Part shown: positions 1-64,000 of the stretch, in pieces
Numbering within the stretch: position 1 is the first letter of the stretch
How the letters are laid out: each line of letters opens with the position of its first letter
DNA from: Caloramator sp. E03
Lineage (GTDB): Bacteria; Bacillota; Clostridia; Clostridiales; Caloramatoraceae
DNA: 64,000 bases
NCBI RefSeq assembly: GCF_006016075.1
Contig: NZ_CP040093.1
Coordinates: forward strand, 1,901,501 to 1,965,500
Reading direction: 5' to 3'
Made by a program: the position numbers and the translations under genes
Notes under the pieces: model-generated
What the model was told of the DNA's origin: nothing
Seen by the model: only the letters and a program-made list of their open reading frames with translations
The model's database searches: none

Positions 1-2
1 AA

Positions 3-305
3 AAACGTTATACAGGTGATTATGAACCTTTATATCATAAAAAAGGTCATATACCAAAGGCAATAAATATACCGTGGGAAAAGAGCATTGATGATGAAGG
101 AAAGTTAAAAGATATATACATACTTAGAGAGAATTTTAAAATATTGGAAAACAAAAAGGAGATTATTACTTATTGTGGCTCAGGGATTGAGGCTGCAATA
201 AATTACATTATTCTTGATGAGATAGGATATAATGTAAGGCTTTATGCTGGTAGTATAAGTGATTGGATAAGCTATGAAGAAAATGAACTTATAGAAGGTA
301 AATAA
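3..305 (+). CDS. Sulfurtransferase (rhodanese), C-terminal part
   Basis: The window opens inside this gene, so only the last 100 codons are visible. They form a C-terminal catalytic rhodanese domain. The active-site loop reads CGSGIEA, with the cysteine that carries the persulfide, and is followed by a helix and the LYAGSISDW strand typical of thiosulfate/3-mercaptopyruvate sulfurtransferases. The upstream residues GHIPKAINIPW are the usual entrance of this domain. Such enzymes move sulfane sulfur from thiosulfate or mercaptopyruvate to an acceptor. Whether the protein has the usual inactive N-terminal rhodanese domain cannot be seen. It ends at TAA just before a bidirectional terminator. Confidence 0.85.
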   Translation, partial: KRYTGDYEPLYHKKGHIPKAINIPWEKSIDDEGKLKDIYILRENFKILENKKEIITYCGSGIEAAINYIILDEIGYNVRLYAGSISDWISYEENELIEGK

Positions 306-332
306 TAGAGGAGTATTTTAGACTCCTCTATT
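304..332. terminator. Bidirectional terminator between rhodanese and MBL genes
   Basis: An 11-bp perfect stem (304-314 with 322-332, core TAGAGGAGT/ACTCCTCTA) with a 7-nt loop lies between two convergent genes. It starts at the stop codon of the rhodanese gene and contains the stop codon of the minus-strand MBL gene at 318-320. A/T-rich tails follow on both sides. Confidence 0.75.
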
Positions 333-1214
333 AAAATAATAAAGTTTTCCTCCTTCTATGGAATAGTCTATAATGTTTTCATCGTAAAGATATTTTATAA
401 AAGCAGATACCGCTGAAAGGTTTAAATGATATTGTCTAAAGTCCATATTTAGACCATTTAATATAGCAATGTTTTCAAGCAAATCCTCTCTTGTTAGAGG
501 TTGATCAAGAAGTTCTAAAATTAGTTTTTTATATTTTTCGATGTTATCAATATTCTTGTCTACTAAAGATAAGAATTCATTGTGAGTTAAAAATTCATTG
601 TAGTGCCCTAATACAAAATAATCAGCATCTATATTTTTTAGCATAGATAATGTATCAAGGCTTTCCTTTATATTAAAAATAAAAGGAAGAGAATATTTTT
701 CTATTATTTCACAGCTAAAAACTGCATCTCCTACAAAGCAAACTTTTTCAGGGGTTATAACACCTATCTGTTCTATGAAATGTCCTTTTAATGGTATTAT
801 TTCAAATTTTTCATCGCCTATTTTATTGATTCCATATTCAAGTATGTAATCAACTTCAGTTGAAGTTGAATTTTTTTCAATGCCTTTTAATGGTGAGGAT
901 GAAAAAAGCATTGTTGGAAAAAGATCAGGATTTTCTATATATATCTTTTCATAATATGAAGAATAGACTATACATCCTGGATAAGTAGTTTTAAAGTATT
1001 TATTACCTCCACAATGATCAAGATGGCTATGAGTATTTATTATATATTTTGGTTTTAGATTATTTGCATTAAGGATAGCATCTATTCTTTTAGCAGAAGT
1101 ATTATTTATTCCTGTATCTATAATAAGGCAGTTTTTATTTTTAAATATATAAATACCTGAACTTGTAGGGGCATCTATAAAATAAGTATCTCCTTTTATT
1201 TTATTAAGCTTCAT
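318..1214 (-). CDS. Metallo-beta-lactamase-fold hydrolase
   Basis: A 298-residue protein with the metal-binding signature THSHLDH at residues 61-67, an upstream DTG turn, a later GHFIEQIG segment and a VGDAVFS aspartate. This is the glyoxalase II/MBL arrangement for a binuclear metal site. The C-terminal 80 residues look like a helical, winged-helix-like extension, as in MBL proteins with an appended domain. The substrate cannot be told from sequence. A good SD (AAAGGATG) precedes the ATG. It is convergent with the rhodanese gene and divergent from cwlD, so it is probably transcribed alone. Confidence 0.8.
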   Translation of the reverse strand: MKLNKIKGDTYFIDAPTSSGIYIFKNKNCLIIDTGINNTSAKRIDAILNANNLKPKYIINTHSHLDHCGGNKYFKTTYPGCIVYSSYYEKIYIENPDLFPTMLFSSSPLKGIEKNSTSTEVDYILEYGINKIGDEKFEIIPLKGHFIEQIGVITPEKVCFVGDAVFSCEIIEKYSLPFIFNIKESLDTLSMLKNIDADYFVLGHYNEFLTHNEFLSLVDKNIDNIEKYKKLILELLDQPLTREDLLENIAILNGLNMDFRQYHLNLSAVSAFIKYLYDENIIDYSIEGGKLYYFNRGV

Positions 1215-1339
1215 ATAAACACATCCTTTTAAGTGATAATATTAACATAATAATATCTTAGGGAAACCCTTTTTTCAACATTCATTTATTATAGAAAAGT
1301 ATCATATATTAATAATGATTTTTAAGATGAGGTGGTTAT

Positions 1340-2052
1340 GTGAATAAAAATGCTAAACAAATTATAATAATATTTATTATAGTAGCAGTAATTGCAGCTT
1401 TTGATTTTACTTATATTAACGTTTTTATATCAAAACTCATTCCAACAGGTCATAGGGTTGTAGTTGTAGATGCAGGTCATGGGGGATAGATGGGGGAGCA
1501 GTAGGGAAATCAGGTACAATTGAAAAAAATATTAATCTCGAAATTGCCAAAAAGTTAAAGGCCTATATTGAAGAAGGTGGAGATGTATGTATTATGATAA
1601 GGGAAGTTGATGAAGGTTTATATAGTCAATTAAATACTTTGGAAACTAAAAAAAGGCAGGATTTAAAAAAAAGAAAAGATATTATTAATGAATATAAGGC
1701 AGATGCTTTTGTAAGTATACATTTAAACAGCTTCCCTCAAGCTCAATATTATGGTGCCCAGGTTTTTTATCCTAAAGGTGATAAAGATAGCGAGCTCTTT
1801 GCAAAGATTGTCCAAGAGGAACTTATAAAGATTTTAAATAGAAATAATAAAAGAATTGAAAAAGGTACTGATGATTATTATATAATAAAAAACAACAATA
1901 TACCTTCTATACTTGTAGAGTGTGGTTTTTTATCAAACCCTGAGGAAGAGAAACTTTTAAATGATCCAAATTATCAAAATAAAATAGCCTGGGCTCTTTA
2001 CTATGGCATAATGAAATATTTTGCGACATATAAAAATGATACCCATCAATAA
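1340..2052 (+). pseudogene. cwlD: N-acetylmuramoyl-L-alanine amidase, CwlD type, frameshifted
   Basis: From a GTG at 1340 with SD GAGGTGG the gene encodes a short N-terminal membrane anchor (about residues 6-25) and then the Amidase_3 start VVVDAGHGG with its zinc-binding His. The frame then hits TAG at 1487. A shift of -1 restores IDGGAVGKSG and the rest of the domain, including SIHLNS and VECGFLSN, to the stop at 2050-2052. The break is at a run of five G (1481-1485); six G would restore a protein of about 237 residues, the usual CwlD size. CwlD helps form muramic-delta-lactam in the spore cortex, needed for germination. It is either a real mutation or an undercalled homopolymer. An internal ATG at 1594 would give only a catalytically incomplete 152-residue fragment. 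Confidence 0.8.
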
Positions 2053-2087
2053 GAAAAATATGGTAAGATGATAATTGGAGGGATACA

Positions 2088-3485
2088 ATGGGTAAAATAT
2101 TGAGTTATTATATTATGCCTCATCCTCCTATCATTATTCCAGAAATAGGCAGGGGTGAGGATGAGAAAATTAAAAAAACTAAAAATTCTTTAAATGAAAT
2201 TGCCATGGAGATTAAAGATCTTAAACCTAAAACTATAATTATAATTACACCCCATGGGCCTATATTCAGGGATGCTATTGCAATAACTAATATGCCTACT
2301 ATTAGAGGGAATTTTGCAAAGTTTGGAGTACAGGATGTAGAGCTTAATTTTGATATTGATACATTTCTTACACAAAGCATATTAGAATATGCAAATAATT
2401 TTAACGTTTCAACGGTTTTAATAGATGATAAAGCTATAAAAAGGTATAAAATTGAAAAAGGACTTGACCATGGTTCAATGGTTCCTCTTTATTTTGTTAC
2501 AAAGCATTATAATGATTTTAAATTAGTACACATAACTTATGGAATGCTTTCGAAGATTAATCTATATAAATTTGGAATGGCAATAGAAGAAGCTGTAAGA
2601 AATATGGATTATGATGCAGTAGTAATTGCAAGTGGGGATTTATCTCATAAATTAACTGATGATGGTCCCTATGGATATAATAAATATGGTCCGGAATTTG
2701 ATAATAAAATAATAAAACTTATTGAAAATATGGATATTGAAGGCATATTCACGATGGACAATAAATTGATTAGTGAGGCGGGAGAGTGTGGACTTAGATC
2801 TTTTTATATCCTTTTTGGGTGTCTTGATAAATTAAAGGCTAAGGCTACATTTTTATCTTATGAATGTCCATTTGGAGTTGGATATTCAGTATTTGAAATC
2901 CATAGGATAAAAGAAATGGAGAGCAGATTGCCAAAGATAGAAGAAGCAATAAAAGCTAATAAAAATACAATGGTATATAGTGATGCTTATTTAAGGCTTG
3001 CAAAAGAGAGCCTTGAGTATTATATAAAAAATGGCAGGTATATTAATATTCCTGACTATGTACCGAATGAGATGTTGTTAAAGAAAAACGGAGTTTTTGT
3101 TTCAATAAAAAAGAATGGGCAGCTTAGAGGATGTATAGGTACAATATTTCCAGTAACTGAGAATGTAGCAATAGAAATAATACGAAATGCTGTTGAGGCA
3201 GGAATTAATGACCCAAGATTTTATCCTATAACTGAAGAAGAACTTGATGAACTACAATATTCCGTTGATGTTTTAATGGCTCCGGAAAAAGCTACAAAAG
3301 ATATGTTAAATCCTAAAAAATATGGTGTTATTGTAAGAAAAGGATTTAGAACAGGGCTTTTACTTCCCGATTTAGATGGAGTTGATACTGTTGATAAGCA
3401 GCTTGAGATTGCTCTAAGTAAAGCTAATATATCTCCAATGGAAGATTATACAATAGAAAGATTTGAAGTTATAAGGCACAGGTGA
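2088..3485 (+). CDS. amrA: AmmeMemoRadiSam system protein A (LigB-like domain fused to AMMECR1)
   Basis: A 465-residue two-domain protein. Residues 1-275 are a class III extradiol dioxygenase/MEMO-like domain with the candidate metal-binding pieces MPHPP, TPHGP, DHGSMVP and SGDLSH. Residues 290-465 are an AMMECR1 domain with the hallmark LRGCIGT followed by NDPRFYPIT. The reaction of this family is not established. The radical SAM partner starts only 4 nt after this stop, so the two form one operon and probably one pathway, as in the widely conserved AMMECR1-MEMO-radical SAM triad. SD GGAGGGAT precedes the ATG. It lies 35 nt after cwlD and may be cotranscribed with it. Confidence 0.85.
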   Translation: MGKILSYYIMPHPPIIIPEIGRGEDEKIKKTKNSLNEIAMEIKDLKPKTIIIITPHGPIFRDAIAITNMPTIRGNFAKFGVQDVELNFDIDTFLTQSILEYANNFNVSTVLIDDKAIKRYKIEKGLDHGSMVPLYFVTKHYNDFKLVHITYGMLSKINLYKFGMAIEEAVRNMDYDAVVIASGDLSHKLTDDGPYGYNKYGPEFDNKIIKLIENMDIEGIFTMDNKLISEAGECGLRSFYILFGCLDKLKAKATFLSYECPFGVGYSVFEIHRIKEMESRLPKIEEAIKANKNTMVYSDAYLRLAKESLEYYIKNGRYINIPDYVPNEMLLKKNGVFVSIKKNGQLRGCIGTIFPVTENVAIEIIRNAVEAGINDPRFYPITEEELDELQYSVDVLMAPEKATKDMLNPKKYGVIVRKGFRTGLLLPDLDGVDTVDKQLEIALSKANISPMEDYTIERFEVIRHR

Positions 3486-3489
3486 TTTT

Positions 3490-4476
3490 ATGATAAAAGA
3501 AGGTATGTTTTATGAAAAAGCTAATGGCTTTGTTGAATGCAGAATATGCCCTAATAAGTGCAGGATTAGAGAAAATGGTATAGGAGCCTGTGATGTTAGA
3601 ATATGTATAGAGGGAAAGATAAAGTCTATTAATTATGGTGAAATCAGCTCTATTGGGCTTGATCCTATTGAGAAAAAGCCTTTATTTCATTTCAAACCTG
3701 GAAAATACATCCTGTCTGTTGGGAGTTTTGGATGTAACTTTAAATGTGGTTTTTGTCAAAACTATTCAATATCTTTTGGGAGGCCTCAAACAAAATATAT
3801 AGAGCCCAAGGAGTTAGTTGACTTAGCGGAGGATATGAAGATAAAAGGTAATGTGGGTATTGCCTTTACTTATAATGAGCCTACAATATGGTACGAATAT
3901 GTATATGATACATCAAAGGTTGCTAAAGAAAAATCAATTGATGTAGTACTTGTAACCAATGGCTATATTAATAAAGAACCCCTTGAATATCTTTTACCAT
4001 ATATAGATGCTATGAACATAGATTTAAAGGCTTTCAATAAAAATTTTTATAAGGATATTTGTAAAGGGAAAATGGAAAGTGTTCTTAAAACTATAGAAAT
4101 GTCAAGTAATATATGCCATATAGAAATTACAACTCTTCTTATAAATGGATATAACGATTCTAAAGAAGAGATTAAGCAACTATGTAAGTTTATATCAAAT
4201 ATTAATCCTAATATTCCTCTTCATCTTACAAGATACTACCCAATGTATAAGTTTTCACAGCCTGCAACACCTATTGAAAAAATATTGGAGTGTAGAGATA
4301 TTGCTTTAGAATATTTAAACTATGTTTATATTGGCAACGTACAAGGAATTGATGAGAATACATATTGCCCTGATTGCGGCTGCATTATTGTTGAAAGGAG
4401 AGGATATAATATTAATCTGTCGATAAGTGAAAATAAATGCCCAAGATGTGGAAAGAAAATTAATATTGTAATATGA
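3490..4476 (+). CDS. amrS: AmmeMemoRadiSam system radical SAM enzyme
   Basis: A 328-residue radical SAM protein. The 4Fe-4S cluster motif CNFKCGFC is at residues 82-89. An N-terminal cysteine set (CRICPNKCRI, then GACDVR) and a C-terminal zinc ribbon (CPDCGC and CPRCGKK) flank the barrel, as in the family of pyruvate formate-lyase-activase-like enzymes paired with AMMECR1/MEMO proteins. The family is expected to make a 5'-deoxyadenosyl radical; the target is unknown. The 4-nt gap to the upstream gene implies translational coupling. No terminator is obvious directly after the stop. Confidence 0.88.
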   Translation: MIKEGMFYEKANGFVECRICPNKCRIRENGIGACDVRICIEGKIKSINYGEISSIGLDPIEKKPLFHFKPGKYILSVGSFGCNFKCGFCQNYSISFGRPQTKYIEPKELVDLAEDMKIKGNVGIAFTYNEPTIWYEYVYDTSKVAKEKSIDVVLVTNGYINKEPLEYLLPYIDAMNIDLKAFNKNFYKDICKGKMESVLKTIEMSSNICHIEITTLLINGYNDSKEEIKQLCKFISNINPNIPLHLTRYYPMYKFSQPATPIEKILECRDIALEYLNYVYIGNVQGIDENTYCPDCGCIIVERRGYNINLSISENKCPRCGKKINIVI

Positions 4477-4574
4477 TTTTTTTATTCGCTAATATTCCCC
4501 AGGAAATATAGACAAATGTAAAATCAAGTTGAATAAAAAGTAAAAACATAATCTGTTTTAAAATAACAATAAGT

Positions 4575-4693
4575 ATGGAGCCAATGGTTAAATGATAAAA
4601 AAATTAAGAAGTTCTTTTTAAGAAGTAAAAAATTTATTACAATAGAACTTCTTAATAATTTATCAAATATGATTAAATACTATATGGCTCCAT
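4575..4693 (-). terminator. Long imperfect inverted repeat, likely terminator of the Na/Pi gene
   Basis: Directly behind the stop codon of the minus-strand Na/Pi gene lies a nested inverted repeat. The outer arms are ATGGAGCCA (4575-4583) and TGGCTCCAT (4685-4693). A middle block is TGATAAA/TTTATCA. The inner 13-bp perfect stem is 4603-4615 with 4644-4656. Read on the minus strand the inner hairpin is followed by a T run, which fits a Rho-independent terminator. The extra outer arms are unusual and could also mark a small relic element. Confidence 0.55.
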
Positions 4694-6316
4694 TTAATTT
4701 TGACTAAGTACTATTTGAGATATGTTATGCGAATGATCTCCTATCCTTTCAAGGTTACTTATTGCATCAAGGAATATGGTTCCACTTTCAGGATTACAAA
4801 TTCCTTTATTGAGCCTATCAATATGGTCTTTTCTAAGTTGTTTTTCTATGCTATCTATTTTTTTCTCTATCTGAATAACAGATTGTGCTGAATTAATATC
4901 ACCAAATTCAAGAGCGTTTATTGAATTATTTGCAGCTTCTAAAACTGTTTCATACATGAATTTAAGCTCTGTTTGTGCTTCAATTGAAAATTTTAATGAA
5001 TTTTTAAATTTATTTTCAGCAAGTTCCAATAAATTTTCAGCATGATCTCCCATTCTTTCAATATCGTTTACAACATGGAATAGAGATGTTACAATAATTG
5101 ATTCATCTTCAGAAATTGAGCTGTTTGACAGTAGTACCAAATATGATGTTATTTCCTTTTCAAGGTAATTTATAAGCTCTTCTTTTTTATATATATCTAT
5201 TTCAATGTCTTCATTAAAATTTGTAAAACATTCAAGGGTTTTTTCAACATTTTTGATAGCAAGGCGTCCCATACGTACTGTTTCTTTCACAACTTGTTGC
5301 ACAGCAACCGATGGAGTTTCTAAAAGCCTTTTATCAATGTATTGAAGGGACATTGTCTCCTGCTCACTATCTTTACCGGGAATAATTATATTAACAAATT
5401 TAACAAGGAGAGGAATAAGTGGAGCTTGAATTATTGTATTTGTAATGTTAAATATAGTATGGGCATTGGCAATTTGTCTTTTTATGCTACCTCCAAGCAT
5501 AGGAATTGCATGAACTATTAATGGATATAAAACCATGAAAATTATAGTTCCAATAACGTTAAATGTAAGGTGTATTAAGGCAGCCTTTTTAGCGTTTTTC
5601 CCAGTTCCTATGGATGCTAAAAGTGCTGTAACGCAGGTTCCTATATTGCTACCAAGCAAAAGAGGAAGTGCTGCTTCAAAGCCTATTGCACCTTCAGCAG
5701 ATAGTGCTATTAGTATGGCAATAAATGCACCACTGCTTTGTATAATACCAGTTATTACTGTTCCTGCAAGAACAGCAAGAAGAGGATTGTGGCTTAATAG
5801 GAGGATTATTTTGGAAAATTCAGGATTATTTTTTAAAGGTTCCATTGAAGTTGACATAATAGTCATTCCTACAAAAATTACTCCAAAGCCTAAAATAATT
5901 TCTCCCAAGTCCTTAATCTTTTTCTTTTTTGCAAATATTGTAATTATTGCACCTGCTGCAAGGATTAAAGGAGCAATATCTGAAAGATTAAATGCAATTA
6001 TTTGTGCTGTAATAGTAGTACCAATGTTTGCACCCATTATAACGCTTGAAGCTTGATAAAGATTCATAAGACCTGCATTTACAAATCCAACAACCATTAC
6101 AGTAGTTGCGCTGCTACTTTGCATAATTGCTGTAATAATAGTTCCAACTATGACACCCATTAGTTTATTTGTTGTTAAAACTTCAAGTATTTTTTTTAGC
6201 TTATTTCCGGCTGTTTTTTCAAGGCCTTCACCCATGATATGCATTCCATAGATAAAAAGCCCTAATCCTCCAAGCATCGTGAAAATGTTTTTGTAACCCA
6301 CACTAACATCCCCCAA
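4694..6316 (-). CDS. Na/Pi cotransporter family protein with PhoU-like C-terminus
   Basis: A 540-residue membrane protein. The first 310 residues hold two Na+/phosphate-cotransporter repeats with the QSSSATT and QSSGAF signatures and many hydrophobic segments. The last 190 residues are a soluble PhoU-like four-helix bundle with the E..D..R..DH patterns (NDIERMGDHAENL and NLERIGDHSHN). This is the YjbB/NptA-type architecture, importing or exporting phosphate with sodium at the cell membrane. A second copy with the same layout is at 29648-31261. Start ATG follows TTAATTTGGGGGATGT, a good SD. Its terminator is the inverted repeat just downstream. Confidence 0.9.
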   Translation of the reverse strand: MGDVSVGYKNIFTMLGGLGLFIYGMHIMGEGLEKTAGNKLKKILEVLTTNKLMGVIVGTIITAIMQSSSATTVMVVGFVNAGLMNLYQASSVIMGANIGTTITAQIIAFNLSDIAPLILAAGAIITIFAKKKKIKDLGEIILGFGVIFVGMTIMSTSMEPLKNNPEFSKIILLLSHNPLLAVLAGTVITGIIQSSGAFIAILIALSAEGAIGFEAALPLLLGSNIGTCVTALLASIGTGKNAKKAALIHLTFNVIGTIIFMVLYPLIVHAIPMLGGSIKRQIANAHTIFNITNTIIQAPLIPLLVKFVNIIIPGKDSEQETMSLQYIDKRLLETPSVAVQQVVKETVRMGRLAIKNVEKTLECFTNFNEDIEIDIYKKEELINYLEKEITSYLVLLSNSSISEDESIIVTSLFHVVNDIERMGDHAENLLELAENKFKNSLKFSIEAQTELKFMYETVLEAANNSINALEFGDINSAQSVIQIEKKIDSIEKQLRKDHIDRLNKGICNPESGTIFLDAISNLERIGDHSHNISQIVLSQN

Positions 6317-6506
6317 ATTAATATTAGTATTTTAAACAAAATAAGTTTAATTATTTTTTATTGATTATTTATTTTTACAAAATTATATCTTAATATAATG
6401 ATAGTATTTAATTGAAAAATTATCAATAAAATAGTTTTTAAGTCAATGACGTGGAAAAGCAATATAAGTAATATTTATATATTCAATATATAAGGAGTAA
6501 AAAATT

Positions 6507-6540
6507 AGAGGATATACCTTCAAAAGAAGATATATCCTCT
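6507..6540 (-). terminator. Rho-independent terminator of the levR-type gene
   Basis: Stem AGAGGATATA (6507-6516) with TATATCCTCT (6531-6540), continuing after a 2-nt mismatch as TTC/GAA, loop AAAA. On the minus strand it is followed by a run of T. It lies 6 nt beyond the minus-strand stop codon at 6546. Confidence 0.75.
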
Positions 6541-6545
6541 TTTAT

Positions 6546-9220
6546 CTAAGATGACTGTTCATGAAACAGAAAACTAATTAAATAGTAAATTTCATTGTCT
6601 GACATCTCAATATTATATTTATTAAATAAAAAAACAATTTCTTCTTGGATTGTTTTATAAGTATCAATATATTTGCTTGCAAATACATCTTTATTAGGAA
6701 ATTCAACAGGGGGTTCACCCTTTTTTAATCTGCTTATTGTAAAAGCTAAATGAAGAATAATTCCTATTAGTGTTTCATCATCTAATGTTATTGACAGCTT
6801 AGAAGCTATTTTGTTTAAAACACTAAGTATATCGTTATAAAGTATATCTCCATCAAGGTTATCAATATTTTCTTTAAGAATTAAGTTCATTTTTATAAGA
6901 GTGTTTTTTGCATCAATTATTTCTTGAAGTTCATTTATTACTTTCATGCTTATTACATCGTACATACTATATTGTTTTATATCCATATCAACTTTAAAAG
7001 AAGAGACAACAAAAAGTATTTCCTTTTCTTCCTGTATTTTTTTATCTGCTGAGTGAAGTATTTTACATCAATGCAATTAAGAGGTATGATTTCAAATATA
7101 TCCTTATCAAATTTCAGATTTTTATTTAAAAAGCTCTTAAGTGCTACAGAACCACCTTCTCCAGTTAGGCAAGCAGTTATTATTGCAAATTTATTTTTAT
7201 TATTATTTGGCTCTCTAAGATTTCTGTTAAGTTCCATTTGTGAGTTTACAGATAGGACTTCTTTGTAAATATCATCAAGTGAGAAGCCTAAAAGTGCTTT
7301 TCGTGTAGCTTCCAAAACATGTAAAGTTGAAACAAGAGGTATAACTTTTACTGGAACATTAAATTCTTTTTCTATTATTTCTCCAAAGGTTGTAAGTGAT
7401 CCCATATCTACGAGTATAAGATAACCGCTTGTACAAAAATTTTCTTTAATTACTTTTCTAAGCTCATCTAATATTTTCAAAGGGTTGATTTCTATAGGAG
7501 CATTTATTCCTATTACGTAGTCTTCTCCTAGAAGTTTATTTGATACATCTGCCATAGAAGTGGCTGTGGATTCTCCATGTGCAATAAGTATTATTTTTAC
7601 TTTTTCAAACAGTTTCTGGCCATATTTTTCTTCTGGAAGTAAGAATATAGCTAAATACCCAGCTTCATCATCAGGAATCGGATGATGAATAAAATCTTCA
7701 ATTATTCTTTTAGCTTCAAGAGCTATCTTAAATTCTTTTGGATATAATTGCTTTATTTTATTTATTTGAGGATTTACTATAGACTTATTTGTGTTAACTC
7801 TCTTTATTAAGGTATCAATATGCAGAGCTAATGCTATATACATGTTACTGCTTATATTGATTTTAGATGACATTGACATGAAATAAACTACTTTATCCAC
7901 ACATTCTAAAACATCCTTACCAAGAATGTTAAAAAGGCTTTTCCTATTAATTTCATCAGTAACTCCGCTAATATACTTGCTAAAATATCTTGTGATATCT
8001 TTTTCAAGTATATTTTCAATATTAATGTCAGAAATACCTTTGGATTTTAATTCATCTAACTTTTGCTCTATAATTTCATATATGCTGTTGTTATCATTGC
8101 TATCAATATAAGGAATATTATCTCCTGAATTGGAAAACTTAAAAAACTCTATATCTTCTCCTACAAGTTTATTCCACATTATCCTGTGTTCTTTTTCTTT
8201 ATATAGCCCTTCCCTTATATAACTTGGAAGAGACCCACTATAAATTCTAACATCAGGTCTTATATTTGTTAAAAATTCAGAATATGCCTTTGCACAAACA
8301 AGCTGAATATCGCTTTTGAGCTGACCTATATTATTTGGACAATCATAAGACAGAAAAGCTCTTATTGTATTTAGTGATACATATATATCTCTGTTTAAAC
8401 GCATACTTTCGTGTTTAAAGAAGCTTTTTATAAGGAAAAGACGTTCTTCTAAGGTTCTATTTTTTAGGGATGGTATATTTATAATCATAGGAATTCTTCT
8501 TGTGAAGGTTTTTAATAAAACTGAATCGGGATTTTCAGTAGTGGCAGCTATAATTAAAACATCTGATGTTCTATTCTCATTATCTCCTATACGTCTAAAA
8601 TAACCAGTATCAAGGTACATAAAAAGAGCTTCCTGGCCTTCAGGTGGCAGCCTATGAACTTCATCAAGAAAAAGTATACCCCCATTTGCTTTTTCAATAA
8701 GACCTGTTTTATTTTCTTCAGCTCCAGTATAAGCCCCCTTTTTCACTCCGAAAATCTGGGAAGTAAGGAGCTGAGGATTGTTGCTGTAATCTGCACAGTT
8801 AAAAATAATAAATGGAGAGTTTTCATTTTTTACTTTCATTTCAATGGCATATTCATGCATTAATGAAGCAAACATAGATTTCCCAACGCCAGATTCTCCA
8901 AGTATCAAACAATTCATTCCTTTAGGAGGATAAAGTATTGCTGCTTTCATTTGTTCTACTGCTTGTTTTAAACTTATATTATTTTTCACAAACTCATCTA
9001 TTTTAGAACTCTTTAATGTAGTGTTTTGGTCTTTTGAAACAAAATATAGAACAGGTCGTCCAGAGGATTTATATACTTTTCCTTCCTTACATAGATTATT
9101 AAGCTCATGGCTTACATTAGCCCTGCTTATATTTAAAATTGATGAAATAGTTTGTGCATCAAGTCCTGTTCCTTCAGGTTGATTAAGTAAATATGTGTAT
9201 ATTTTTTCTTTTCTATTCAT
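6546..9220 (-). CDS. levR: LevR/ManR-type sigma-54 activator with PTS regulation domains, split by a -1 frameshift
   Basis: The 5' frame (9220 to 6977) encodes a DNA-binding winged helix (residues 1-60), an AAA+ sigma-54 activator domain with Walker A GESGVGKS (108-115), the sigma-54 contact loop GAYTGA (162-167) and Walker B FLDEVH, a PRD, an EIIA-Man-like domain with phospho-His in IAHGES, and an EIIB-like domain (ITACLTGEGG). A -1 shift at the A7 run (7037-7043 on the plus strand) leads into a second frame ending at 6546 that encodes the final PRD. Together they give about 890 residues, the normal LevR length. The run reads A AAA AAA in codon phase, a canonical -1 slippery heptamer. Homologues activate PTS operons from -24/-12 promoters and are controlled by PTS phosphorylation. 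The target is almost surely the cellobiose-type operon from 10896. The break could also be a homopolymer sequencing error or a real mutation. Confidence 0.87.
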
Positions 9221-9237
9221 ATACTGCCTCCTTATAT

Positions 9238-9250
9238 AAGGATAAGTTTT
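9238..9250 (+). repeat. Direct repeat flanking the IS, left copy
   Basis: AAGGATAAGTTTT at 9238-9250 recurs exactly at 10573-10585, on the other side of the transposase gene. Part of it is probably the target-site duplication; the exact length is unclear because the T run may overlap the element end. Confidence 0.65.
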
Positions 9251-9270
9251 GTTAAGTTATATGATATTTG

Positions 9271-9341
9271 AATTTCATCTCTCCTTTGAGTTATCTTATA
9301 TATAGCCAAAAACAAAATACCTCCGAAGGAGAGATGAAATT
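9271..9341 (+). promoter_or_regulatory. Hairpin sequestering the transposase ribosome binding site
   Basis: A perfect 16-bp inverted repeat, 9271-9286 with 9326-9341. The right arm contains AAGGAGAG, the SD of the transposase, and abuts the ATG at 9342. A transcript entering from outside would fold and hide the SD; a transcript begun inside the 39-nt spacer would lack the left arm and be translated. Such protection from read-through translation is known for IS10 and IS50; here it is inferred from structure. Confidence 0.65.
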
Positions 9342-10382
9342 ATGTGCAAGTCATTGAATAAAATTTCATGTCCAAGATGCCATAGTCAAAATCTCTATCG
9401 CTTTGGGAAAGACAAAGCAGGTAATCAAAAATATCAATGTAAAGACTGTAGACGTCAGTTTACTCTTGAAGATTATAGGGGCAAGAAAAATCGTGTATTG
9501 AGAGGGTATCCTCGTTGTCCTGTTTGTGGTAGAGGTACTTATTTGCACCATGATTATGAGTACTATTCCCATTATACTTGCAACTCTAAAAAATGTGGTC
9601 ATTCTATTTATGTTGCAAAACCTATTAATATACCCTCTGCATCTTGTGAATTAATTAAAGGAAAGACAGATTTTAAAAGAATGAGATTTCCATTATTTTT
9701 AATTCTTACTGCACTTAACCTCTATTATCTAAATGGTTCTTCAACAAGAAGAATATCTCAATTTTTTAAACTAACCTACAATGTCAAATTTTCTCATGTA
9801 ACTATTGCATCTTGGTGCAAAAAATTTGCTCCAATTTTTCTAAGTATAGCTAATAGACTTACTGAAAATCTTGATTTAAGTGCATCTGATGAATGGCATG
9901 CCGACGAAACTGTCGTTTTTATTAATGGTAAAAAACATTATCTTTGGTTAATTATAGATTCAGAAACCAGAATGGTTCTTGGTTTTAATTTATCTCCTTC
10001 AAGAGATGCTTCTCAAGCTTTTTCCTTGTTTAAATCTGCAAGTAAGTTTGGATGTCCATCGGCTATTGTGACCGATAGATTAGGCTCATATAATCTTGCT
10101 ACTAAAACTATTTTTAACACTTCAAAACACATAAAAGTTCAATCATTTAAAGATGATATATCCAACAACTTGCTAGAAGCTTTTAATGATACATTTAAAG
10201 ACTGGTATAAACGTAAAAGAGGTTTTAAATCATTTGAAAGTGCAAACACTCTAATAGCAATGTTTATTTTCCATTATAATTTTTTAAGACCTCACTATTC
10301 TTTAAACAATCTAACTCCTGCACAAGTTGCTGGTATTTTAGTTGATGAAAAAAATATTAATAACTGGCTTCTGTCTGCTTAA
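9342..10382 (+). CDS. DDE transposase, IS6/IS240-like catalytic domain
   Basis: A 346-residue protein. The N-terminal 110 residues carry two zinc-ribbon-like cysteine clusters (CPRCHSQN with CKDCRRQ, and CPVCGR with CNSKKCG), as in IS1/IS1595-type proteins. A helix-turn-helix region follows. The catalytic part has the first Asp in WHADETVV, the second in IVTDRLGSY and the Glu in LLEAFNDTFKDW, with the conserved C-terminal HYNFLRPH. The frame is full length and shows no damage, so the element may be active. Its SD is held in a 16-bp hairpin. Confidence 0.88.
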   Translation: MCKSLNKISCPRCHSQNLYRFGKDKAGNQKYQCKDCRRQFTLEDYRGKKNRVLRGYPRCPVCGRGTYLHHDYEYYSHYTCNSKKCGHSIYVAKPINIPSASCELIKGKTDFKRMRFPLFLILTALNLYYLNGSSTRRISQFFKLTYNVKFSHVTIASWCKKFAPIFLSIANRLTENLDLSASDEWHADETVVFINGKKHYLWLIIDSETRMVLGFNLSPSRDASQAFSLFKSASKFGCPSAIVTDRLGSYNLATKTIFNTSKHIKVQSFKDDISNNLLEAFNDTFKDWYKRKRGFKSFESANTLIAMFIFHYNFLRPHYSLNNLTPAQVAGILVDEKNINNWLLSA

Positions 10383-10410
10383 TTCTCAAATAAACCATAT
10401 ATTCTTAACA

Positions 10411-10458
10411 CACCTACATTTTAAGTTTTAAGTAGGTGCCTTCGGCATGCCTTTTTTT
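10411..10458 (+). terminator. Terminator-like hairpins after the transposase
   Basis: CACCTAC (10411-10417) can pair with GTAGGTG (10432-10438), or alternatively TGCC-TTC-GGCA with flanking AGG/CCT forms a hairpin directly followed by seven T. The second form is a plausible Rho-independent terminator; the two forms are mutually exclusive. Confidence 0.55.
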
Positions 10459-10572
10459 GATAAATCCAGTATTATCAAATTTTATTAATTTAGATTACAT
10501 AAAAAAACTGTGTAATTTTGTGTAATTATACGTGTAGCTACGCTATTTTTTCATATTTACTTAACACAATCT

Positions 10573-10585
10573 AAGGATAAGTTTT
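10573..10585 (+). repeat. Direct repeat flanking the IS, right copy
   Basis: Exact second copy of AAGGATAAGTTTT found at 9238-9250. Directly inside it the element ends with ACTTAACACAATCT. Confidence 0.65.
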
Positions 10586-10693
10586 TATAATATTTAAAAC
10601 GATTATAATAAATTAAATTTATTAATAAATATTATGAATCTTAATAAAATTTGTTTTTTATATTATACAACATCATTACAACATATTCTATAT

Positions 10694-10840
10694 AGTGTTT
10701 TAAATTTATTTTAAAAAACATTATTTAAAACACAAAAGTTTTAAATAATTTGAAACACTACTAAAATACATTGAAACACTGCAAAATATATATTATGATT
10801 ATTGCGACAATTCAAACAAAAAGAAGAAAATTAGTGTTTT
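10694..10840 (+). promoter_or_regulatory. Repeated upstream activator sites for the LevR-type regulator
   Basis: The motif AGTGTTT/AAACACT occurs five times upstream of the sigma-54 promoter: AGTGTTTT at 10694-10701, AAAACAC at 10727-10733, AAACACT at 10753-10759 and 10774-10780, and AGTGTTTT at 10833-10840, the last touching the -24 element. The first two lie in an 11-bp inverted repeat (10695-10705 with 10723-10733). Placement 60-145 nt before the start point suits binding sites of an enhancer-binding activator. That the adjacent LevR-type protein binds here is inference. Confidence 0.65.
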
Positions 10841-10855
10841 GGCACGGAAGTTGCT
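10839..10855 (+). promoter_or_regulatory. Sigma-54 (-24/-12) promoter of the beta-glucoside PTS operon
   Basis: TTGGCACGGAAGTTGCT matches the sigma-54 consensus TGGCACG-N4-TTGC at every defining position, with GG at 10841-10842 and GC at 10853-10854. The transcript should begin near 10866, about 30 nt before the first gene. It pairs logically with the sigma-54 activator encoded at 6546-9220. Confidence 0.9.
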
Positions 10856-10895
10856 TTATATATAAATGACAAGATAATAAAAGGAGTGGTAATTT

Positions 10896-11219
10896 ATGAA
10901 TATAGAACAAACAGTAATGGAATTGATTATTAGCTCAGGTGAAGCAAGGGCTTATGCCTATGAGGCATTATCAAAAGCAAGAGAAGGCAAGTTTGAAGAG
11001 GCTGAAAAACTAATTAGCAAAGCAAATGATGTAATAGATAGGACTCACAATATACAAACTTCTTTATTACAAAAAGAAGCAAGTGGAGAGCATGTGGAAG
11101 TATCAATTTTATTTGTACATGCACAGGATCATTTGATGACTGCAATTTCTGAAAAAAATCTTATATGTCAGATAATTGAATTAACAAAGGATATAAATAA
11201 ATTATTAGCTGAAAAATAA
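10896..11219 (+). CDS. licA: PTS lactose/cellobiose-family IIA component
   Basis: A 107-residue all-helical IIA protein of the Lac/Cel family. The phosphorylated histidine lies in VHAQDHLM near residue 76. It takes phosphate from HPr and passes it to IIB during uptake of cellobiose or other beta-glucosides. It is the first gene after the sigma-54 promoter, with SD AAAGGAG and 27 nt to the IIB gene. The symbol follows the lichenan/cellobiose operons; the exact sugar is not proven. Confidence 0.9.
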   Translation: MNIEQTVMELIISSGEARAYAYEALSKAREGKFEEAEKLISKANDVIDRTHNIQTSLLQKEASGEHVEVSILFVHAQDHLMTAISEKNLICQIIELTKDINKLLAEK

Positions 11220-11246
11220 ATATATTAATATTTTGGAGGTGTTATT

Positions 11247-11558
11247 ATGATTAAAATTGTATTATTTTGTGCAGCAGGTATGTCAACAAGTGTTTTGGTA
11301 ACTAAGATGGAAAAAGCTGCAAAAGAAAAAGGGATTGATGTTAAAGTCGAGGCATTTCCAGAATCTCAAATGGAAAAACACTTAGATGGGGTGTCAGTTG
11401 TACTGCTTGGACCACAGGTTAGGTTTATGCTACCAAAGGCAAAGCAAATATGTGAACCCTTAGGTATTCCTGTTGATGTTATTGCTCCACAGGATTATGG
11501 TATGATGAATGGAGCCAAGGTTTTAGAAAATGCATTGAAATTAATTGGAAAAAAATAA
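11247..11558 (+). CDS. licB: PTS cellobiose-family IIB component
   Basis: A 103-residue IIB protein with the phosphocysteine loop CAAGMSTS at residues 8-15 and the later LLGPQVRFM strand-turn typical of the Lac/Cel family. It transfers phosphate from IIA to the incoming sugar at the membrane channel IIC. SD GGAGGTG precedes the ATG. Confidence 0.92.
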   Translation: MIKIVLFCAAGMSTSVLVTKMEKAAKEKGIDVKVEAFPESQMEKHLDGVSVVLLGPQVRFMLPKAKQICEPLGIPVDVIAPQDYGMMNGAKVLENALKLIGKK

Positions 11559-11654
11559 ATTTATATAGTTCATGAGAGAGCATGAGATTTAGCTATCATA
11601 ATAGCTAATAAATTTGTTCCTAAATTATATTTTAATATAAAGGGGGAATTATGT

Positions 11655-12992
11655 ATGGAATCGACGAAGTTTACTGACAGAATGATAACCATGATCATGA
11701 AATTTGTCAACACAAAGGCTATTATTGCATTGAAAGACGGAATTATGTACACATTACCTTTAACTATGGTTGGATCTGTATTCCTGCTACTTGCTCAAAT
11801 CCCATATCAGCCATTTAATGATTTTATGGCAGGAATCTTTGGAAACAACTGGACTGATCCTTTATTCCAAATCTATGGCGTTACTTTTGAAATCATAGCT
11901 TTTGCAGCATGTATGGGTATAGCTTATGTTTATACAAAGAATGAAGGATTTGAAGGCTTACCTGCCTCAATAATAGCACTTGTATCATTTTTAGGTCTTA
12001 ATAATTCTTATGTTACAGTTACAGGAGCAGACAACAAAGCTATAAAAGTAGGAAGCGTTATAGACAAAGCTTGGACAGGCGGTAAAGGTATGGTAACAGC
12101 TATAATAGTTGGACTACTAGTAGGGTATGTATATTCATTATTACTTAAAAAGAAAGTTACCATTAAATTGCCTGAAGGTGTTCCACAGGGTGTTGTTAAC
12201 CAGTTTACAGCTTTAATACCTGCAGCTGTTATATTTACAGGTGTTTTCCTCATATATATTTTCTTTAAGGTTGCACTTAATACTACATTTATTGAATGGA
12301 TATATAAAGTATTACAAACTCCACTTCAGGGTATGACAGATTCTATAGGAGGAGTAATAATTACTACAGCACTTGTTTCTATTCTTTGGTGGTTTGGTGT
12401 TCATGGAGCAGCAATAGTTTTAGGTGTTGTACAAGGTTTATATACTGCAAATGAATTAGCAAACCAGGCTATTATAAATAGTGGTAAGGCTTTAACTATT
12501 GCAAATGGAGCTCATATTATGACAAATCAGCTATGGTCCGGTTACGTAGCTATTACAGGTTCAGGATTAACTATAGGTCTTGTAATTGCAATGATTTTTG
12601 CAGGTAAGTCAACCCAGTCTAAGACTTTAGGTAAATTAGCTATATGGCCTGCTTTATTCAATATCAATGAGCCTGTTACCTTCGGATTCCCAATAGTTAT
12701 GAACCCATTTATGTTCCTACCATTTGTTTTAGTACCTGTTGTTTCAGCAGTAGCAACGTATTTTATGGTTAGAATAGGCTTCTTGCATCCTTTTACAGCT
12801 GTTGAGCCACCATGGACAACACCTCCAATAATTTATGGATTTATTGTTAATGGATGGAGAGGAGCATTATGGCAGATAGTAGTAATGGCATGGTCTACAG
12901 TTGCATACTTCCCATTCTTTAAGAGACAGGATGCACTTAATCTTAAGGCAGAACAAGAAACATTAGAGGCAGAGCAAGGTTTAAGCATGTAA
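11655..12992 (+). CDS. licC: PTS cellobiose-family IIC permease
   Basis: A 445-residue integral membrane protein with about ten hydrophobic segments and the family features FGVHGAA, NEPVTFGFPI and the C-terminal EPPWTTPPI. It forms the sugar channel. The 96-nt spacer after the IIB gene is longer than elsewhere in the operon. The start at 11655 is set by SD AAGGGGG eight bases upstream; an ATG at 11652 is out of frame. Confidence 0.92.
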   Translation: MESTKFTDRMITMIMKFVNTKAIIALKDGIMYTLPLTMVGSVFLLLAQIPYQPFNDFMAGIFGNNWTDPLFQIYGVTFEIIAFAACMGIAYVYTKNEGFEGLPASIIALVSFLGLNNSYVTVTGADNKAIKVGSVIDKAWTGGKGMVTAIIVGLLVGYVYSLLLKKKVTIKLPEGVPQGVVNQFTALIPAAVIFTGVFLIYIFFKVALNTTFIEWIYKVLQTPLQGMTDSIGGVIITTALVSILWWFGVHGAAIVLGVVQGLYTANELANQAIINSGKALTIANGAHIMTNQLWSGYVAITGSGLTIGLVIAMIFAGKSTQSKTLGKLAIWPALFNINEPVTFGFPIVMNPFMFLPFVLVPVVSAVATYFMVRIGFLHPFTAVEPPWTTPPIIYGFIVNGWRGALWQIVVMAWSTVAYFPFFKRQDALNLKAEQETLEAEQGLSM

Positions 12993-13000
12993 TATTTAAC

Positions 13001-13040
13001 TATTAGCCTGGTATTTCATTTAGAAAATACCAGGCTAATA
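13001..13040 (+). other. Strong intercistronic hairpin after the IIC gene
   Basis: A perfect stem of 15-16 bp (13001-13016 with 13025-13040) in the 89-nt gap between the IIC gene and the small unknown gene. No T run follows, so it looks like an mRNA-stabilising or processing hairpin, or an attenuating one, that sets a step between the PTS genes and the downstream enzymes. Confidence 0.6.
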
Positions 13041-13081
13041 ATTGAAATATATAAAAAAATTTGAAATAGGAGTGGCTTAAA

Positions 13082-13360
13082 ATGAAGTTATTTAAGTTAA
13101 CAGTTAAAGGAAATACACAAGAATTTACTATTGACTATACTGCTTCAACTAATTTTATCAGTTATGTTGATTGTGGGTTTACAGGAACTGAACAGGAAAA
13201 GTACGAAAAGTTTTTAAAGGATCTTTCTGAAAACGGAGGCCCGCAGCCTATAAATATAAAAGTAAAGATGACTACACAAACTACAGACAGGGCTTTGGCA
13301 AAAAATGATGTTTTGAATATAAAAGACGTAAATGATTTTATCAAAAGATTAGGGAGGTAA
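13082..13360 (+). CDS. Small unknown protein of the PTS operon
   Basis: A 92-residue soluble protein that I do not recognise. The N-terminal third is rich in beta strands (MKLFKLTVKGNTQEFTID), the centre is charged, and the end is a short helix. There is no signal peptide or membrane segment and one cysteine. It has a good SD (ATAGGAGTGG) and sits between the PTS permease and a sugar-phosphate phosphatase, so a link to beta-glucoside use is likely but undefined. Confidence 0.75.
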   Translation: MKLFKLTVKGNTQEFTIDYTASTNFISYVDCGFTGTEQEKYEKFLKDLSENGGPQPINIKVKMTTQTTDRALAKNDVLNIKDVNDFIKRLGR

Positions 13361-13376
13361 TTTAAAATATCATCTC

Positions 13377-14234
13377 ATGTATAAGTTAGTATGTATTGAT
13401 ATGGACGGAACGTTATTAAACAGTAAAAGGGAAATTTCTGATATAAATAAGAGTGCCTTAAAAAAAGCTTTTGATATGGGTGTTCACATTGTAATTACTA
13501 CTGGAAGGATATATCTAAATGCAGAATATTATTCTGATTTAATAGGTATCAAATCCCCTATAATTGCTTCCAATGGAGCTATTATTAAGGAAAAGGGAAG
13601 TAATGAGTTTATTTATAAAGCTGTAATACCTAAGGAAATAAATCTCCAAATACTGGAGATATGTAATAAATATAAGCTTTATCCTCGATTTCATACTATA
13701 ACAGATATTTATTATAGTGATAGCCTTTTTAATTTTATGAATCTAATGTTTTATTTCTCATTTGCTTTAAAAGTTAAGTCAAAGGATCATAGGGTACGAA
13801 TGCATTATATTAAAAGTAAAAGAAAATGGCATGAAGTTTTTAACTTAAAAAAAGAGGATATAGTTAAGTGTGAAATCTATAGTTTTGATAAGGAAAAAAT
13901 AAAAAATGTCTATGATGAGCTGAAAAAAATAGGGTCAATTAAAGTTGTACCTGGATTTAACAGCTTAGAAATTACTCGTAAAGATGTATCAAAAGGATCA
14001 GCCATAAAATTCTTAGCTGAAAAGTATAAAATAAAAAGAGAAGAAATAGTTGCCATTGGAGATAGTGAAAATGATATTGAAATGATTCAGTATGCAGGAT
14101 TTGGTGTTGCTATGGGAAATGCAATTAAAGCTGTTAAGGAAAAAGCTAATTATATAACAACATCTAATGACGAGGATGGAGTAGCAAAGGTAATAAATGA
14201 ATTTATCATTAATTCAGAAGAAAAATATGCATAA
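13377..14234 (+). CDS. HAD-superfamily hydrolase, Cof subfamily
   Basis: A 285-residue Cof-type phosphatase. Motif I is DMDGTLLNS (residues 8-16), motif II is in ITTGR, and motif III/IV is GDSENDIEM near residue 228. The cap domain lies between. Such enzymes remove phosphate from sugar phosphates. Here it may dephosphorylate an overflow product of beta-glucoside uptake. The best SD (GGGAGG) is 19 nt upstream of the ATG, too far to be ideal; no better start is in frame, so translation may be coupled to the upstream gene. Confidence 0.87.
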   Translation: MYKLVCIDMDGTLLNSKREISDINKSALKKAFDMGVHIVITTGRIYLNAEYYSDLIGIKSPIIASNGAIIKEKGSNEFIYKAVIPKEINLQILEICNKYKLYPRFHTITDIYYSDSLFNFMNLMFYFSFALKVKSKDHRVRMHYIKSKRKWHEVFNLKKEDIVKCEIYSFDKEKIKNVYDELKKIGSIKVVPGFNSLEITRKDVSKGSAIKFLAEKYKIKREEIVAIGDSENDIEMIQYAGFGVAMGNAIKAVKEKANYITTSNDEDGVAKVINEFIINSEEKYA

Positions 14235-14250
14235 TACTTTATATAAATAA

Positions 14251-15681
<1,431 letters not shown>

Positions 15682-15754
15682 CATAGCCTACTTTAAAAAT
15701 TATCTTATGAAAATTGAGAAGGTATATAGGAAAACTTTTGAGGAGTGATAAGGT

Positions 15755-17101
15755 ATGGATGGGATTAAAATTGTAACCATAGGTGGAGGATCAAGCTATA
15801 CACCTGAACTTGTAGAAGGTTTTATAAAAAGATATGAAGAGCTTCCTGTAAGGGAACTTTGGCTTGTTGACATAGAAGAGGGAAAAGAAAAGTTAGAGAT
15901 TGTAAGTAACCTTGCAAGAAGAATGGTAAAAAAAGCTGGTGTGCCAATTAATATATATACAACACTAAATAGAAGGGAAGCACTTTCAGGGGCTGATTTT
16001 GTAACAACGCAAATAAGAGTAGGTTTACTTGATGCAAGAATAAAAGATGAGAGAATTCCTTTAAGCCATGGATATATAGGTCAGGAAACAAATGGTGCTG
16101 GAGGAATGTTTAAAGGGTTAAGGACAATACCTGTAATACTTGATATAGATAAAGATATGGCAGAACTTTGTCCCGATGCATGGCTTATTAATTTTGCAAA
16201 CCCATCAGGAATGGTTACTGAAGCTGTACTTAGATACGGAAGAAAAAATAAAAAAGTAATAGGACTTTGTAATGTACCAATTGGCATGGAAATGACAATT
16301 GCAAAGGGATTAGGTGTTGAGCATAGCAGGATAAGGATTGATTTTGCGGGGCTTAACCATATGGTATTTGGATTAAAAGTTTATCTAGATGGTAAGGATA
16401 TAACAGAAGAAATAATAAATAGAATGGCTAATGGTGAAATAGGTCCTTCTGTAAAGAACATTAAAGATATTGAGTGGTCAAAGGAATTTGTAAAAGGTTT
16501 AGGCGTAATTCCTTGTCCATACCATAGATATTATTTCCAGAAAAAGACTATGCTTGATAATGAATTAGAGGAGTTTTCAAAGGGTGAAACCAGATCAGAG
16601 GTTGTAAAACGTCTTGAGGATGAATTGTTTGAATTATATAAAGATCCAAACCTTGAAGTTAAACCACCTCAACTTGAGAAAAGAGGAGGAGCTTATTACA
16701 GCGATGCAGCTTGCAGGTTGATAAGTTCAATTTATAATGACAAGAGAGATATACAGCCTGTAAATACTATGAATAATGGAGCTATAGCTGGGATACCTGC
16801 AGAATCAGCAGTAGAAGTAAGCTGTGTTATAACAAAGGAAGGTCCAAAACCTATAACAATAGGAGAGCTTCCAGTAGCTGTAAATGGTTTGGTTCAACAA
16901 ATAAAATCCTTTGAAAGGTTAACTATTGAGGCGGCAATTACAGGAGATTATAATAAGGCTTTGGTTGCAATGACAATTAATCCACTGGTTCAATCTGAGA
17001 GAATGGCTAAAGTACTTCTTGATGAATTGTTAGAAGCTCATAAAGATTATTTACCGAATTTTAAGGACTATTTTGAGAAAAAAGATAATAACAATCTTTA
17101 A
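15755..17101 (+). CDS. licH: 6-phospho-beta-glucosidase, GH4 family
   Basis: A 448-residue NAD- and metal-dependent family 4 glycosidase. The Rossmann motif TIGGGSSYTPE is at the N-terminus, the CNVPIGM cysteine and LNHM histidine are the expected metal ligands, and INFANPSGMV is conserved. It hydrolyses 6-phospho-beta-glucosides by an oxidation-elimination route, unlike the GH1 enzyme encoded 73 nt upstream. Having both types in one operon widens the range of linkages or anomers handled. It is the last gene before a strong terminator. Confidence 0.92.
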   Translation: MDGIKIVTIGGGSSYTPELVEGFIKRYEELPVRELWLVDIEEGKEKLEIVSNLARRMVKKAGVPINIYTTLNRREALSGADFVTTQIRVGLLDARIKDERIPLSHGYIGQETNGAGGMFKGLRTIPVILDIDKDMAELCPDAWLINFANPSGMVTEAVLRYGRKNKKVIGLCNVPIGMEMTIAKGLGVEHSRIRIDFAGLNHMVFGLKVYLDGKDITEEIINRMANGEIGPSVKNIKDIEWSKEFVKGLGVIPCPYHRYYFQKKTMLDNELEEFSKGETRSEVVKRLEDELFELYKDPNLEVKPPQLEKRGGAYYSDAACRLISSIYNDKRDIQPVNTMNNGAIAGIPAESAVEVSCVITKEGPKPITIGELPVAVNGLVQQIKSFERLTIEAAITGDYNKALVAMTINPLVQSERMAKVLLDELLEAHKDYLPNFKDYFEKKDNNNL

Positions 17102-17150
17102 ACTAATTAGCGATAGAAGTTGCCACTTCTATAAGTGGTTAGTTTGCGAC
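17102..17150 (+). other. Structured 3' UTR motif, copy 1
   Basis: Between the licH stop codon and its terminator lies a motif that recurs after nadE at 36364-36420. Both read CTAATNAG-GYGA-YAGAAGT-YGCC-ACTTC and later TAGTT-TGC or TAGTT-CAC. A hairpin AGAAGT/ACTTCT is closed by GCGA/TTGC here and by GTGA/TCAC in the other copy, a compensatory change that suggests a real RNA fold. It resembles the right-end hairpins of IS200/IS605 elements, so it could be a transposon relic; no tnpA or tnpB is in the window. Confidence 0.45.
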
Positions 17151-17189
17151 TACAATAAAAGGCACCCTTTTAAGGTGCCTTTTATTGTA
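17151..17189. terminator. Bidirectional terminator between licH and hsp20
   Basis: A 16-bp perfect stem, 17151-17166 with 17174-17189, loop CTTTTAA, core AAAGGCACC/GGTGCCTTT, with the T tract partly inside the stem on both strands. It serves the convergent licH and hsp20 genes and overlaps the 3' end of hsp20. Confidence 0.88.
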
Positions 17190-17604
17190 TGTTTATTTTC
17201 CTTCCACTTTTGTTTTCTTTGTTTATCTTTGGAAGTTCAAGGGTTAAAACTCCATTTTTATATTCTGCCTTTATTTCATCGGTTTTAATGTTAGAAACAT
17301 CAAAGCTTCTTACGAAGGATCCAAATCTTCTTTCTCTTCTAATGTAGTTATCTTTGTTTTCCTCTCTTTTTTCACTATGCTTTGCTGAAATTGTAAGCCT
17401 GTTTCCATCTATGTCTATATCAATGTCTTCTTTGTTAAAACCTGGCAAATCAGCTTCAAGTACAAATTTATCCCCTTTATCTACTATATCGGTTTTAAAG
17501 GATGGAAAGTCTAAATTAAAGTTTTGCAGAAAGTTTTTTTCCATATCATTATAAAGGTCAAAGATGTCATTGTTAATTCTTCTAAAGGGAACTAAATCAA
17601 ACAT
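17182..17604 (-). CDS. hsp20: Hsp20 family small heat-shock protein
   Basis: A 140-residue protein. The alpha-crystallin domain spans about residues 38-135, with ADLPGFNKEDI and the conserved NGVLTLELPK. The N-terminus MFDLVPFRRINNDIFDLY is the usual disordered arm, and the C-terminal INIQ supplies the IxI anchor that bridges dimers in the oligomer. It holds unfolding proteins in the cytoplasm for refolding. SD GGAGGTG is present. No CIRCE or CtsR box was obvious in the 139-nt A/T-rich gap to the divergent helicase gene. Confidence 0.93.
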   Translation of the reverse strand: MFDLVPFRRINNDIFDLYNDMEKNFLQNFNLDFPSFKTDIVDKGDKFVLEADLPGFNKEDIDIDIDGNRLTISAKHSEKREENKDNYIRRERRFGSFVRSFDVSNIKTDEIKAEYKNGVLTLELPKINKENKSGRKINIQ

Positions 17605-17743
17605 CTTAACACCTCCAAAATTTTTTCAAAATTATTATTACCAATTTTAAAATTATTATTATAAAACTTACTTTTACATTTCAATTGAAGATAAGGATTT
17701 TAAAGATTAAAATTATATTGTAAAACTTTTAAGGGGTGAGTTT

Positions 17744-20377
17744 ATGAAACTGCCTGAACTTAATAATTATGAAAAAAGGATAATTGGTGAAATTAAAATA
17801 GATAAAAGAGAACCGACCTTTATGGCTTATCCTGAAAGTATGAGTGATAATCTAAAAGGATATTTAAAAAGCATTGGAATAGAAAAACTTTATTCGCATC
17901 AGTATGAGATGTTTGAAAGAGCTAAAAAAGGAGAAAATGTAATAATTACTACTTCAACTGCAAGTGGTAAAACTTTAAGCTTTTTACTTCCAGTTATTGA
18001 GGAAATATTAAGGGATAAAAGTACAAGAGCACTTTTTATATATCCGACTAAGGCACTTGCTCATGATCAGTTTAGGAATTTTATATCAGCTATTGAATAT
18101 TTTGGAGAGGAAAACATTCAATGTGGAATTTATGATGGTGATACTCCTCCTAATGAGAGATCAAGGATTAGAAAAAATGCAAATATAATATTGACCAATC
18201 CTGAGATGATAAACTCTGCTTTTTTGCCTAATCATAGCATATATGGATTTAATCACATATTTTCACGCCTTAAGTTTGTAGTAATAGATGAGCTCCATGT
18301 ATATAGGGGAGCCTTTGGATCACATATGGCAAACGTTATCAGAAGGTTAAATAGGATATGTAAATACTATAAGTCAAATCCTCAATTTCTTTTTAGCTCT
18401 GCAACAATTGCAAATCCTATTGAGCATGCAGAGAATATTAGTGGAAAAAAGTTTTCACATATTTATAAAGATGGTTCACCTGGGAGCCAAAAGACAATTT
18501 ATATATGGCAGCCTCCTTTTTTAAGAGATACTGAATATAGGAAAACTCCTGAAGAGGAAGCATCAGAATTTATACCTGACCTTATACAGTCAGGCAGAAG
18601 GTTTATAACTTTTTGCAAAAGCAGAAGGGAAGTAGAAGTAGTTCTTAAAGAGTCAAGGGATAGGCTTTCAAATATAGAAGGAATGCCAAGTCTTTCAAAG
18701 GATTTATCTGACAGGATATCAGGATATAGAGGAGGATACACTCCACAGGAAAGAAAGGAGATAGAAAAGAGGCTATCATCAGGTCTTATAAATGGAGTTA
18801 TTGCAACTAATGCATTGGAGCTTGGAATTGACATAGGAAGCCTTGAAATAGCAATATCCTGCGGTTTTCCTGGTACTAAAGCATCATTTTGGCAACAGGT
18901 TGGAAGAGCTGGTAGAAAAGGTGACGGTGCTGTTGGGATACTTATTCTCGATGTTTCTCCAATTGATCAATATATTGCAATAAACAGCGATTATCTTATT
19001 AAAACTGGAATTGAAAATGCTGTTATTGATAAAGATAATCTCTTTGTTCAGCTTGCACATGTTAGAGCTGCAGCTGCAGAGCTTCCTTTATCTTTGGATG
19101 ATGCTTCTGTTTTCCCAGATATAGGAGAGATAATACCAGTCTTATTAAAGGCTGGAGAAATTAAAAATGATGGTGGAGTATTTACATGGATAGGTAAGGA
19201 ATTTCCAGCTGGGGATTTTAATTTAAGGAATATATCAAGCAGTATTTATAAAGTTATAAATAAACAAAATGGAACTATGCTTACTGAAATGGATGAGTAT
19301 CAGGCATTCCATGAGGTGTATCCTAAAGCTATATATATACATGATGGAATGCAGTATCTTGTTGAAAGCCTTGATTTAACGAATAGGATTGCACAGGTTA
19401 TACCTGTTGATATGAACTATTTTACTGTTCCTTTTACTGAGACTTCTGTAAGTATTATTAAGGAGTTTAAAAGCAAAAATATAAATAGAACTAATGTGAC
19501 CTTTGGGGATGTAAATATAAAGGAGTCAGTTCCAGCCTATAAGATGATACAATTTCACAACAGACAAAATCTTGGATTTGAGCCTATATTTCAAAACCTA
19601 TTTACACAACTTGAAACAGAAGGTATGTGGTATCTTATTCCAGAGGATGTTGATAGCATAATAAATTCATATACGGAATTTAACTATTATAGCGGCATAA
19701 AACATGCCCTTTTAACTGCAGCAAAGATGAGAACTATGGCAACATCGGAAGATATAGGAGGAACAGTTTTTAATACTGTAGAAAAGGATGGAGAAGTAAA
19801 AAGAGCTTTTATAATACTCTATGATTTATATCCAGGAGGGCTTGGATTTACTGAAAAGGCCTTTGATTTTGCAGAGGATATTTTAAATGATTCTATAAAC
19901 CTTGTTAAAAATTGCAGGTGCCATGATGGATGTCCGGCTTGTGTTGGGGATTATCATCTTGATAAAAAACTTGTTCTTTGGGCATTAGAAGGAATGGTTA
20001 AAAAGAATGAAATAAGTTTTAAAGTTAAAGAAAAGAGTAAAAACATATCCTATATTGAAGAAAAAAATTTTAACTTAGAAGATTTGCCAGAGAAATGGAG
20101 TGAATTTATTTCTTTTTTAAATAAGAGAAGTGAAGCCTTTGTACCCTTCTTTTCAATTGTTAAATCTGTTTTAGTATCAGGAGATGTTTTAATACTTAAT
20201 GTAAATGGAAGCTTTTTTAGGGATTGGATAATGGACAGCGTTAATAAAGATAAAATAGAAAACATAATAAAACGTTATGTGAATGTTCCAAGAGGGTTTA
20301 AAATAGATGTTAAAGCAGATGTATCGCTTGATATAATGGATAAAATAATGAGAAGATATGATGATCTAACTAAGTAG
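17744..20377 (+). CDS. mrfA: DEAD/DEAH-box helicase with DUF1998/MZB domain, MrfA-like
   Basis: An 877-residue superfamily 2 helicase. The Walker A motif is STASGKT, motif II is DELH, and the second RecA domain contains QVGRAGR (motif VI). The C-terminal MZB domain carries the four-cysteine zinc site CRCHDGCPAC. This is the layout of B. subtilis MrfA (YprA), which works in mitomycin-induced DNA repair with the exonuclease MrfB. About 110 extra residues follow the zinc site. No MrfB gene follows; instead a UvrD-like helicase starts 7 nt downstream, implying a different partner. Confidence 0.87.
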   Translation: MKLPELNNYEKRIIGEIKIDKREPTFMAYPESMSDNLKGYLKSIGIEKLYSHQYEMFERAKKGENVIITTSTASGKTLSFLLPVIEEILRDKSTRALFIYPTKALAHDQFRNFISAIEYFGEENIQCGIYDGDTPPNERSRIRKNANIILTNPEMINSAFLPNHSIYGFNHIFSRLKFVVIDELHVYRGAFGSHMANVIRRLNRICKYYKSNPQFLFSSATIANPIEHAENISGKKFSHIYKDGSPGSQKTIYIWQPPFLRDTEYRKTPEEEASEFIPDLIQSGRRFITFCKSRREVEVVLKESRDRLSNIEGMPSLSKDLSDRISGYRGGYTPQERKEIEKRLSSGLINGVIATNALELGIDIGSLEIAISCGFPGTKASFWQQVGRAGRKGDGAVGILILDVSPIDQYIAINSDYLIKTGIENAVIDKDNLFVQLAHVRAAAAELPLSLDDASVFPDIGEIIPVLLKAGEIKNDGGVFTWIGKEFPAGDFNLRNISSSIYKVINKQNGTMLTEMDEYQAFHEVYPKAIYIHDGMQYLVESLDLTNRIAQVIPVDMNYFTVPFTETSVSIIKEFKSKNINRTNVTFGDVNIKESVPAYKMIQFHNRQNLGFEPIFQNLFTQLETEGMWYLIPEDVDSIINSYTEFNYYSGIKHALLTAAKMRTMATSEDIGGTVFNTVEKDGEVKRAFIILYDLYPGGLGFTEKAFDFAEDILNDSINLVKNCRCHDGCPACVGDYHLDKKLVLWALEGMVKKNEISFKVKEKSKNISYIEEKNFNLEDLPEKWSEFISFLNKRSEAFVPFFSIVKSVLVSGDVLILNVNGSFFRDWIMDSVNKDKIENIIKRYVNVPRGFKIDVKADVSLDIMDKIMRRYDDLTK

Positions 20378-20384
20378 GTGGATT

Positions 20385-21992
20385 ATGAAGGAAAGATATA
20401 TTAAAGAATTTGAAAAGCTTAATGAATATCAAAGGCAGGCTGTTTTAAGCAACGATAAATATGTTCTATTGAATGCAGTTGTAGGGAGCGGTAAAACAAC
20501 GGTGCTTGTGAATAAAATATTATATTTGCATTTTGTGCTAAACGTTCCCATTGAAGATATAATTGTGCTTACCTTTACTAACAAAGCAGCTGATGAGATA
20601 TTAGGGAGAATATTTGAGTATGAGAGGGACGTATATAGCAAAGCAAAATACTTTGGCACATTTCATTCAGTTGCAAGGACTATACTAAATGAAAGCAGCA
20701 AACTTGAAAGTATAGGTTATAAAAAGGGATTTGAAATAATAGATAATGCTCATGCTTTTAATATATTAACTTCTATAATTGAAAGCAAAAATCTAAATAT
20801 AAAATACAAGTCAAAACTTGTAAAGAGAATTGAGGAATTTAAAAAAGGCCAGAAACTCTTTGGAATTATGAAAAAGGATGATGATATAGAAAAGCTATAC
20901 AAAATATATTACGATGAAAAGATTAAAAATAACCTTATGGATTTTGATGATATAATTGAAAACTGCATAAAAGTCCTTGATTGTCCTTTAAATCCATATT
21001 ATATTATTATAGATGAATTTCAAGATACAGATATTAAGCAATTGGAGCTTATAAGAAAAATTGCAGGATATAATACTCATATATTTGCAATTGGAGATGA
21101 GAATCAAATAATATATTCCTTTAGAACAGGAACAAATAAAATATTTGAAAAATACAGGGAGTTCTATAGTCCAAAGGAGTATTCACTGCCTATAAATTAC
21201 CGCTCAACTCGTACTATAGTTGAGGCTGCAAAACTATTTATAAATAAAGGAAAAATAGATGCGGTTTCAGATTATGGAAACCCTATAGTAGTTAAAAGGC
21301 ACTATGATTCATTTAATGAGGCTTTACATGTTGCAAGAAAGATTAAAGAGCTTAATGAAAAAGGAATAGATTATGGTGATATTGCTGTTTTATATAGACG
21401 TACTGCTCAAGCTGAAGTTCTTATAGATGCTTTTAAAAAAGAAGGAATATCCTATAAAATAGTTTTTAAAGGTGAGAACATATTTGAATGTAGCGACGAA
21501 GAAAAGGATAAAGGCTCATTTGTTAACCTTATGACACTTCATTCGTCAAAGGGACTGGAATTTTCTTATGTTTTTATAATAGGGGCTAATATGGGGAACA
21601 TGCCTATATCTTCAAAGAGAGGAGTTGAAGAAGAGGAAGCAAGGCTTTTTTTCGTAGGTATAACAAGAGCTAAAAAATATCTTGAAATATCTTATGTAAC
21701 AAAACCAAACCTTCAAGGAGCTCTTCCCTTTGAGAGCCCATATATATCCATGATACCATCAAAACTTGTTGTTAAAGAAGATGATGTAAAAAATAATACT
21801 CTTTCAGATCTTTATGATAAATTAAGGGAAGAGAGGGAGAATAATAGGGAAAAGGAAGTTAAAAAAGTTATACATGAAAGATACGGAGAAGGTATATTGA
21901 TATATGAAGATGATAATATTATAAAGGCATCTTTTGAAGGATATGGAGAAAAGGAATTTTCAAAGCTATTTTGCCCTCTTAAATTTAAATAG
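20385..21992 (+). CDS. Short UvrD/Rep/PcrA-like superfamily 1 helicase
   Basis: A 535-residue SF1A helicase with Walker A VGSGKTT, motif II DEFQD, motif III region INYRSTRT, motif V TLHSSKGLEF and motif VI FVGITRAKK. Canonical UvrD or PcrA proteins have about 700 residues, so the 1B and 2B insertions must be small. The C-terminal 60 residues (VIHERYGEGILIYEDD) resemble the Tudor-like tail of PcrA that contacts RNA polymerase. It is translationally linked to the MrfA-like helicase and likely acts with it in DNA repair. Confidence 0.87.
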   Translation: MKERYIKEFEKLNEYQRQAVLSNDKYVLLNAVVGSGKTTVLVNKILYLHFVLNVPIEDIIVLTFTNKAADEILGRIFEYERDVYSKAKYFGTFHSVARTILNESSKLESIGYKKGFEIIDNAHAFNILTSIIESKNLNIKYKSKLVKRIEEFKKGQKLFGIMKKDDDIEKLYKIYYDEKIKNNLMDFDDIIENCIKVLDCPLNPYYIIIDEFQDTDIKQLELIRKIAGYNTHIFAIGDENQIIYSFRTGTNKIFEKYREFYSPKEYSLPINYRSTRTIVEAAKLFINKGKIDAVSDYGNPIVVKRHYDSFNEALHVARKIKELNEKGIDYGDIAVLYRRTAQAEVLIDAFKKEGISYKIVFKGENIFECSDEEKDKGSFVNLMTLHSSKGLEFSYVFIIGANMGNMPISSKRGVEEEEARLFFVGITRAKKYLEISYVTKPNLQGALPFESPYISMIPSKLVVKEDDVKNNTLSDLYDKLREERENNREKEVKKVIHERYGEGILIYEDDNIIKASFEGYGEKEFSKLFCPLKFK

Positions 21993-21998
21993 CAAAAA

Positions 21999-22028
21999 AG
22001 CAAAATAGCCGGTGAATCCGGCTTTGCT
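21999..22028 (+). terminator. Hairpin after the UvrD-like gene
   Basis: AGCCGG (22007-22012) pairs with CCGGCT (22018-22023), extended by AGCAA/TTGCT. Only a weak T-rich tail follows, so termination may be partial. A near copy lies at 22131-22146. Confidence 0.6.
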
Positions 22029-22054
22029 TCTATAAAAATAGAGGGGGATAGAAT

Positions 22055-22132
22055 ATGTTTAACTTTATAATATCAGCTTTTTATGAAGAATATATTTTAA
22101 AATTATTAATAAATTGTGAAGAAAAAAATTAG
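22055..22132 (+). CDS. Possible 25-residue small protein between two similar hairpins
   Basis: An ATG with a strong SD (GAGGGGGAT, 7-8 nt upstream) opens a 25-codon frame with an amphipathic or hydrophobic N-terminal half (MFNFIISAF) and a charged end. Its stop codon TAG is the first base set of the next hairpin. It could be a small membrane peptide or a leader peptide. Expression is not known, and the short length makes chance possible. Confidence 0.35.
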   Translation: MFNFIISAFYEEYILKLLINCEEKN

Positions 22133-22150
22133 CCGGAAGACCGGCTTTTT
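22131..22150 (+). terminator. Rho-independent terminator after the tiny ORF
   Basis: AGCCGG (22131-22136), loop AAGA, CCGGCT (22141-22146), followed by five T. The stem starts in the stop codon of the small ORF and repeats the arms of the hairpin at 21999-22028. Confidence 0.8.
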
Positions 22151-22268
22151 ATCTATTAAAGGGGGAAATTATGAAGTTTGTAATATAATATTAACAGTAG
22201 AATATTAATAATGAATTTATATTTAGTAAACATTATGTTAATTAGTAAAGATATTAGGAAGTGATATA

Positions 22269-23222
22269 ATGGCGAAAATATGGGGAGATAAAAGATATAA
22301 TTCTTTAAATTATTATTTAAGGCAGAAATTTAAGGATAAGGTATTTAAGATATCCCTTGATGCTGGTTTTTCATGCCCAAATAGGGATGGAACATTGTCA
22401 AGGGGAGGGTGCATATTTTGTAGTGAGCGCGGTTCAGGAGATTTTACAGGAAAGAGCAGGAATTTAGTTAAGCAGTTTTATGAAGTAAAAGAAATGATGA
22501 ATAAAAAGTGGAAAAGTGGGAAGTACATAGCATATTTTCAGGCTTATACTAATACTTATGCTCCTGTAGATGTTTTAAGAGAAAAATACTATAGTATATT
22601 AAGCCTTGAAGATGTAGTTGGAATTGCTATTGCAACAAGACCTGACTGCCTTCAAGATGATGTGCTAAATCTTTTATCTGAAATAAATCAAAAAACCTAT
22701 CTTTGGGTTGAGCTTGGGCTTCAAACAATAAATGAAAAGACAGCAGAGGTTATCAATAGAGGTTATGGGCTTGAGACTTACATAAAAGCTGTAAATGAAC
22801 TCAAAAAAAGAGGTATTGAAGTTGTTACCCATGTTATATTTGGCCTTATAGGTGAAAACAAAAAGGACATGATAAATACTGTTGAATTTGTTGCTAATAC
22901 TAAAACTCAAGGCATTAAAATACATCTTCTTCACTTAATGAAAGGAACAAGGCTTGTAGATTATTATAACAGAGGAGAGTTAAGGTTTTTATCCTTTGAT
23001 GAATATGTAGATTTAGTTACAGATTCAATAAATATTTTACCTGAAGATATGGTAATTCACAGATTGACAGGTGACAGCCCAAGGGAACTTTTGATTGGGC
23101 CTATGTGGAGCCTTAAGAAATGGGAAGTTTTAAACGAAATAGATAGAAGATTAAAAGAAAAAGATATATGGCAGGGCAAGGGGTATGCTGAAAATTATGA
23201 AATATCAAAGCTTTTTATATAG
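22269..23222 (+). CDS. TIGR01212 family radical SAM protein (YtqA-like)
   Basis: A 317-residue radical SAM/Elp3-like protein. The cluster cysteines are C36, C48 and C51 in the long-spaced motif CPNRDGTLSRGGCIFC, which defines the TIGR01212 family. Further conserved pieces are FQAYTNTYAP, ATRPDCL, ELGLQT and HLLHLMKGT. Its substrate is not established; related proteins modify RNA. The start has SD GGAAGTGAT. It appears to be a single-gene unit. Confidence 0.9.
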   Translation: MAKIWGDKRYNSLNYYLRQKFKDKVFKISLDAGFSCPNRDGTLSRGGCIFCSERGSGDFTGKSRNLVKQFYEVKEMMNKKWKSGKYIAYFQAYTNTYAPVDVLREKYYSILSLEDVVGIAIATRPDCLQDDVLNLLSEINQKTYLWVELGLQTINEKTAEVINRGYGLETYIKAVNELKKRGIEVVTHVIFGLIGENKKDMINTVEFVANTKTQGIKIHLLHLMKGTRLVDYYNRGELRFLSFDEYVDLVTDSINILPEDMVIHRLTGDSPRELLIGPMWSLKKWEVLNEIDRRLKEKDIWQGKGYAENYEISKLFI

Positions 23223-23391
23223 TAAAACTTAATGGAAACTTTTGATTTATGAAGAAAATAAGATAAAAGCCCTATAATATTCCATAATAAACCGAACTAT
23301 TAATTATAAAAAGGGTTTAATGATAGAATATAAATGTATATAATATAAATATGTAAAATTTTTATGAACAAAAATAGGGTGGGAAGAATTT

Positions 23392-24075
23392 ATGCTTGAA
23401 AAACTAAAAGAAGAAGTATTAGAAGCAAATCTTGAGCTACCAAAAAGGGGACTTGTAAATCATACCTGGGGAAATGTTAGTGGAATTGATAGAGAAAAAG
23501 GACTTGTGGTAATAAAGCCGAGCGGGGTTCCATATAATGAGCTTAATATTGAAAGCCTTGTAGTTCTTGATTATGATGGAAATGTGATAGAAGGAAATTT
23601 AAAGCCTTCAAGTGATGCTATGACTCATCTGGTACTTTATAAGGCTTTTAAAGAAATAGGAGGGATAGTGCATACCCATTCACCATGGGCTACATCCTGG
23701 GCTCAGGCGTGTAAAAGCATTCCTCCACTTGGTGCAGCACATGCAGAGTATTTTTATGGTAACATACCCTGTACAAGAAAATTAAATGAAAAAGAAATAA
23801 AAGGTGATTATGCAGCTGAAACTGGGAGAGTTATTGTAGAAACTCTAAGTGGTGTAAACCCGCTTTATATGCCAGCAGTTCTTGTTAGTAACCACGGACC
23901 CTTTACCTGGGGAAAAACTCCAATGGATGCAGTAAATATGGCAGACGTGCTTGAAGTTGTTGCAATGGCAGCCTATAGAACCTATACGTTGACTCCTGCA
24001 ATAAGACCTATTGATACAGTTCTTATTGAAACAAATTTCGCTAAAAAGCATGAGAATTTTCAAAAAAGCCTTTGA
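23392..24075 (+). CDS. AraD-like class II aldolase/L-ribulose-5-phosphate 4-epimerase homologue
   Basis: A 227-residue class II aldolase-fold protein close to AraD. The substrate loop WGNVSG, KPSG and KPSSD and the zinc ligands H94, H96 (VHTHS) and the SNHGPF histidine are present. Two residues known as acid/base in E. coli AraD are not: Asp120 corresponds to E119 here (HAEYF), and the C-terminal YYGQ with Tyr229 is replaced by an unrelated end, HENFQKSL. It may act as an aldolase or on another sugar phosphate. Its stop lies 14 nt before the next gene. Confidence 0.8.
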   Translation: MLEKLKEEVLEANLELPKRGLVNHTWGNVSGIDREKGLVVIKPSGVPYNELNIESLVVLDYDGNVIEGNLKPSSDAMTHLVLYKAFKEIGGIVHTHSPWATSWAQACKSIPPLGAAHAEYFYGNIPCTRKLNEKEIKGDYAAETGRVIVETLSGVNPLYMPAVLVSNHGPFTWGKTPMDAVNMADVLEVVAMAAYRTYTLTPAIRPIDTVLIETNFAKKHENFQKSL

Positions 24076-24089
24076 TATGGGGGATGGTT

Positions 24090-24998
24090 ATGGGAGAGAT
24101 TTTGATTAAGGAAGTAAGTTATAAAAACTATGGAAAATGCTTAGAAATTTCAAATGGAAGTATTGATGCTCTGGTTACTGTTGATTGTGGGCCAAGGATA
24201 ATAAGATTTGGATTTATAGGAGAAGAAAATGAGTTTTGTGATGAGGCACCTGTTGAAATTGACTTTGAAGATGATAAATTCTATTTAAGAGGAGGCCATA
24301 GGCTATGGCATAGTCCAGAAAATATGCCAAGAACTTATATGCCGGATAACAAGCCTTTAAAATGGGAAAGAATTGAAAATGGAATAAGGGTAAGCCAGGA
24401 TGTAGAACCACATGTACAGATGAAAAAGGAGCTTGAGATAACATTAGATGGCAAAAAAAACAAACTAAAGGTTGTTCACCACTTGATTAATAAAAATGCG
24501 TGGGCAATAAAGGTTTCAGCATGGGCATTAACTATTATGGCACCAGGAGGGCTTGAAGTTATACCACAGCCCAAAAGTGATACAGGACTTTTACCAAATA
24601 GAAATATTTCTATTTGGTCCTATACAAAGATGAACGATCCGAGGGTTTATTTTGGTGAAAAATATATTACATTAACTCAAAATCCAAGTATGAAAGCTGC
24701 ATTTAAAATAGGTATTAATAACGAAGATGGTTGGGCAGCATATTTTAATCATAACAATTTATTTATAAAACGTTTTGAGCATTTTAAGGATAGAAACTAT
24801 CCAGACTATGGGGTATCTTATGAAACTTATACTACAGATTATATGCTTGAGATGGAAACACTTTCTCCTTTGACTGTGCTTGAACCTGATGAGGAAATAG
24901 TACATATTGAAGAATGGGAACTTATAAAATCAGTGGTAAGACCTAATGGAAAAGATGAATATGAAATAGAGAGAGTATTGAAAGAGTATATAGGATAA
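24090..24998 (+). CDS. Mutarotase-like carbohydrate-binding protein, family uncertain
   Basis: A 302-residue, beta-rich cytoplasmic protein that looks like a galactose-mutarotase-fold protein, possibly of the DUF4380 type. Features are DCGPRIIRFGF, GGHRLWHSPE, SAWALTIMAPGG and a C-terminal LEPDEEIVHIEEW. Proteins of this fold bind or epimerise free sugars. The start is the ATG at 24090, six bases after GGGGG; TTG 24072 and ATG 24084 are in frame but worse placed. It is cotranscribed with the AraD-like gene and followed by a strong terminator. Confidence 0.7.
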   Translation: MGEILIKEVSYKNYGKCLEISNGSIDALVTVDCGPRIIRFGFIGEENEFCDEAPVEIDFEDDKFYLRGGHRLWHSPENMPRTYMPDNKPLKWERIENGIRVSQDVEPHVQMKKELEITLDGKKNKLKVVHHLINKNAWAIKVSAWALTIMAPGGLEVIPQPKSDTGLLPNRNISIWSYTKMNDPRVYFGEKYITLTQNPSMKAAFKIGINNEDGWAAYFNHNNLFIKRFEHFKDRNYPDYGVSYETYTTDYMLEMETLSPLTVLEPDEEIVHIEEWELIKSVVRPNGKDEYEIERVLKEYIG

Positions 24999-25004
24999 AT
25001 AGAC

Positions 25005-25057
25005 TAACCCATATAATTCTAAATTAATCTTATACCAATTTAGAATTATATGGGTTA
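25005..25057. terminator. Strong hairpin, likely terminator
   Basis: A perfect 21-bp stem, 25005-25025 with 25037-25057, loop of 11 nt, just after the mutarotase-like gene. The right arm is followed by AAATTTATT. It separates the AraD-like unit from the ROK/gal unit. Confidence 0.7.
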
Positions 25058-25143
25058 AATTTATTAGTGTTTTTAAAACATAATTTAATTTATAAAATAA
25101 GTAATAAAAATTACAAAAAATATTTTAAAAATATGTGGTAAAA

Positions 25144-25152
25144 TGGTATAAT
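25144..25152 (+). promoter_or_regulatory. Extended -10 promoter of the ROK regulator
   Basis: TGGTATAAT is a perfect extended -10 element. No convincing -35 box is at the normal distance; the region upstream is A/T-rich. It would start transcription about 58 nt before the ROK gene. Confidence 0.45.
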
Positions 25153-25216
25153 TGAGGTAGAAAATAATATATATTTTAAATATATAATTTATTGAATAAA
25201 TAAAGTTGGTGAAAAG

Positions 25217-26422
25217 ATGGAGTTTCATACTGCAAGAAAAAACTTAATTAAAGAAATAAATAAGACTGCAATACTTAAGATTATCAGGGAAAAGGAGCCA
25301 ATTTCAAGGGCTGACATATCAAAGATAACAGGGCTAAATCCTGCAACTGTTACAAACAATGTAAACATACTTCTTGAGGAAAAGATTGTATTAGAAAGAG
25401 GAATAGGGGATTCCTCAGGCGGAAGAAAACCTATACTCCTTGAGTTAAATAAAGATGCTTTTTATGCAATAGGAGTTGATATGGGAATTAAAAGTGTTAG
25501 AGCTGCTATAAGTAATCTTAATGGAAAGATTATAAGAAAAATAGAATTACAGTACGAATCTTTAGATGAAAAAAATGTTATTGATTCTACTAAAAAGGTA
25601 ATCCAAATATTAATTGCGGAGTTTGATATATTAAAGGATTTAATTCTTGGAATAGGTATTGGAGTACATGGAATAGTAAATCCAATAGAAGGGGTATCAT
25701 TATATGCACCAAATTTTAACTGGGAAAATCTAAATATAAAAAGTATAATAGAAAATCAATTTGATCTTCCAGTTTTTATAGACAATGATGTTAGAGTTAT
25801 GGCCCTTGGAGAAAAGTGGTTTGGAGCTGCAAAGTCTGTTAGGGACTTTGTGTTTATCAACGTTGGGAGTGGTATAGGTGCAGCGATATTTATAAATGAT
25901 AAGCTTTATAGAGGAAGCCTATTTGGGGCAGGTGAGATTGGACATATTAGCATAGTTGAAAATGGCCCAAGATGTAGCTGTGGGAACTTTGGATGTCTTG
26001 AGGTTATGGCCTCTGGCACAGCTCTTGAGAAAAAAATTATATCAGATATAAACCTTGGAAAGGAAAGTATAATTTTAAACCTTGTAAACGAAGATTTATC
26101 AAAGATTACAGGTGAAATAATATATGAAGCTGCAAAGATGGGTGATAGGCTTGCAATAAACACTTTTTATGATATTGGAAGTTATTTAGGGCTTGCAGTA
26201 TCAAATCTTATTAATATATTAAATCCTGAAATGATAATAATAGGTGGAGGAGTTGCATTAGCCGGGGATTTTATATTAAAGCCTTTACGAAATATAACAT
26301 ATAAAAAATCAATGAAGCATCTATCTCAAAAGACTACAATACTTTCATCATATCTTAAGGAGGACTGTGGAGTTATTGGTGCAGCAACTTTAGTATTTGA
26401 TGATTTTTTTAATGTAATTTGA
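25217..26422 (+). CDS. ROK family transcriptional regulator (NagC/XylR type)
   Basis: A 401-residue repressor. Residues 1-75 form a winged helix (ISRADISKITGLNPATVTNNV). The ROK sugar-binding/kinase-like domain follows, with DMGIKS, an IDNDVRVMALGE segment and the zinc-binding signature GHISIVENGPRCSCGNFGC. It precedes galT, galK and galE, so it probably senses a sugar such as galactose or glucose and controls this operon. Which sugar, and whether it also acts on the araD-like unit, is inferred from position only. Confidence 0.88.
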   Translation: MEFHTARKNLIKEINKTAILKIIREKEPISRADISKITGLNPATVTNNVNILLEEKIVLERGIGDSSGGRKPILLELNKDAFYAIGVDMGIKSVRAAISNLNGKIIRKIELQYESLDEKNVIDSTKKVIQILIAEFDILKDLILGIGIGVHGIVNPIEGVSLYAPNFNWENLNIKSIIENQFDLPVFIDNDVRVMALGEKWFGAAKSVRDFVFINVGSGIGAAIFINDKLYRGSLFGAGEIGHISIVENGPRCSCGNFGCLEVMASGTALEKKIISDINLGKESIILNLVNEDLSKITGEIIYEAAKMGDRLAINTFYDIGSYLGLAVSNLINILNPEMIIIGGGVALAGDFILKPLRNITYKKSMKHLSQKTTILSSYLKEDCGVIGAATLVFDDFFNVI

Positions 26423-26483
26423 GTATAAAATTTTTTTAATATTTTATGAAACAAAAGAAAGTAAATTTTTGGGAGGAATTAGT

Positions 26484-27449
26484 ATGTCGGAGTTAAGGTG
26501 GAATCCACTTTTAAGAACATGGACAATGGTGGCTTCAAATAGGCAACAAAGGCCTCTTATGCCAAAGGATTGGTGTCCTTTTTGCCCAGGCTCTGGTAAA
26601 GTTCCAGAGGATTATGATGTTTACTGCTATAATAATGATTTTCCTGCATTAACGTTAAACCCTGATGAACCTGATATTGAAGGTAGCGAACTTTATAAGG
26701 TGGCTAAAAATTATGGTAAGTGTGAGGTTATACTGTATTCTCCTGAGCATAATAAGACTTTACCTTCCCTTTCGGTAGAGCACATAATAAAGCTTATAAA
26801 TCTTTGGACAGAAAGGTTTAGAGAGCTTTCAAAGGATGATAAGATAAAATACATATTTGAGTTTGAAAACAGGGGAGAAGAAGTTGGAGTTACGATGCCC
26901 CATCCTCATGGACAGCTTTATGCATATTCCTTTTTGCCTCTTAAGATAAAAACAGAACTTGACAGCTGTAAGGATTATTACAATGAAAAAAGAAGATGTA
27001 TGATTTGCGATATGAATAGGGAGGAGAAAGAGTTTAAAAAAAGAATTATAGCTGAAAACGATAGCTTTATTTCTTATATCCCCTTTTTTACAGATTATCC
27101 CTATGGAGTGTTTATAGTAAGTAAAAGTCATAAAGGAAATTTTACAGAGTTTGATGAAAAGGAAAAAGAAGATCTTGCTATGATGTTAAAGGGGGTAACA
27201 AGTGCCTTTGATAAATTGTTTGACAGGCTTTTTCCTTATATGATGTGCATACATCAAACTCCAGTAAACTGTAAAGAGTATGAGGACTCAAAGGATTATT
27301 ATCATTTTCATATAGAATTTTATCCACCTTTACGGGATAAAAATAAAATAAAATTCTATGCTTCATCAGAAATGGGAGCTTGGGCTGCATGTAACCCACT
27401 TTCTGTTGAAGAAACTGCAAAACTTTTAAGAGATGTTTATGAAAGGTAG
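26484..27449 (+). CDS. galT: Galactose-1-phosphate uridylyltransferase
   Basis: A 321-residue GalT of the HIT superfamily. The active-site HPHGQ motif is in TMPHPHGQLYAY, and zinc-ligand candidates are in WCPFCPG near the N-terminus. It swaps UMP between UDP-glucose and galactose 1-phosphate in the Leloir pathway. The start is the ATG at 26484, seven bases after SD GGGAGGA; a TTG at 26469 is in frame but overlaps that SD. It lies 8 nt before galK. Confidence 0.92.
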   Translation: MSELRWNPLLRTWTMVASNRQQRPLMPKDWCPFCPGSGKVPEDYDVYCYNNDFPALTLNPDEPDIEGSELYKVAKNYGKCEVILYSPEHNKTLPSLSVEHIIKLINLWTERFRELSKDDKIKYIFEFENRGEEVGVTMPHPHGQLYAYSFLPLKIKTELDSCKDYYNEKRRCMICDMNREEKEFKKRIIAENDSFISYIPFFTDYPYGVFIVSKSHKGNFTEFDEKEKEDLAMMLKGVTSAFDKLFDRLFPYMMCIHQTPVNCKEYEDSKDYYHFHIEFYPPLRDKNKIKFYASSEMGAWAACNPLSVEETAKLLRDVYER

Positions 27450-27457
27450 GTATTATT

Positions 27458-28609
27458 ATGAATATTGAGCATTTAAAAAATAAATTTTATGAATATTATG
27501 GAGAAAAAGATAATATACTTTGCTTTTTTTCGCCTGGAAGGGTAAACTTGATAGGTGAGCATATAGATTATAATGGTGGATATGTATTTCCAGGAGCTTT
27601 AACCCTTGGAATATATGCTGTAATAAGATATAGAAGTGATGACATAGTAAATTTAAAATCTTTAAATGCTAAGGAAACTGTTACTTTTAAGCTTGATGAT
27701 ATTGAGTATAAAAAGGAGGATGGATGGGGTAATTATCCAAAGGGTGTTATAAAATATCTTTTAAGGGATTACTCACTAAAAGGATGTGATATTCTTTACT
27801 TTGGAGATTTACCTGATGGTGCAGGGCTCTCATCTTCAGCTGCTATAGAGGTTTTAACAGCATATATGATGCTCTATCCAATTTTAAAGCATGATATTGA
27901 TAGGGTGGAACTTTCATTAATGTGTCAAAAGGTTGAAAATAATTTCATTAAAGTAAACTGTGGGATTATGGATCAATTCTCTGTTGCCATGGGAAAGAAA
28001 AACAATGCTATACTTCTTGATTGTAACACATTAAAATACGAGTATGTTCCTTTTGAGCTTAAAAATTATAGCCTTGTTATAATGAATACCAATAAAAAAA
28101 GGGAACTTGCTGATTCTAAATACAATGAAAGAAGGACAGAGTGTGAAAAAAGCCTTGAAATTATTAAAAATTATAAAAAGGTTTCAAACCTTTGTGAAGC
28201 AAAAATAGATGATGTTTATAATTGCATAAAAGATGAAACATTAATTAAAAGGGCAAGACATGTTATAAGTGAAAATGAGAGAGTTGTAAAGGCAGTTGAA
28301 GTTTTAAATAAAGGGGATATCTTGTCTTTTGGCAAATTGATGAATGGATCCCATAAATCTTTAAAGGAAGATTATGAAGTTACAGGACTTCACCTTGATA
28401 CTATTGTTGAGGCTGCGCAAAATGCTAAAGGATGTATAGGAGCAAGGATGACAGGAGCAGGCTTTGGAGGTTGTGCAATAGCTATAGTTGAAAGTGAATA
28501 TATAGAGGAGTTTAAAGATATTGTAGCTAATCATTATAAAAATAAGACAGGAATTAGTCCAAGCTTTTATACTAGTGTGATTGGAGATGGGGTTAAATTT
28601 TTAGGATAA
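27458..28609 (+). CDS. galK: Galactokinase
   Basis: A 383-residue GHMP kinase. The galactokinase signature GRVNLIGEHIDYNGG is at residues 28-42, the ATP loop GAGLSSSAA follows, and GARMTGAGFGGC is the third GHMP motif. It phosphorylates galactose at C1 in the cytoplasm. It sits between galT and galE with gaps of 8 and 11 nt. Confidence 0.95.
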   Translation: MNIEHLKNKFYEYYGEKDNILCFFSPGRVNLIGEHIDYNGGYVFPGALTLGIYAVIRYRSDDIVNLKSLNAKETVTFKLDDIEYKKEDGWGNYPKGVIKYLLRDYSLKGCDILYFGDLPDGAGLSSSAAIEVLTAYMMLYPILKHDIDRVELSLMCQKVENNFIKVNCGIMDQFSVAMGKKNNAILLDCNTLKYEYVPFELKNYSLVIMNTNKKRELADSKYNERRTECEKSLEIIKNYKKVSNLCEAKIDDVYNCIKDETLIKRARHVISENERVVKAVEVLNKGDILSFGKLMNGSHKSLKEDYEVTGLHLDTIVEAAQNAKGCIGARMTGAGFGGCAIAIVESEYIEEFKDIVANHYKNKTGISPSFYTSVIGDGVKFLG

Positions 28610-28620
28610 GGAGTGATAAT

Positions 28621-29610
28621 ATGAATGTTCTTGTTACAGGAGGGGCAGGATATATAGGCTCTCATACAGTAAGGCTTCTTCAAAGGATGGGCAAAAATGT
28701 TATAGTATATGATAACCTTTCAACAGGTCACAGGAATGCTGTAAAACAGGGAATATTTGTTGAGGGAGACATTTTTGATAGTGAGCTTTTAAAGGATACT
28801 ATTAGAAGGTATTCAATTGATTCTGTAGTTCACTTTGCAGCTTTTAGCCTTGTTGGAGAGTCTATGGAAAAACCAGAAAAATACTATAAAAACAACGTTA
28901 TGGGGACACTTAATTTGCTTGAAGCTATGTTATCTTGCAATGTAAAAAAACTTGTATTTTCCTCAACAGCGGCTGTTTACGGTGAACCAGAGCAAATCCC
29001 TATAACAGAGGATATTACAAAGAACCCTACTAATGTTTATGGAAAGACTAAGCTAATTATGGAAAATGCAATGGAGGATTATTCAAAAATATTAGGACTA
29101 AAATATATAGCTTTAAGATATTTTAATGCCTGTGGTGCAGATGAGGATGGAGATATTGGAGAGGATCATAATCCTGAAAGCCACCTTATACCACTGATTC
29201 TTAAAACTTGCCTTGGGTTAAGAGATAGTATAAAGATATATGGAGATGATTATCCAACTTCTGATGGAACTTGCGTTAGAGATTATATACATGTGAATGA
29301 TTTAGCATTAGCACATTATCTTGCTCTTGAAGCCCTTTATGATGGCAAGGATTCAAATGTATATAATCTTGGAAATGGAAGCGGATTTACAGTAAAGGAA
29401 GTTATAAATTCTGCTGAAAAGGTTACGGGGATATCTATAAAGAAAGAAGTAATAGGAAGAAGGGAAGGAGATCCGGCAATACTAATTGCAAGCTCTAAAA
29501 AAATAGAAAAAGATCTTAATTGGAAGCCTAAGTACACGAATATTGAAGACATAATCGAGAGTGCATGGAAGTGGCATAAAGCATATCCTAATGGGTATGA
29601 GGATAAATAA
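28621..29610 (+). CDS. galE: UDP-glucose 4-epimerase
   Basis: A 329-residue extended SDR enzyme with the NAD-binding GGAGYIGSH motif at residues 7-15, the catalytic Ser/Thr in SSTAAVYG and Tyr-Lys in YGKTK. RDYIHVNDLA is the conserved GalE segment. It interconverts UDP-glucose and UDP-galactose and closes the Leloir pathway encoded by the three preceding genes. A bidirectional terminator follows. Confidence 0.95.
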   Translation: MNVLVTGGAGYIGSHTVRLLQRMGKNVIVYDNLSTGHRNAVKQGIFVEGDIFDSELLKDTIRRYSIDSVVHFAAFSLVGESMEKPEKYYKNNVMGTLNLLEAMLSCNVKKLVFSSTAAVYGEPEQIPITEDITKNPTNVYGKTKLIMENAMEDYSKILGLKYIALRYFNACGADEDGDIGEDHNPESHLIPLILKTCLGLRDSIKIYGDDYPTSDGTCVRDYIHVNDLALAHYLALEALYDGKDSNVYNLGNGSGFTVKEVINSAEKVTGISIKKEVIGRREGDPAILIASSKKIEKDLNWKPKYTNIEDIIESAWKWHKAYPNGYEDK

Positions 29611-29643
29611 AAAATTCCGTAGGGTTTTCTCTACGGAATTTTT
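29610..29643. terminator. Bidirectional terminator between galE and the second Na/Pi gene
   Basis: A 13-bp stem (29610-29622 with 29631-29643, core ATTCCGTAG/CTACGGAAT) with an 8-nt loop and A/T flanks that give U tracts in both directions. Confidence 0.88.
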
Positions 29644-29647
29644 TCTA

Positions 29648-31261
29648 TCATACACCTTTATAATCGAGAACCATTTGAGCTATATTTGTTGAGTGGTCTC
29701 CTACCCTTTCAAGATTGCTTATAATATCAAGAAATACTGTACCACTTGCAGGATAGCATATACCTTTGTTTAATCTATCAATATGCTCTTTTCTAAGCCT
29801 TTTTTCCATACTGTCAATTTCAACTTCTGATTTTAAAACTTTTTCTGCTACTTCAAAATCGAAGTTTTCAAGAGCTTTTATGCTTAAGTCTATTGTAGAC
29901 TTTACAGTACTAACCATAGTCTTTAGCTGCTCAATTGCTGTATCAGAGAAAGAAAGCTTTTTAGACATTCTATACTCAGCAAATTCAGAGAGATTATCAG
30001 CATGATCGCCTATTCTTTCAATATCATTTACAACATGGAAAAGAGAACTTATAATGCTTGACTGATAATCTGATAAAGGAGCCTTTGACAAGGAAACCAT
30101 AAAGGATGTAATTTCCCTATCAAGAAAATTAATAATCTCCTCAATCTCCTGTACCTGTGATATTTTCCTTTCATCTTCGTTTACAAATGCTTCAAAAGCC
30201 CTTTCAATGTTTTCTGAAGCAAGATTTCCCATTCTAACAAGCTCTTTTATAACTTGCCCAACAGCAATAGATGGAGTTTCAAGAAGCCTTGAATCGAGAT
30301 ATTTAAGAGTCATTACATCTTCTTTTTCATCTTTTCCTGGAACAAGTTTATTAACAAATTTTACAAGAAGGGCTATAAATGGAGCCTGTATTATTGTGTT
30401 TGTTACATTAAAGAGTGTATGTGCATTTGCAATCTGTCTTTTTATATCCCCACCAAATTGAGGAACAACTAATAAAACAATTTTAAATAGAGACATAAAT
30501 ATTATTGTTCCAATAACATTAAATGTTAAATGAATTAAAGCAGCTCTTCTTGCGTTTTTATTTGTTCCAATACTTGCAAGAAGGGCAGTTGCGCATGTAC
30601 CAATGTTGTCACCAAAAAGTATTGGGAGGGCAACGCTAAGAGGAAGAGCGTTAATCCCTGCAAGGGTTTGAAGTATACCGATTGTTGCACTGCTGCTTTG
30701 AACTGTTGCTGTCATTCCGAGCCCTACAACAACTCCCATTAAAGGATGTTTTCCAAGGGTTAGAATAAGGTTTCTAAAACCTTCATTATGGCTCAATGGT
30801 TTCATAGAGCTTTCCATTATTGACATACCAACAAATAGAATTCCAAAGCCTAAAACTATTTCTCCTAAATCTCTATTCTTTTTCTTTTTTGAAAATATAA
30901 CCATTGCAGCGCCAATGGCAAGAATAAGTGGAGCAACATCTGTTAGTTTAAAGGCTATAAGCTGTGCAGTCATTGTAGTACCTATGTTAGCACCCATTAT
31001 AATTCCTGCAGCCTGATATAGATTCATAAGTCCAGCATTTACAAATCCAACAGTCATAACAGTAGTAGCACTTGAACTTTGGATTATTGCTGTAACACCT
31101 GCTCCAGCAAGTATAGCTAAAACTCTGTTACTTGTTATAGTTTCTAATATCTTTTTTAATTTTTCCCCTGCTGCCTTTTGAAGTCCGTCTCCCATAAGTT
31201 TCATTCCATAGACAAAAAGACCAAGTCCTCCTAAAAGAAGAAAAATCATTTTGTAATTCAT
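29648..31261 (-). CDS. Na/Pi cotransporter family protein, second copy
   Basis: A 537-residue protein with the same plan as the one at 4694-6316: two QSSSATT-type Na/Pi repeats in a membrane domain and a C-terminal PhoU-like bundle (NDIERIGDHADNL, NLERVGDHSTN). Long stretches are identical between the copies, so this is an old paralogous pair. The start is the ATG at 31261, seven bases after SD GGAGGAAT; a start 13 codons earlier has no SD. One copy may serve uptake under phosphate limitation and the other efflux, but the sequence does not say which. Confidence 0.9.
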   Translation of the reverse strand: MNYKMIFLLLGGLGLFVYGMKLMGDGLQKAAGEKLKKILETITSNRVLAILAGAGVTAIIQSSSATTVMTVGFVNAGLMNLYQAAGIIMGANIGTTMTAQLIAFKLTDVAPLILAIGAAMVIFSKKKKNRDLGEIVLGFGILFVGMSIMESSMKPLSHNEGFRNLILTLGKHPLMGVVVGLGMTATVQSSSATIGILQTLAGINALPLSVALPILFGDNIGTCATALLASIGTNKNARRAALIHLTFNVIGTIIFMSLFKIVLLVVPQFGGDIKRQIANAHTLFNVTNTIIQAPFIALLVKFVNKLVPGKDEKEDVMTLKYLDSRLLETPSIAVGQVIKELVRMGNLASENIERAFEAFVNEDERKISQVQEIEEIINFLDREITSFMVSLSKAPLSDYQSSIISSLFHVVNDIERIGDHADNLSEFAEYRMSKKLSFSDTAIEQLKTMVSTVKSTIDLSIKALENFDFEVAEKVLKSEVEIDSMEKRLRKEHIDRLNKGICYPASGTVFLDIISNLERVGDHSTNIAQMVLDYKGV

Positions 31262-31532
31262 AAAATTCCTCCATATCCTTGCGTTAATATAATTACACAA
31301 TAGTTAATTATATTATATTAATGTTAAATCTGTGTTAAAAAATAAATTTTAATGTAGATTTTTTATATTAAATTTAGGGAAATTTGTAGATTAATAATAT
31401 TTAATGAAATATAAGGAATATTTTTCTAAAACAAACAACATATTTTATTATAATAAAAATATTATTAAATATATAGTGGAGCATTATTCTAAAATTATTT
31501 TATCTGAAACAGAATTTTAATGGGGGATGAAT

Positions 31533-32633
31533 ATGAAAAGATGGGGAGAAAGTAAATTTAAAAGAAAAAATACTATAGTTTATCTAATAAAGTTTTACAT
31601 AAGGTTTTTATTATTTATTTTCATGTTAACATTTATAGTAATCATAATAAATAAGCCCAAGACTCCTAAGGAACAAAAAAATATTAAAATAAATAAAATA
31701 GAAAGAAGTGTTGCCTATAAAAGGGCTTTATCAATTATAAACTATGTTTGGGAGTACAATTATCTTAAGAACGGAATTAATGGAAATAAAGATATTCAGC
31801 TTCCCAATTATTTGAAAGGTAAGATTACAATAAAGACCTGTGGCATACCCTATTGCTGGGGAGGATATTTTTCTCTTGATTGTAGCAATTCAAAGGATGT
31901 AAAAAATTTTCAAGAAGCTATTGATAGAGGCTATTCGGCAGGGAATATTATATGTTCAGGAGAGTATAAAAATTTTACAGCAGGGCTTGATTGTTCAGGG
32001 TTTGTAAGTGCAGTTTATAATTTGCCTGAAAAGTGTTCAACAAATACTATGAAGTATTATTTTGCATCAATTGATATAAAAGATTTAAAACCCATGGATA
32101 TATTCAATAGTGAAAATAACCATACTTTTATATACATAAGGGAAAGTAGCGATAAAAAGGGTATTATAACTATGGAAGCTACAACAGGTAAAAATAGTAG
32201 GGATAAAACTGTTATAGGTTATAGAAGTTACGATGAAATAAAAAATGCTATAAACAATAAAATGTATGTTCCAATGAGATATAAGGGTATAATTGATGAT
32301 AATATAGAGCTTTTTAAGGATATTAATGAATTCAATGATACACTTACATTTGCTGTTTTGTCAAAGGAATTTATAAATGGATATATAGAATATGCAGAGG
32401 ATATTGATTATTTTTATATTGAGAATAATGAAGACAGAATCATTAATGTTAATGTAAAGAGCCTTCCAGATTTTTGCAATATAGCTGTTTTAGATGATAG
32501 AGGAAAAGAGATAAAAGTCTTAAATAAAGGTAATTACAATATAAATGTTAAAAAAGGAAAAGTATATATTAAAATAAGTAGCAATGATTTTAAATTTAGT
32601 AGCAATGAAGGATATGAAATTTATATATATTAA
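31533..32633 (+). CDS. Membrane-anchored NlpC/P60-like cysteine peptidase (putative)
   Basis: A 366-residue protein with a single N-terminal membrane segment (about residues 17-42) and an outer domain. GLDCSGFVSAVY matches the NlpC/P60 catalytic cysteine region, and NNHTFIYI supplies the histidine; a CWGGYFSLDCS segment precedes. The C-terminal 100 residues form a beta-rich domain that resembles a pre-peptidase C-type module. It likely cuts peptidoglycan stem peptides or a related amide. The start at 31533 is six bases after GGGGG; the ATG at 31527 directly abuts the SD and is less likely. Confidence 0.72.
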   Translation: MKRWGESKFKRKNTIVYLIKFYIRFLLFIFMLTFIVIIINKPKTPKEQKNIKINKIERSVAYKRALSIINYVWEYNYLKNGINGNKDIQLPNYLKGKITIKTCGIPYCWGGYFSLDCSNSKDVKNFQEAIDRGYSAGNIICSGEYKNFTAGLDCSGFVSAVYNLPEKCSTNTMKYYFASIDIKDLKPMDIFNSENNHTFIYIRESSDKKGIITMEATTGKNSRDKTVIGYRSYDEIKNAINNKMYVPMRYKGIIDDNIELFKDINEFNDTLTFAVLSKEFINGYIEYAEDIDYFYIENNEDRIINVNVKSLPDFCNIAVLDDRGKEIKVLNKGNYNINVKKGKVYIKISSNDFKFSSNEGYEIYIY

Positions 32634-32655
32634 AATACCGGTTGCCCGGTATTTT
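32632..32655. terminator. Bidirectional terminator
   Basis: A 10-bp stem AAAATACCGG (32632-32641) with CCGGTATTTT (32646-32655), loop TTGC. It overlaps the stop codons of the two convergent genes. Confidence 0.85.
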
Positions 32656-33484
32656 AATATTTTGATGCAATATCTTTAAGTATTTCTGCATTTGATGTTA
32701 GTTTTTGTATAAAGGCGTTAATCTCTTCAAGTGCATTTGCTTGATTTATAAATACGTCATTTGTTTTATTTATTTTATTAGTTATGCTTGAAATTGATTG
32801 ATTTATATTTTTTAGTATGTTACTTATTTCTTTTACTGATTCGCTACTTGATTTTGAAAGTTTTCTTATTTCTTGTGCAACAACTGTAAAGCCTCTTCCG
32901 GTTTCTCCCGCCCTTGCAGCTTCTATTGCTGCATTAAGCCCAAGCAGATTTGTCTGCTCTGCAATAGTTTTAACAAAATTCAAAACTTCATCAGTTTTTT
33001 GTGCTTCGTTAGATGCCTCTAAGGCACTTTTTTCAATTTCTTCTGTAGAGGATACTATTTCCTGTATAGAAGAGGATATATTGTTAATAGTTGTAGATAT
33101 TTGTTGAAGTGCACTTGAGAGGCTTTGGGACATATTCATAATATCATAGTATTTACTTGTACTTTTTACCAGTGCAAAACATCCTATTATGTCTCCGGTT
33201 TCATCTTTTAAAGGGACAGATATTGATTTGACTTCTGTACCAAATACTTCCTTAGGGATAAGTTTTGAATAGGGCTTACCATTTTTTATTGCAATATAAT
33301 CTGAACCGTCCTTACTAATTAAATCTCCAACATTCACTTTAAGATTGAACTTTTCAAGTCCATACAGATATATGTACTTTTCTGTATCACAAATTGAAAA
33401 GGCTACCTCCTCATCAAAAAATGCTGTAAGAAAAGGTATTATATTTATACAGGATTTTAATAACTCATTTGTAATCTGTTCCAT
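32654..33484 (-). CDS. Soluble sensor with methyl-accepting chemotaxis signalling domain
   Basis: A 276-residue cytoplasmic protein. Residues 1-120 form a PAS-like or cache-like sensor with strands such as [14 protein letters not shown] and [12 protein letters not shown]. The second half is a coiled-coil MCP hairpin with the highly conserved tip region [15 protein letters not shown]. It has no membrane segment from the chosen start. The ATG at 33484 follows SD GGAGGGC; an upstream in-frame start would add 41 hydrophobic residues but has no SD. It probably tunes CheA or a CheA-like kinase from inside the cell. Confidence 0.83.
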
Positions 33485-33647
33485 AAAAAGCCCTCCATCT
33501 ACAAATTTATATAAATATAATATCATAAAAATTGACAAAAAGGTAATAAAATTGTTTAATAAAGATGTCAATGAAAAAATTGTATTTAAAATTTGAAATT
33601 TATTCACGGGCTATTGCAAAGTTCCTAAAACAAAAAGGGTTTGTCTA

Positions 33648-33691
33648 CAATATGAGTTTTAGGGTAGATATCTACCCTAAAACTCATATTG
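33648..33691. repeat. Perfect 44-bp palindrome
   Basis: Two 22-nt arms meet without a spacer at 33669/33670, centred on GATATC, with core TTTTAGGGTAGA. It lies 4 nt beyond the stop codon of the rubrerythrin gene and is most easily read as its terminator, although the T-rich stretch on the minus strand (CCCTTTTTG) starts about 8 nt after the stem. Confidence 0.85.
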
Positions 33692-33694
33692 CTA

Positions 33695-34279
33695 TTAATA
33701 GTTTTCAACAAACAATTCAAAGTATCCTTGGGGATGTTTGCAGGCTGGACATGATTGAGGAGCTTCTTCACCTTCGTATATGTATCCACAGTTATCGCAT
33801 TTCCATTTAACAGTTTTATTCTTTTTAAATACTTCGCCATTTTTTATATTATCAAGAAGTTTTCTATATCTTGTTTCATGATGTTTTTCAACTTCGGCTA
33901 TTTTTTTAAATGTAGTTGCTATTTCTAAAAAGCCTTCTTCTTCTGCAACTTTTGCAAATTCAGGATATATATCGGACCATTCTTCTTTTTCACCATTAGC
34001 AGCATAAAGAAGGTTTGACTCAGTATTACTAAGACCTACAGGATAGCCAGCAGATATGGTAACAGCCTCACCTTCAAAACTTTCATTTAGAAACTTGAAA
34101 AAAATTTTGGCATGTTCTTTTTCATTTTCTGCTGTTTCTAAAAACAAATTAGATATTTGAATGTATCCTTCCTTTTTAGCTGCTGAAGCATAGAATGTGT
34201 ACCTGTTTCTTGCTTGTGATTCACCAGCGAAGGCCTTCATTAAGTTTTCTGCAGTTTTAGTACCTTTTAAAGATTTCAT
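33695..34279 (-). CDS. rbr: Rubrerythrin
   Basis: A 194-residue rubrerythrin. The ferritin-like diiron domain carries the ligand motifs GESQAR and ENEKEH and a second pair in EVEKHHETR. The C-terminal rubredoxin-type domain has CDNCGY and CPACKHPQ. It reduces hydrogen peroxide in the cytoplasm of anaerobes with electrons from rubredoxin or NADH. The start ATG at 34279 follows SD GGAGGTG. Confidence 0.93.
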
Positions 34280-34446
34280 TAAAAACACCTCCATTAATAT
34301 TTACTATATATTAACATAAATCCTAAAAAGTAAAAACTACATACTATTTATTTAAATTGCAAAAAAAGTTTCAAAAGCTTTTTACTTTAAAAATAAAATA
34401 TTTGTGATATTATAAAATTTGAAATATTTTATATGGAGGTAATAAA

Positions 34447-36363
34447 GTGAGAAACTATGGATTTGTTAGAGTTGCATCTGCATGCCCAAAACTTAAAGTT
34501 GCAGATGTTAAGTATAATGTAGGTGAGATAAAATCTCTTATTCTAAAGGCATATAAAGAAAATGTGTCCATACTTGTATTTCCTGAGCTATCCATAACAG
34601 GATATACATGTGCAGATTTATTTGGACAGGATATTCTTATTGAAAATAGCAATAAGGCAATTAGTGAATTATGCAGCTTTACTAAAGATATAGATATGTT
34701 AATATTTATAGGAGCTCCATTCTTATCAGGTCAGTTTTTATTTAACTGTGCAATTGCAATTCATAAAGGGAAGTTACTTGGAATTGTTCCTAAAACTTAT
34801 ATACCAAACTATGGTGAATATTATGAAAAAAGATGGTTTGCATCATCAAAGGATGTTTCTTTTGAAGAAGTTTATTTTTTAGATGAGAATGTTCCTTTTG
34901 GGAATATATTATTCCAAGATGAAAATATAAAGGAGCTATGTGTTGGAGCTGAAATATGCGAGGATCTTTGGGCAGCTATACCTCCTTCTTCATATCAAGC
35001 CTTAGCAGGTGCAAGTATCATTGTAAATCTTTCTGCAAGTAACGAACTTATCAACAAAGCTTTATATAGAAAGGAACTTGTAAAACAGCAAAGTGGAAGG
35101 CTTATATGTGGATATGTCTATTCTTCATCTGGAGTATATGAATCAACAACGGATCTTGTATTCAGTGGTCATATTATGATAGCAGAAAACGGAAGCATCT
35201 TGAAAGAAGGAGAAAGATTTAAAAGGGATAGTGAACTTATAATAGCTGATATAGATATTCAAAGGTTATTAGCTGAAAGACGAAAAAATCTTACATTTAA
35301 AGATTCAAACACAAATACTATATATAGAAAAGTTATGTTTAATATGGAAATAAAAGAAGGGAGCAAGCTATTAAGATATGTTGATCCTCATCCTTTTGTA
35401 CCTTCCAGTACATTAGAAAGGGAAGATAGATGCAGGGAAATATTTAATATACAGGTTGCAGGACTTGCAAAGAGGATAGAACATACAGGATTAAAAAAGC
35501 TAGTAATTGGGGTATCAGGGGGGCTTGATTCAACCCTTGCACTATTAGTTGCAGTAAAGACCTTTAAAGAGCTTGATATATCGAATAAAAATATAATTAC
35601 AATTACAATGCCAGGTTTTGGGACAACGGATAGAACCTATAATAATACTATTGAGCTTTGTAAAAGTCTTGGTACAGATTTTAGAGAGATAAATATTAAA
35701 GAGGCTTGCCTTCTTCATTTTAAAGATATATCCCATGATGCTGATAAACTTGATATAACCTATGAAAACGTTCAGGCAAGGGAAAGAACACAAATTCTTA
35801 TGGATATTGCAAACAAGGAAGGAGGGCTTGTTGTAGGAACAGGGGATTTATCTGAGATTGCCCTTGGCTGGAGTACGTATAATGGTGATCACATGTCTAT
35901 GTATGCAGTAAACTGCAGTGTTCCTAAAACTCTTGTTAGATATCTTGTTGGGTATGTTGCAGAAAGGGAGATGGATAAAAAAACCTCAAACATTTTGGTT
36001 GATATACTAAATACCCCAGTAAGTCCAGAGTTATTACCTGCAAAGGAAGGGGAAATTTCACAAAAGACTGAAGATATAATAGGTCCTTATGAGCTACACG
36101 ACTTTTTTCTATATCATTTTATAAAATATAGCGCACCACCTAAAAAGATATTATATTTGGCACAGGAGGCCTTTGAAGATAAATACAGTAAGGATGAGAT
36201 TTCAAAATGGCTTAAAATATTTTATAAAAGGTTTTTTATTCAGCAGTTTAAGCGTTCCTGTATCCCCGATGGCCCAAAGGTTGGAACAATAAGTCTTTCC
36301 CCAAGGGGAGATTGGAGGATGCCAAGTGATGCATCATCAGATATTTGGATTGAGGAGCTTTAA
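34447..36363 (+). CDS. nadE: Glutamine-dependent NAD+ synthetase
   Basis: A 638-residue two-domain enzyme. The N-terminal nitrilase-like glutaminase has the Glu in FPELSITG, a Lys in VPKTYIPNYGE and the catalytic Cys in EICEDLW. The C-terminal synthetase has the P-loop GVSGGLDST and GTGDLSE. It converts nicotinic acid adenine dinucleotide to NAD+ using glutamine ammonia. It starts at a GTG seven bases after GGAGG. A structured 3' motif and terminator follow. Confidence 0.95.
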   Translation: MRNYGFVRVASACPKLKVADVKYNVGEIKSLILKAYKENVSILVFPELSITGYTCADLFGQDILIENSNKAISELCSFTKDIDMLIFIGAPFLSGQFLFNCAIAIHKGKLLGIVPKTYIPNYGEYYEKRWFASSKDVSFEEVYFLDENVPFGNILFQDENIKELCVGAEICEDLWAAIPPSSYQALAGASIIVNLSASNELINKALYRKELVKQQSGRLICGYVYSSSGVYESTTDLVFSGHIMIAENGSILKEGERFKRDSELIIADIDIQRLLAERRKNLTFKDSNTNTIYRKVMFNMEIKEGSKLLRYVDPHPFVPSSTLEREDRCREIFNIQVAGLAKRIEHTGLKKLVIGVSGGLDSTLALLVAVKTFKELDISNKNIITITMPGFGTTDRTYNNTIELCKSLGTDFREINIKEACLLHFKDISHDADKLDITYENVQARERTQILMDIANKEGGLVVGTGDLSEIALGWSTYNGDHMSMYAVNCSVPKTLVRYLVGYVAEREMDKKTSNILVDILNTPVSPELLPAKEGEISQKTEDIIGPYELHDFFLYHFIKYSAPPKKILYLAQEAFEDKYSKDEISKWLKIFYKRFFIQQFKRSCIPDGPKVGTISLSPRGDWRMPSDASSDIWIEEL

Positions 36364-36420
36364 CTAATAAGTGACAGAAGTCGCCTACTTCGTAGAGTTG
36401 GGGTAGTTCACGTTTATACA
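36364..36420 (+). other. Structured 3' UTR motif, copy 2
   Basis: Directly after the nadE stop codon, this stretch repeats the motif at 17102-17150 with clear but imperfect similarity, including AGAAGT, GCC, ACTTC and TAGTTCAC. GTGA pairs with TCAC where copy 1 has GCGA/TTGC. It lies between stop codon and terminator, as in copy 1. Possible IS200/IS605 end relic or a small conserved 3' UTR element. Confidence 0.45.
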
Positions 36421-36421
36421 A

Positions 36422-36448
36422 AAAGGACGGCTTATGCAGCTGTCCTTT
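36422..36448 (+). terminator. Terminator of nadE
   Basis: An 11-bp stem with one G-U pair (36422-36432 with 36438-36448, AAAGGAC core), loop TATGC, followed by CAATTTTA. U tract is weak. Confidence 0.7.
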
Positions 36449-36554
36449 CAATTTTATCAATAGAAGATTAAAAGTTTATATAAAAAGTACTGTGTTGTTT
36501 TATTTTGTTTTATGTTGTATTATATTGATAAAAGGAATTGTATGGAGGTATAAG

Positions 36555-37316
36555 ATGCTTGCACTTGAAAGAAGGAGAAAGATTTTAACTATAATTCAAC
36601 AGGAAAAAAGTGTTTTGGTTCCAGAGTTAAGTAAACTATTTAATGTTACTGAAGAAACAATAAGGCGAGATCTTGAGAAACTTGAGAAGGATGGATATTT
36701 AAAAAGAACCTATGGAGGAGCTGTTATAGTTGATAATTCAAATTTAGATCTTCCTTTTAGTATAAGGGAAGTTACAAATATAGAGGGGAAAAGTTCAATA
36801 GGTAGTATAGTTGCTCAATATATTAATGATGGTGAGATTTTAATGCTTGATTCAAGTTCAACAGCACTTCAAGTTGCAAAACATATTAAAAATAAAAAAA
36901 ATATTACAGTAATTACTAATTCGGAAAAGATAATATTAGAGCTATCAAATAATAAGGATTTTAACATTATTTCAACTGGAGGGACCTTCAGAGCATCATC
37001 ATTTTCTTATATAGGTCATTTAGCAGAGAAGGCCATAAAAAATTACAATGCTGATAAGGCTATTATATCTTGTAAAGGTATTTCTATTGATAAGGGAATA
37101 ACTGACTCAAATGAAATGGAAGCAGAAATTAAAAAAGCTATGATAAATTCGTCAAATAAAGTATTTCTTGCTGTTGATTATACTAAATTCAATAAAGCTT
37201 CCTTTGTAAATATGATGGATATTAAAGATATAGATATACTGTTTACAGATAATAAGTTATCTTTAGATTGGGAAGATAAGCTAAAGCATTTTGAAGTTCA
37301 AGTTATATACTGCTAA
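36555..37316 (+). CDS. DeoR-family transcriptional regulator
   Basis: A 253-residue DeoR-type regulator. Residues 1-60 hold the winged helix with VTEETIRRDLEKLEKDGYLKRTYGGA, the family signature. The rest is the sugar-phosphate-binding DeoRC domain with DSSSTA and VITNS. It probably represses a sugar-use gene set in answer to a phosphorylated sugar. No sugar operon is directly adjacent; the convergent MFS gene is next. The start at 36555 is five bases after GGAGGT; an earlier in-frame start would add 21 hydrophobic residues that do not belong to the family. Confidence 0.88.
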   Translation: MLALERRRKILTIIQQEKSVLVPELSKLFNVTEETIRRDLEKLEKDGYLKRTYGGAVIVDNSNLDLPFSIREVTNIEGKSSIGSIVAQYINDGEILMLDSSSTALQVAKHIKNKKNITVITNSEKIILELSNNKDFNIISTGGTFRASSFSYIGHLAEKAIKNYNADKAIISCKGISIDKGITDSNEMEAEIKKAMINSSNKVFLAVDYTKFNKASFVNMMDIKDIDILFTDNKLSLDWEDKLKHFEVQVIYC

Positions 37317-37416
37317 AGCCTATGTAAAAATTAAAATTTTTATGTTTAAGATTAATGGTTTGTGGATTGTAGTTTTAAAGTAAAGATGTTGCAGCAAAAA
37401 GTATATATAGAATAAG

Positions 37417-38682
37417 TTATATTTTAACATAAGAAGATGCATTTATATTTTTGTATTTTAGGGTATAGTTTCTTCTTAAAAAGAATAATAGTGAGGAAAA
37501 AAATCTTGCTCCTGCAGTTATTAAAAGTGCTACTTTAATGTTTGTAAGCTTATATATATACATTCCAACAAAGGGTGCAATTATTAAAGTTAGATTTATG
37601 CAAAGATTATATAGGGCTATATAGGAAGTCCTATTTTCTTTTGGGGATACTTCATACAGCGAGTTTATTAAAAGAAGCTGAATTCCTGCAAAAGTAAATC
37701 CTATAATTCCAGTGAAATATGCAACGTGTATTATATGAGTTGATATTGAATAAAATAAAGGACAAAGCCCGGAACCAAAGGCTGATATGGTTAAGGTTAG
37801 GGCACTCCCTTTTTTATCAGAAAATTTTCTCCAAAAGGTATAGCCTATTGCCATACATACACCGTTTACTGTTGATATTATTCCTGCCCACATCTCATTA
37901 GTATGAAGGTAGTCAACCTCATAGGTTAAAAATAAAGGCCAGCCCATCTGCCAAGAAAAGTGGAATACTATAATACATATAATGTATATTAAATATGGTT
38001 TTTGTTTAATCATTCCTTTAAAAAAATCTATACTTAGCTTTTCCTTTTCGCTTTTTACTTCAACAAAATTTCCCTTTATTTTATCTTTGTGCATATAAAG
38101 AGAAAGAACTTCAAAAATGCCTATGATAAAGGCAATTATAAAAACTATTTGGTAGTAATGTATAAGCTCCTGCTTGGTATTTGACAGCTTGTGAAGGAGA
38201 ATCCCCACAAAAAGTGTTACTGCTGTCCCTGTAAAGGTTGAAATACTGTTTCTTTGTGATAGAACTTTTGACCTTTTAGAAGGTGAGAATATATCTGCAA
38301 AGAAAGACTGCCAAAAGAATGTTGCTATAGAGCCTGGAAAGTTCATAGCACCATATAATAATACAAATGTTGCAGCACGTAATCCTTCAGGAAGGATAGG
38401 AACAAAGGCCATTAATATATAAAAGCTTCTAGTTACAAAATAAGAAAGTGAGGTTACTTTTTTCTTATTTTTGCATGAAAGTATAAGAGGAGTACTAAGA
38501 AGTATTCCAAGGATACTAAATAATGCAGGAAGAGAATTTAGCAAAGATACAAGATAATCGCTGGCATTTAGCCTTTTTATGAATAGACCTGCAAAGGATG
38601 TTACGAGGTTGACAGATATTATTTGAAGTGCCCCATTGATATTGTTCATCTTTATATTAAAATTTTCATCGATATTTTTCAT
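37417..38682 (-). CDS. Major facilitator superfamily transporter
   Basis: A 421-residue membrane protein with about 12 hydrophobic segments arranged in two halves. A basic cytoplasmic loop between segments 2 and 3 (SCKNKKKVTS) and SDKKGSALT after segment 8 fit MFS A-type loops. The substrate cannot be read from sequence. SD AAGGGGGAT precedes the ATG. It is convergent with the DeoR gene and divergent from recD2. Confidence 0.82.
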   Translation of the reverse strand: MKNIDENFNIKMNNINGALQIISVNLVTSFAGLFIKRLNASDYLVSLLNSLPALFSILGILLSTPLILSCKNKKKVTSLSYFVTRSFYILMAFVPILPEGLRAATFVLLYGAMNFPGSIATFFWQSFFADIFSPSKRSKVLSQRNSISTFTGTAVTLFVGILLHKLSNTKQELIHYYQIVFIIAFIIGIFEVLSLYMHKDKIKGNFVEVKSEKEKLSIDFFKGMIKQKPYLIYIICIIVFHFSWQMGWPLFLTYEVDYLHTNEMWAGIISTVNGVCMAIGYTFWRKFSDKKGSALTLTISAFGSGLCPLFYSISTHIIHVAYFTGIIGFTFAGIQLLLINSLYEVSPKENRTSYIALYNLCINLTLIIAPFVGMYIYKLTNIKVALLITAGARFFSSLLFFLRRNYTLKYKNINASSYVKI

Positions 38683-38842
38683 AGATATCCCCCTTTATTA
38701 CAGCACTATTTTATTATAGCATTGAAAAGTTATTTGTGAAAATGCCAGATACATAAAAAATTAAGAAAATAATGTAGCAATGTATATATTTAAATATATA
38801 TTGGCAAAATCTAAATGTATAATGTAATAATTAGCTAAAATA

Positions 38843-38871
38843 TTGGAGCCATTTTTTAACTATGATATAAT
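38843..38871 (+). promoter_or_regulatory. Sigma-A promoter of the recD2 operon
   Basis: TTGGAG (38843-38848), 17 nt, then TATAAT (38866-38871), preceded by TG one base upstream (extended -10). It lies 45 nt before the recD2 start codon. Confidence 0.65.
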
Positions 38872-38915
38872 TCAATTAAGAATTATAAAAAAATTATATC
38901 TTAGGGAGATTAACC

Positions 38916-41135
38916 ATGGTTGAAATAGAAGGTACAGTTGTAAGTATTGTATATAGGAATGATGATAATGGATATACTGTAGCAAAGATTAAACATGGGA
39001 AAAATACTGAATCGGTTGTTGGCTATATGCCCTTTTTGAATGAAGGCCAAAGGGCAAGGTTTTTCGGTGAATGGACAATACACCAAACCTTTGGTCAGCA
39101 GCTTAAAGTTGAAAGTTTTGAAGAAATAATGCCTGCTACTTTAGAGGGAGTTGAAAAATACCTTGCAAGTGGTCTTATTCCTGGGGTTGGTCCTGCAACT
39201 GCAAAGAGAATTGTTGAGAAATTTGGAATGGATTCACTTGATATTATTGAAATGAACCCTATGAAGCTTATGGAGATTGAAGGTATTGGAGAGAAGAAGG
39301 CAAAAAGTATTGCAGAGGCCTTTAAAGAGCAAAGAGAGCTAAGGGAAGTTTTAGTTTCCCTTCAAAGCTATGGTATATCTGTAACTTATGGAATTAAAAT
39401 ATATAGAAAATATGGTAAAGATACTTTTAATTTAATAAAAGAAAATCCTTATAGGCTTTGTGATGACATAGATGGTATAGGGTTTAAAACAGCCGATAAA
39501 ATTGCAAGAAACCTTGGTGTTGATTTAAATTCTATTCATAGAGTTATGGCAGGTATAAAATATGTTTTAGCTGGCTGTATTGCAAATGGACATGTATATC
39601 TTCCAAAGCTGACTCTTCTTGATGAATGTGTTGCTCTTTTAAATGTTTCAGTTGAAATAGTTGAAGAAGCGCTTACATCTCTTATAGTTTCCAAACAAGT
39701 TTATATTGATGATATCGAGGGCGAAACAGCAGTTTACTTATCCTCACTTTATTATTCAGAACTTGGAGTGGCAAGGAGGATTATTGAGCTTTCTTTAAAT
39801 AAAGTAAAAGATGATTTTAAGGATGTAGAAGAGGATATAAAAGAATTTGAAAAGGAAAATAATATAGAGTTTGCGATAGAGCAAAAAGAAGCAGTAATAC
39901 AGGCGGTTAAAAATGGGGTTTGTATTATAACTGGAGGCCCTGGGACAGGGAAGACAACAATAATAAAATGTATAATTGAAATTTTCAAGAAAAAGGGAAT
40001 GGAAGTAGTACTTGCTGCACCAACAGGTAGGGCATCAAAGAGGATAACGGAAGCAACAGGCTACGAGGCAAAGACAATACACAGACTTTTAGAGATGGAA
40101 TATGTTATGGGAGAGAATTATCCTGAATTTTCAAGGGATGAGGGTAACCCATTAGAATGTGATGCCGTTATAATAGATGAGGCTTCTATGGTTGATATAC
40201 TTTTGATGAACTCCCTTTTAAAGGCAATGCCTTTAGGATGCAGGCTTATTATGGTTGGAGATGTGGATCAGCTTCCATCTGTAGGCCCAGGCAATGTCTT
40301 AAGGGATATAATAGAAAGTCAAGTACTTAGTGTTGTAAGGCTAAATAAAATATATAGACAGGCTGATGAAAGCCTTATTGCTATAAATGCTCATAGGATA
40401 AACAGTGGTCAAATGCCAATATTAAATGACAGGGAGAAGGATTTTTTCTTTATTCAAGTTGGTAATCCTTCAGACATGGTTGAGGAGATTGTTAGGCTTG
40501 TTGATATAAGACTGCCATCCTTTAAGGAAGGATTTGATCCTATGCGGGATATACAGGTATTATCACCAACGAGAAAGGGAGAGGTTGGCATATATAACTT
40601 AAATATAAAACTTCAGCAGGTTTTAAACCCAAAATCAAGCCAAAAGGCAGAAAAACAGTTTAGAGATTTTATATTTAGAGTTGGAGATAAGGTAATGCAG
40701 ATTAAAAATAACTACAGCTTAAAGTGGCAGAGTATCTCCAATGAAAATGAAACTGGGATGGGAATTTTTAATGGAGATATAGGCTTTATAGAGGAGGTTG
40801 ATAACGAAAATCAAACTCTTACAGTTATATTCGATGATGATAAAAGAGTTGTATATGATTTTACAAATTTAGATGAGCTTGAAATGGCTTATGCAGTAAC
40901 TATACATAAAAGCCAGGGTTGTGAATTTCCTGTGGTTGTAATTCCTGTTTTTTATGGTCCTCCTATGCTTATGACAAGAAATCTTATATATACTGGGGTT
41001 ACCAGGGCCAAAAAGCTTGTTGTATTGGTTGGATTGAGCAGAGCTTTATGTAATATGATAAATAATGATACTATTGCTAAAAGATATACAGGGCTAAAAA
41101 AGAGAATAATTTCTTATGTTAATGTTATAAGATAG
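38916..41135 (+). CDS. recD2: ATP-dependent RecD2-like DNA helicase
   Basis: A 739-residue SF1B helicase. An N-terminal OB-like domain and helix-hairpin-helix repeats (PGVGPATAKRI, EGIGEKKAKSI) precede the motor domains. Walker A is GGPGTGKTT, motif II is IDEASMVD, and the last motifs are TIHKSQGCEF and GVTRAKK. This is the stand-alone RecD2 seen in bacteria without RecBCD, moving 5' to 3' and acting in mismatch repair and fork maintenance. It heads a unit with the ComFA-like and ComFC genes. Confidence 0.94.
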   Translation: MVEIEGTVVSIVYRNDDNGYTVAKIKHGKNTESVVGYMPFLNEGQRARFFGEWTIHQTFGQQLKVESFEEIMPATLEGVEKYLASGLIPGVGPATAKRIVEKFGMDSLDIIEMNPMKLMEIEGIGEKKAKSIAEAFKEQRELREVLVSLQSYGISVTYGIKIYRKYGKDTFNLIKENPYRLCDDIDGIGFKTADKIARNLGVDLNSIHRVMAGIKYVLAGCIANGHVYLPKLTLLDECVALLNVSVEIVEEALTSLIVSKQVYIDDIEGETAVYLSSLYYSELGVARRIIELSLNKVKDDFKDVEEDIKEFEKENNIEFAIEQKEAVIQAVKNGVCIITGGPGTGKTTIIKCIIEIFKKKGMEVVLAAPTGRASKRITEATGYEAKTIHRLLEMEYVMGENYPEFSRDEGNPLECDAVIIDEASMVDILLMNSLLKAMPLGCRLIMVGDVDQLPSVGPGNVLRDIIESQVLSVVRLNKIYRQADESLIAINAHRINSGQMPILNDREKDFFFIQVGNPSDMVEEIVRLVDIRLPSFKEGFDPMRDIQVLSPTRKGEVGIYNLNIKLQQVLNPKSSQKAEKQFRDFIFRVGDKVMQIKNNYSLKWQSISNENETGMGIFNGDIGFIEEVDNENQTLTVIFDDDKRVVYDFTNLDELEMAYAVTIHKSQGCEFPVVVIPVFYGPPMLMTRNLIYTGVTRAKKLVVLVGLSRALCNMINNDTIAKRYTGLKKRIISYVNVIR

Positions 41136-41147
41136 GGTGTGCTATAA

Positions 41148-42785
41148 GTGGATGTGGTTCTTTATAAAGCAAAGCAAAGGGATGGGGGATATATTTATGA
41201 TATGTCTCTTAATCCAAAGGTTGATTTTGTAATATTAAAAGGAACAAGAAAAATAAGATCTTTAACTGTTATTACTCCTAAAATTCCTATTGAAATTGGT
41301 GAAAATATATTAAAAAGAGTATATGGGGCATCAAATATTGTTGGAAAGATTATAGGTTCGCAAGATTTTTTAATAAATAATGCGTTAAAAAAGTTTAATG
41401 TGCCTCAGATAAAGAAAGAAATAGTATCAAAAGAGGTAGTAGATAAAAATTCTATTTCAATAGTTGAACAGTACATAAAAGGTAAAATAATAAGCATAAG
41501 ACAGCTTATAAATTTAAAATCTTATATAAATTCGGATGAAGAAGAGATAATAGATGCAGTACAAGTACTTTATTGCGAGAGAAGAATAAAAATGATACCA
41601 TCTGTTAGAAAAGTTAGGAATAGGATGATTTGTTCCTTTTGTAACAAAGAGCCTTGTAGTATTTGTAGATTTGGCTTTTTAGAAGATGATATACTTTTAT
41701 ATGCTGCTGATAATTATAATTTAAAGAGCGTGAAAAAAGTAATATTAAAAAAGCCTATACTAACAGTATCTTTGAAAAAGGCCTACGATGATTTTAGTCT
41801 ATTTATAAAATCTAAAAAGGAATGGGCAGTATTATGGTGTGTTCCAGGTTCCTTTGATTATGAGGCTATAGTAGGGGGAATAGCAGAAACTATAAAATAT
41901 GGAGGAAGAATTTTGATTGTAACCTCATCCTTTGAAAATTTAAAGGCAGCAGAAGCATTAAGAAAGACTTTAAAAGATATCAATATAAGCTGTACAGCAG
42001 ACAATGGATGGAGTCTTAAGGATGAAGATATAGTTATTCATTCTATAAAAAACTATTCTCCCTTTTATAAAGCCTTTGATCTTGTAATATTTGATAAAAG
42101 GTATGCCTTTTTAGAAGAAAAATTCGAGGATGCAGAGTTGCTTTATAAAAAAGCAGTAAAAGAAAATGGAAAGTTTGCTATTATAACAAGTTTCATACCT
42201 AAGAATAAGCCATTTTTTATAAAGGGAGGATTTGAAATAATCCCCCTTACATCATTAAAAACAAAAAATCCTATTCCTGAGCCAAGAATAGTTTTAACAA
42301 GGTTAATTAACGGAGGAGATTTTTATCTTCCTTCCATGGTAGTAGATATTATAAACTGGTCTATAAAAGAGGAAACAGGAATAATTATATTTGTTCCAGA
42401 TGAGAAGATTCAAGACAAGGTATATAATTATTTAACTTTGTTTGAAAACTTTAACCCTTCCTTATTAGATATTTCATCAGAAAGATATAAACAATCTGTA
42501 TTGAAGTTAAAAAGAAATGAAATAAGAATACTTATATCTTCAGATTTTAAAGATTTGATGAATTTTAATCAAGATATAAATGTAATTGTAGTATGTAGTG
42601 ATGATAAGAGATATGATGTAGAGACCTTAATCAATATGGCATCTATAGCTTCAAGTAGTAAAAATAAAAAGATTGGGGAGGTAGTATTTGTTGCATCCAA
42701 TGAAACAGAAACCATGTCTTTAGCAAAGTCGACAATAAGAAGCATGAACAAAATATCTTGGGAGAGAGGATATATAAGAAGATAG
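41148..42785 (+). CDS. Degenerate ComFA-like protein lacking ATPase motifs
   Basis: A 545-residue protein directly before comFC, the usual place of comFA. A four-cysteine zinc site (C162, C165, C170, C173) lies N-terminal to a two-lobed helicase-like region, as in ComFA. The Walker A site reads CVPGSFDYEA (about 231-240) with no GKT. The DEAD-type Walker B reads VIFDKRYAF (about 313-321) with no DE. The motif VI region reads NMASIASSSKN instead of the arginine-finger QIAGRAGRS pattern. GGDFYLPS and GEVVFVA at matching places keep the family outline. True ComFA drives single-stranded DNA uptake with ATP; this one probably acts as a structural partner of ComFC or of DNA. Starts at GTG; ends 28 nt inside comFC. 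Confidence 0.7.
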   Translation: MDVVLYKAKQRDGGYIYDMSLNPKVDFVILKGTRKIRSLTVITPKIPIEIGENILKRVYGASNIVGKIIGSQDFLINNALKKFNVPQIKKEIVSKEVVDKNSISIVEQYIKGKIISIRQLINLKSYINSDEEEIIDAVQVLYCERRIKMIPSVRKVRNRMICSFCNKEPCSICRFGFLEDDILLYAADNYNLKSVKKVILKKPILTVSLKKAYDDFSLFIKSKKEWAVLWCVPGSFDYEAIVGGIAETIKYGGRILIVTSSFENLKAAEALRKTLKDINISCTADNGWSLKDEDIVIHSIKNYSPFYKAFDLVIFDKRYAFLEEKFEDAELLYKKAVKENGKFAIITSFIPKNKPFFIKGGFEIIPLTSLKTKNPIPEPRIVLTRLINGGDFYLPSMVVDIINWSIKEETGIIIFVPDEKIQDKVYNYLTLFENFNPSLLDISSERYKQSVLKLKRNEIRILISSDFKDLMNFNQDINVIVVCSDDKRYDVETLINMASIASSSKNKKIGEVVFVASNETETMSLAKSTIRSMNKISWERGYIRR

Positions 42786-43480
42786 GATTCTTCATAACCT
42801 GTTTTCTTGATATAATTTTTCCAAAGGCAAGTTACTGTACAGTATGCAAAAGGATACTTATTGATAATAAAAATTTTATATGCTCTGGATGCTTAACACA
42901 AATAAGATTTGCAAATCATCAATGTAGAAGATGTGGGGAGATTATAGATAGCTTTCCTTGTAAAAACTGTTACAGTTTTAAAGGATTTTATGATGAAGTG
43001 TATTCTGTATGTTTGTATGAAGGGTTAGCAAGGGATATGATATTAAGGCTAAAATATAAAGATGACAGGGACATTTCAATAACTATGGCTTATTTAATAT
43101 ATGATATACTATATAAAAATAATGTATGCTATGATTTTATAACTTATGTGCCATCTTCGAAGGTTAGAGATAGAAAAAGAGGATACAATCATTCGAAACT
43201 TATAGCAATAGAGATATCAAATATCACAGGAAAACCTGTCAAGGATATACTTATAAGGATAAAAGATACGAAGCCTCAGGTATTGTTTGATGGTGATGCA
43301 AGATGGTATAATGTAAAGGATGTATTTAAATGTGAAGAGCCTGTAGATAATAAGGTTGTGCTCCTTGTTGATGATGTTGTAACAACGGGAGCAACTGTTA
43401 GCTATTGTGCAAAATCTCTTAAAGAAAAGGGAGCCAAAAAAGTAATAGTAGCTTCCTTTGCTAAATCAACATTATGTTGA
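42758..43480 (+). CDS. comFC: ComFC family phosphoribosyltransferase-like protein
   Basis: About 240 residues. The N-terminal zinc site uses CTVCKR, CSGC, CRRC and CKNC. The phosphoribosyltransferase-like core contains YVPSSKVRDRKRGYNHS and the PRPP-binding loop LLVDDVVTTGAT. ComFC proteins act in DNA uptake with ComFA and in some bacteria in repair or modification of nucleotides. The start is uncertain: TTG 42758 lacks a clear SD, while GAGAGGA at 42763-42769 precedes only non-standard codons, so coupling to the overlapping upstream gene is likely. The raiA-motif RNA begins 3 nt after its stop. Confidence 0.88.
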   Translation: MGERIYKKIGFFITCFLDIIFPKASYCTVCKRILIDNKNFICSGCLTQIRFANHQCRRCGEIIDSFPCKNCYSFKGFYDEVYSVCLYEGLARDMILRLKYKDDRDISITMAYLIYDILYKNNVCYDFITYVPSSKVRDRKRGYNHSKLIAIEISNITGKPVKDILIRIKDTKPQVLFDGDARWYNVKDVFKCEEPVDNKVVLLVDDVVTTGATVSYCAKSLKEKGAKKVIVASFAKSTLC

Positions 43481-43482
43481 AA

Positions 43483-43698
43483 AAACTTAAACTATCAGGT
43501 CTGTGGTTGAAAGTCGATGCCAGCCGCAGGCGAAGCGACCCACGTAAGTCAAACAAAGTTTGATGAGCATGGTGCGGTTTAGAAGTAAGTCCTGCCGGTA
43601 AAACCGAGAGAGGGATTCGTGAAAGGCATACACCTTAAGCAAAACCTCCAGCAGGCGGGTGTGGGGTCAAAGACCAGGTCAGCTGATAGTTTAAGTTT
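43483..43698 (+). ncRNA. raiA RNA: raiA-motif noncoding RNA
   Basis: A G/C-rich island of about 216 nt in very A/T-rich surroundings, without an open frame. Its ends pair perfectly over 16 bp (43483-43498 with 43683-43698). Inside are the conserved-looking segments GAAAGTCGATGCC, GCGACCC, GATGAGCATGGTGCGG, AAGTCCTGCCGG and GGGTGTGGGGTC. Position between comFC and the hpf/raiA gene, length and closing stem fit the raiA-motif RNA of Firmicutes, which has been linked by genetics to sporulation and aggregation in clostridia. It is followed by an intrinsic terminator. It may have its own promoter in the end of comFC or be processed from the recD2-comFC mRNA. Confidence 0.85.
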
Positions 43699-43723
43699 AA
43701 AAAGCCGGATAACCCGGCTTTTT
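43699..43723 (+). terminator. Terminator of the raiA RNA
   Basis: AAAAAGCCGG (43699-43708) with CCGGCTTTTT (43714-43723), short loop, T tract within and after the stem. It begins right after the closing stem of the RNA. Confidence 0.9.
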
Positions 43724-43811
43724 ATTTTATAATTTTTGAATGTAGAATAATTATATTAAATGTGATATTACAAATAATATATTTGTTCGAGTGTATAAAT
43801 ATTTTAAGAGA

Positions 43812-43906
43812 TAATCCACAATTTAATTCTATGATAAAGGATTGAGTTTTAAGTTATGCACAAAATTATCAACATTATCCACAACCACCTTGTTAACATA
43901 TCAACA
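43812..43906 (+). promoter_or_regulatory. Cluster of DnaA boxes upstream of hpf
   Basis: Two perfect DnaA boxes (consensus TTATNCACA) occur at 43854-43862 (TTATGCACA) and 43875-43883 (TTATCCACA). One-mismatch boxes are at 43866-43874 (TTATCAACA) and 43812-43820 (TAATCCACA), and a weaker one at 43898-43906. All face the same way and the central three are packed 9-12 nt apart. About 150 nt of nearly pure A/T follow before hpf. No dnaA or dnaN gene is near, so a DnaA-titrating or DnaA-regulated site is more likely than an origin. Confidence 0.65.
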
Positions 43907-44094
43907 ATAGAACGTTTAAGGTTGATACAATATTAATTATGTAAAATTTATATTATTTATTAATAAAAAAATATAAATATTCAATGTCGAAATAAAAGTT
44001 ATACTTGAAGTTATTAGTATAAAATATTAGAATATATATAAAATACAAAATACTTAAGGTATTTCCCTTATTATATATGAAAGGGGTAGATGTT

Positions 44095-44616
44095 ATGAAG
44101 TTTACAATTACAGGCAAGAACATAGCTTTAACGGAGGCTTTAAAGGACACTGTTGAAAGGAAACTTGGAAAGCTTGATAAATATTTTGGTCCTGATGTAG
44201 AAGCCCATGTAACTTTGAGTGTTCAAAAATCTAATCAGAGGATTGAAGTTACTATCCCATTCAATGGAGTGATATTAAGAGGAGAAGAATCAACAGAGGA
44301 CATGTATACATCTATTGACAATGTTGTTGAAAAGCTTGAAAGGCAGATTAGAAAACATAAAACAAGGCTTGAAAGAAAAATTCATGAGGGAACCTTAAGA
44401 TTTGCAGAAATATCCACAGATTATGAAGAGGATGAACCTAAAATTGTGAAGACCAAGAAGTTTGCAATAAAGCCTATGGATGTTGAAGAAGCAGTTATGC
44501 AAATGGATTTAATAGGACATAACTTCTATGTGTTTATGAATTCAGAAACTGACGAGGTAAACGTTGTGTATAAGAGAAAAGATGGAAACTATGGCTTGAT
44601 AGAGCCTGAATTTTAA
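44095..44616 (+). CDS. hpf: Ribosome hibernation-promoting factor, long form
   Basis: A 173-residue long HPF (also called RaiA or YvyD). The N-terminal ribosome-binding domain MKFTITGKNIALTEAL spans about 1-100. After a linker, the C-terminal dimerisation domain (FAIKPMDVEEAVMQMDLIGHNFYVF) pairs two 70S ribosomes into inactive 100S dimers in starvation. The start at 44095 is eight bases after SD AAAGGGG; ATG 44077 lies upstream of that SD. It follows the raiA RNA and DnaA boxes and precedes secA. Confidence 0.94.
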   Translation: MKFTITGKNIALTEALKDTVERKLGKLDKYFGPDVEAHVTLSVQKSNQRIEVTIPFNGVILRGEESTEDMYTSIDNVVEKLERQIRKHKTRLERKIHEGTLRFAEISTDYEEDEPKIVKTKKFAIKPMDVEEAVMQMDLIGHNFYVFMNSETDEVNVVYKRKDGNYGLIEPEF

Positions 44617-44640
44617 AGGGTGGCATTGCCATCCTTTTTA
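44615..44640 (+). terminator. Terminator of hpf
   Basis: AAAGGGTGGC (44615-44624), loop ATT, GCCATCCTTT (44628-44637) with one G-U pair, then a T run. The stem starts inside the hpf stop codon. Confidence 0.85.
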
Positions 44641-44676
44641 TTTACAGAAAATTGACATTCAAAGGTTTATAGTTAA

Positions 44677-44705
44677 TTGATAATAAAACTTTGAAATGAT
44701 ATAAT
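44677..44705 (+). promoter_or_regulatory. Sigma-A promoter of secA
   Basis: TTGATA (44677-44682), 17 nt, TATAAT (44700-44705), with an extended -10 TGA. It lies 31 nt before the secA start codon, downstream of the hpf terminator. Confidence 0.7.
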
Positions 44706-44735
44706 CATTTTATCATTATTAAAGAGGGTGAAAAA

Positions 44736-47237
44736 ATGGGACTATTAGAAAAAATATTTGGAAGTTATAGTGATAGAGAAATAAAAAGGATTACTCCAAT
44801 AGTTGATAAGATAGAAGCACTTGATAGTAAAATGCAGTCATTATCAGATGATGAGCTAAAGAATAAGACTTTCGAGTTCAAAGAAAGGCTTTTAAAAGGT
44901 GAAACACTTGATGATATACTTCCAGAGGCTTATGCCGTAGTTAGGGAAGCAGCCTTTAGAACTCTTGGTATGAAACATTTTAGGGTTCAGCTTATGGGTG
45001 GCATTGTACTTCACCAGGGAAGAATTGCTGAGATGAAAACTGGTGAAGGAAAAACCCTTGTTGCTACACTTCCTGCATATCTTAATGCTTTAACAGGAAA
45101 AGGTGTTCATATAGTTACTGTAAATGATTACCTTGCAAAGCGTGATAGGGAATGGATGGGAAAAATCTTTGAGTTTTTAGGATTAACCGTTGGAGTTATA
45201 ACTCATGAGCTTGACAGCGATCAAAGAAGGGCTGCCTATAACTGCGATATAACATATGGTACAAATAATGAATTTGGCTTTGATTATTTAAGGGATAACA
45301 TGGTTATTTATAAAGAGGAAATGGTTCAAAGAGAACTAAATTTTGCAATAATTGACGAAGTGGATTCAATACTCATTGATGAAGCAAGAACTCCTCTTAT
45401 AATATCCGGAGCTGGGGAAAAATCAACTCATCTTTATAAAGTTGCTGATACCTTCGTTAGGATGCTTAAAAGTGATGATTATGAAGTTGATGAAAAGCAG
45501 CATGCTGTAACTTTAACAGAGAGTGGAGTTCAAAAAGCAGAGAAGTTTTTTAACCTTGAGAATTATGCCGATGCCGAAAATATGGAGATACAGCATCATG
45601 TAATACAGGCTTTAAAGGCCCATTATCTTATGAAAAAAGAGATAGACTATATAGTAAAGGACGGAGAAGTATTAATAATAGATGAATTTACAGGTAGAAT
45701 AATGTACGGAAGACGATATAGCGATGGACTTCATCAGGCAATTGAAGCAAAGGAAAATGTTAAGGTTGAAAGAGAGTCTAAGACTCTTGCGACAATAACT
45801 TTCCAGAACTATTTCAGGCTTTATAAAAAAATATCTGGTATGACAGGTACAGCTCTTACTGAAGAGGTTGAATTCAGAGAGATATATGGTCTTGACGTTG
45901 TAGTAATACCAACAAATAAACCTATGATAAGAGTTGATTATCCTGATGTAGTATATAAGACAGAAGCTGCAAAGTTTAAGGCAATTGTTGATGAGATAGT
46001 TGAAACCCACAAAAAGGGACAGCCTGTACTCGTTGGTACTATCAGTATTGAAAAATCGGAGCTTCTATCTGATATGCTAAAGAAAAAGGGAATACCTCAT
46101 CAGGTTCTTAATGCTAAGTACCATGAAAAGGAAGCAGAGATAATATCTCATGCAGGAGAAAAGGGTATGGTAACTATTGCAACAAATATGGCAGGTCGTG
46201 GTACTGATATTAAACTTGGAGATGGAGTTGTTGAGCTTGGAGGTTTAAAGATAATAGGAACCGAAAGGCATGAGTCCAGGCGTATAGATAATCAGCTCCG
46301 TGGACGTTCTGGACGTCAAGGTGATCCAGGTTCATCAAGGTTTTATATATCTCTTGAGGATGATTTAATGAGGCTTTTTGGTTCTGAAAAGTTAAAGGAT
46401 ATTGTAGAGAGGCTTGGCCTTCCAGATGATGAGGCAATAGAAAGCAAAATTGTTTCAAATGCAATTGAACAGGCCCAAAAAAGGGTAGAAGGAAATAACT
46501 TTGATGTTAGAAAAACGCTTCTCCAGTATGATAATGTAATGAATAAGCAAAGAGAGATTATATACAGCCAAAGAAGAGCTGTTCTTGAAGGAGAAAATGT
46601 AAAAGATAATATTATATCAATGATTAAGGATATAATAGATGCAGCAATAGAATCCCATATATCTGACGACAGGCATAGGGAAGAGTGGGACTTAAAAGGA
46701 TTTTTAAGATATGTTGAGGACATATTCCTTCCAAAGGGAATGATATCTTTATCTGCAATTGAGAATATGTCAAAGGATGAAATCAGACAAAAGCTGTTTG
46801 ATATTGCTCTTGATATTTACAGTAAAAAAGAAGATGAGATAGGTCAGGAACAGATGAGAGAAGTTGAAAGGGTAGTTTTACTGCGTTCTGTTGACTTGAA
46901 ATGGATGGATCATATAGATGCTATGGATCAGCTAAAGCAGGGTATGGGACTGCGTGCTTATAGACAAAGAGATCCTGTTCAGGAATACCAATTTGAAGGT
47001 ATGAACATGTTCAACGACATGATATATAACATTAAAGAGGAGACAGTAAGATTCTTATTCAGGATAAAGGCTGAAAGAAAGGTTGAAAGAGAGAGGGTTG
47101 CCCAGCCAACTTCAACAAACTACGATGAATCTGTTAAAAAAGAGCCTATAAGAAAGGAAAAGAAAGTAGGGCGAAACGATCCATGCCCATGTGGCAGCGG
47201 AAAAAAATATAAAAATTGCTGTGGGAAAAATTCATAA
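44736..47237 (+). CDS. secA: Preprotein translocase subunit SecA
   Basis: An 833-residue SecA. The nucleotide-binding domains hold Walker A MKTGEGKT, motif II IDEVDS and the NMAGRGTDI and [13 protein letters not shown] segments. The preprotein cross-linking, wing and scaffold domains follow, and the end is the zinc-binding SEC-C tail [13 protein letters not shown]. It drives post-translational secretion through SecYEG at the membrane. The order hpf-secA-prfB is conserved in Firmicutes. Confidence 0.98.
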
Positions 47238-47244
47238 ATTTTAA

Positions 47245-47274
47245 ATCATGACCACTATAAAAGGTGGTCATGAT
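47245..47274 (+). terminator. Hairpin between secA and prfB
   Basis: ATCATGACCAC (47245-47255) with GTGGTCATGAT (47264-47274), an 11-bp perfect stem, followed by AATTTTAG. The T tract is short, so part of the transcripts may continue to prfB. Confidence 0.65.
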
Positions 47275-47433
47275 AATTTTAGTTTTGAAATTATAAATAA
47301 AACTTATAGCATATTAATGATATTCTTGACAAAAATAATGGTGTATATATAAAATTTTAGGCAATTATTGCTTGTTTAAAAATGTTTGATATTATATAAT
47401 GTTGTACATAACTTTGAAAGGATGGTGGCTTAT

Positions 47434-48550
47434 ATGCATATAGCATTTGAAGAATACTATATTGCAATAAACCCTATGAAGGAAACTTTAAAAGAAGTGG
47501 GGGCTTCTCTTTGACATCGCTGGTTTAAAGAAGGAGATTGAACTACTTGAAGATAAAATGCAGCAAGGGGATTTTTGGAATGATATTGAAAATGCTCAAA
47601 GGGTTGTTCAAAAATCTAAAGCATTAAAGGATAAGGTTGAAAGATATGAAAAGCTTTTAAGTAGGGTTGAGGACCTTCAGGTTTTAATTGAGATATCCGA
47701 TGAAGCTGAGGATTTATCTACTCTTGATGAAATAAAAGCTGAAAAGGAAGATATTGAAAAGAAGATAGAAGAGCTTAGGATTGAAACTCTTCTATCTGGA
47801 GAATATGATAAAAACAATGCAATAATTACCATACATGCAGGTGCAGGGGGAACAGAGGCTTGCGATTGGGCTTCCATGCTTCTTAGAATGTATACAAGAT
47901 GGGCAAGTGCTAAAGGATATACGGTTAACACTTTAGATTACCTTCCAGGAGATGAGGCTGGAGTTAAAAGCGTAACTCTTGAGATTACAGGAGAATATGC
48001 TTATGGATATTTGAAATCAGAAAAAGGAGTTCACAGGTTAGTTAGGATATCACCATTCGATGCAGCAGGCAAAAGGCATACCTCCTTTGCTTCCCTTGAA
48101 GTTCTACCTGAGATAACACCAGAGCAGGATATTGAGATTAGAGCAGAGGATCTTAAAATAGATACCTACCGTTCAGGTGGTGCAGGTGGACAGTATGTTA
48201 ATAAAACTGAATCTGCAATAAGGATTACTCATATTCCAACAGGAATTATTGTTCAGTGCCAAAATGAGCGTTCCCAGCATGCAAATAGGGAGGCGGCTAT
48301 GAAAATGCTAAAGTCTAAGCTCATTGAACTTAAAGAAAGGGCACATAAGGAAAAGATTGAAGATTTAACTGGGGAACTTAAGGATATAGGTTGGGGAAGC
48401 CAAATACGTTCTTATGTTTTTCAACCATATACAATGGTAAAGGATCATAGAACAGGGATAGAAGTAGGGAACATTCAAGCTGTAATGGATGGAGAGATAG
48501 ACGAATTTATAAACGCATATTTAAAATGGCAGGCAGCAGGAGGCAATTGA
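47434..48550 (+). CDS. prfB: Peptide chain release factor 2, with programmed +1 frameshift
   Basis: The gene is read in two frames. The first, from ATG 47434, ends after 26 codons at the in-frame TGA 47512-47514 in the shift site CTT TGA C. A +1 shift continues with DIAGLKKEIE into the long second frame. The protein (about 371 residues) has the stop-codon recognition motif SPF and the catalytic GGQ in RSGGAGGQYVN. RF2 reads UGA and UAA, so the slow TGA autoregulates it. A GTGGGGG stretch upstream of CTT acts as the internal SD; the five bases between it and CTT are two more than in E. coli. ATG 47422 is a possible earlier start. Confidence 0.96.
47509..47515 (+). promoter_or_regulatory. prfB programmed frameshift site
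   Basis: CTTTGAC with the in-phase codons CTT TGA, preceded by the SD-like GTGGGGG. This is the classic autoregulatory site of release factor 2 genes. Confidence 0.93.
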
Positions 48551-48598
48551 CCTGCTGTTTTTATTAATTATAGTAAGGTTTTTAAAGGGGATGGTATT

Positions 48599-49480
48599 AT
48601 GGATAAAAAAAGAGTACGTTCTAATTTCTTATTGCTACTTGCCGCAACAATATGGGGATTTGCATTTGTTGCCCAAAGGATTGGCTCACAATATGTAGGA
48701 GCCTTAACTTTTAATGGAATAAGGTTTGGGCTTGGATGTATTTCTCTTATACCTTTAATCCTTTATTATAATAAAAAAAATAACGCTGATACCTTATTAG
48801 TAGACAGAAAGTCAATTATTCCTGGAATAATAGTTGGTACTGTACTTTATATAGCCGTAACGTTACAACAGGTTGGAATTATTTATACAACTGCTGGAAA
48901 AGCAAGCTTTATTACAGGGCTCTATATGGTTATTGTACCAATTATTGGAGTAATATTAAAACAAAAAATTGAAATAAATTCATGGATTGGAGTAGGCTTT
49001 GCAACTATAGGGCTTTATCTTCTTTGTATAAATGAAAACTTTAATATAAATTATGGGGATTTGCTTATAATAATAAGTGCTTTTCTTTGGGCTATTCACA
49101 TTTTAATCATAGATTATTTTTTGAAAAAGGTTGAGCCTTTAAAATTATCATTTCTTCAGTTTGCCGTATGCTCTATATTTAGTATAATAACAGCAGCTAT
49201 ATTTGAAGATATAACTATTAAAGGAATATCAAATGCAATAGTTCCTATTTTATATGGAGGTATTTTATCTGTTGGAGTTGCATATACCTTGCAAGTAGTA
49301 GCCCAAAAATATGCCAAGCCTTCCCATGCAGTTATAATTTTAAGTATGGAATCGGTAATGGGTGCATTAGGTGGCGTACTCATACTTGGTGAGAGAATGA
49401 GCAATAGAGGATATATAGGGTGCCTTCTTATATTTATAGCTATACTAATATCCCAAATAAAGCTATCACCAAAACAGTAA
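48599..49480 (+). CDS. EamA/DMT family transporter
   Basis: A 293-residue membrane protein with ten hydrophobic segments in two EamA repeats (LLLAATIWGFAFVAQR and the repeat starting ISAFLWAIHILIID). Members export amino acids, metabolites or drugs. The substrate is unknown. SD AAAGGGGAT precedes the ATG; it starts 48 nt after prfB with no terminator of note and may be read with it. Convergent with the M28 peptidase gene. Confidence 0.9.
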   Translation: MDKKRVRSNFLLLLAATIWGFAFVAQRIGSQYVGALTFNGIRFGLGCISLIPLILYYNKKNNADTLLVDRKSIIPGIIVGTVLYIAVTLQQVGIIYTTAGKASFITGLYMVIVPIIGVILKQKIEINSWIGVGFATIGLYLLCINENFNINYGDLLIIISAFLWAIHILIIDYFLKKVEPLKLSFLQFAVCSIFSIITAAIFEDITIKGISNAIVPILYGGILSVGVAYTLQVVAQKYAKPSHAVIILSMESVMGALGGVLILGERMSNRGYIGCLLIFIAILISQIKLSPKQ

Positions 49481-49502
49481 TATAAATTGTACATAAAATA
49501 TT

Positions 49503-50894
49503 TTATAAATTCCTTCTTTTAAAATAGAGTATAAAAGATAATGATAGAATTATGGCTCCTAATATTATAATGACTTTCCTATATAAAAAGTATTGATTAT
49601 TACTCTGGGCAGATACCATAATTACATCCTTTGATTTTAAAAAGGCTTCTGCTACATCATATACTTCTTTTATTCTATCAATATCTACATTTTCTATAGT
49701 GTCTTTTGGAGTATGGATTTTGCTTATATTATCATGAATTAAGGTTACAGAATCAACTCCAATTTTACAAAAAGATGCGTGGTCACTGTTGTCATTATAA
49801 ATTATTTCAACTTTAGATAATGGAGATATTATTTTATATATGTCTAATACGAACCTGTTGCTGTTTTCAAGGGAAAGTATTGAGAGGGGTATTTTGTCTT
49901 TTGATCCTACCATATCAAAGTTAATACATTGAGCTCCTTTGATATCTATAGGACAATGTTCAACAAAATACTTTGAACCTAAAAGCCCTTCTTCTTCGCC
50001 ATTGAAGGCTGCAAATATAATAGTTCTTTTATTATCCTTTAATGATTTTAAAATCCTTGCAAATTCAATTAAAAGAGCTGTACCAGAGGCATTATCAAAG
50101 GCACCAGGGTATATGATGTTGTCAGCATCAAAACCAACATGATCAAAATGGGCTGATAAAATGACAGGAGGGAGGCTTTCGTCTTTCCCTTTTATCATTC
50201 CTATCACGTTTTGAACAGTTACCTTTTTAATTTGAACAGGGCTTTTTATTTCAAAGTTATATCCTAAAGATGAATATCTTATAATCTCGTTTATTAAATT
50301 TTTAGAAACCATTATTTTAATAAGTCCGTCATTATAAAGCTTTTGAAGTTTATATGGTGATCTAAAGCGAAAATCCATGTTAGTTGGATAGATAACGGCC
50401 TTTATACCGCTTTTTTTAAGCATTAGGTCTTCATTATATTGATAGGAGTTTTCACTATAGCCTTTTTCAACTATTGCGATTGTTCCAGGTTTATCCATTA
50501 ATTTTATCTTACCAATTATTTCACCTGAAACTGAGGCACCGTAAATTAACTCCTTAAAATCCTTACCATATTCATATTTTTTCACTATATTTCCATTTGT
50601 GTCTAAAACTTTAAAGCTACATTCACCATTTAATAAAGGAACGATTAATTCAAAACCTTGATAGAAAGTACCATTATCTCCCAAAGGATCTAATCCTATT
50701 TTTTTAAAACAATTTGCGATATATTGTGCTGCAAGGTAGTTTCCCTTATCGCCTGCAAGCCTTCCTCTATACTTATCGCTTGAAAGTATCTTTATGGTAT
50801 TGTATATGTTTTCTGAATTAAAGCTTTCTGCAAAGGTATTAAAAAAAATAAAAATAAAAATTATTATTGTAAAGTAGAATGTCTTTCTTTTCAT
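49503..50894 (-). CDS. Secreted or membrane-held M28-family zinc aminopeptidase
   Basis: A 463-residue protein with a signal/anchor sequence at residues 4-21 and a C-terminal membrane segment (about 440-458) before KRRNL. The M28 zinc site is complete: HFDH, AFDNASG, NGEEEG (catalytic Glu), NFDMVG and IHTPKD. A PA-like insert precedes the catalytic domain. It probably trims peptides on the outer face of the membrane. SD GAGGTGAT precedes the ATG. Confidence 0.88.
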   Translation of the reverse strand: MKRKTFYFTIIIFIFIFFNTFAESFNSENIYNTIKILSSDKYRGRLAGDKGNYLAAQYIANCFKKIGLDPLGDNGTFYQGFELIVPLLNGECSFKVLDTNGNIVKKYEYGKDFKELIYGASVSGEIIGKIKLMDKPGTIAIVEKGYSENSYQYNEDLMLKKSGIKAVIYPTNMDFRFRSPYKLQKLYNDGLIKIMVSKNLINEIIRYSSLGYNFEIKSPVQIKKVTVQNVIGMIKGKDESLPPVILSAHFDHVGFDADNIIYPGAFDNASGTALLIEFARILKSLKDNKRTIIFAAFNGEEEGLLGSKYFVEHCPIDIKGAQCINFDMVGSKDKIPLSILSLENSNRFVLDIYKIISPLSKVEIIYNDNSDHASFCKIGVDSVTLIHDNISKIHTPKDTIENVDIDRIKEVYDVAEAFLKSKDVIMVSAQSNNQYFLYRKVIIILGAIILSLSFILYFKRRNL

Positions 50895-51931
50895 ATAATC
50901 ACCTCAGTAAACTATATGCAAATATCTTAAATATCATCAATTTATTTTTAGCTGAATATAATAATTAATAAGTATTTTGGAGGTAAGGTTATGGGGGATA
51001 ATATTTCAAACAATAAAAAAGTTGATAATGATGAAGATTTTAATTATGAAATAAAAATAGATGAAACATTAAAAAGAATTTTTGAAAGCTCAGGTTATGA
51101 TGAAGATGAGAATGTTGAAATAGGGGATTGCTTTAATGAGAATATATTAAGTTCTGTTAATTATGGAATTAAGGATGGTAAAAAGTTTGCTTATTTTCCA
51201 TGTGATACTTGTAAAAAAATAAAAGCAATTATTGAAGAATATAAAAAAGTGTGTATAAAAGAATATATACCTCCTTATATCGATAGGGATTGCAGGGATT
51301 ATAAAATCGCCCTTGTAATAGAGAAGATAGATGATTGTATAGTTGAGAAAGCATTTACTTATTTAGTATATAGAACAAGCATAGACGAAATAATAAAATG
51401 CATTGATGATCCGGAATGGAGAAAACAAGCAGAGGCACTTTTGCGTTCAACAGGCTTTAAACATTTTATTGATGAAAACTTTGGAAGGTTTACAAAGCAA
51501 AAAATAATAGATATGCTGTTTGATGTTAATTTCTGCTATTTTGATTGGTATTACAAAAGAAACTTATGTGAAGATGAATGCGTACTAATGGTTAAATACT
51601 ATATTGTTATGATTTTAAGAAACAGAATAAAGGAAAGCTTATATAAAATTACAAAGCTAATAGAACTTGAGCTTGAATATAAGATAGCTGTTATAGAAAG
51701 TGAAATAAGGTATCTTATAAAATGCATACTTCAAGAAATAGTAATAACTCCTCTTCCAGCGGCCAACTATAACATTGAGACTTTTAATAAAATAGGAAGT
51801 TTAACTGATATATTAAAAATATTGGATGGGATATCAGGTAAGGAAGGATGCTGTGGCAAGCATGACCAGAGAAATGATTTTAAACACATTAGGGATACTA
51901 TAAGAAAATATGAAAAAGTAGTTAGAACAAC

Positions 51932-51946
51932 CCTTGAAATTTTAAA
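51932..51946 (+). repeat. 15-bp direct repeat, left of IS30 element
   Basis: CCTTGAAATTTTAAA, repeated exactly at 53291-53305. The two copies are 1,359 bp apart, a multiple of three, and lie in the same codon phase of the host gene. Confidence 0.75.
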
Positions 51947-52061
51947 ACTTAAATTGCAATAATAAATGCAACACTCTGTGAAAAATCATGTAGTATAAGG
52001 ACTAAAAATAGTCAAAATAGCCTTAAATCCATCTTAATTATCAATCTATATGTCACGCAGG

Positions 52062-52109
52062 GGTATGTCAAGGGCTGCGTAGCAGGCGTAGCTTTACCCT
52101 TGACATACC
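52062..52109. other. Hairpin inside the IS30 element
   Basis: A perfect 13-bp inverted repeat GGTATGTCAAGGG (52062-52074) with CCCTTGACATACC (52097-52109), G/C-rich loop. It lies between the transposase stop codon and the left end and could block read-through into or out of the element. Confidence 0.6.
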
Positions 52110-52141
52110 ACAAGTGGCATCTACAATATTCATAATATGAT

Positions 52142-53221
<1,080 letters not shown>

Positions 53222-53290
53222 CTATATCATACATGATTTTCACTATGGTTTAAATATTTTTTACCTGTTGCATTTAATTATACAATGAAT

Positions 53291-53305
53291 CCTTGAAATT
53301 TTAAA
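53291..53305 (+). repeat. 15-bp direct repeat, right of IS30 element
   Basis: Exact second copy of CCTTGAAATTTTAAA. From here the orphan C-terminal segment of the interrupted gene runs to the TAA at 53469-53471. Confidence 0.75.
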
Positions 53306-53563
53306 TAAAAAAATACTTGAATACGAAAAGCTTGTTAATCAAAGATCCTTTATAGTTGGAGTTACAGGTATATGTGATAATAAAAGCATTTTAAAAGATG
53401 GATTTATAGAAAAATCGCCTGTAATCATTCCACCTATACCAATAGTTATTATAAATTCTACTAAAAAATAAATAAAATAGAAGGAATTATCAAATTTTTA
53501 TCTAATTATATATATAACTATACAACTAATGTATATTTTTAAGATACTTAGGAGGCCTTTAAG

Positions 53564-54670
53564 GTGAAATACTTTTATTTATTATGTACGATATTTTTAC
53601 TGTATTTTTATATTATAAAATCAATAAAATATAAGGAGATAAGATATCTTTATGATAGGACTAATAAGATAAATAAAACATTGCTTAAAATATCAGAGGA
53701 GCTTGCAAACTATGAGGATATCAATACTCTTTATAAGAAGATTATAGATGATACAGTAAAACTTATAAAAGGGGCAGACTGTGGGAGCATACTTATATAT
53801 AACAGACAAAAGGACATTATGGAGTATGTTGCAGCAACCTCCTTTGATTTAGATGAGCTTAAAAAGGTTAACTTTAAAATAGAAGAACTTTATCTTTATA
53901 AAACAACAAAGTTAAAATCTCCAGCTATTATTAAAAATCCTCGTGTTTTTGATAGTACAAATATAGGAAGAGAAAAATTTAACACACTTCTCTTAACAGA
54001 TTCTTTAAATATCAAGTCAACATTAAGTGCGCCACTTTATATAAATGGTGAGTTTTATGGAATTATAAACGTAGATAGCAAAAAGAGCGAAAATGCATTT
54101 AATGAAAATGATATTAAACTTATTAAATATATAACAAGGCTACTTGAAGGGGCAATTAAGAATGTTCTTTTAATGAATGAGCTTATTCAGATAACAAGGA
54201 TTGATAAATTAACTGACATTTATAACAGGCGTTATTTTGAAGAATTGATGAAAAATGAAATAAAAAGATGCGAAAGATATGGTAATACTTTTTCTCTTGT
54301 TATGATTGATATGGACAACTTTAAGATGATAAATGATAATTATGGTCATAATATTGGAGATGAGGTTTTAAAGTATTTTGTTTATGTTCTTAAGCATAGC
54401 ATAAGAGCAACTGATATACTTGCAAGATATGCAGGGGATGAATTCATAATAGTTATGCACGACAGTGATAGTAAAAAGGCTGCTCAAAAAATTGAAAGCA
54501 TAAGGGAATATTTTAAGAAAAATTACTATTCAGATATTAGCATAGAATTTAGTGCAGGTATATGTACATATTGGAAGGGGGCAAGCCTTGAGGACATAAT
54601 AATAAGTGCTGATAGCAGTATGTATGAAGATAAAAGAAAAAGAAAGCTTGGCAGCTGCGTTAATATATAG
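53564..54670 (+). CDS. Membrane-anchored GAF-GGDEF diguanylate cyclase
   Basis: A 368-residue protein with an N-terminal membrane segment (about residues 3-20), a short coiled-coil linker, a GAF domain (about 50-200; GADCGSILIY, SAPLYINGEFYGIINVDS) and a C-terminal GGDEF domain. The active-site loop reads RYAGDEF, an allowed AGDEF variant, with DKLTDIYNRRYFEE and DMDNFKMINDNYGH intact. It likely makes cyclic di-GMP in answer to a ligand of the GAF domain. GTG start after SD AGGAGG. Confidence 0.88.
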   Translation: MKYFYLLCTIFLLYFYIIKSIKYKEIRYLYDRTNKINKTLLKISEELANYEDINTLYKKIIDDTVKLIKGADCGSILIYNRQKDIMEYVAATSFDLDELKKVNFKIEELYLYKTTKLKSPAIIKNPRVFDSTNIGREKFNTLLLTDSLNIKSTLSAPLYINGEFYGIINVDSKKSENAFNENDIKLIKYITRLLEGAIKNVLLMNELIQITRIDKLTDIYNRRYFEELMKNEIKRCERYGNTFSLVMIDMDNFKMINDNYGHNIGDEVLKYFVYVLKHSIRATDILARYAGDEFIIVMHDSDSKKAAQKIESIREYFKKNYYSDISIEFSAGICTYWKGASLEDIIISADSSMYEDKRKRKLGSCVNI

Positions 54671-54683
54671 CAGCTGTTTTTTT
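54652..54683 (+). terminator. Terminator of the GGDEF gene
   Basis: CAGCTGC (54652-54658) with GCAGCTG (54670-54676), loop with the stop codon, followed by seven T. The stem begins inside the last codons. Confidence 0.85.
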
Positions 54684-54759
54684 ATAAGTAAATGAACCTC
54701 TGTTTAATCTTGCATTAGTTACAATTAATAGATATTATATTACAAGGGAGGTTTTAAAT

Positions 54760-56919
54760 ATGGCTGATATAATACATTCCCTATCAAGGGAATTTAATAT
54801 TAAAGAATGGCAGGTTAAGAATACAATTGAGTTAATAGACAGTGGAAACACTATTCCTTTTATAGCAAGATATAGAAAGGAAGCAACAGGGGAGCTTGAC
54901 GATACAGTACTGAGAAATTTTTATGATAAACTAATGTATTTAAGAAACCTTGAAAACAGAAAAAATGAGGTTATAAGGTTAATCGAAGAGCAAGGTAAAC
55001 TAACTGATGAGATTAAAAAAAGTATAGAGGATGCTGTAAGTATAACTGAGGTTGATGATATCTATAGGCCATTTAGGCCAAAGAAAAGAACAAGAGCAAC
55101 CATTGCAAAGGAAAAAGGATTAGAGCCCTTGGCAGCTATTATGATAGCTCAAGAGTTTAATATATCTTTAAAAGATGAAGCATCAAAATATATTAACGAA
55201 GAGCTTGGAGTTTTAAGTATAGATGAAGCAATAAATGGTGCTCTTGATATAATAGCTGAAGATATATCTGATAATGCGGATTATAGAAAAGAAATAAGGT
55301 TTATGACCTTTAGGGATGGGCTTTTAACATCTAAGGCTTTAAAGGAAGAAACTTCTCCTTACGAGATGTACTATAAATATAGTGAGGCTGTTAATAGGAT
55401 TGTTCCACATAGAATACTTGCAATAAATAGAGGGGAGAGGGAAGAATTCTTATCTGTTAAAATAGAAGCTCCTGTAGATAAGATAATTTCCTACCTTGAA
55501 AGTAATATTATAAAAAGACAAGGAGAGGAAACAGAATATTTAAAGTCAGCTATAAAGGACAGTTATTCAAGACTTATAGCACCGTCAATTGAAAGAGAGA
55601 TTAGAAATGAGCTTACAGAAAAGGCAGAAGAACAGGCTATAAAGGTTTTTTCAACTAATCTTAGAAGCCTTTTGATGCAACCCCCTATTTCAGGTAAGGT
55701 GGTTTTGGGATTTGACCCGGGATTTAGAACAGGATGTAAAATTGCAGTTGTTGATGAAACAGGGAAGCTACTTGATACCGCAACGATTTATTCAACAGCA
55801 CCACAAAACGATATAGAGGGAAGTACAAAAATATTAAAGGAGCTCATATATAAGTATGATGTTGATATTATATCCCTTGGAAACGGAACGGCTTCAAGGG
55901 AATCAGAACTGTTTATATCAGATGTTATAAAGCAAGTGGAGATTGAAAGCGGTAAGAAAGTATATTATGTTATAGTAAGTGAGGCCGGGGCTTCAGTATA
56001 CTCGGCATCAGAGATTGCAGCAAAGGAATTTCCAGATATTAACGTATCCTTAAGAGGAGCAATATCCATTGCAAGAAGGCTTCAAGATCCTCTTGCTGAG
56101 CTTGTTAAAATAGATCCAAAATCCATTGGAGTTGGACAGTATCAACATGATGTGTCACAAAAAAGGCTAGATGAAAGTTTGAAAGGAATTGTAGAGGACT
56201 GTGTAAACTCTGTTGGAGTAGATCTTAATACAGCATCAGCATCTCTTTTAACATATATATCAGGAATAAATTCTGCTATTGCTAAAAACATTGTAGAATA
56301 TAGGGAGCAAAATGGTAAATTCAAAAGTCGAAGTGAGCTTTTAAAAGTTAAAAGACTTGGAGAAAAAGCATTTGAACAATGTGCAGGCTTTTTAAGAATA
56401 TTAGATGGTGAAAACATACTTGACAATACTGCTGTTCATCCAGAATCATATCAAGCTGCAAAGAGACTCCTTGAGGTATTGGGATATAACCTTGAAGATG
56501 TAAAAAATAGAAAGCTAAGTGATATTGATGAGAAGGTTAAGATAAAGGGAATAGAAAATTTAGCAATAGAGCTTAATGTTGGAGTTCCAACTTTAAAAGA
56601 TATAATTTCAGAGCTAAAAAAACCAGGAAGAGATCCAAGAGAGGATGTACCAAAGCCAATTTTAATGTCCTCAGTTATGGAAATAGAGCATTTAAAACCA
56701 GGAATGATATTAAAAGGAACTGTAAGAAATGTTGCTGATTTTGGAGCTTTTGTTGATATAGGGGTTCATCAGGATGGGCTTGTTCATATATCTGAGATAT
56801 CAGATAAATATATAAAACATCCTCTTGAAGTTTTAAAAGTAGGAGATATAGTAAATGTCAAGGTTCTTGATGTTGATTTAAGGAGGAAAAGAATTTCTCT
56901 TTCAATGAAGGGAATATAG
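54760..56919 (+). CDS. tex: Tex family transcription accessory protein
   Basis: A 719-residue Tex protein: N-terminal helix-turn-helix-like region (PFIARYRKEATGELDD), YqgF-like domain (GFDPGFRTGCKIAV), helix-hairpin-helix repeats (NTASASLLTYISGI) and a C-terminal S1 RNA-binding domain (LKGTVRNVADFGAFVDIG). It binds nucleic acids and affects transcription or mRNA handling. It lies 15 nt before the amidohydrolase gene and probably shares its mRNA. Confidence 0.96.
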   Translation: MADIIHSLSREFNIKEWQVKNTIELIDSGNTIPFIARYRKEATGELDDTVLRNFYDKLMYLRNLENRKNEVIRLIEEQGKLTDEIKKSIEDAVSITEVDDIYRPFRPKKRTRATIAKEKGLEPLAAIMIAQEFNISLKDEASKYINEELGVLSIDEAINGALDIIAEDISDNADYRKEIRFMTFRDGLLTSKALKEETSPYEMYYKYSEAVNRIVPHRILAINRGEREEFLSVKIEAPVDKIISYLESNIIKRQGEETEYLKSAIKDSYSRLIAPSIEREIRNELTEKAEEQAIKVFSTNLRSLLMQPPISGKVVLGFDPGFRTGCKIAVVDETGKLLDTATIYSTAPQNDIEGSTKILKELIYKYDVDIISLGNGTASRESELFISDVIKQVEIESGKKVYYVIVSEAGASVYSASEIAAKEFPDINVSLRGAISIARRLQDPLAELVKIDPKSIGVGQYQHDVSQKRLDESLKGIVEDCVNSVGVDLNTASASLLTYISGINSAIAKNIVEYREQNGKFKSRSELLKVKRLGEKAFEQCAGFLRILDGENILDNTAVHPESYQAAKRLLEVLGYNLEDVKNRKLSDIDEKVKIKGIENLAIELNVGVPTLKDIISELKKPGRDPREDVPKPILMSSVMEIEHLKPGMILKGTVRNVADFGAFVDIGVHQDGLVHISEISDKYIKHPLEVLKVGDIVNVKVLDVDLRRKRISLSMKGI

Positions 56920-56934
56920 ATGGGAGGTTATTAA

Positions 56935-58092
56935 ATGATACTTATTAAAAATGGGACAGTTTTATCTATGGCAGGAGAAAATATTGATAATGGAGAGGTT
57001 TTAATTGATAATGGTAAAATAATTAAAGTAGGAAGGAATTTAGATATTGAAGGAGATTGTAAAGTTTTAGACGCTAATGGTGGGTATATAATGCCAGGTA
57101 TTATAGATGCTCACTGCCATATAGGTATGTGGGAGGATGCAGTTGGATTTGAAGGAGCTGACGGAAATGAGGCAACAGATCCTGCAACACCCCATCTTAG
57201 AGCGATAGATGCTATAAATCCAATGGATAAATGCTTTAAAGAGGCTTATGAAAATGGTATTACCTGTGTATGTACTGGCCCTGGAAGTGCTAATGTTATT
57301 GGAGGAACCTTTACAGTTATAAAAACTAAGGGAAAAAGAATTGATGATATGATAGTAAAAGAGCCTGCAGCTATGAAGGTTGCCTTTGGCGAAAACCCCA
57401 AGTCAACTTATGATGATAAGCATCAGATGCCAACTACAAGAATGGCAATAGCTGCAATACTTAGGGATTATCTATACAAAACAAAGGATTATATAAAGGC
57501 TAAAGAGGCTGGAAAAAAAGATGAGGATGATATGCCGGATTTTGATATTAAAATGGAAAGCTTAATTCCTGTTATGGAAGGGAAAATTCCTTTAAAGGCC
57601 CACGCACACAGGGCAGATGATATATTTACAGCAATAAGAATTGCTAAAGAGTTCAATTTAAAATTAACTCTTGATCATTGTACTGAAGGACATTTGATTG
57701 CTGATGAACTTGCAAAGGAAGGTTATCCAGCAATAGTTGGACCATCTCTTACTGAAAGATCAAAGATAGAGCTTAGAGAACTAACCTTTGAAACAGCTGC
57801 AGTCCTTGCAAAGGCAGGGGTTAAAATAGCTCTTATGACGGATCATCCTGTAATTCCTGTACACTATCTACCTCTTTGTGCAGCTCTTGCAGTAAAGGCT
57901 GGTCTTGATGAGGAAACTGCTTTAAAAGCTATAACTATAAATCCAGCTGAGATATTAGGTATTGATGATAGGGTTGGTTCTATTGAGGTTGGAAAGGATG
58001 CAGATATTGTAGTGTTTAATAAACATCCATTTGATGTACAATCAAAAGCAATGTATGTACTTATAGATGGAAAAATTGTATATGAGAAATAA
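56935..58092 (+). CDS. Amidohydrolase (imidazolonepropionase/dihydroorotase-like)
   Basis: A 385-residue metal-dependent hydrolase. The HxH motif is in IIDAHCHIG, further ligands in AHAHRADD and LDHCTEGH, and the catalytic Asp in MTDHP. The ends form the small beta-sandwich domain (ILIKNGTVLS at the start, GKDADIVVFNKHP near the end). The true substrate is unknown; a cyclic amide or peptide is likely. SD GGGAGGTT precedes the ATG. Confidence 0.88.
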   Translation: MILIKNGTVLSMAGENIDNGEVLIDNGKIIKVGRNLDIEGDCKVLDANGGYIMPGIIDAHCHIGMWEDAVGFEGADGNEATDPATPHLRAIDAINPMDKCFKEAYENGITCVCTGPGSANVIGGTFTVIKTKGKRIDDMIVKEPAAMKVAFGENPKSTYDDKHQMPTTRMAIAAILRDYLYKTKDYIKAKEAGKKDEDDMPDFDIKMESLIPVMEGKIPLKAHAHRADDIFTAIRIAKEFNLKLTLDHCTEGHLIADELAKEGYPAIVGPSLTERSKIELRELTFETAAVLAKAGVKIALMTDHPVIPVHYLPLCAALAVKAGLDEETALKAITINPAEILGIDDRVGSIEVGKDADIVVFNKHPFDVQSKAMYVLIDGKIVYEK

Positions 58093-58118
58093 TTGCAGGG
58101 AAAAACCTGCAATTTTTT
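58093..58118 (+). terminator. Terminator of the tex-amidohydrolase unit
   Basis: TTGCAGG (58093-58099) with CCTGCAA (58106-58112), loop GAAAAA, followed by seven T. Confidence 0.9.
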
Positions 58119-58197
58119 TATAAAAAAATATAAATATTTATCTTTTTAATTCGATAATTAATACTGATTGAATTTTAATTAAAAGGCGTGGGATAGT

Positions 58198-58896
58198 ATG
58201 GTAAACTATGAACTTTACAAAGAGATAGTATCTTCTTATTCTAACAATACTAAGGAAGATATACAATATTATAAAAAGTTTATTGAGGAAAATCTTCAAA
58301 ATAAATATAAAAAAATTTTATATATAAAGGATGAGATTATTATTAAGGAAGGCATTATTGACGATTATATCTATTTTATTGAAAGAGGCAAGGTGGTTTT
58401 AGTTAAAAAAGGCTTATACGATAGGAAGTTCTGTTATGGTTATCTTTTTTCAGGAGATTTTTTTGGACATTCTTCCTTTATTAATATGCCGGAAGTTGTA
58501 AGTTATAAAGCCCTTACTAATTGTTACATCTATGCAATTCAAAAAGAACCTATAAAACAATTAATTCAAAATAATGAGGCTATAAGGGAGGAATTTCAAA
58601 GGATTATTGTAAATTCTATTAGAACTATGACTTTAAGGCAGGGAAGCCTTGCAACAGGTGAATGTAGAACCTCCTTTGTAAATTTTGTAAAGGAATATTT
58701 TAAGGATTATAGTAAAATAGATGAAAATGGTCATATTATTGTAACCCTTGATATTAATCTTGCACAAATAGCTTCTATACTAAATATGACAAGGGAGACT
58801 CTATCAAGAATAGTTTCTGAGATGAAAAAAGAAAAGATAATAGAAACAAAGAGAAAATATATAAAAATACTTGACTTATCAAGATTTGTTGTATAA
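58198..58896 (+). CDS. Crp/Fnr family transcriptional regulator
   Basis: A 232-residue protein with an N-terminal cyclic-nucleotide-binding-like beta barrel (about 30-130; IERGKVVLVKKG, LFSGDFFGHSSF) and a C-terminal winged helix with the Crp signature LAQIASILNMTRETLSRIVSEM. The few cysteines are not in an Fnr-type iron-sulfur arrangement. The effector is unknown. Its last codons contain the likely promoter of the next transcript. Confidence 0.88.
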   Translation: MVNYELYKEIVSSYSNNTKEDIQYYKKFIEENLQNKYKKILYIKDEIIIKEGIIDDYIYFIERGKVVLVKKGLYDRKFCYGYLFSGDFFGHSSFINMPEVVSYKALTNCYIYAIQKEPIKQLIQNNEAIREEFQRIIVNSIRTMTLRQGSLATGECRTSFVNFVKEYFKDYSKIDENGHIIVTLDINLAQIASILNMTRETLSRIVSEMKKEKIIETKRKYIKILDLSRFVV

Positions 58897-58897
58897 T
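58871..58897 (+). promoter_or_regulatory. Likely promoter of the FMN riboswitch-ribU transcript
   Basis: TTGACT (58871-58876), 15 nt, TATAAT (58892-58897), in the end of the Crp/Fnr gene and about 22 nt before the riboswitch. The spacer is shorter than ideal. Confidence 0.5.
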
Positions 58898-58918
58898 ATT
58901 TATAAGAGAAATAAATAT

Positions 58919-59029
58919 AATCTTCAGGGCAAGGTGAAATTCCTGACCGGCGGTATAGCCCGCGAGCCGAAAGGTATGATCCGGTGAAACTCCGGAGCCG
59001 ACAGTAAAGTCTGGATGGAAGAAGATAAA
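58919..59029 (+). ncRNA. FMN riboswitch (RFN element)
   Basis: The conserved RFN blocks are all present: AGGGCAAGGTGAAATTCC, GACCGGCGGTATAGCCCGCGAG, CCGGTGAAACTCCGG, GACAGTAAAGTCTGGATGG and closing AGAAGAT pairing with ATCTTC. It binds FMN and lowers expression of the riboflavin transporter gene downstream, here through the terminator at 59040. Confidence 0.96.
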
Positions 59030-59039
59030 ATTGTTATTT

Positions 59040-59066
59040 AACTCCTGAAGATTCAGGAGTTTTTTG
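59040..59066 (+). terminator. Riboswitch-controlled terminator
   Basis: ACTCCTGAA (59041-59049) with TTCAGGAGT (59052-59060) and six T. It lies between the FMN aptamer and ribU, as expected for transcriptional control. Confidence 0.88.
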
Positions 59067-59098
59067 TTTACTTGCCCTGATAAATAAGGAGGGTTTTT

Positions 59099-59686
59099 AT
59101 GACACACAAAAAAATATCTTCTCTAATTAAAATTTCAGTTTTATCTGCTATGGCTTTTATACTTATGTTTTTGGAATTCCCACTACCTATGTTTCCAGAT
59201 TTTTTAAAGATTGATATAAGCGATATACCTGCCCTTTTTGCTGCTTTTTCAATTGGGCCCTTTGCTGGTGTATTAGTTGAATTTATAAAGAATTTGCTTC
59301 ATCTTATAGTTAAAAATAGTACAGCGGGAATTGGAGAGTTTGCTAATTTTATAGTAGGCTTTGCAATGGTATTTACTGCTGGGGTAATATATAAGAAGAA
59401 TAAAACAAAAAAAGGAGCTGTTTTTTCTTTAATATGTGGAACTGTAGCTATGGCTATCATAGCATCTCTTGGAAATTATTTCATATTTCTTCCTCTCTAT
59501 GAGAAAGTATTAATGTTTCCAATAAAAGCTGTTGTTGGTATAGCTTCAAAGGTAAATAAAAATGTAAAGGATATAAATACTCTTATAATATATAGTATAT
59601 TACCTTTTAATATTTTAAAAGGAATAATAGTATCTTTAATAACTTTACTTGTTTATAAAAAAGTGTCACCAATACTACACAAATAA
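59099..59686 (+). CDS. ribU: Riboflavin ECF transporter substrate-binding subunit RibU
   Basis: A 195-residue membrane protein with about six hydrophobic segments. The conserved N-terminal FLEFPLPMFPDFLKIDISD and the GPFAGVLVEFIKNLLH segments are RibU hallmarks. It binds riboflavin with high affinity and needs shared ECF ATPases encoded elsewhere. The FMN riboswitch upstream confirms the substrate. SD AAGGAGG precedes the ATG. Confidence 0.95.
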   Translation: MTHKKISSLIKISVLSAMAFILMFLEFPLPMFPDFLKIDISDIPALFAAFSIGPFAGVLVEFIKNLLHLIVKNSTAGIGEFANFIVGFAMVFTAGVIYKKNKTKKGAVFSLICGTVAMAIIASLGNYFIFLPLYEKVLMFPIKAVVGIASKVNKNVKDINTLIIYSILPFNILKGIIVSLITLLVYKKVSPILHK

Positions 59687-59718
59687 ATTTAGCTTAATTA
59701 TAGGATTAGTTTATCTCA

Positions 59719-59752
59719 GCTCATAGCTTTTTAAATGGCTATGAGCAAAATT
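59719..59752 (+). terminator. Terminator of ribU
   Basis: GCTCATAGC (59719-59727) with GCTATGAGC (59738-59746), followed by AAAATTTTTTG. Confidence 0.8.
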
Positions 59753-59901
59753 TTTTGTATGTAGGTTAATAAAACCTTAAAGTAATAGATAACTCTTTTG
59801 ATATTTGAAATAATTTATCGTTAATAAATCATTAGCTAAAATATATTAAAAAAATTAAATTTTATATTTAATTTAATATTTCTGAAATTTTCAACAATCT
59901 A

Positions 59902-59951
59902 TTGACGATTTTGATTATTTTGTTATAAAATATATATGAAAACAATTTCAT
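59902..59951 (+). promoter_or_regulatory. Promoter and operator of the LacI-type regulator gene
   Basis: TTGACG (59902-59907), 16 nt, TATAAA (59924-59929). At 59936-59951, around the start point, ATGAAAACAATTTCAT is an imperfect palindrome like the operator before rhaB, suggesting autoregulation. Confidence 0.6.
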
Positions 59952-59982
59952 GATAACGTATTCATTGATAAGAGGTGTTGAA

Positions 59983-61011
59983 ATGGCAACTATTAAAGAC
60001 GTGGCAAAGCGCTCAGGGGTATCGGTTGCAACAGTATCAAGAGTATTAAATAATACAGCTCCTGTAAATTATAAAACTAAAGAAACAATTATGAAGGCAA
60101 TAGAAGAACTGAATTATAAGCCTAATATCATTGCTCAAGGAATGAGAACGAAAAAGTCAAAGACAATAGGGATTACAATACCTGATTATATAAACCCTTT
60201 CTATTATGAACTTTTTAAATATATAGAAGATGCAGCAAAGAAAGAAGGATACCATGTAATAGTATCTTCAACTGGTGAAGATATAAATGAAGATATAAAT
60301 TGTATAGATGATTTGATAAATAGAAACATTGATGGATTGATAATTTGTACCTATAGAGGGGATAAAGAAACTATTAAATATTTGCTTGAGCTTTCAAAAA
60401 AAATTCCAATAATATTTATGGATAATTTGCAATTAGATAAGCCTGTAAATTCTGTCTATACTGATGGATACAAGGGAATGAAAGAAATTACAAAACATTT
60501 AATATCACTTGGCCACAAAAATATTGGTTTTGTAAAATCAATTGCAAAATATAAAGTAGCGAATGATAGGTTTTATGGGTATAAAGATGCACTAATTGAG
60601 GCAGGAATAGAATTTAGGGATGAATTAGTTTATGAGGGAAATTATCATATTCAAAGTGGATATGAGGCAGCAAAATATTTTTTTACAGATAAAAAATTAA
60701 ACCCTTCTGCAATAGTATCGTCAACAGATTTAATGGCAATAGGAGCAATGAATTATATAAAGACAATTGGTCTTAGAATACCTGAAGATGTAGCAATTGC
60801 AGGTTTTGATGATATATATATGTCTAGATTAATTTCTCCTCCACTTACTACTTATAGACAGCCTATTGAAGAGATAGCAAAAGAAGCAATTAATCTTTTT
60901 ATAAATAAAGTTAATCATCCAAATGCAAAAAATAGAACAATTGTATTAAACGGGGAGATGGTAATTAGACGTTCAACTGATATATTAAGAAATGAAATAG
61001 AGAGAATATAA
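59983..61011 (+). CDS. LacI family regulator, probably of rhamnose genes
   Basis: A 342-residue LacI-type repressor. The start reads MATIKDVAKRSGVSVATVSRVLNN, the classic DNA-binding helix-turn-helix and hinge. The periplasmic-binding-protein-like domain follows with the end segments VAIAGFDDIYMSRLISPPLTT. It sits just before rhaB and rhaI, so rhamnose or a rhamnose derivative is the likely ligand. The start at 59983 follows SD AGAGGTG; an in-frame start 11 codons earlier has no SD. Confidence 0.9.
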   Translation: MATIKDVAKRSGVSVATVSRVLNNTAPVNYKTKETIMKAIEELNYKPNIIAQGMRTKKSKTIGITIPDYINPFYYELFKYIEDAAKKEGYHVIVSSTGEDINEDINCIDDLINRNIDGLIICTYRGDKETIKYLLELSKKIPIIFMDNLQLDKPVNSVYTDGYKGMKEITKHLISLGHKNIGFVKSIAKYKVANDRFYGYKDALIEAGIEFRDELVYEGNYHIQSGYEAAKYFFTDKKLNPSAIVSSTDLMAIGAMNYIKTIGLRIPEDVAIAGFDDIYMSRLISPPLTTYRQPIEEIAKEAINLFINKVNHPNAKNRTIVLNGEMVIRRSTDILRNEIERI

Positions 61012-61044
61012 TTTATATGGATTTAAGGCTGTGTCTTAGCAAAA

Positions 61045-61074
61045 ATGTAAACGTTTACATGAAAACGATAACGG
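61045..61074 (+). promoter_or_regulatory. Palindromic operators before rhaB
   Basis: ATGTAAACGTTTACAT (61045-61060) is a perfect 16-bp palindrome with the central CG of LacI/CcpA sites, directly followed by a similar half-matching site ATGAAAACGATAACG (61059-61073). They fit binding by the adjacent LacI-type protein, and also the cre consensus of CcpA. No clear -35/-10 pair was recognised between the regulator and rhaB. Confidence 0.7.
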
Positions 61075-61084
61075 GGTGATAATA

Positions 61085-62560
61085 TTGAAAGACAGTTATA
61101 AGTTTTTAGCCTTTGATCTTGGAGCAAGCAGCGGAAGAGCGATACTTGGAACTTTTAATGGTAGTAGAATAGATCTTAAAGAAATTCATAGATTTTCTAA
61201 CGATCCTGTATCTATAAATGGAAACCTTCATTGGGATATATTAAGGCTTTTTTATGAAATAAAGCAGGGTATTTTAAAGGCATCAATTGAGGAAAAAAAC
61301 ATTGACGCAATAGGAGTTGATACATGGGGAGTTGATTTTGGACTTATCGATGAAAAAGGGAAACTTCTTGGGAATCCATACCATTATAGAGATATAAGAA
61401 CAGAAGGAGTAATGGATAAGGTTTTTGAAATTATACCTAAAGAAGAGATATTTAGAGAAACTGGAATACAATTTTTGTGGTTTAATACTATTTATCAACT
61501 TTATTCTATGAAATTAGAGAATTCATCAATACTTGAAAAAGCAAAAACATTTCTTATGATACCGGATTTAATAAATTACTTTTTAACGGGGGTAAAAAGT
61601 ACAGAATATACGAATGCAACAACAACACAGCTTTTTAATACAGTTACAAAACAATGGTCATGGAAGATTATAGAGAAGCTAAATTTGCCTAAGGAAATTT
61701 TCACTAATATTATAAATCCAGGTACAATTATCGGATGCCTTACTGAAGATATACAAAAGGAACTTAATGTTTCAGCAATTCCTGTAGTTTCAGTTGCCTC
61801 ACATGATACAGGCTCAGCAGTTGCAGCTGTTCCAGCCGAAGACAAGAATTTTGCATACATAAGTTGTGGAACATGGTCCCTTATGGGTGTTGAATTAGAA
61901 AAACCTATAATTAACGAAAGCAGCATGAATTTAGATATAACAAATGAAGGGGGAGTTGAGGGGACAACCAGATTCTTAAAGAACATCATGGGGTTATGGC
62001 TTGTTCAAGAAAGTAAAAGGCAATGGGAAAGAGAAGGAGAGAAATTAACCTATTCAGATTTAACACAAATGGCAAAAGAAGCAAGGCCCTTTGAAAACTT
62101 TATTGATCCAGATTATCATGAGTTTGGACTGCCAGGGGACATGCCCAATAGAGTAAGAAACTATTGTAGGGCAACTAATCAAACTGTACCTGTTACGAAG
62201 GGAGAAGTTATAAGGTGTATAACCCAGAGTCTTGCATTGAAATATAGATATACTATAGAGTGCCTTGAAAAAATATTATATAAGAAAATTGACAGAATTC
62301 ATATAGTTGGAGGAGGTATACAGGATAAGATGCTCTGCCAATTTACAGCAGATGCAACAGGGAAAGAAGTAATTGCAGGACCAATTGAAGCAACAGCTGC
62401 AGGGAATATAGCAGTGCAAGCAATGGCTCTTGGAGCAATTAAAGATTTAAATGATGCAAGAAGAATAATTAGAAATTCATTTCAAATGCAAACTTATAAA
62501 CCACAAAATACACAAGAATGGGATAAAGTTTATGAAAAATTTATTAAATTAATAAAATAA
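61085..62560 (+). CDS. rhaB: Rhamnulokinase
   Basis: A FGGY-family kinase of about 491 residues. The N-terminal [13 protein letters not shown] is the first phosphate loop; [23 protein letters not shown] and [11 protein letters not shown] are the family motifs that mark rhamnulokinase. It phosphorylates L-rhamnulose at C1. The TTG at 61085 sits six bases after GGGGTG; a GTG at 61076 is an alternative that would overlap that SD. Confidence 0.92.
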
Positions 62561-62583
62561 TTCTAACAAAAGGAGGCTTTTAT

Positions 62584-63795
62584 ATGGCAGGCATTGAGTA
62601 CAAAGTTTGGGAAGAAAAACAGATTGAAAGAGGAATTGATGTAGAAAAGGTAAAGAAAAGTATTAAGGAATTTAAAGTTGAAACTCCATCATGGGGATAT
62701 GGAGATTCTGGTACACGTTTTAAAGTATTTAAACAAATAGGTATGCCAAGAAATATATTTGAAAAGCTTGACGATGCAGCTCAGGTTCATAAATATACAG
62801 GAATATGTCCAACAGTTGCAATACATATACCATGGGATAAAACAGATGATTATGAAAAAGTAAAAGATTATGCTGCAAATCTTAATTTAAAAATAGGTGC
62901 AGTTAATCCAAATCTTTTCCAAGAAGATGAATATAAGTTTGGAAGTGTATGCAATAGTGATCCGAAAGTTAGAAAAAAGGCAGTAGAACACATGCTTGAG
63001 TGTGTAGAAATAGCAAGAAAGGTTGATTCCAAGATACTTAGCCTCTGGATTGCTGATGGTACAAACTATCCTGGTCAGGGTGATTTTAGAGCAAGAAAGC
63101 ACTATTTAGAGGAGAGCCTAAAAGAATTATATGACGCACTTGATGATGATATGAGAATGCTTATTGAATATAAGACATTTGAGCCTGCATTTTATCATAC
63201 TGACATTGCAGACTGGGGTATGTCATATACATTTGCGACAAAGCTTGGAGAAAAGGCTCAGGTACTTGTAGATATCGGACATCACTTCCAGGGTGCAAAT
63301 GTAGAACATATAGTTGCATTCCTTCTTGATGAAGGGAAAATAGGAGGTTTTCATTTTAATAATAGAAAATATGCAGATGACGATTTAATTGTTGGATCAA
63401 TTAATCCTTATGAGCTTTTCCTAATATTCAATGAGCTTGTATCTGCTGAAATAGATCCTTCAACAAGAAATACGGCAAAGAACATTGCATATATGATAGA
63501 TCAGAGCCACTGTATAGAACCGAAAGTTCCAGCAATGATTCAATCTGTTTTAAATGTTCAAACTGCTTATGCAAAGGCGCTTTTGGTTGACAGAGATGAA
63601 CTTAAAAAGGCACAGGAAAATAATGATGTAATGAGAGCTGAATCTATTGTAAGATGTGCATTTGAAACAGATGTAAGGCCACTACTTGAAAAAGTAAGAG
63701 AAGAGATGGGCTTAAATCCTGATCCTATGAAAGCATACCTTGAAAGCGGATATGAAGAGAAGAAGCTAGAAAGAGGTTATGGACAAGGTTGGTAA
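62584..63795 (+). CDS. rhaI: L-rhamnose isomerase, Gram-positive type
   Basis: A 403-residue TIM-barrel sugar isomerase of the RhaI type. [16 protein letters not shown] near the N-terminus, [15 protein letters not shown] with metal-binding Glu, VDIGHH and [12 protein letters not shown] are its metal and substrate segments. It converts L-rhamnose to L-rhamnulose, the substrate of the kinase encoded 23 nt upstream. SD AAAGGAGG precedes the ATG. Confidence 0.92.
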
Positions 63796-63839
63796 ATTAA
63801 TAATCTGTGCTTTAAGAGGATGAGAAGGGGGACTTTAAA

Positions 63840-64000
63840 TTGTCAGAGTATATTCTTGAGCTTAGAGGTATAACAAAGATATTTCCAGGTGTTAAAGCTT
63901 TAGACCATGTCCATTTTCAGTTGAAGCCAGGTGAAATACACGCTTTAATGGGAGAAAATGGTGCAGGAAAATCTACATTTATAAAAGTTATTACGGGAGT
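63840..64000 (+). CDS. Sugar ABC transporter ATP-binding protein, start only
   Basis: From a TTG with SD AAGGGGGA the frame reads [21 protein letters not shown] and a P-loop GENGAGKST, the start of an RbsA/MglA-type ATPase with two ABC halves. It runs past the window edge. Its place after rhaB and rhaI suggests a rhamnose importer. Confidence 0.9.

Follow-up and report, generated by a model that had tools for sequence, protein, structure and literature searches.

The window, the whole 64,000-nucleotide stretch of Caloramator sp. E03 DNA that was analysed, carries on its forward strand a compact series of three genes followed by a structured RNA, a terminator-like hairpin, and the gene for a ribosome hibernation factor. 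The features that concern us are the following.

38916-41135, forward strand: recD2 helicase gene, first of the compact series (NCBIfam TIGR01448, 915.7 bits against a cut-off of 500)
41148-42785, forward strand: comFA-like gene, aligned with relatives (no Pfam domain above cut-off and no NCBIfam match)
42758-43480, forward strand: comFC (Pfam DZR_2 and Pribosyltran above cut-off)
43483-43698, forward strand: raiA (ModT) RNA, comprising the Rfam RF03072 match at 43490-43691 plus seven outer P1 pairs
43483-43498, forward strand: 5' strand of the P1 stem, perfect complement of 43683-43698
43519-43531, forward strand: P3 hairpin (GCC/GGC), whose loop holds half of the pseudoknot pk1
43522-43528, forward strand: 5' half of pk1 (AGCCGCA)
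43573-43579, forward strand: 3' half of pk1 (UGCGGUU), pairing with 43522-43528
43683-43698, forward strand: 3' strand of the P1 stem, perfect complement of 43483-43498
43698-43724, forward strand: intrinsic terminator hairpin followed by a T-run (terminator-like, with 11 pairs of which 5 are G-C)
44005-44033, forward strand: site resembling a promoter ahead of hpf (TTGAAG-17-TAGAAT, with 9 of 12 consensus bases), of a kind no more frequent here than in shuffles
44077-44616, forward strand: hpf, the long-form ribosome hibernation factor gene, also called the raiA gene (Pfam PF02482 and PF16321; TIGR00741)

The genes from 38916 to 43480 are tightly packed, with a gap of 12 nt between recD2 and the comFA-like gene and an overlap of 28 nt between the latter and comFC. 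Against the TIGR00201 (comF) model, comFC scores 108 bits (E 5.3e-31), which is under the curated cut-off of 233.55. Judged against the ComFA motifs, neither the Walker A nor the Walker B motif can be recognised in the comFA-like product (WCVPGSFDY, LVIFDKRYA), and a search of genome contigs confirmed no relatives of it. The relatives in the window's own family (f1), its sister family (f2), and a further family of relatives (f3) look degenerate too, with f2 copies of only ~345 amino acids. Among loci with enough upstream sequence, tblastn places recD2, the comFA-like gene, and comFC in the same order in all three families; the gene context that the original prediction had treated as particular to this example is therefore common property. 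Downstream, the hpf product has S30AE N- and C-terminal domains, and secA is the next gene after hpf. According to published counts, comFC lies upstream of the raiA RNA in 74% of cases, and the raiA gene follows it in 66% (quoted in the available text of PMC11706538).

A cmscan search of the whole window aligned positions 43490-43691 of the forward strand to the full length of RF03072 (model positions 1-209 of 209) with 194.1 bits against a gathering threshold of 101.3 (E 9.8e-50; G+C 0.51). The element at 43483-43698 is thus a genuine raiA (ModT) RNA, which is an already known kind of RNA. It is the single raiA match in this genome (2.98 Mb, one contig). The original prediction had assigned the island to this family from its size and its position before hpf, and both the assignment, for which the covariance search did return a match, and the position between comFC (ending at 43480) and hpf (starting at 44077) hold. 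An FMN riboswitch aptamer is also present in the window, at 58916-59030 (118.4 bits).

For the segment 43481-43735, which comprises the RNA and its terminator, the folding energy is −92.8 kcal/mol (z = −6.38), and none of 200 shuffles was equally stable. For comparative analysis, 44 of the 82 full-length loci fetched were aligned, hand-picked for spread and mostly from f1 and f2. A model with P1, P3, the P5 hairpin, P6-P8, and pk1 is paired in 94.9% of cells in these 44 sequences, with double-sided changes in 27 of 50 pairs and a covariation score of 0.409; shuffles gave 0.168, and sliding the model never gave more than 0.104. This covariation in the alignment supports the fold. P3 is paired in 100% of cells and shows double changes in two of its three pairs. 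The seven pairs of pk1 (43522-43528 with 43573-43579) form in 97.7% of cells, consistent with the pseudoknots that the original prediction had proposed to look for among clostridial copies. Support for pk1 from covariation is modest, because the changes are mainly G-C/G-U exchanges with one true double change. The pairing corresponds to the 7-bp pseudoknot in the cryo-EM structure of the Clostridium acetobutylicum RNA (available text of PMC11751092). The raiA family is further expected to form a second pseudoknot, pk2, of two pairs. The raiA core, including pk1, is equally conserved in the window's family and in families whose raiA has its own promoter. Another helix drawn initially, 43539-43541 with 43570-43572, is paired in 62.9% of cells and its third pair never forms; it is probably wrong.

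A phylum sample of 398 genomes, 48 with and 350 without a raiA match, was used to examine the wider distribution, with Spo0A_C and zf_Tbcl counts tallied by eye. Spo0A_C showed no association, being present in 41 of 48 raiA genomes and 306 of 350 others (Fisher p 0.65). The sample therefore does not support the idea that raiA is kept for the sake of sporulation. The result agrees with the remark in the available text of PMC11706538 that many non-spore-formers carry the RNA. The zinc-finger gene zf_Tbcl (PF13451) follows raiA in several families, and it was rejected as an obligate partner of the RNA, being present in 34 of the 48 genomes with raiA and in 225 of the 350 without (p 0.42). The idea of a mobile raiA was not borne out either. 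No exact match to a 20-base raiA core was found in viral contigs, and distant blastn found no raiA in phages. Among plasmids the core matched once, in a 2.63-Mb Acetoanaerobium noterae record (NZ_CP154629.1) that resembles a chromosome filed as a plasmid.

In families f47 and f92 the phylum search also returned 13 short matches, 113-120 nt long, whose scores of 39-59 bits fall under the cut-off. A pattern search likewise gave 13 loci of this miniature form, 7 of them apparently on contigs of the phylum-search matches, in Thermosediminibacter, Tepidanaerobacter, Fervidicola, Thermovorax, and metagenome-assembled genomes.

L079-L091, L134-L136, and L138-L140, with L133:5664-5776 on the reverse strand as an example: mini-raiA loci, below the Rfam cut-off

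In 19 aligned sequences, mini-raiA keeps P1, P3, and the joining segments and lacks the P6-P8 domain. A GCCG/CGGC pairing that resembles pk1 is in register in 17 of the 19, and two pairs of a short helix that precedes the 3' strand have eight and seven double changes. Six loci scanned against Rfam gave only sub-threshold raiA. The miniature form marks the part of the RNA that is retained when most of it is lost. A zf_Tbcl zinc-finger gene was seen after mini-raiA in f47 and f92.

The window's RNA is closed by the P1 stem. P1 comprises 16 perfect base pairs, of which 9 lie within the Rfam model and 7 outside it, and it begins at 43483, 3 nt beyond the comFC stop codon (TGA, 43478-43480) with 2 nt between. 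The perfect 16-bp pairing of the island's ends (43483-43498 with 43683-43698), its start 3 nt after comFC, and the intrinsic terminator behind it, represented by the terminator-like hairpin and T-run at 43698-43724, had all been noted in the original prediction, and all were recovered.

The 60 nt upstream of P1 were scanned with a TTGACA/TATAAT-type score that was compared with shuffles, leaving out 3 of 96 loci with short or N-filled upstream sequence (L068, L071, and L095). In the sister family, all 33 loci carry TTGAC together with TATAAT (31 loci) or TAAAAT (2 loci) at a spacing of 16 or 18 nt, and every one of these predicted promoters beats its shuffles at p ≤ 0.01 (median score 11.4). 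The TTGAC element sits in the comFC reading frame, where it falls on Leu-Thr codons, and in every one of the 33 loci the −10 box shares bases with the stop codon of comFC. The embedded promoter can be seen within the last ~35 nt of comFC in L005, L021, and L045, for example. Both f3 loci also have a promoter at p ≤ 0.05. Among the 79 scanned loci outside the window's family, the best match contains an exact TATAAT in 67 and reaches p ≤ 0.05 in 51, a count made with a TTGACA-based score that undervalues the TTGCWT type common in these families.

Eight f2 genomes that are 98-100% complete (genera g9, g13, and g15, and one from g11) have no raiA match and keep comFC, and their sister genera carry raiA. 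None of the eight retains both exact TTGAC and exact TATAAT, and four still score at p ≤ 0.05 in the same place (7.7-10.5). These values suggest that the exact hexamers go with raiA and that decay after its loss is partial, which makes the genomes a weaker natural experiment than hoped. The linkage of comFC and raiA, often taken as a functional hint, has a mechanical cause in the sister family, namely the embedded promoter. No description of a comFC-embedded raiA promoter, or of the arrangement in the window's family, was found in the available texts of the literature searched.

The window's family lacks this element. None of its 14 loci has a near promoter at p ≤ 0.05 (median score 3.65; lowest p 0.06, in L039), and the comFC end contains TATAAT in 0 of 14 and TTGAC in 1 of 14. 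At the window locus itself the scan gave a score of 4.0 (p 0.348), and no SigA-type promoter was found just upstream of P1. Alignment in the comFC codon register identifies the positions homologous to the f2 promoter boxes.

43451-43456, forward strand: GCTTCC, at the position of the f2 −35 box
43473-43478, forward strand: TATGTT, at the position of the f2 −10 box, with 4 of 6 consensus bases

Weaker promoter-like sites lie inside the window's comFC, for example at 43223-43251. A fifteenth locus of the family, G015, is cut by a contig end and reaches p 0.035 with TTGACC-17-TGGCAT, the '−10' of which falls within raiA; L039 shares this site. G015 is also one of three assemblies of the family without an initial raiA match. 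Because its copy is cut and comFC was not found in the other two either, no real absence of raiA in the family has been demonstrated. The 14 loci span eight genera and probably record one evolutionary event.

Several controls bear on whether the scan would recognise promoters in these organisms. The window's genome holds 39 copies of TTGACA-16..18-TATAAT, compared to 12 of the reversed control pattern, which indicates that this genome does use the consensus, and none of these occurrences lies within C1:1832896-C1:2083736, the stretch that contains the whole window. In the family, 7 of 12 SRP RNA loci have TATAAT with a TTGAC(A/C) or TTGAAT −35 element within 150 nt, mostly preceding an upstream tRNA, and among 12 tmRNA loci a clear near site is present only in L116 and perhaps L117. 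The SRP RNA and tmRNA of the window's genome have no consensus match within 150 nt (scores 5.5 and 4.7), and for this reason these genes are poor positive controls. The genome-wide pattern count is the better one.

At least seven extra outer pairs of P1, with single mismatches and bulges allowed, are found in 14 of 14 loci of the window's family. Extensions of that length, though low-scoring, also occur in 12 of 33 f2 loci and in 17 of 46 loci elsewhere. A permutation test compared flanks of one locus with flanks drawn from different loci of the family. Same-locus flanks scored 9.29 against 4.31 for permuted flanks (sd 0.79), and none of 5000 permutations reached the same-locus score. The difference is minor in f2 (2.70 compared to 2.06, with 55 of 5000 permutations as high), and it is not significant in f33, f47, f49, and f92. 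The comparison indicates that P1 in the window's family is lengthened outward as matched partners. In addition, a T-run (6 of 8) occurs at most ~20 nt past the model end in 10 of 14 of these loci, compared to 7 of 33 in f2 and 4 of 46 elsewhere. Most of the T-runs in the family directly continue the extended P1, and P1 itself could therefore serve as the terminator stem. In the window's genus (L001 and L033), the extension is A/U-rich and a separate hairpin comes afterwards; the distant locus L075 (f125) has both a T-run and an extension. The end of comFC lies 7-40 nt upstream of the model start in 13 of the 14 loci, and in G005 its stop codon falls within P1.

The original prediction had raised the possibility that this RNA is released from the mRNA of the recD2-comFA-like-comFC unit. 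That proposal gains comparative, if indirect, support because the near promoter is lacking in the window's family (0 of 14 loci against 33 of 33 in f2), the P1 extension is matched, the G005 stop codon lies inside P1, and the genes at 38916-43480 are closely spaced; these observations suggest that raiA is probably excised from the comFC messenger in this family. We somewhat favour a model in which raiA is the tail of this message and is cut free by way of its long P1 stalk. The transcript would run on from the three genes through raiA and would halt at the intrinsic terminator after it. The extended P1 would close the RNA right behind comFC, forming the base of the excised particle. It might offer a double-stranded stalk at which the 5' cut is made, and it might also shield the 3' end. 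Cleavage at or within the long P1, perhaps by an RNase III-like nuclease, would yield a compact, pseudoknotted, trans-acting RNA of ~216 nt (~245 nt with the terminator). By analogy with published work on other species, this product might serve as a trans-acting growth-transition RNA. One might speculate that translation could delay closure of the RNA, given that a ribosome finishing comFC would sit over the 5' strand of P1.

Several observations count against release and bear on whether raiA is instead transcribed on its own, either from a diverged homologous promoter (GCTTCC-16-TATGTT) or from within comFC, with the long P1 aiding termination or stability. TATGTT occupies the f2 −10 position with four of six consensus bases and recurs in G002 from the same genus, weaker sites exist in comFC, and G015 and L039 share a site with p values of 0.035 and 0.06. 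Upstream windows of 300-700 nt hold better, if unremarkable, sites in several loci of the family, such as TTGCTA-18-TATAAT 171 nt upstream in four g3 genomes, and the Clostridioides difficile RNA uses an intergenic SigA promoter (available text of PMC11706538). By count alone, moreover, 12 of 33 f2 loci likewise have at least seven outer pairs, and release would make an RNA that is very abundant elsewhere dependent on the strength of a messenger. We nevertheless regard self-transcription as doubtful, since none of the 14 loci has, within the 60 nt ahead of raiA, a site that outscores shuffles at p 0.05, a start within comFC would still require a 5' cut, and the matched extension of P1 would be left unexplained. 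A further possibility, that in this family the structure chiefly protects or terminates the comFC mRNA at its 3' end and has no life as a free RNA, is improbable. Its flush position behind comFC and the T-rich run within ~20 nt after P1 in 10 of 14 loci fit such a role, but the entire raiA core, pk1 with it, shows the same conservation as in promoter-bearing families, and orthologues are reported to work in trans as free RNAs (available text of PMC11706538).

The RNA precedes hpf on the same strand, and RF03072 carries the Rfam type 'Cis-reg; riboswitch', which together invite the view that hpf is controlled in cis, with the RNA as its riboswitch or attenuator. This view was rejected as highly improbable given the terminator-like hairpin, the distance, and the different neighbours elsewhere. 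An expression platform would be expected next to the regulated gene, and in the window the hairpin and a further 352 nt lie between the RNA and hpf; raiA directly precedes a zf_Tbcl gene instead in f33, f38, f47, f92, and f113; and the published phenotypes were complemented in trans (available text of PMC11706538).

If raiA is released from the messenger in the window's family, its history there might be one of capture, in which the promoter at the comFC stop codon decayed and the RNA came to be excised through a lineage-specific P1 extension whose stem also serves as the terminator in most members. We consider the chances of this scenario to be evenly balanced. Were it true, the level of a growth-transition RNA would be tied to an operon for DNA repair and DNA uptake. 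The window's family offers a natural case without the f2 promoter, and comparison of the two families makes both processing and the role of P1 testable.

A precedent might exist in the same genome. Its tmRNA has a perfect TTGACA-TATAAT ~500 nt upstream and no consensus within 150 nt, which suggests that the genome may make tmRNA by the same route; the gene between the distant promoter and tmRNA is presumably smpB. The tmRNA L109 (G000:C1:2879656-2880006) starts a few nt past the apparent end of a coding gene.

Ribosomal RNAs with their processing stalks, and tmRNA behind smpB, are RNAs excised from longer transcripts by way of a long closing stem. As in those systems, a helix made of both flanks closes the mature core of the window's raiA inside a presumed longer transcript; the window differs in having a single RNA behind a coding gene, with a putative cut.

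The raiA/ModT RNA is very abundant and widely conserved among bacteria. C. difficile mutants that lack ModT, the trans-acting raiA RNA of this species, are late in passing to stationary phase, sporulate less, and have more c-di-GMP (available text of PMC11706538). The original prediction, which linked the RNA to sporulation and aggregation and stated that no mechanism was known, is partly out of date on the latter point, given this reported trans role in growth transition and c-di-GMP level. ModT is transcribed from one intergenic SigA promoter and is followed by a PTS operon (same source), whereas the window has only 2 nt from comFC to P1, no such promoter found, and hpf downstream; the two share the RNA family, a comFC-like gene upstream, and a terminator behind the RNA. 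The C. acetobutylicum example of RF03072, represented by cryo-EM entries 9CXF and 9ELY (available texts of PMC11751092 and PMC12286853), is distinguished from the window's RNA by the latter's P1, which is seven pairs longer and reaches up to comFC, and by the lack of a consensus promoter found in front of the latter. In all other respects compared, namely the full model match, the P1-P3-pk1 core, comFC upstream, and hpf downstream, the two are alike.
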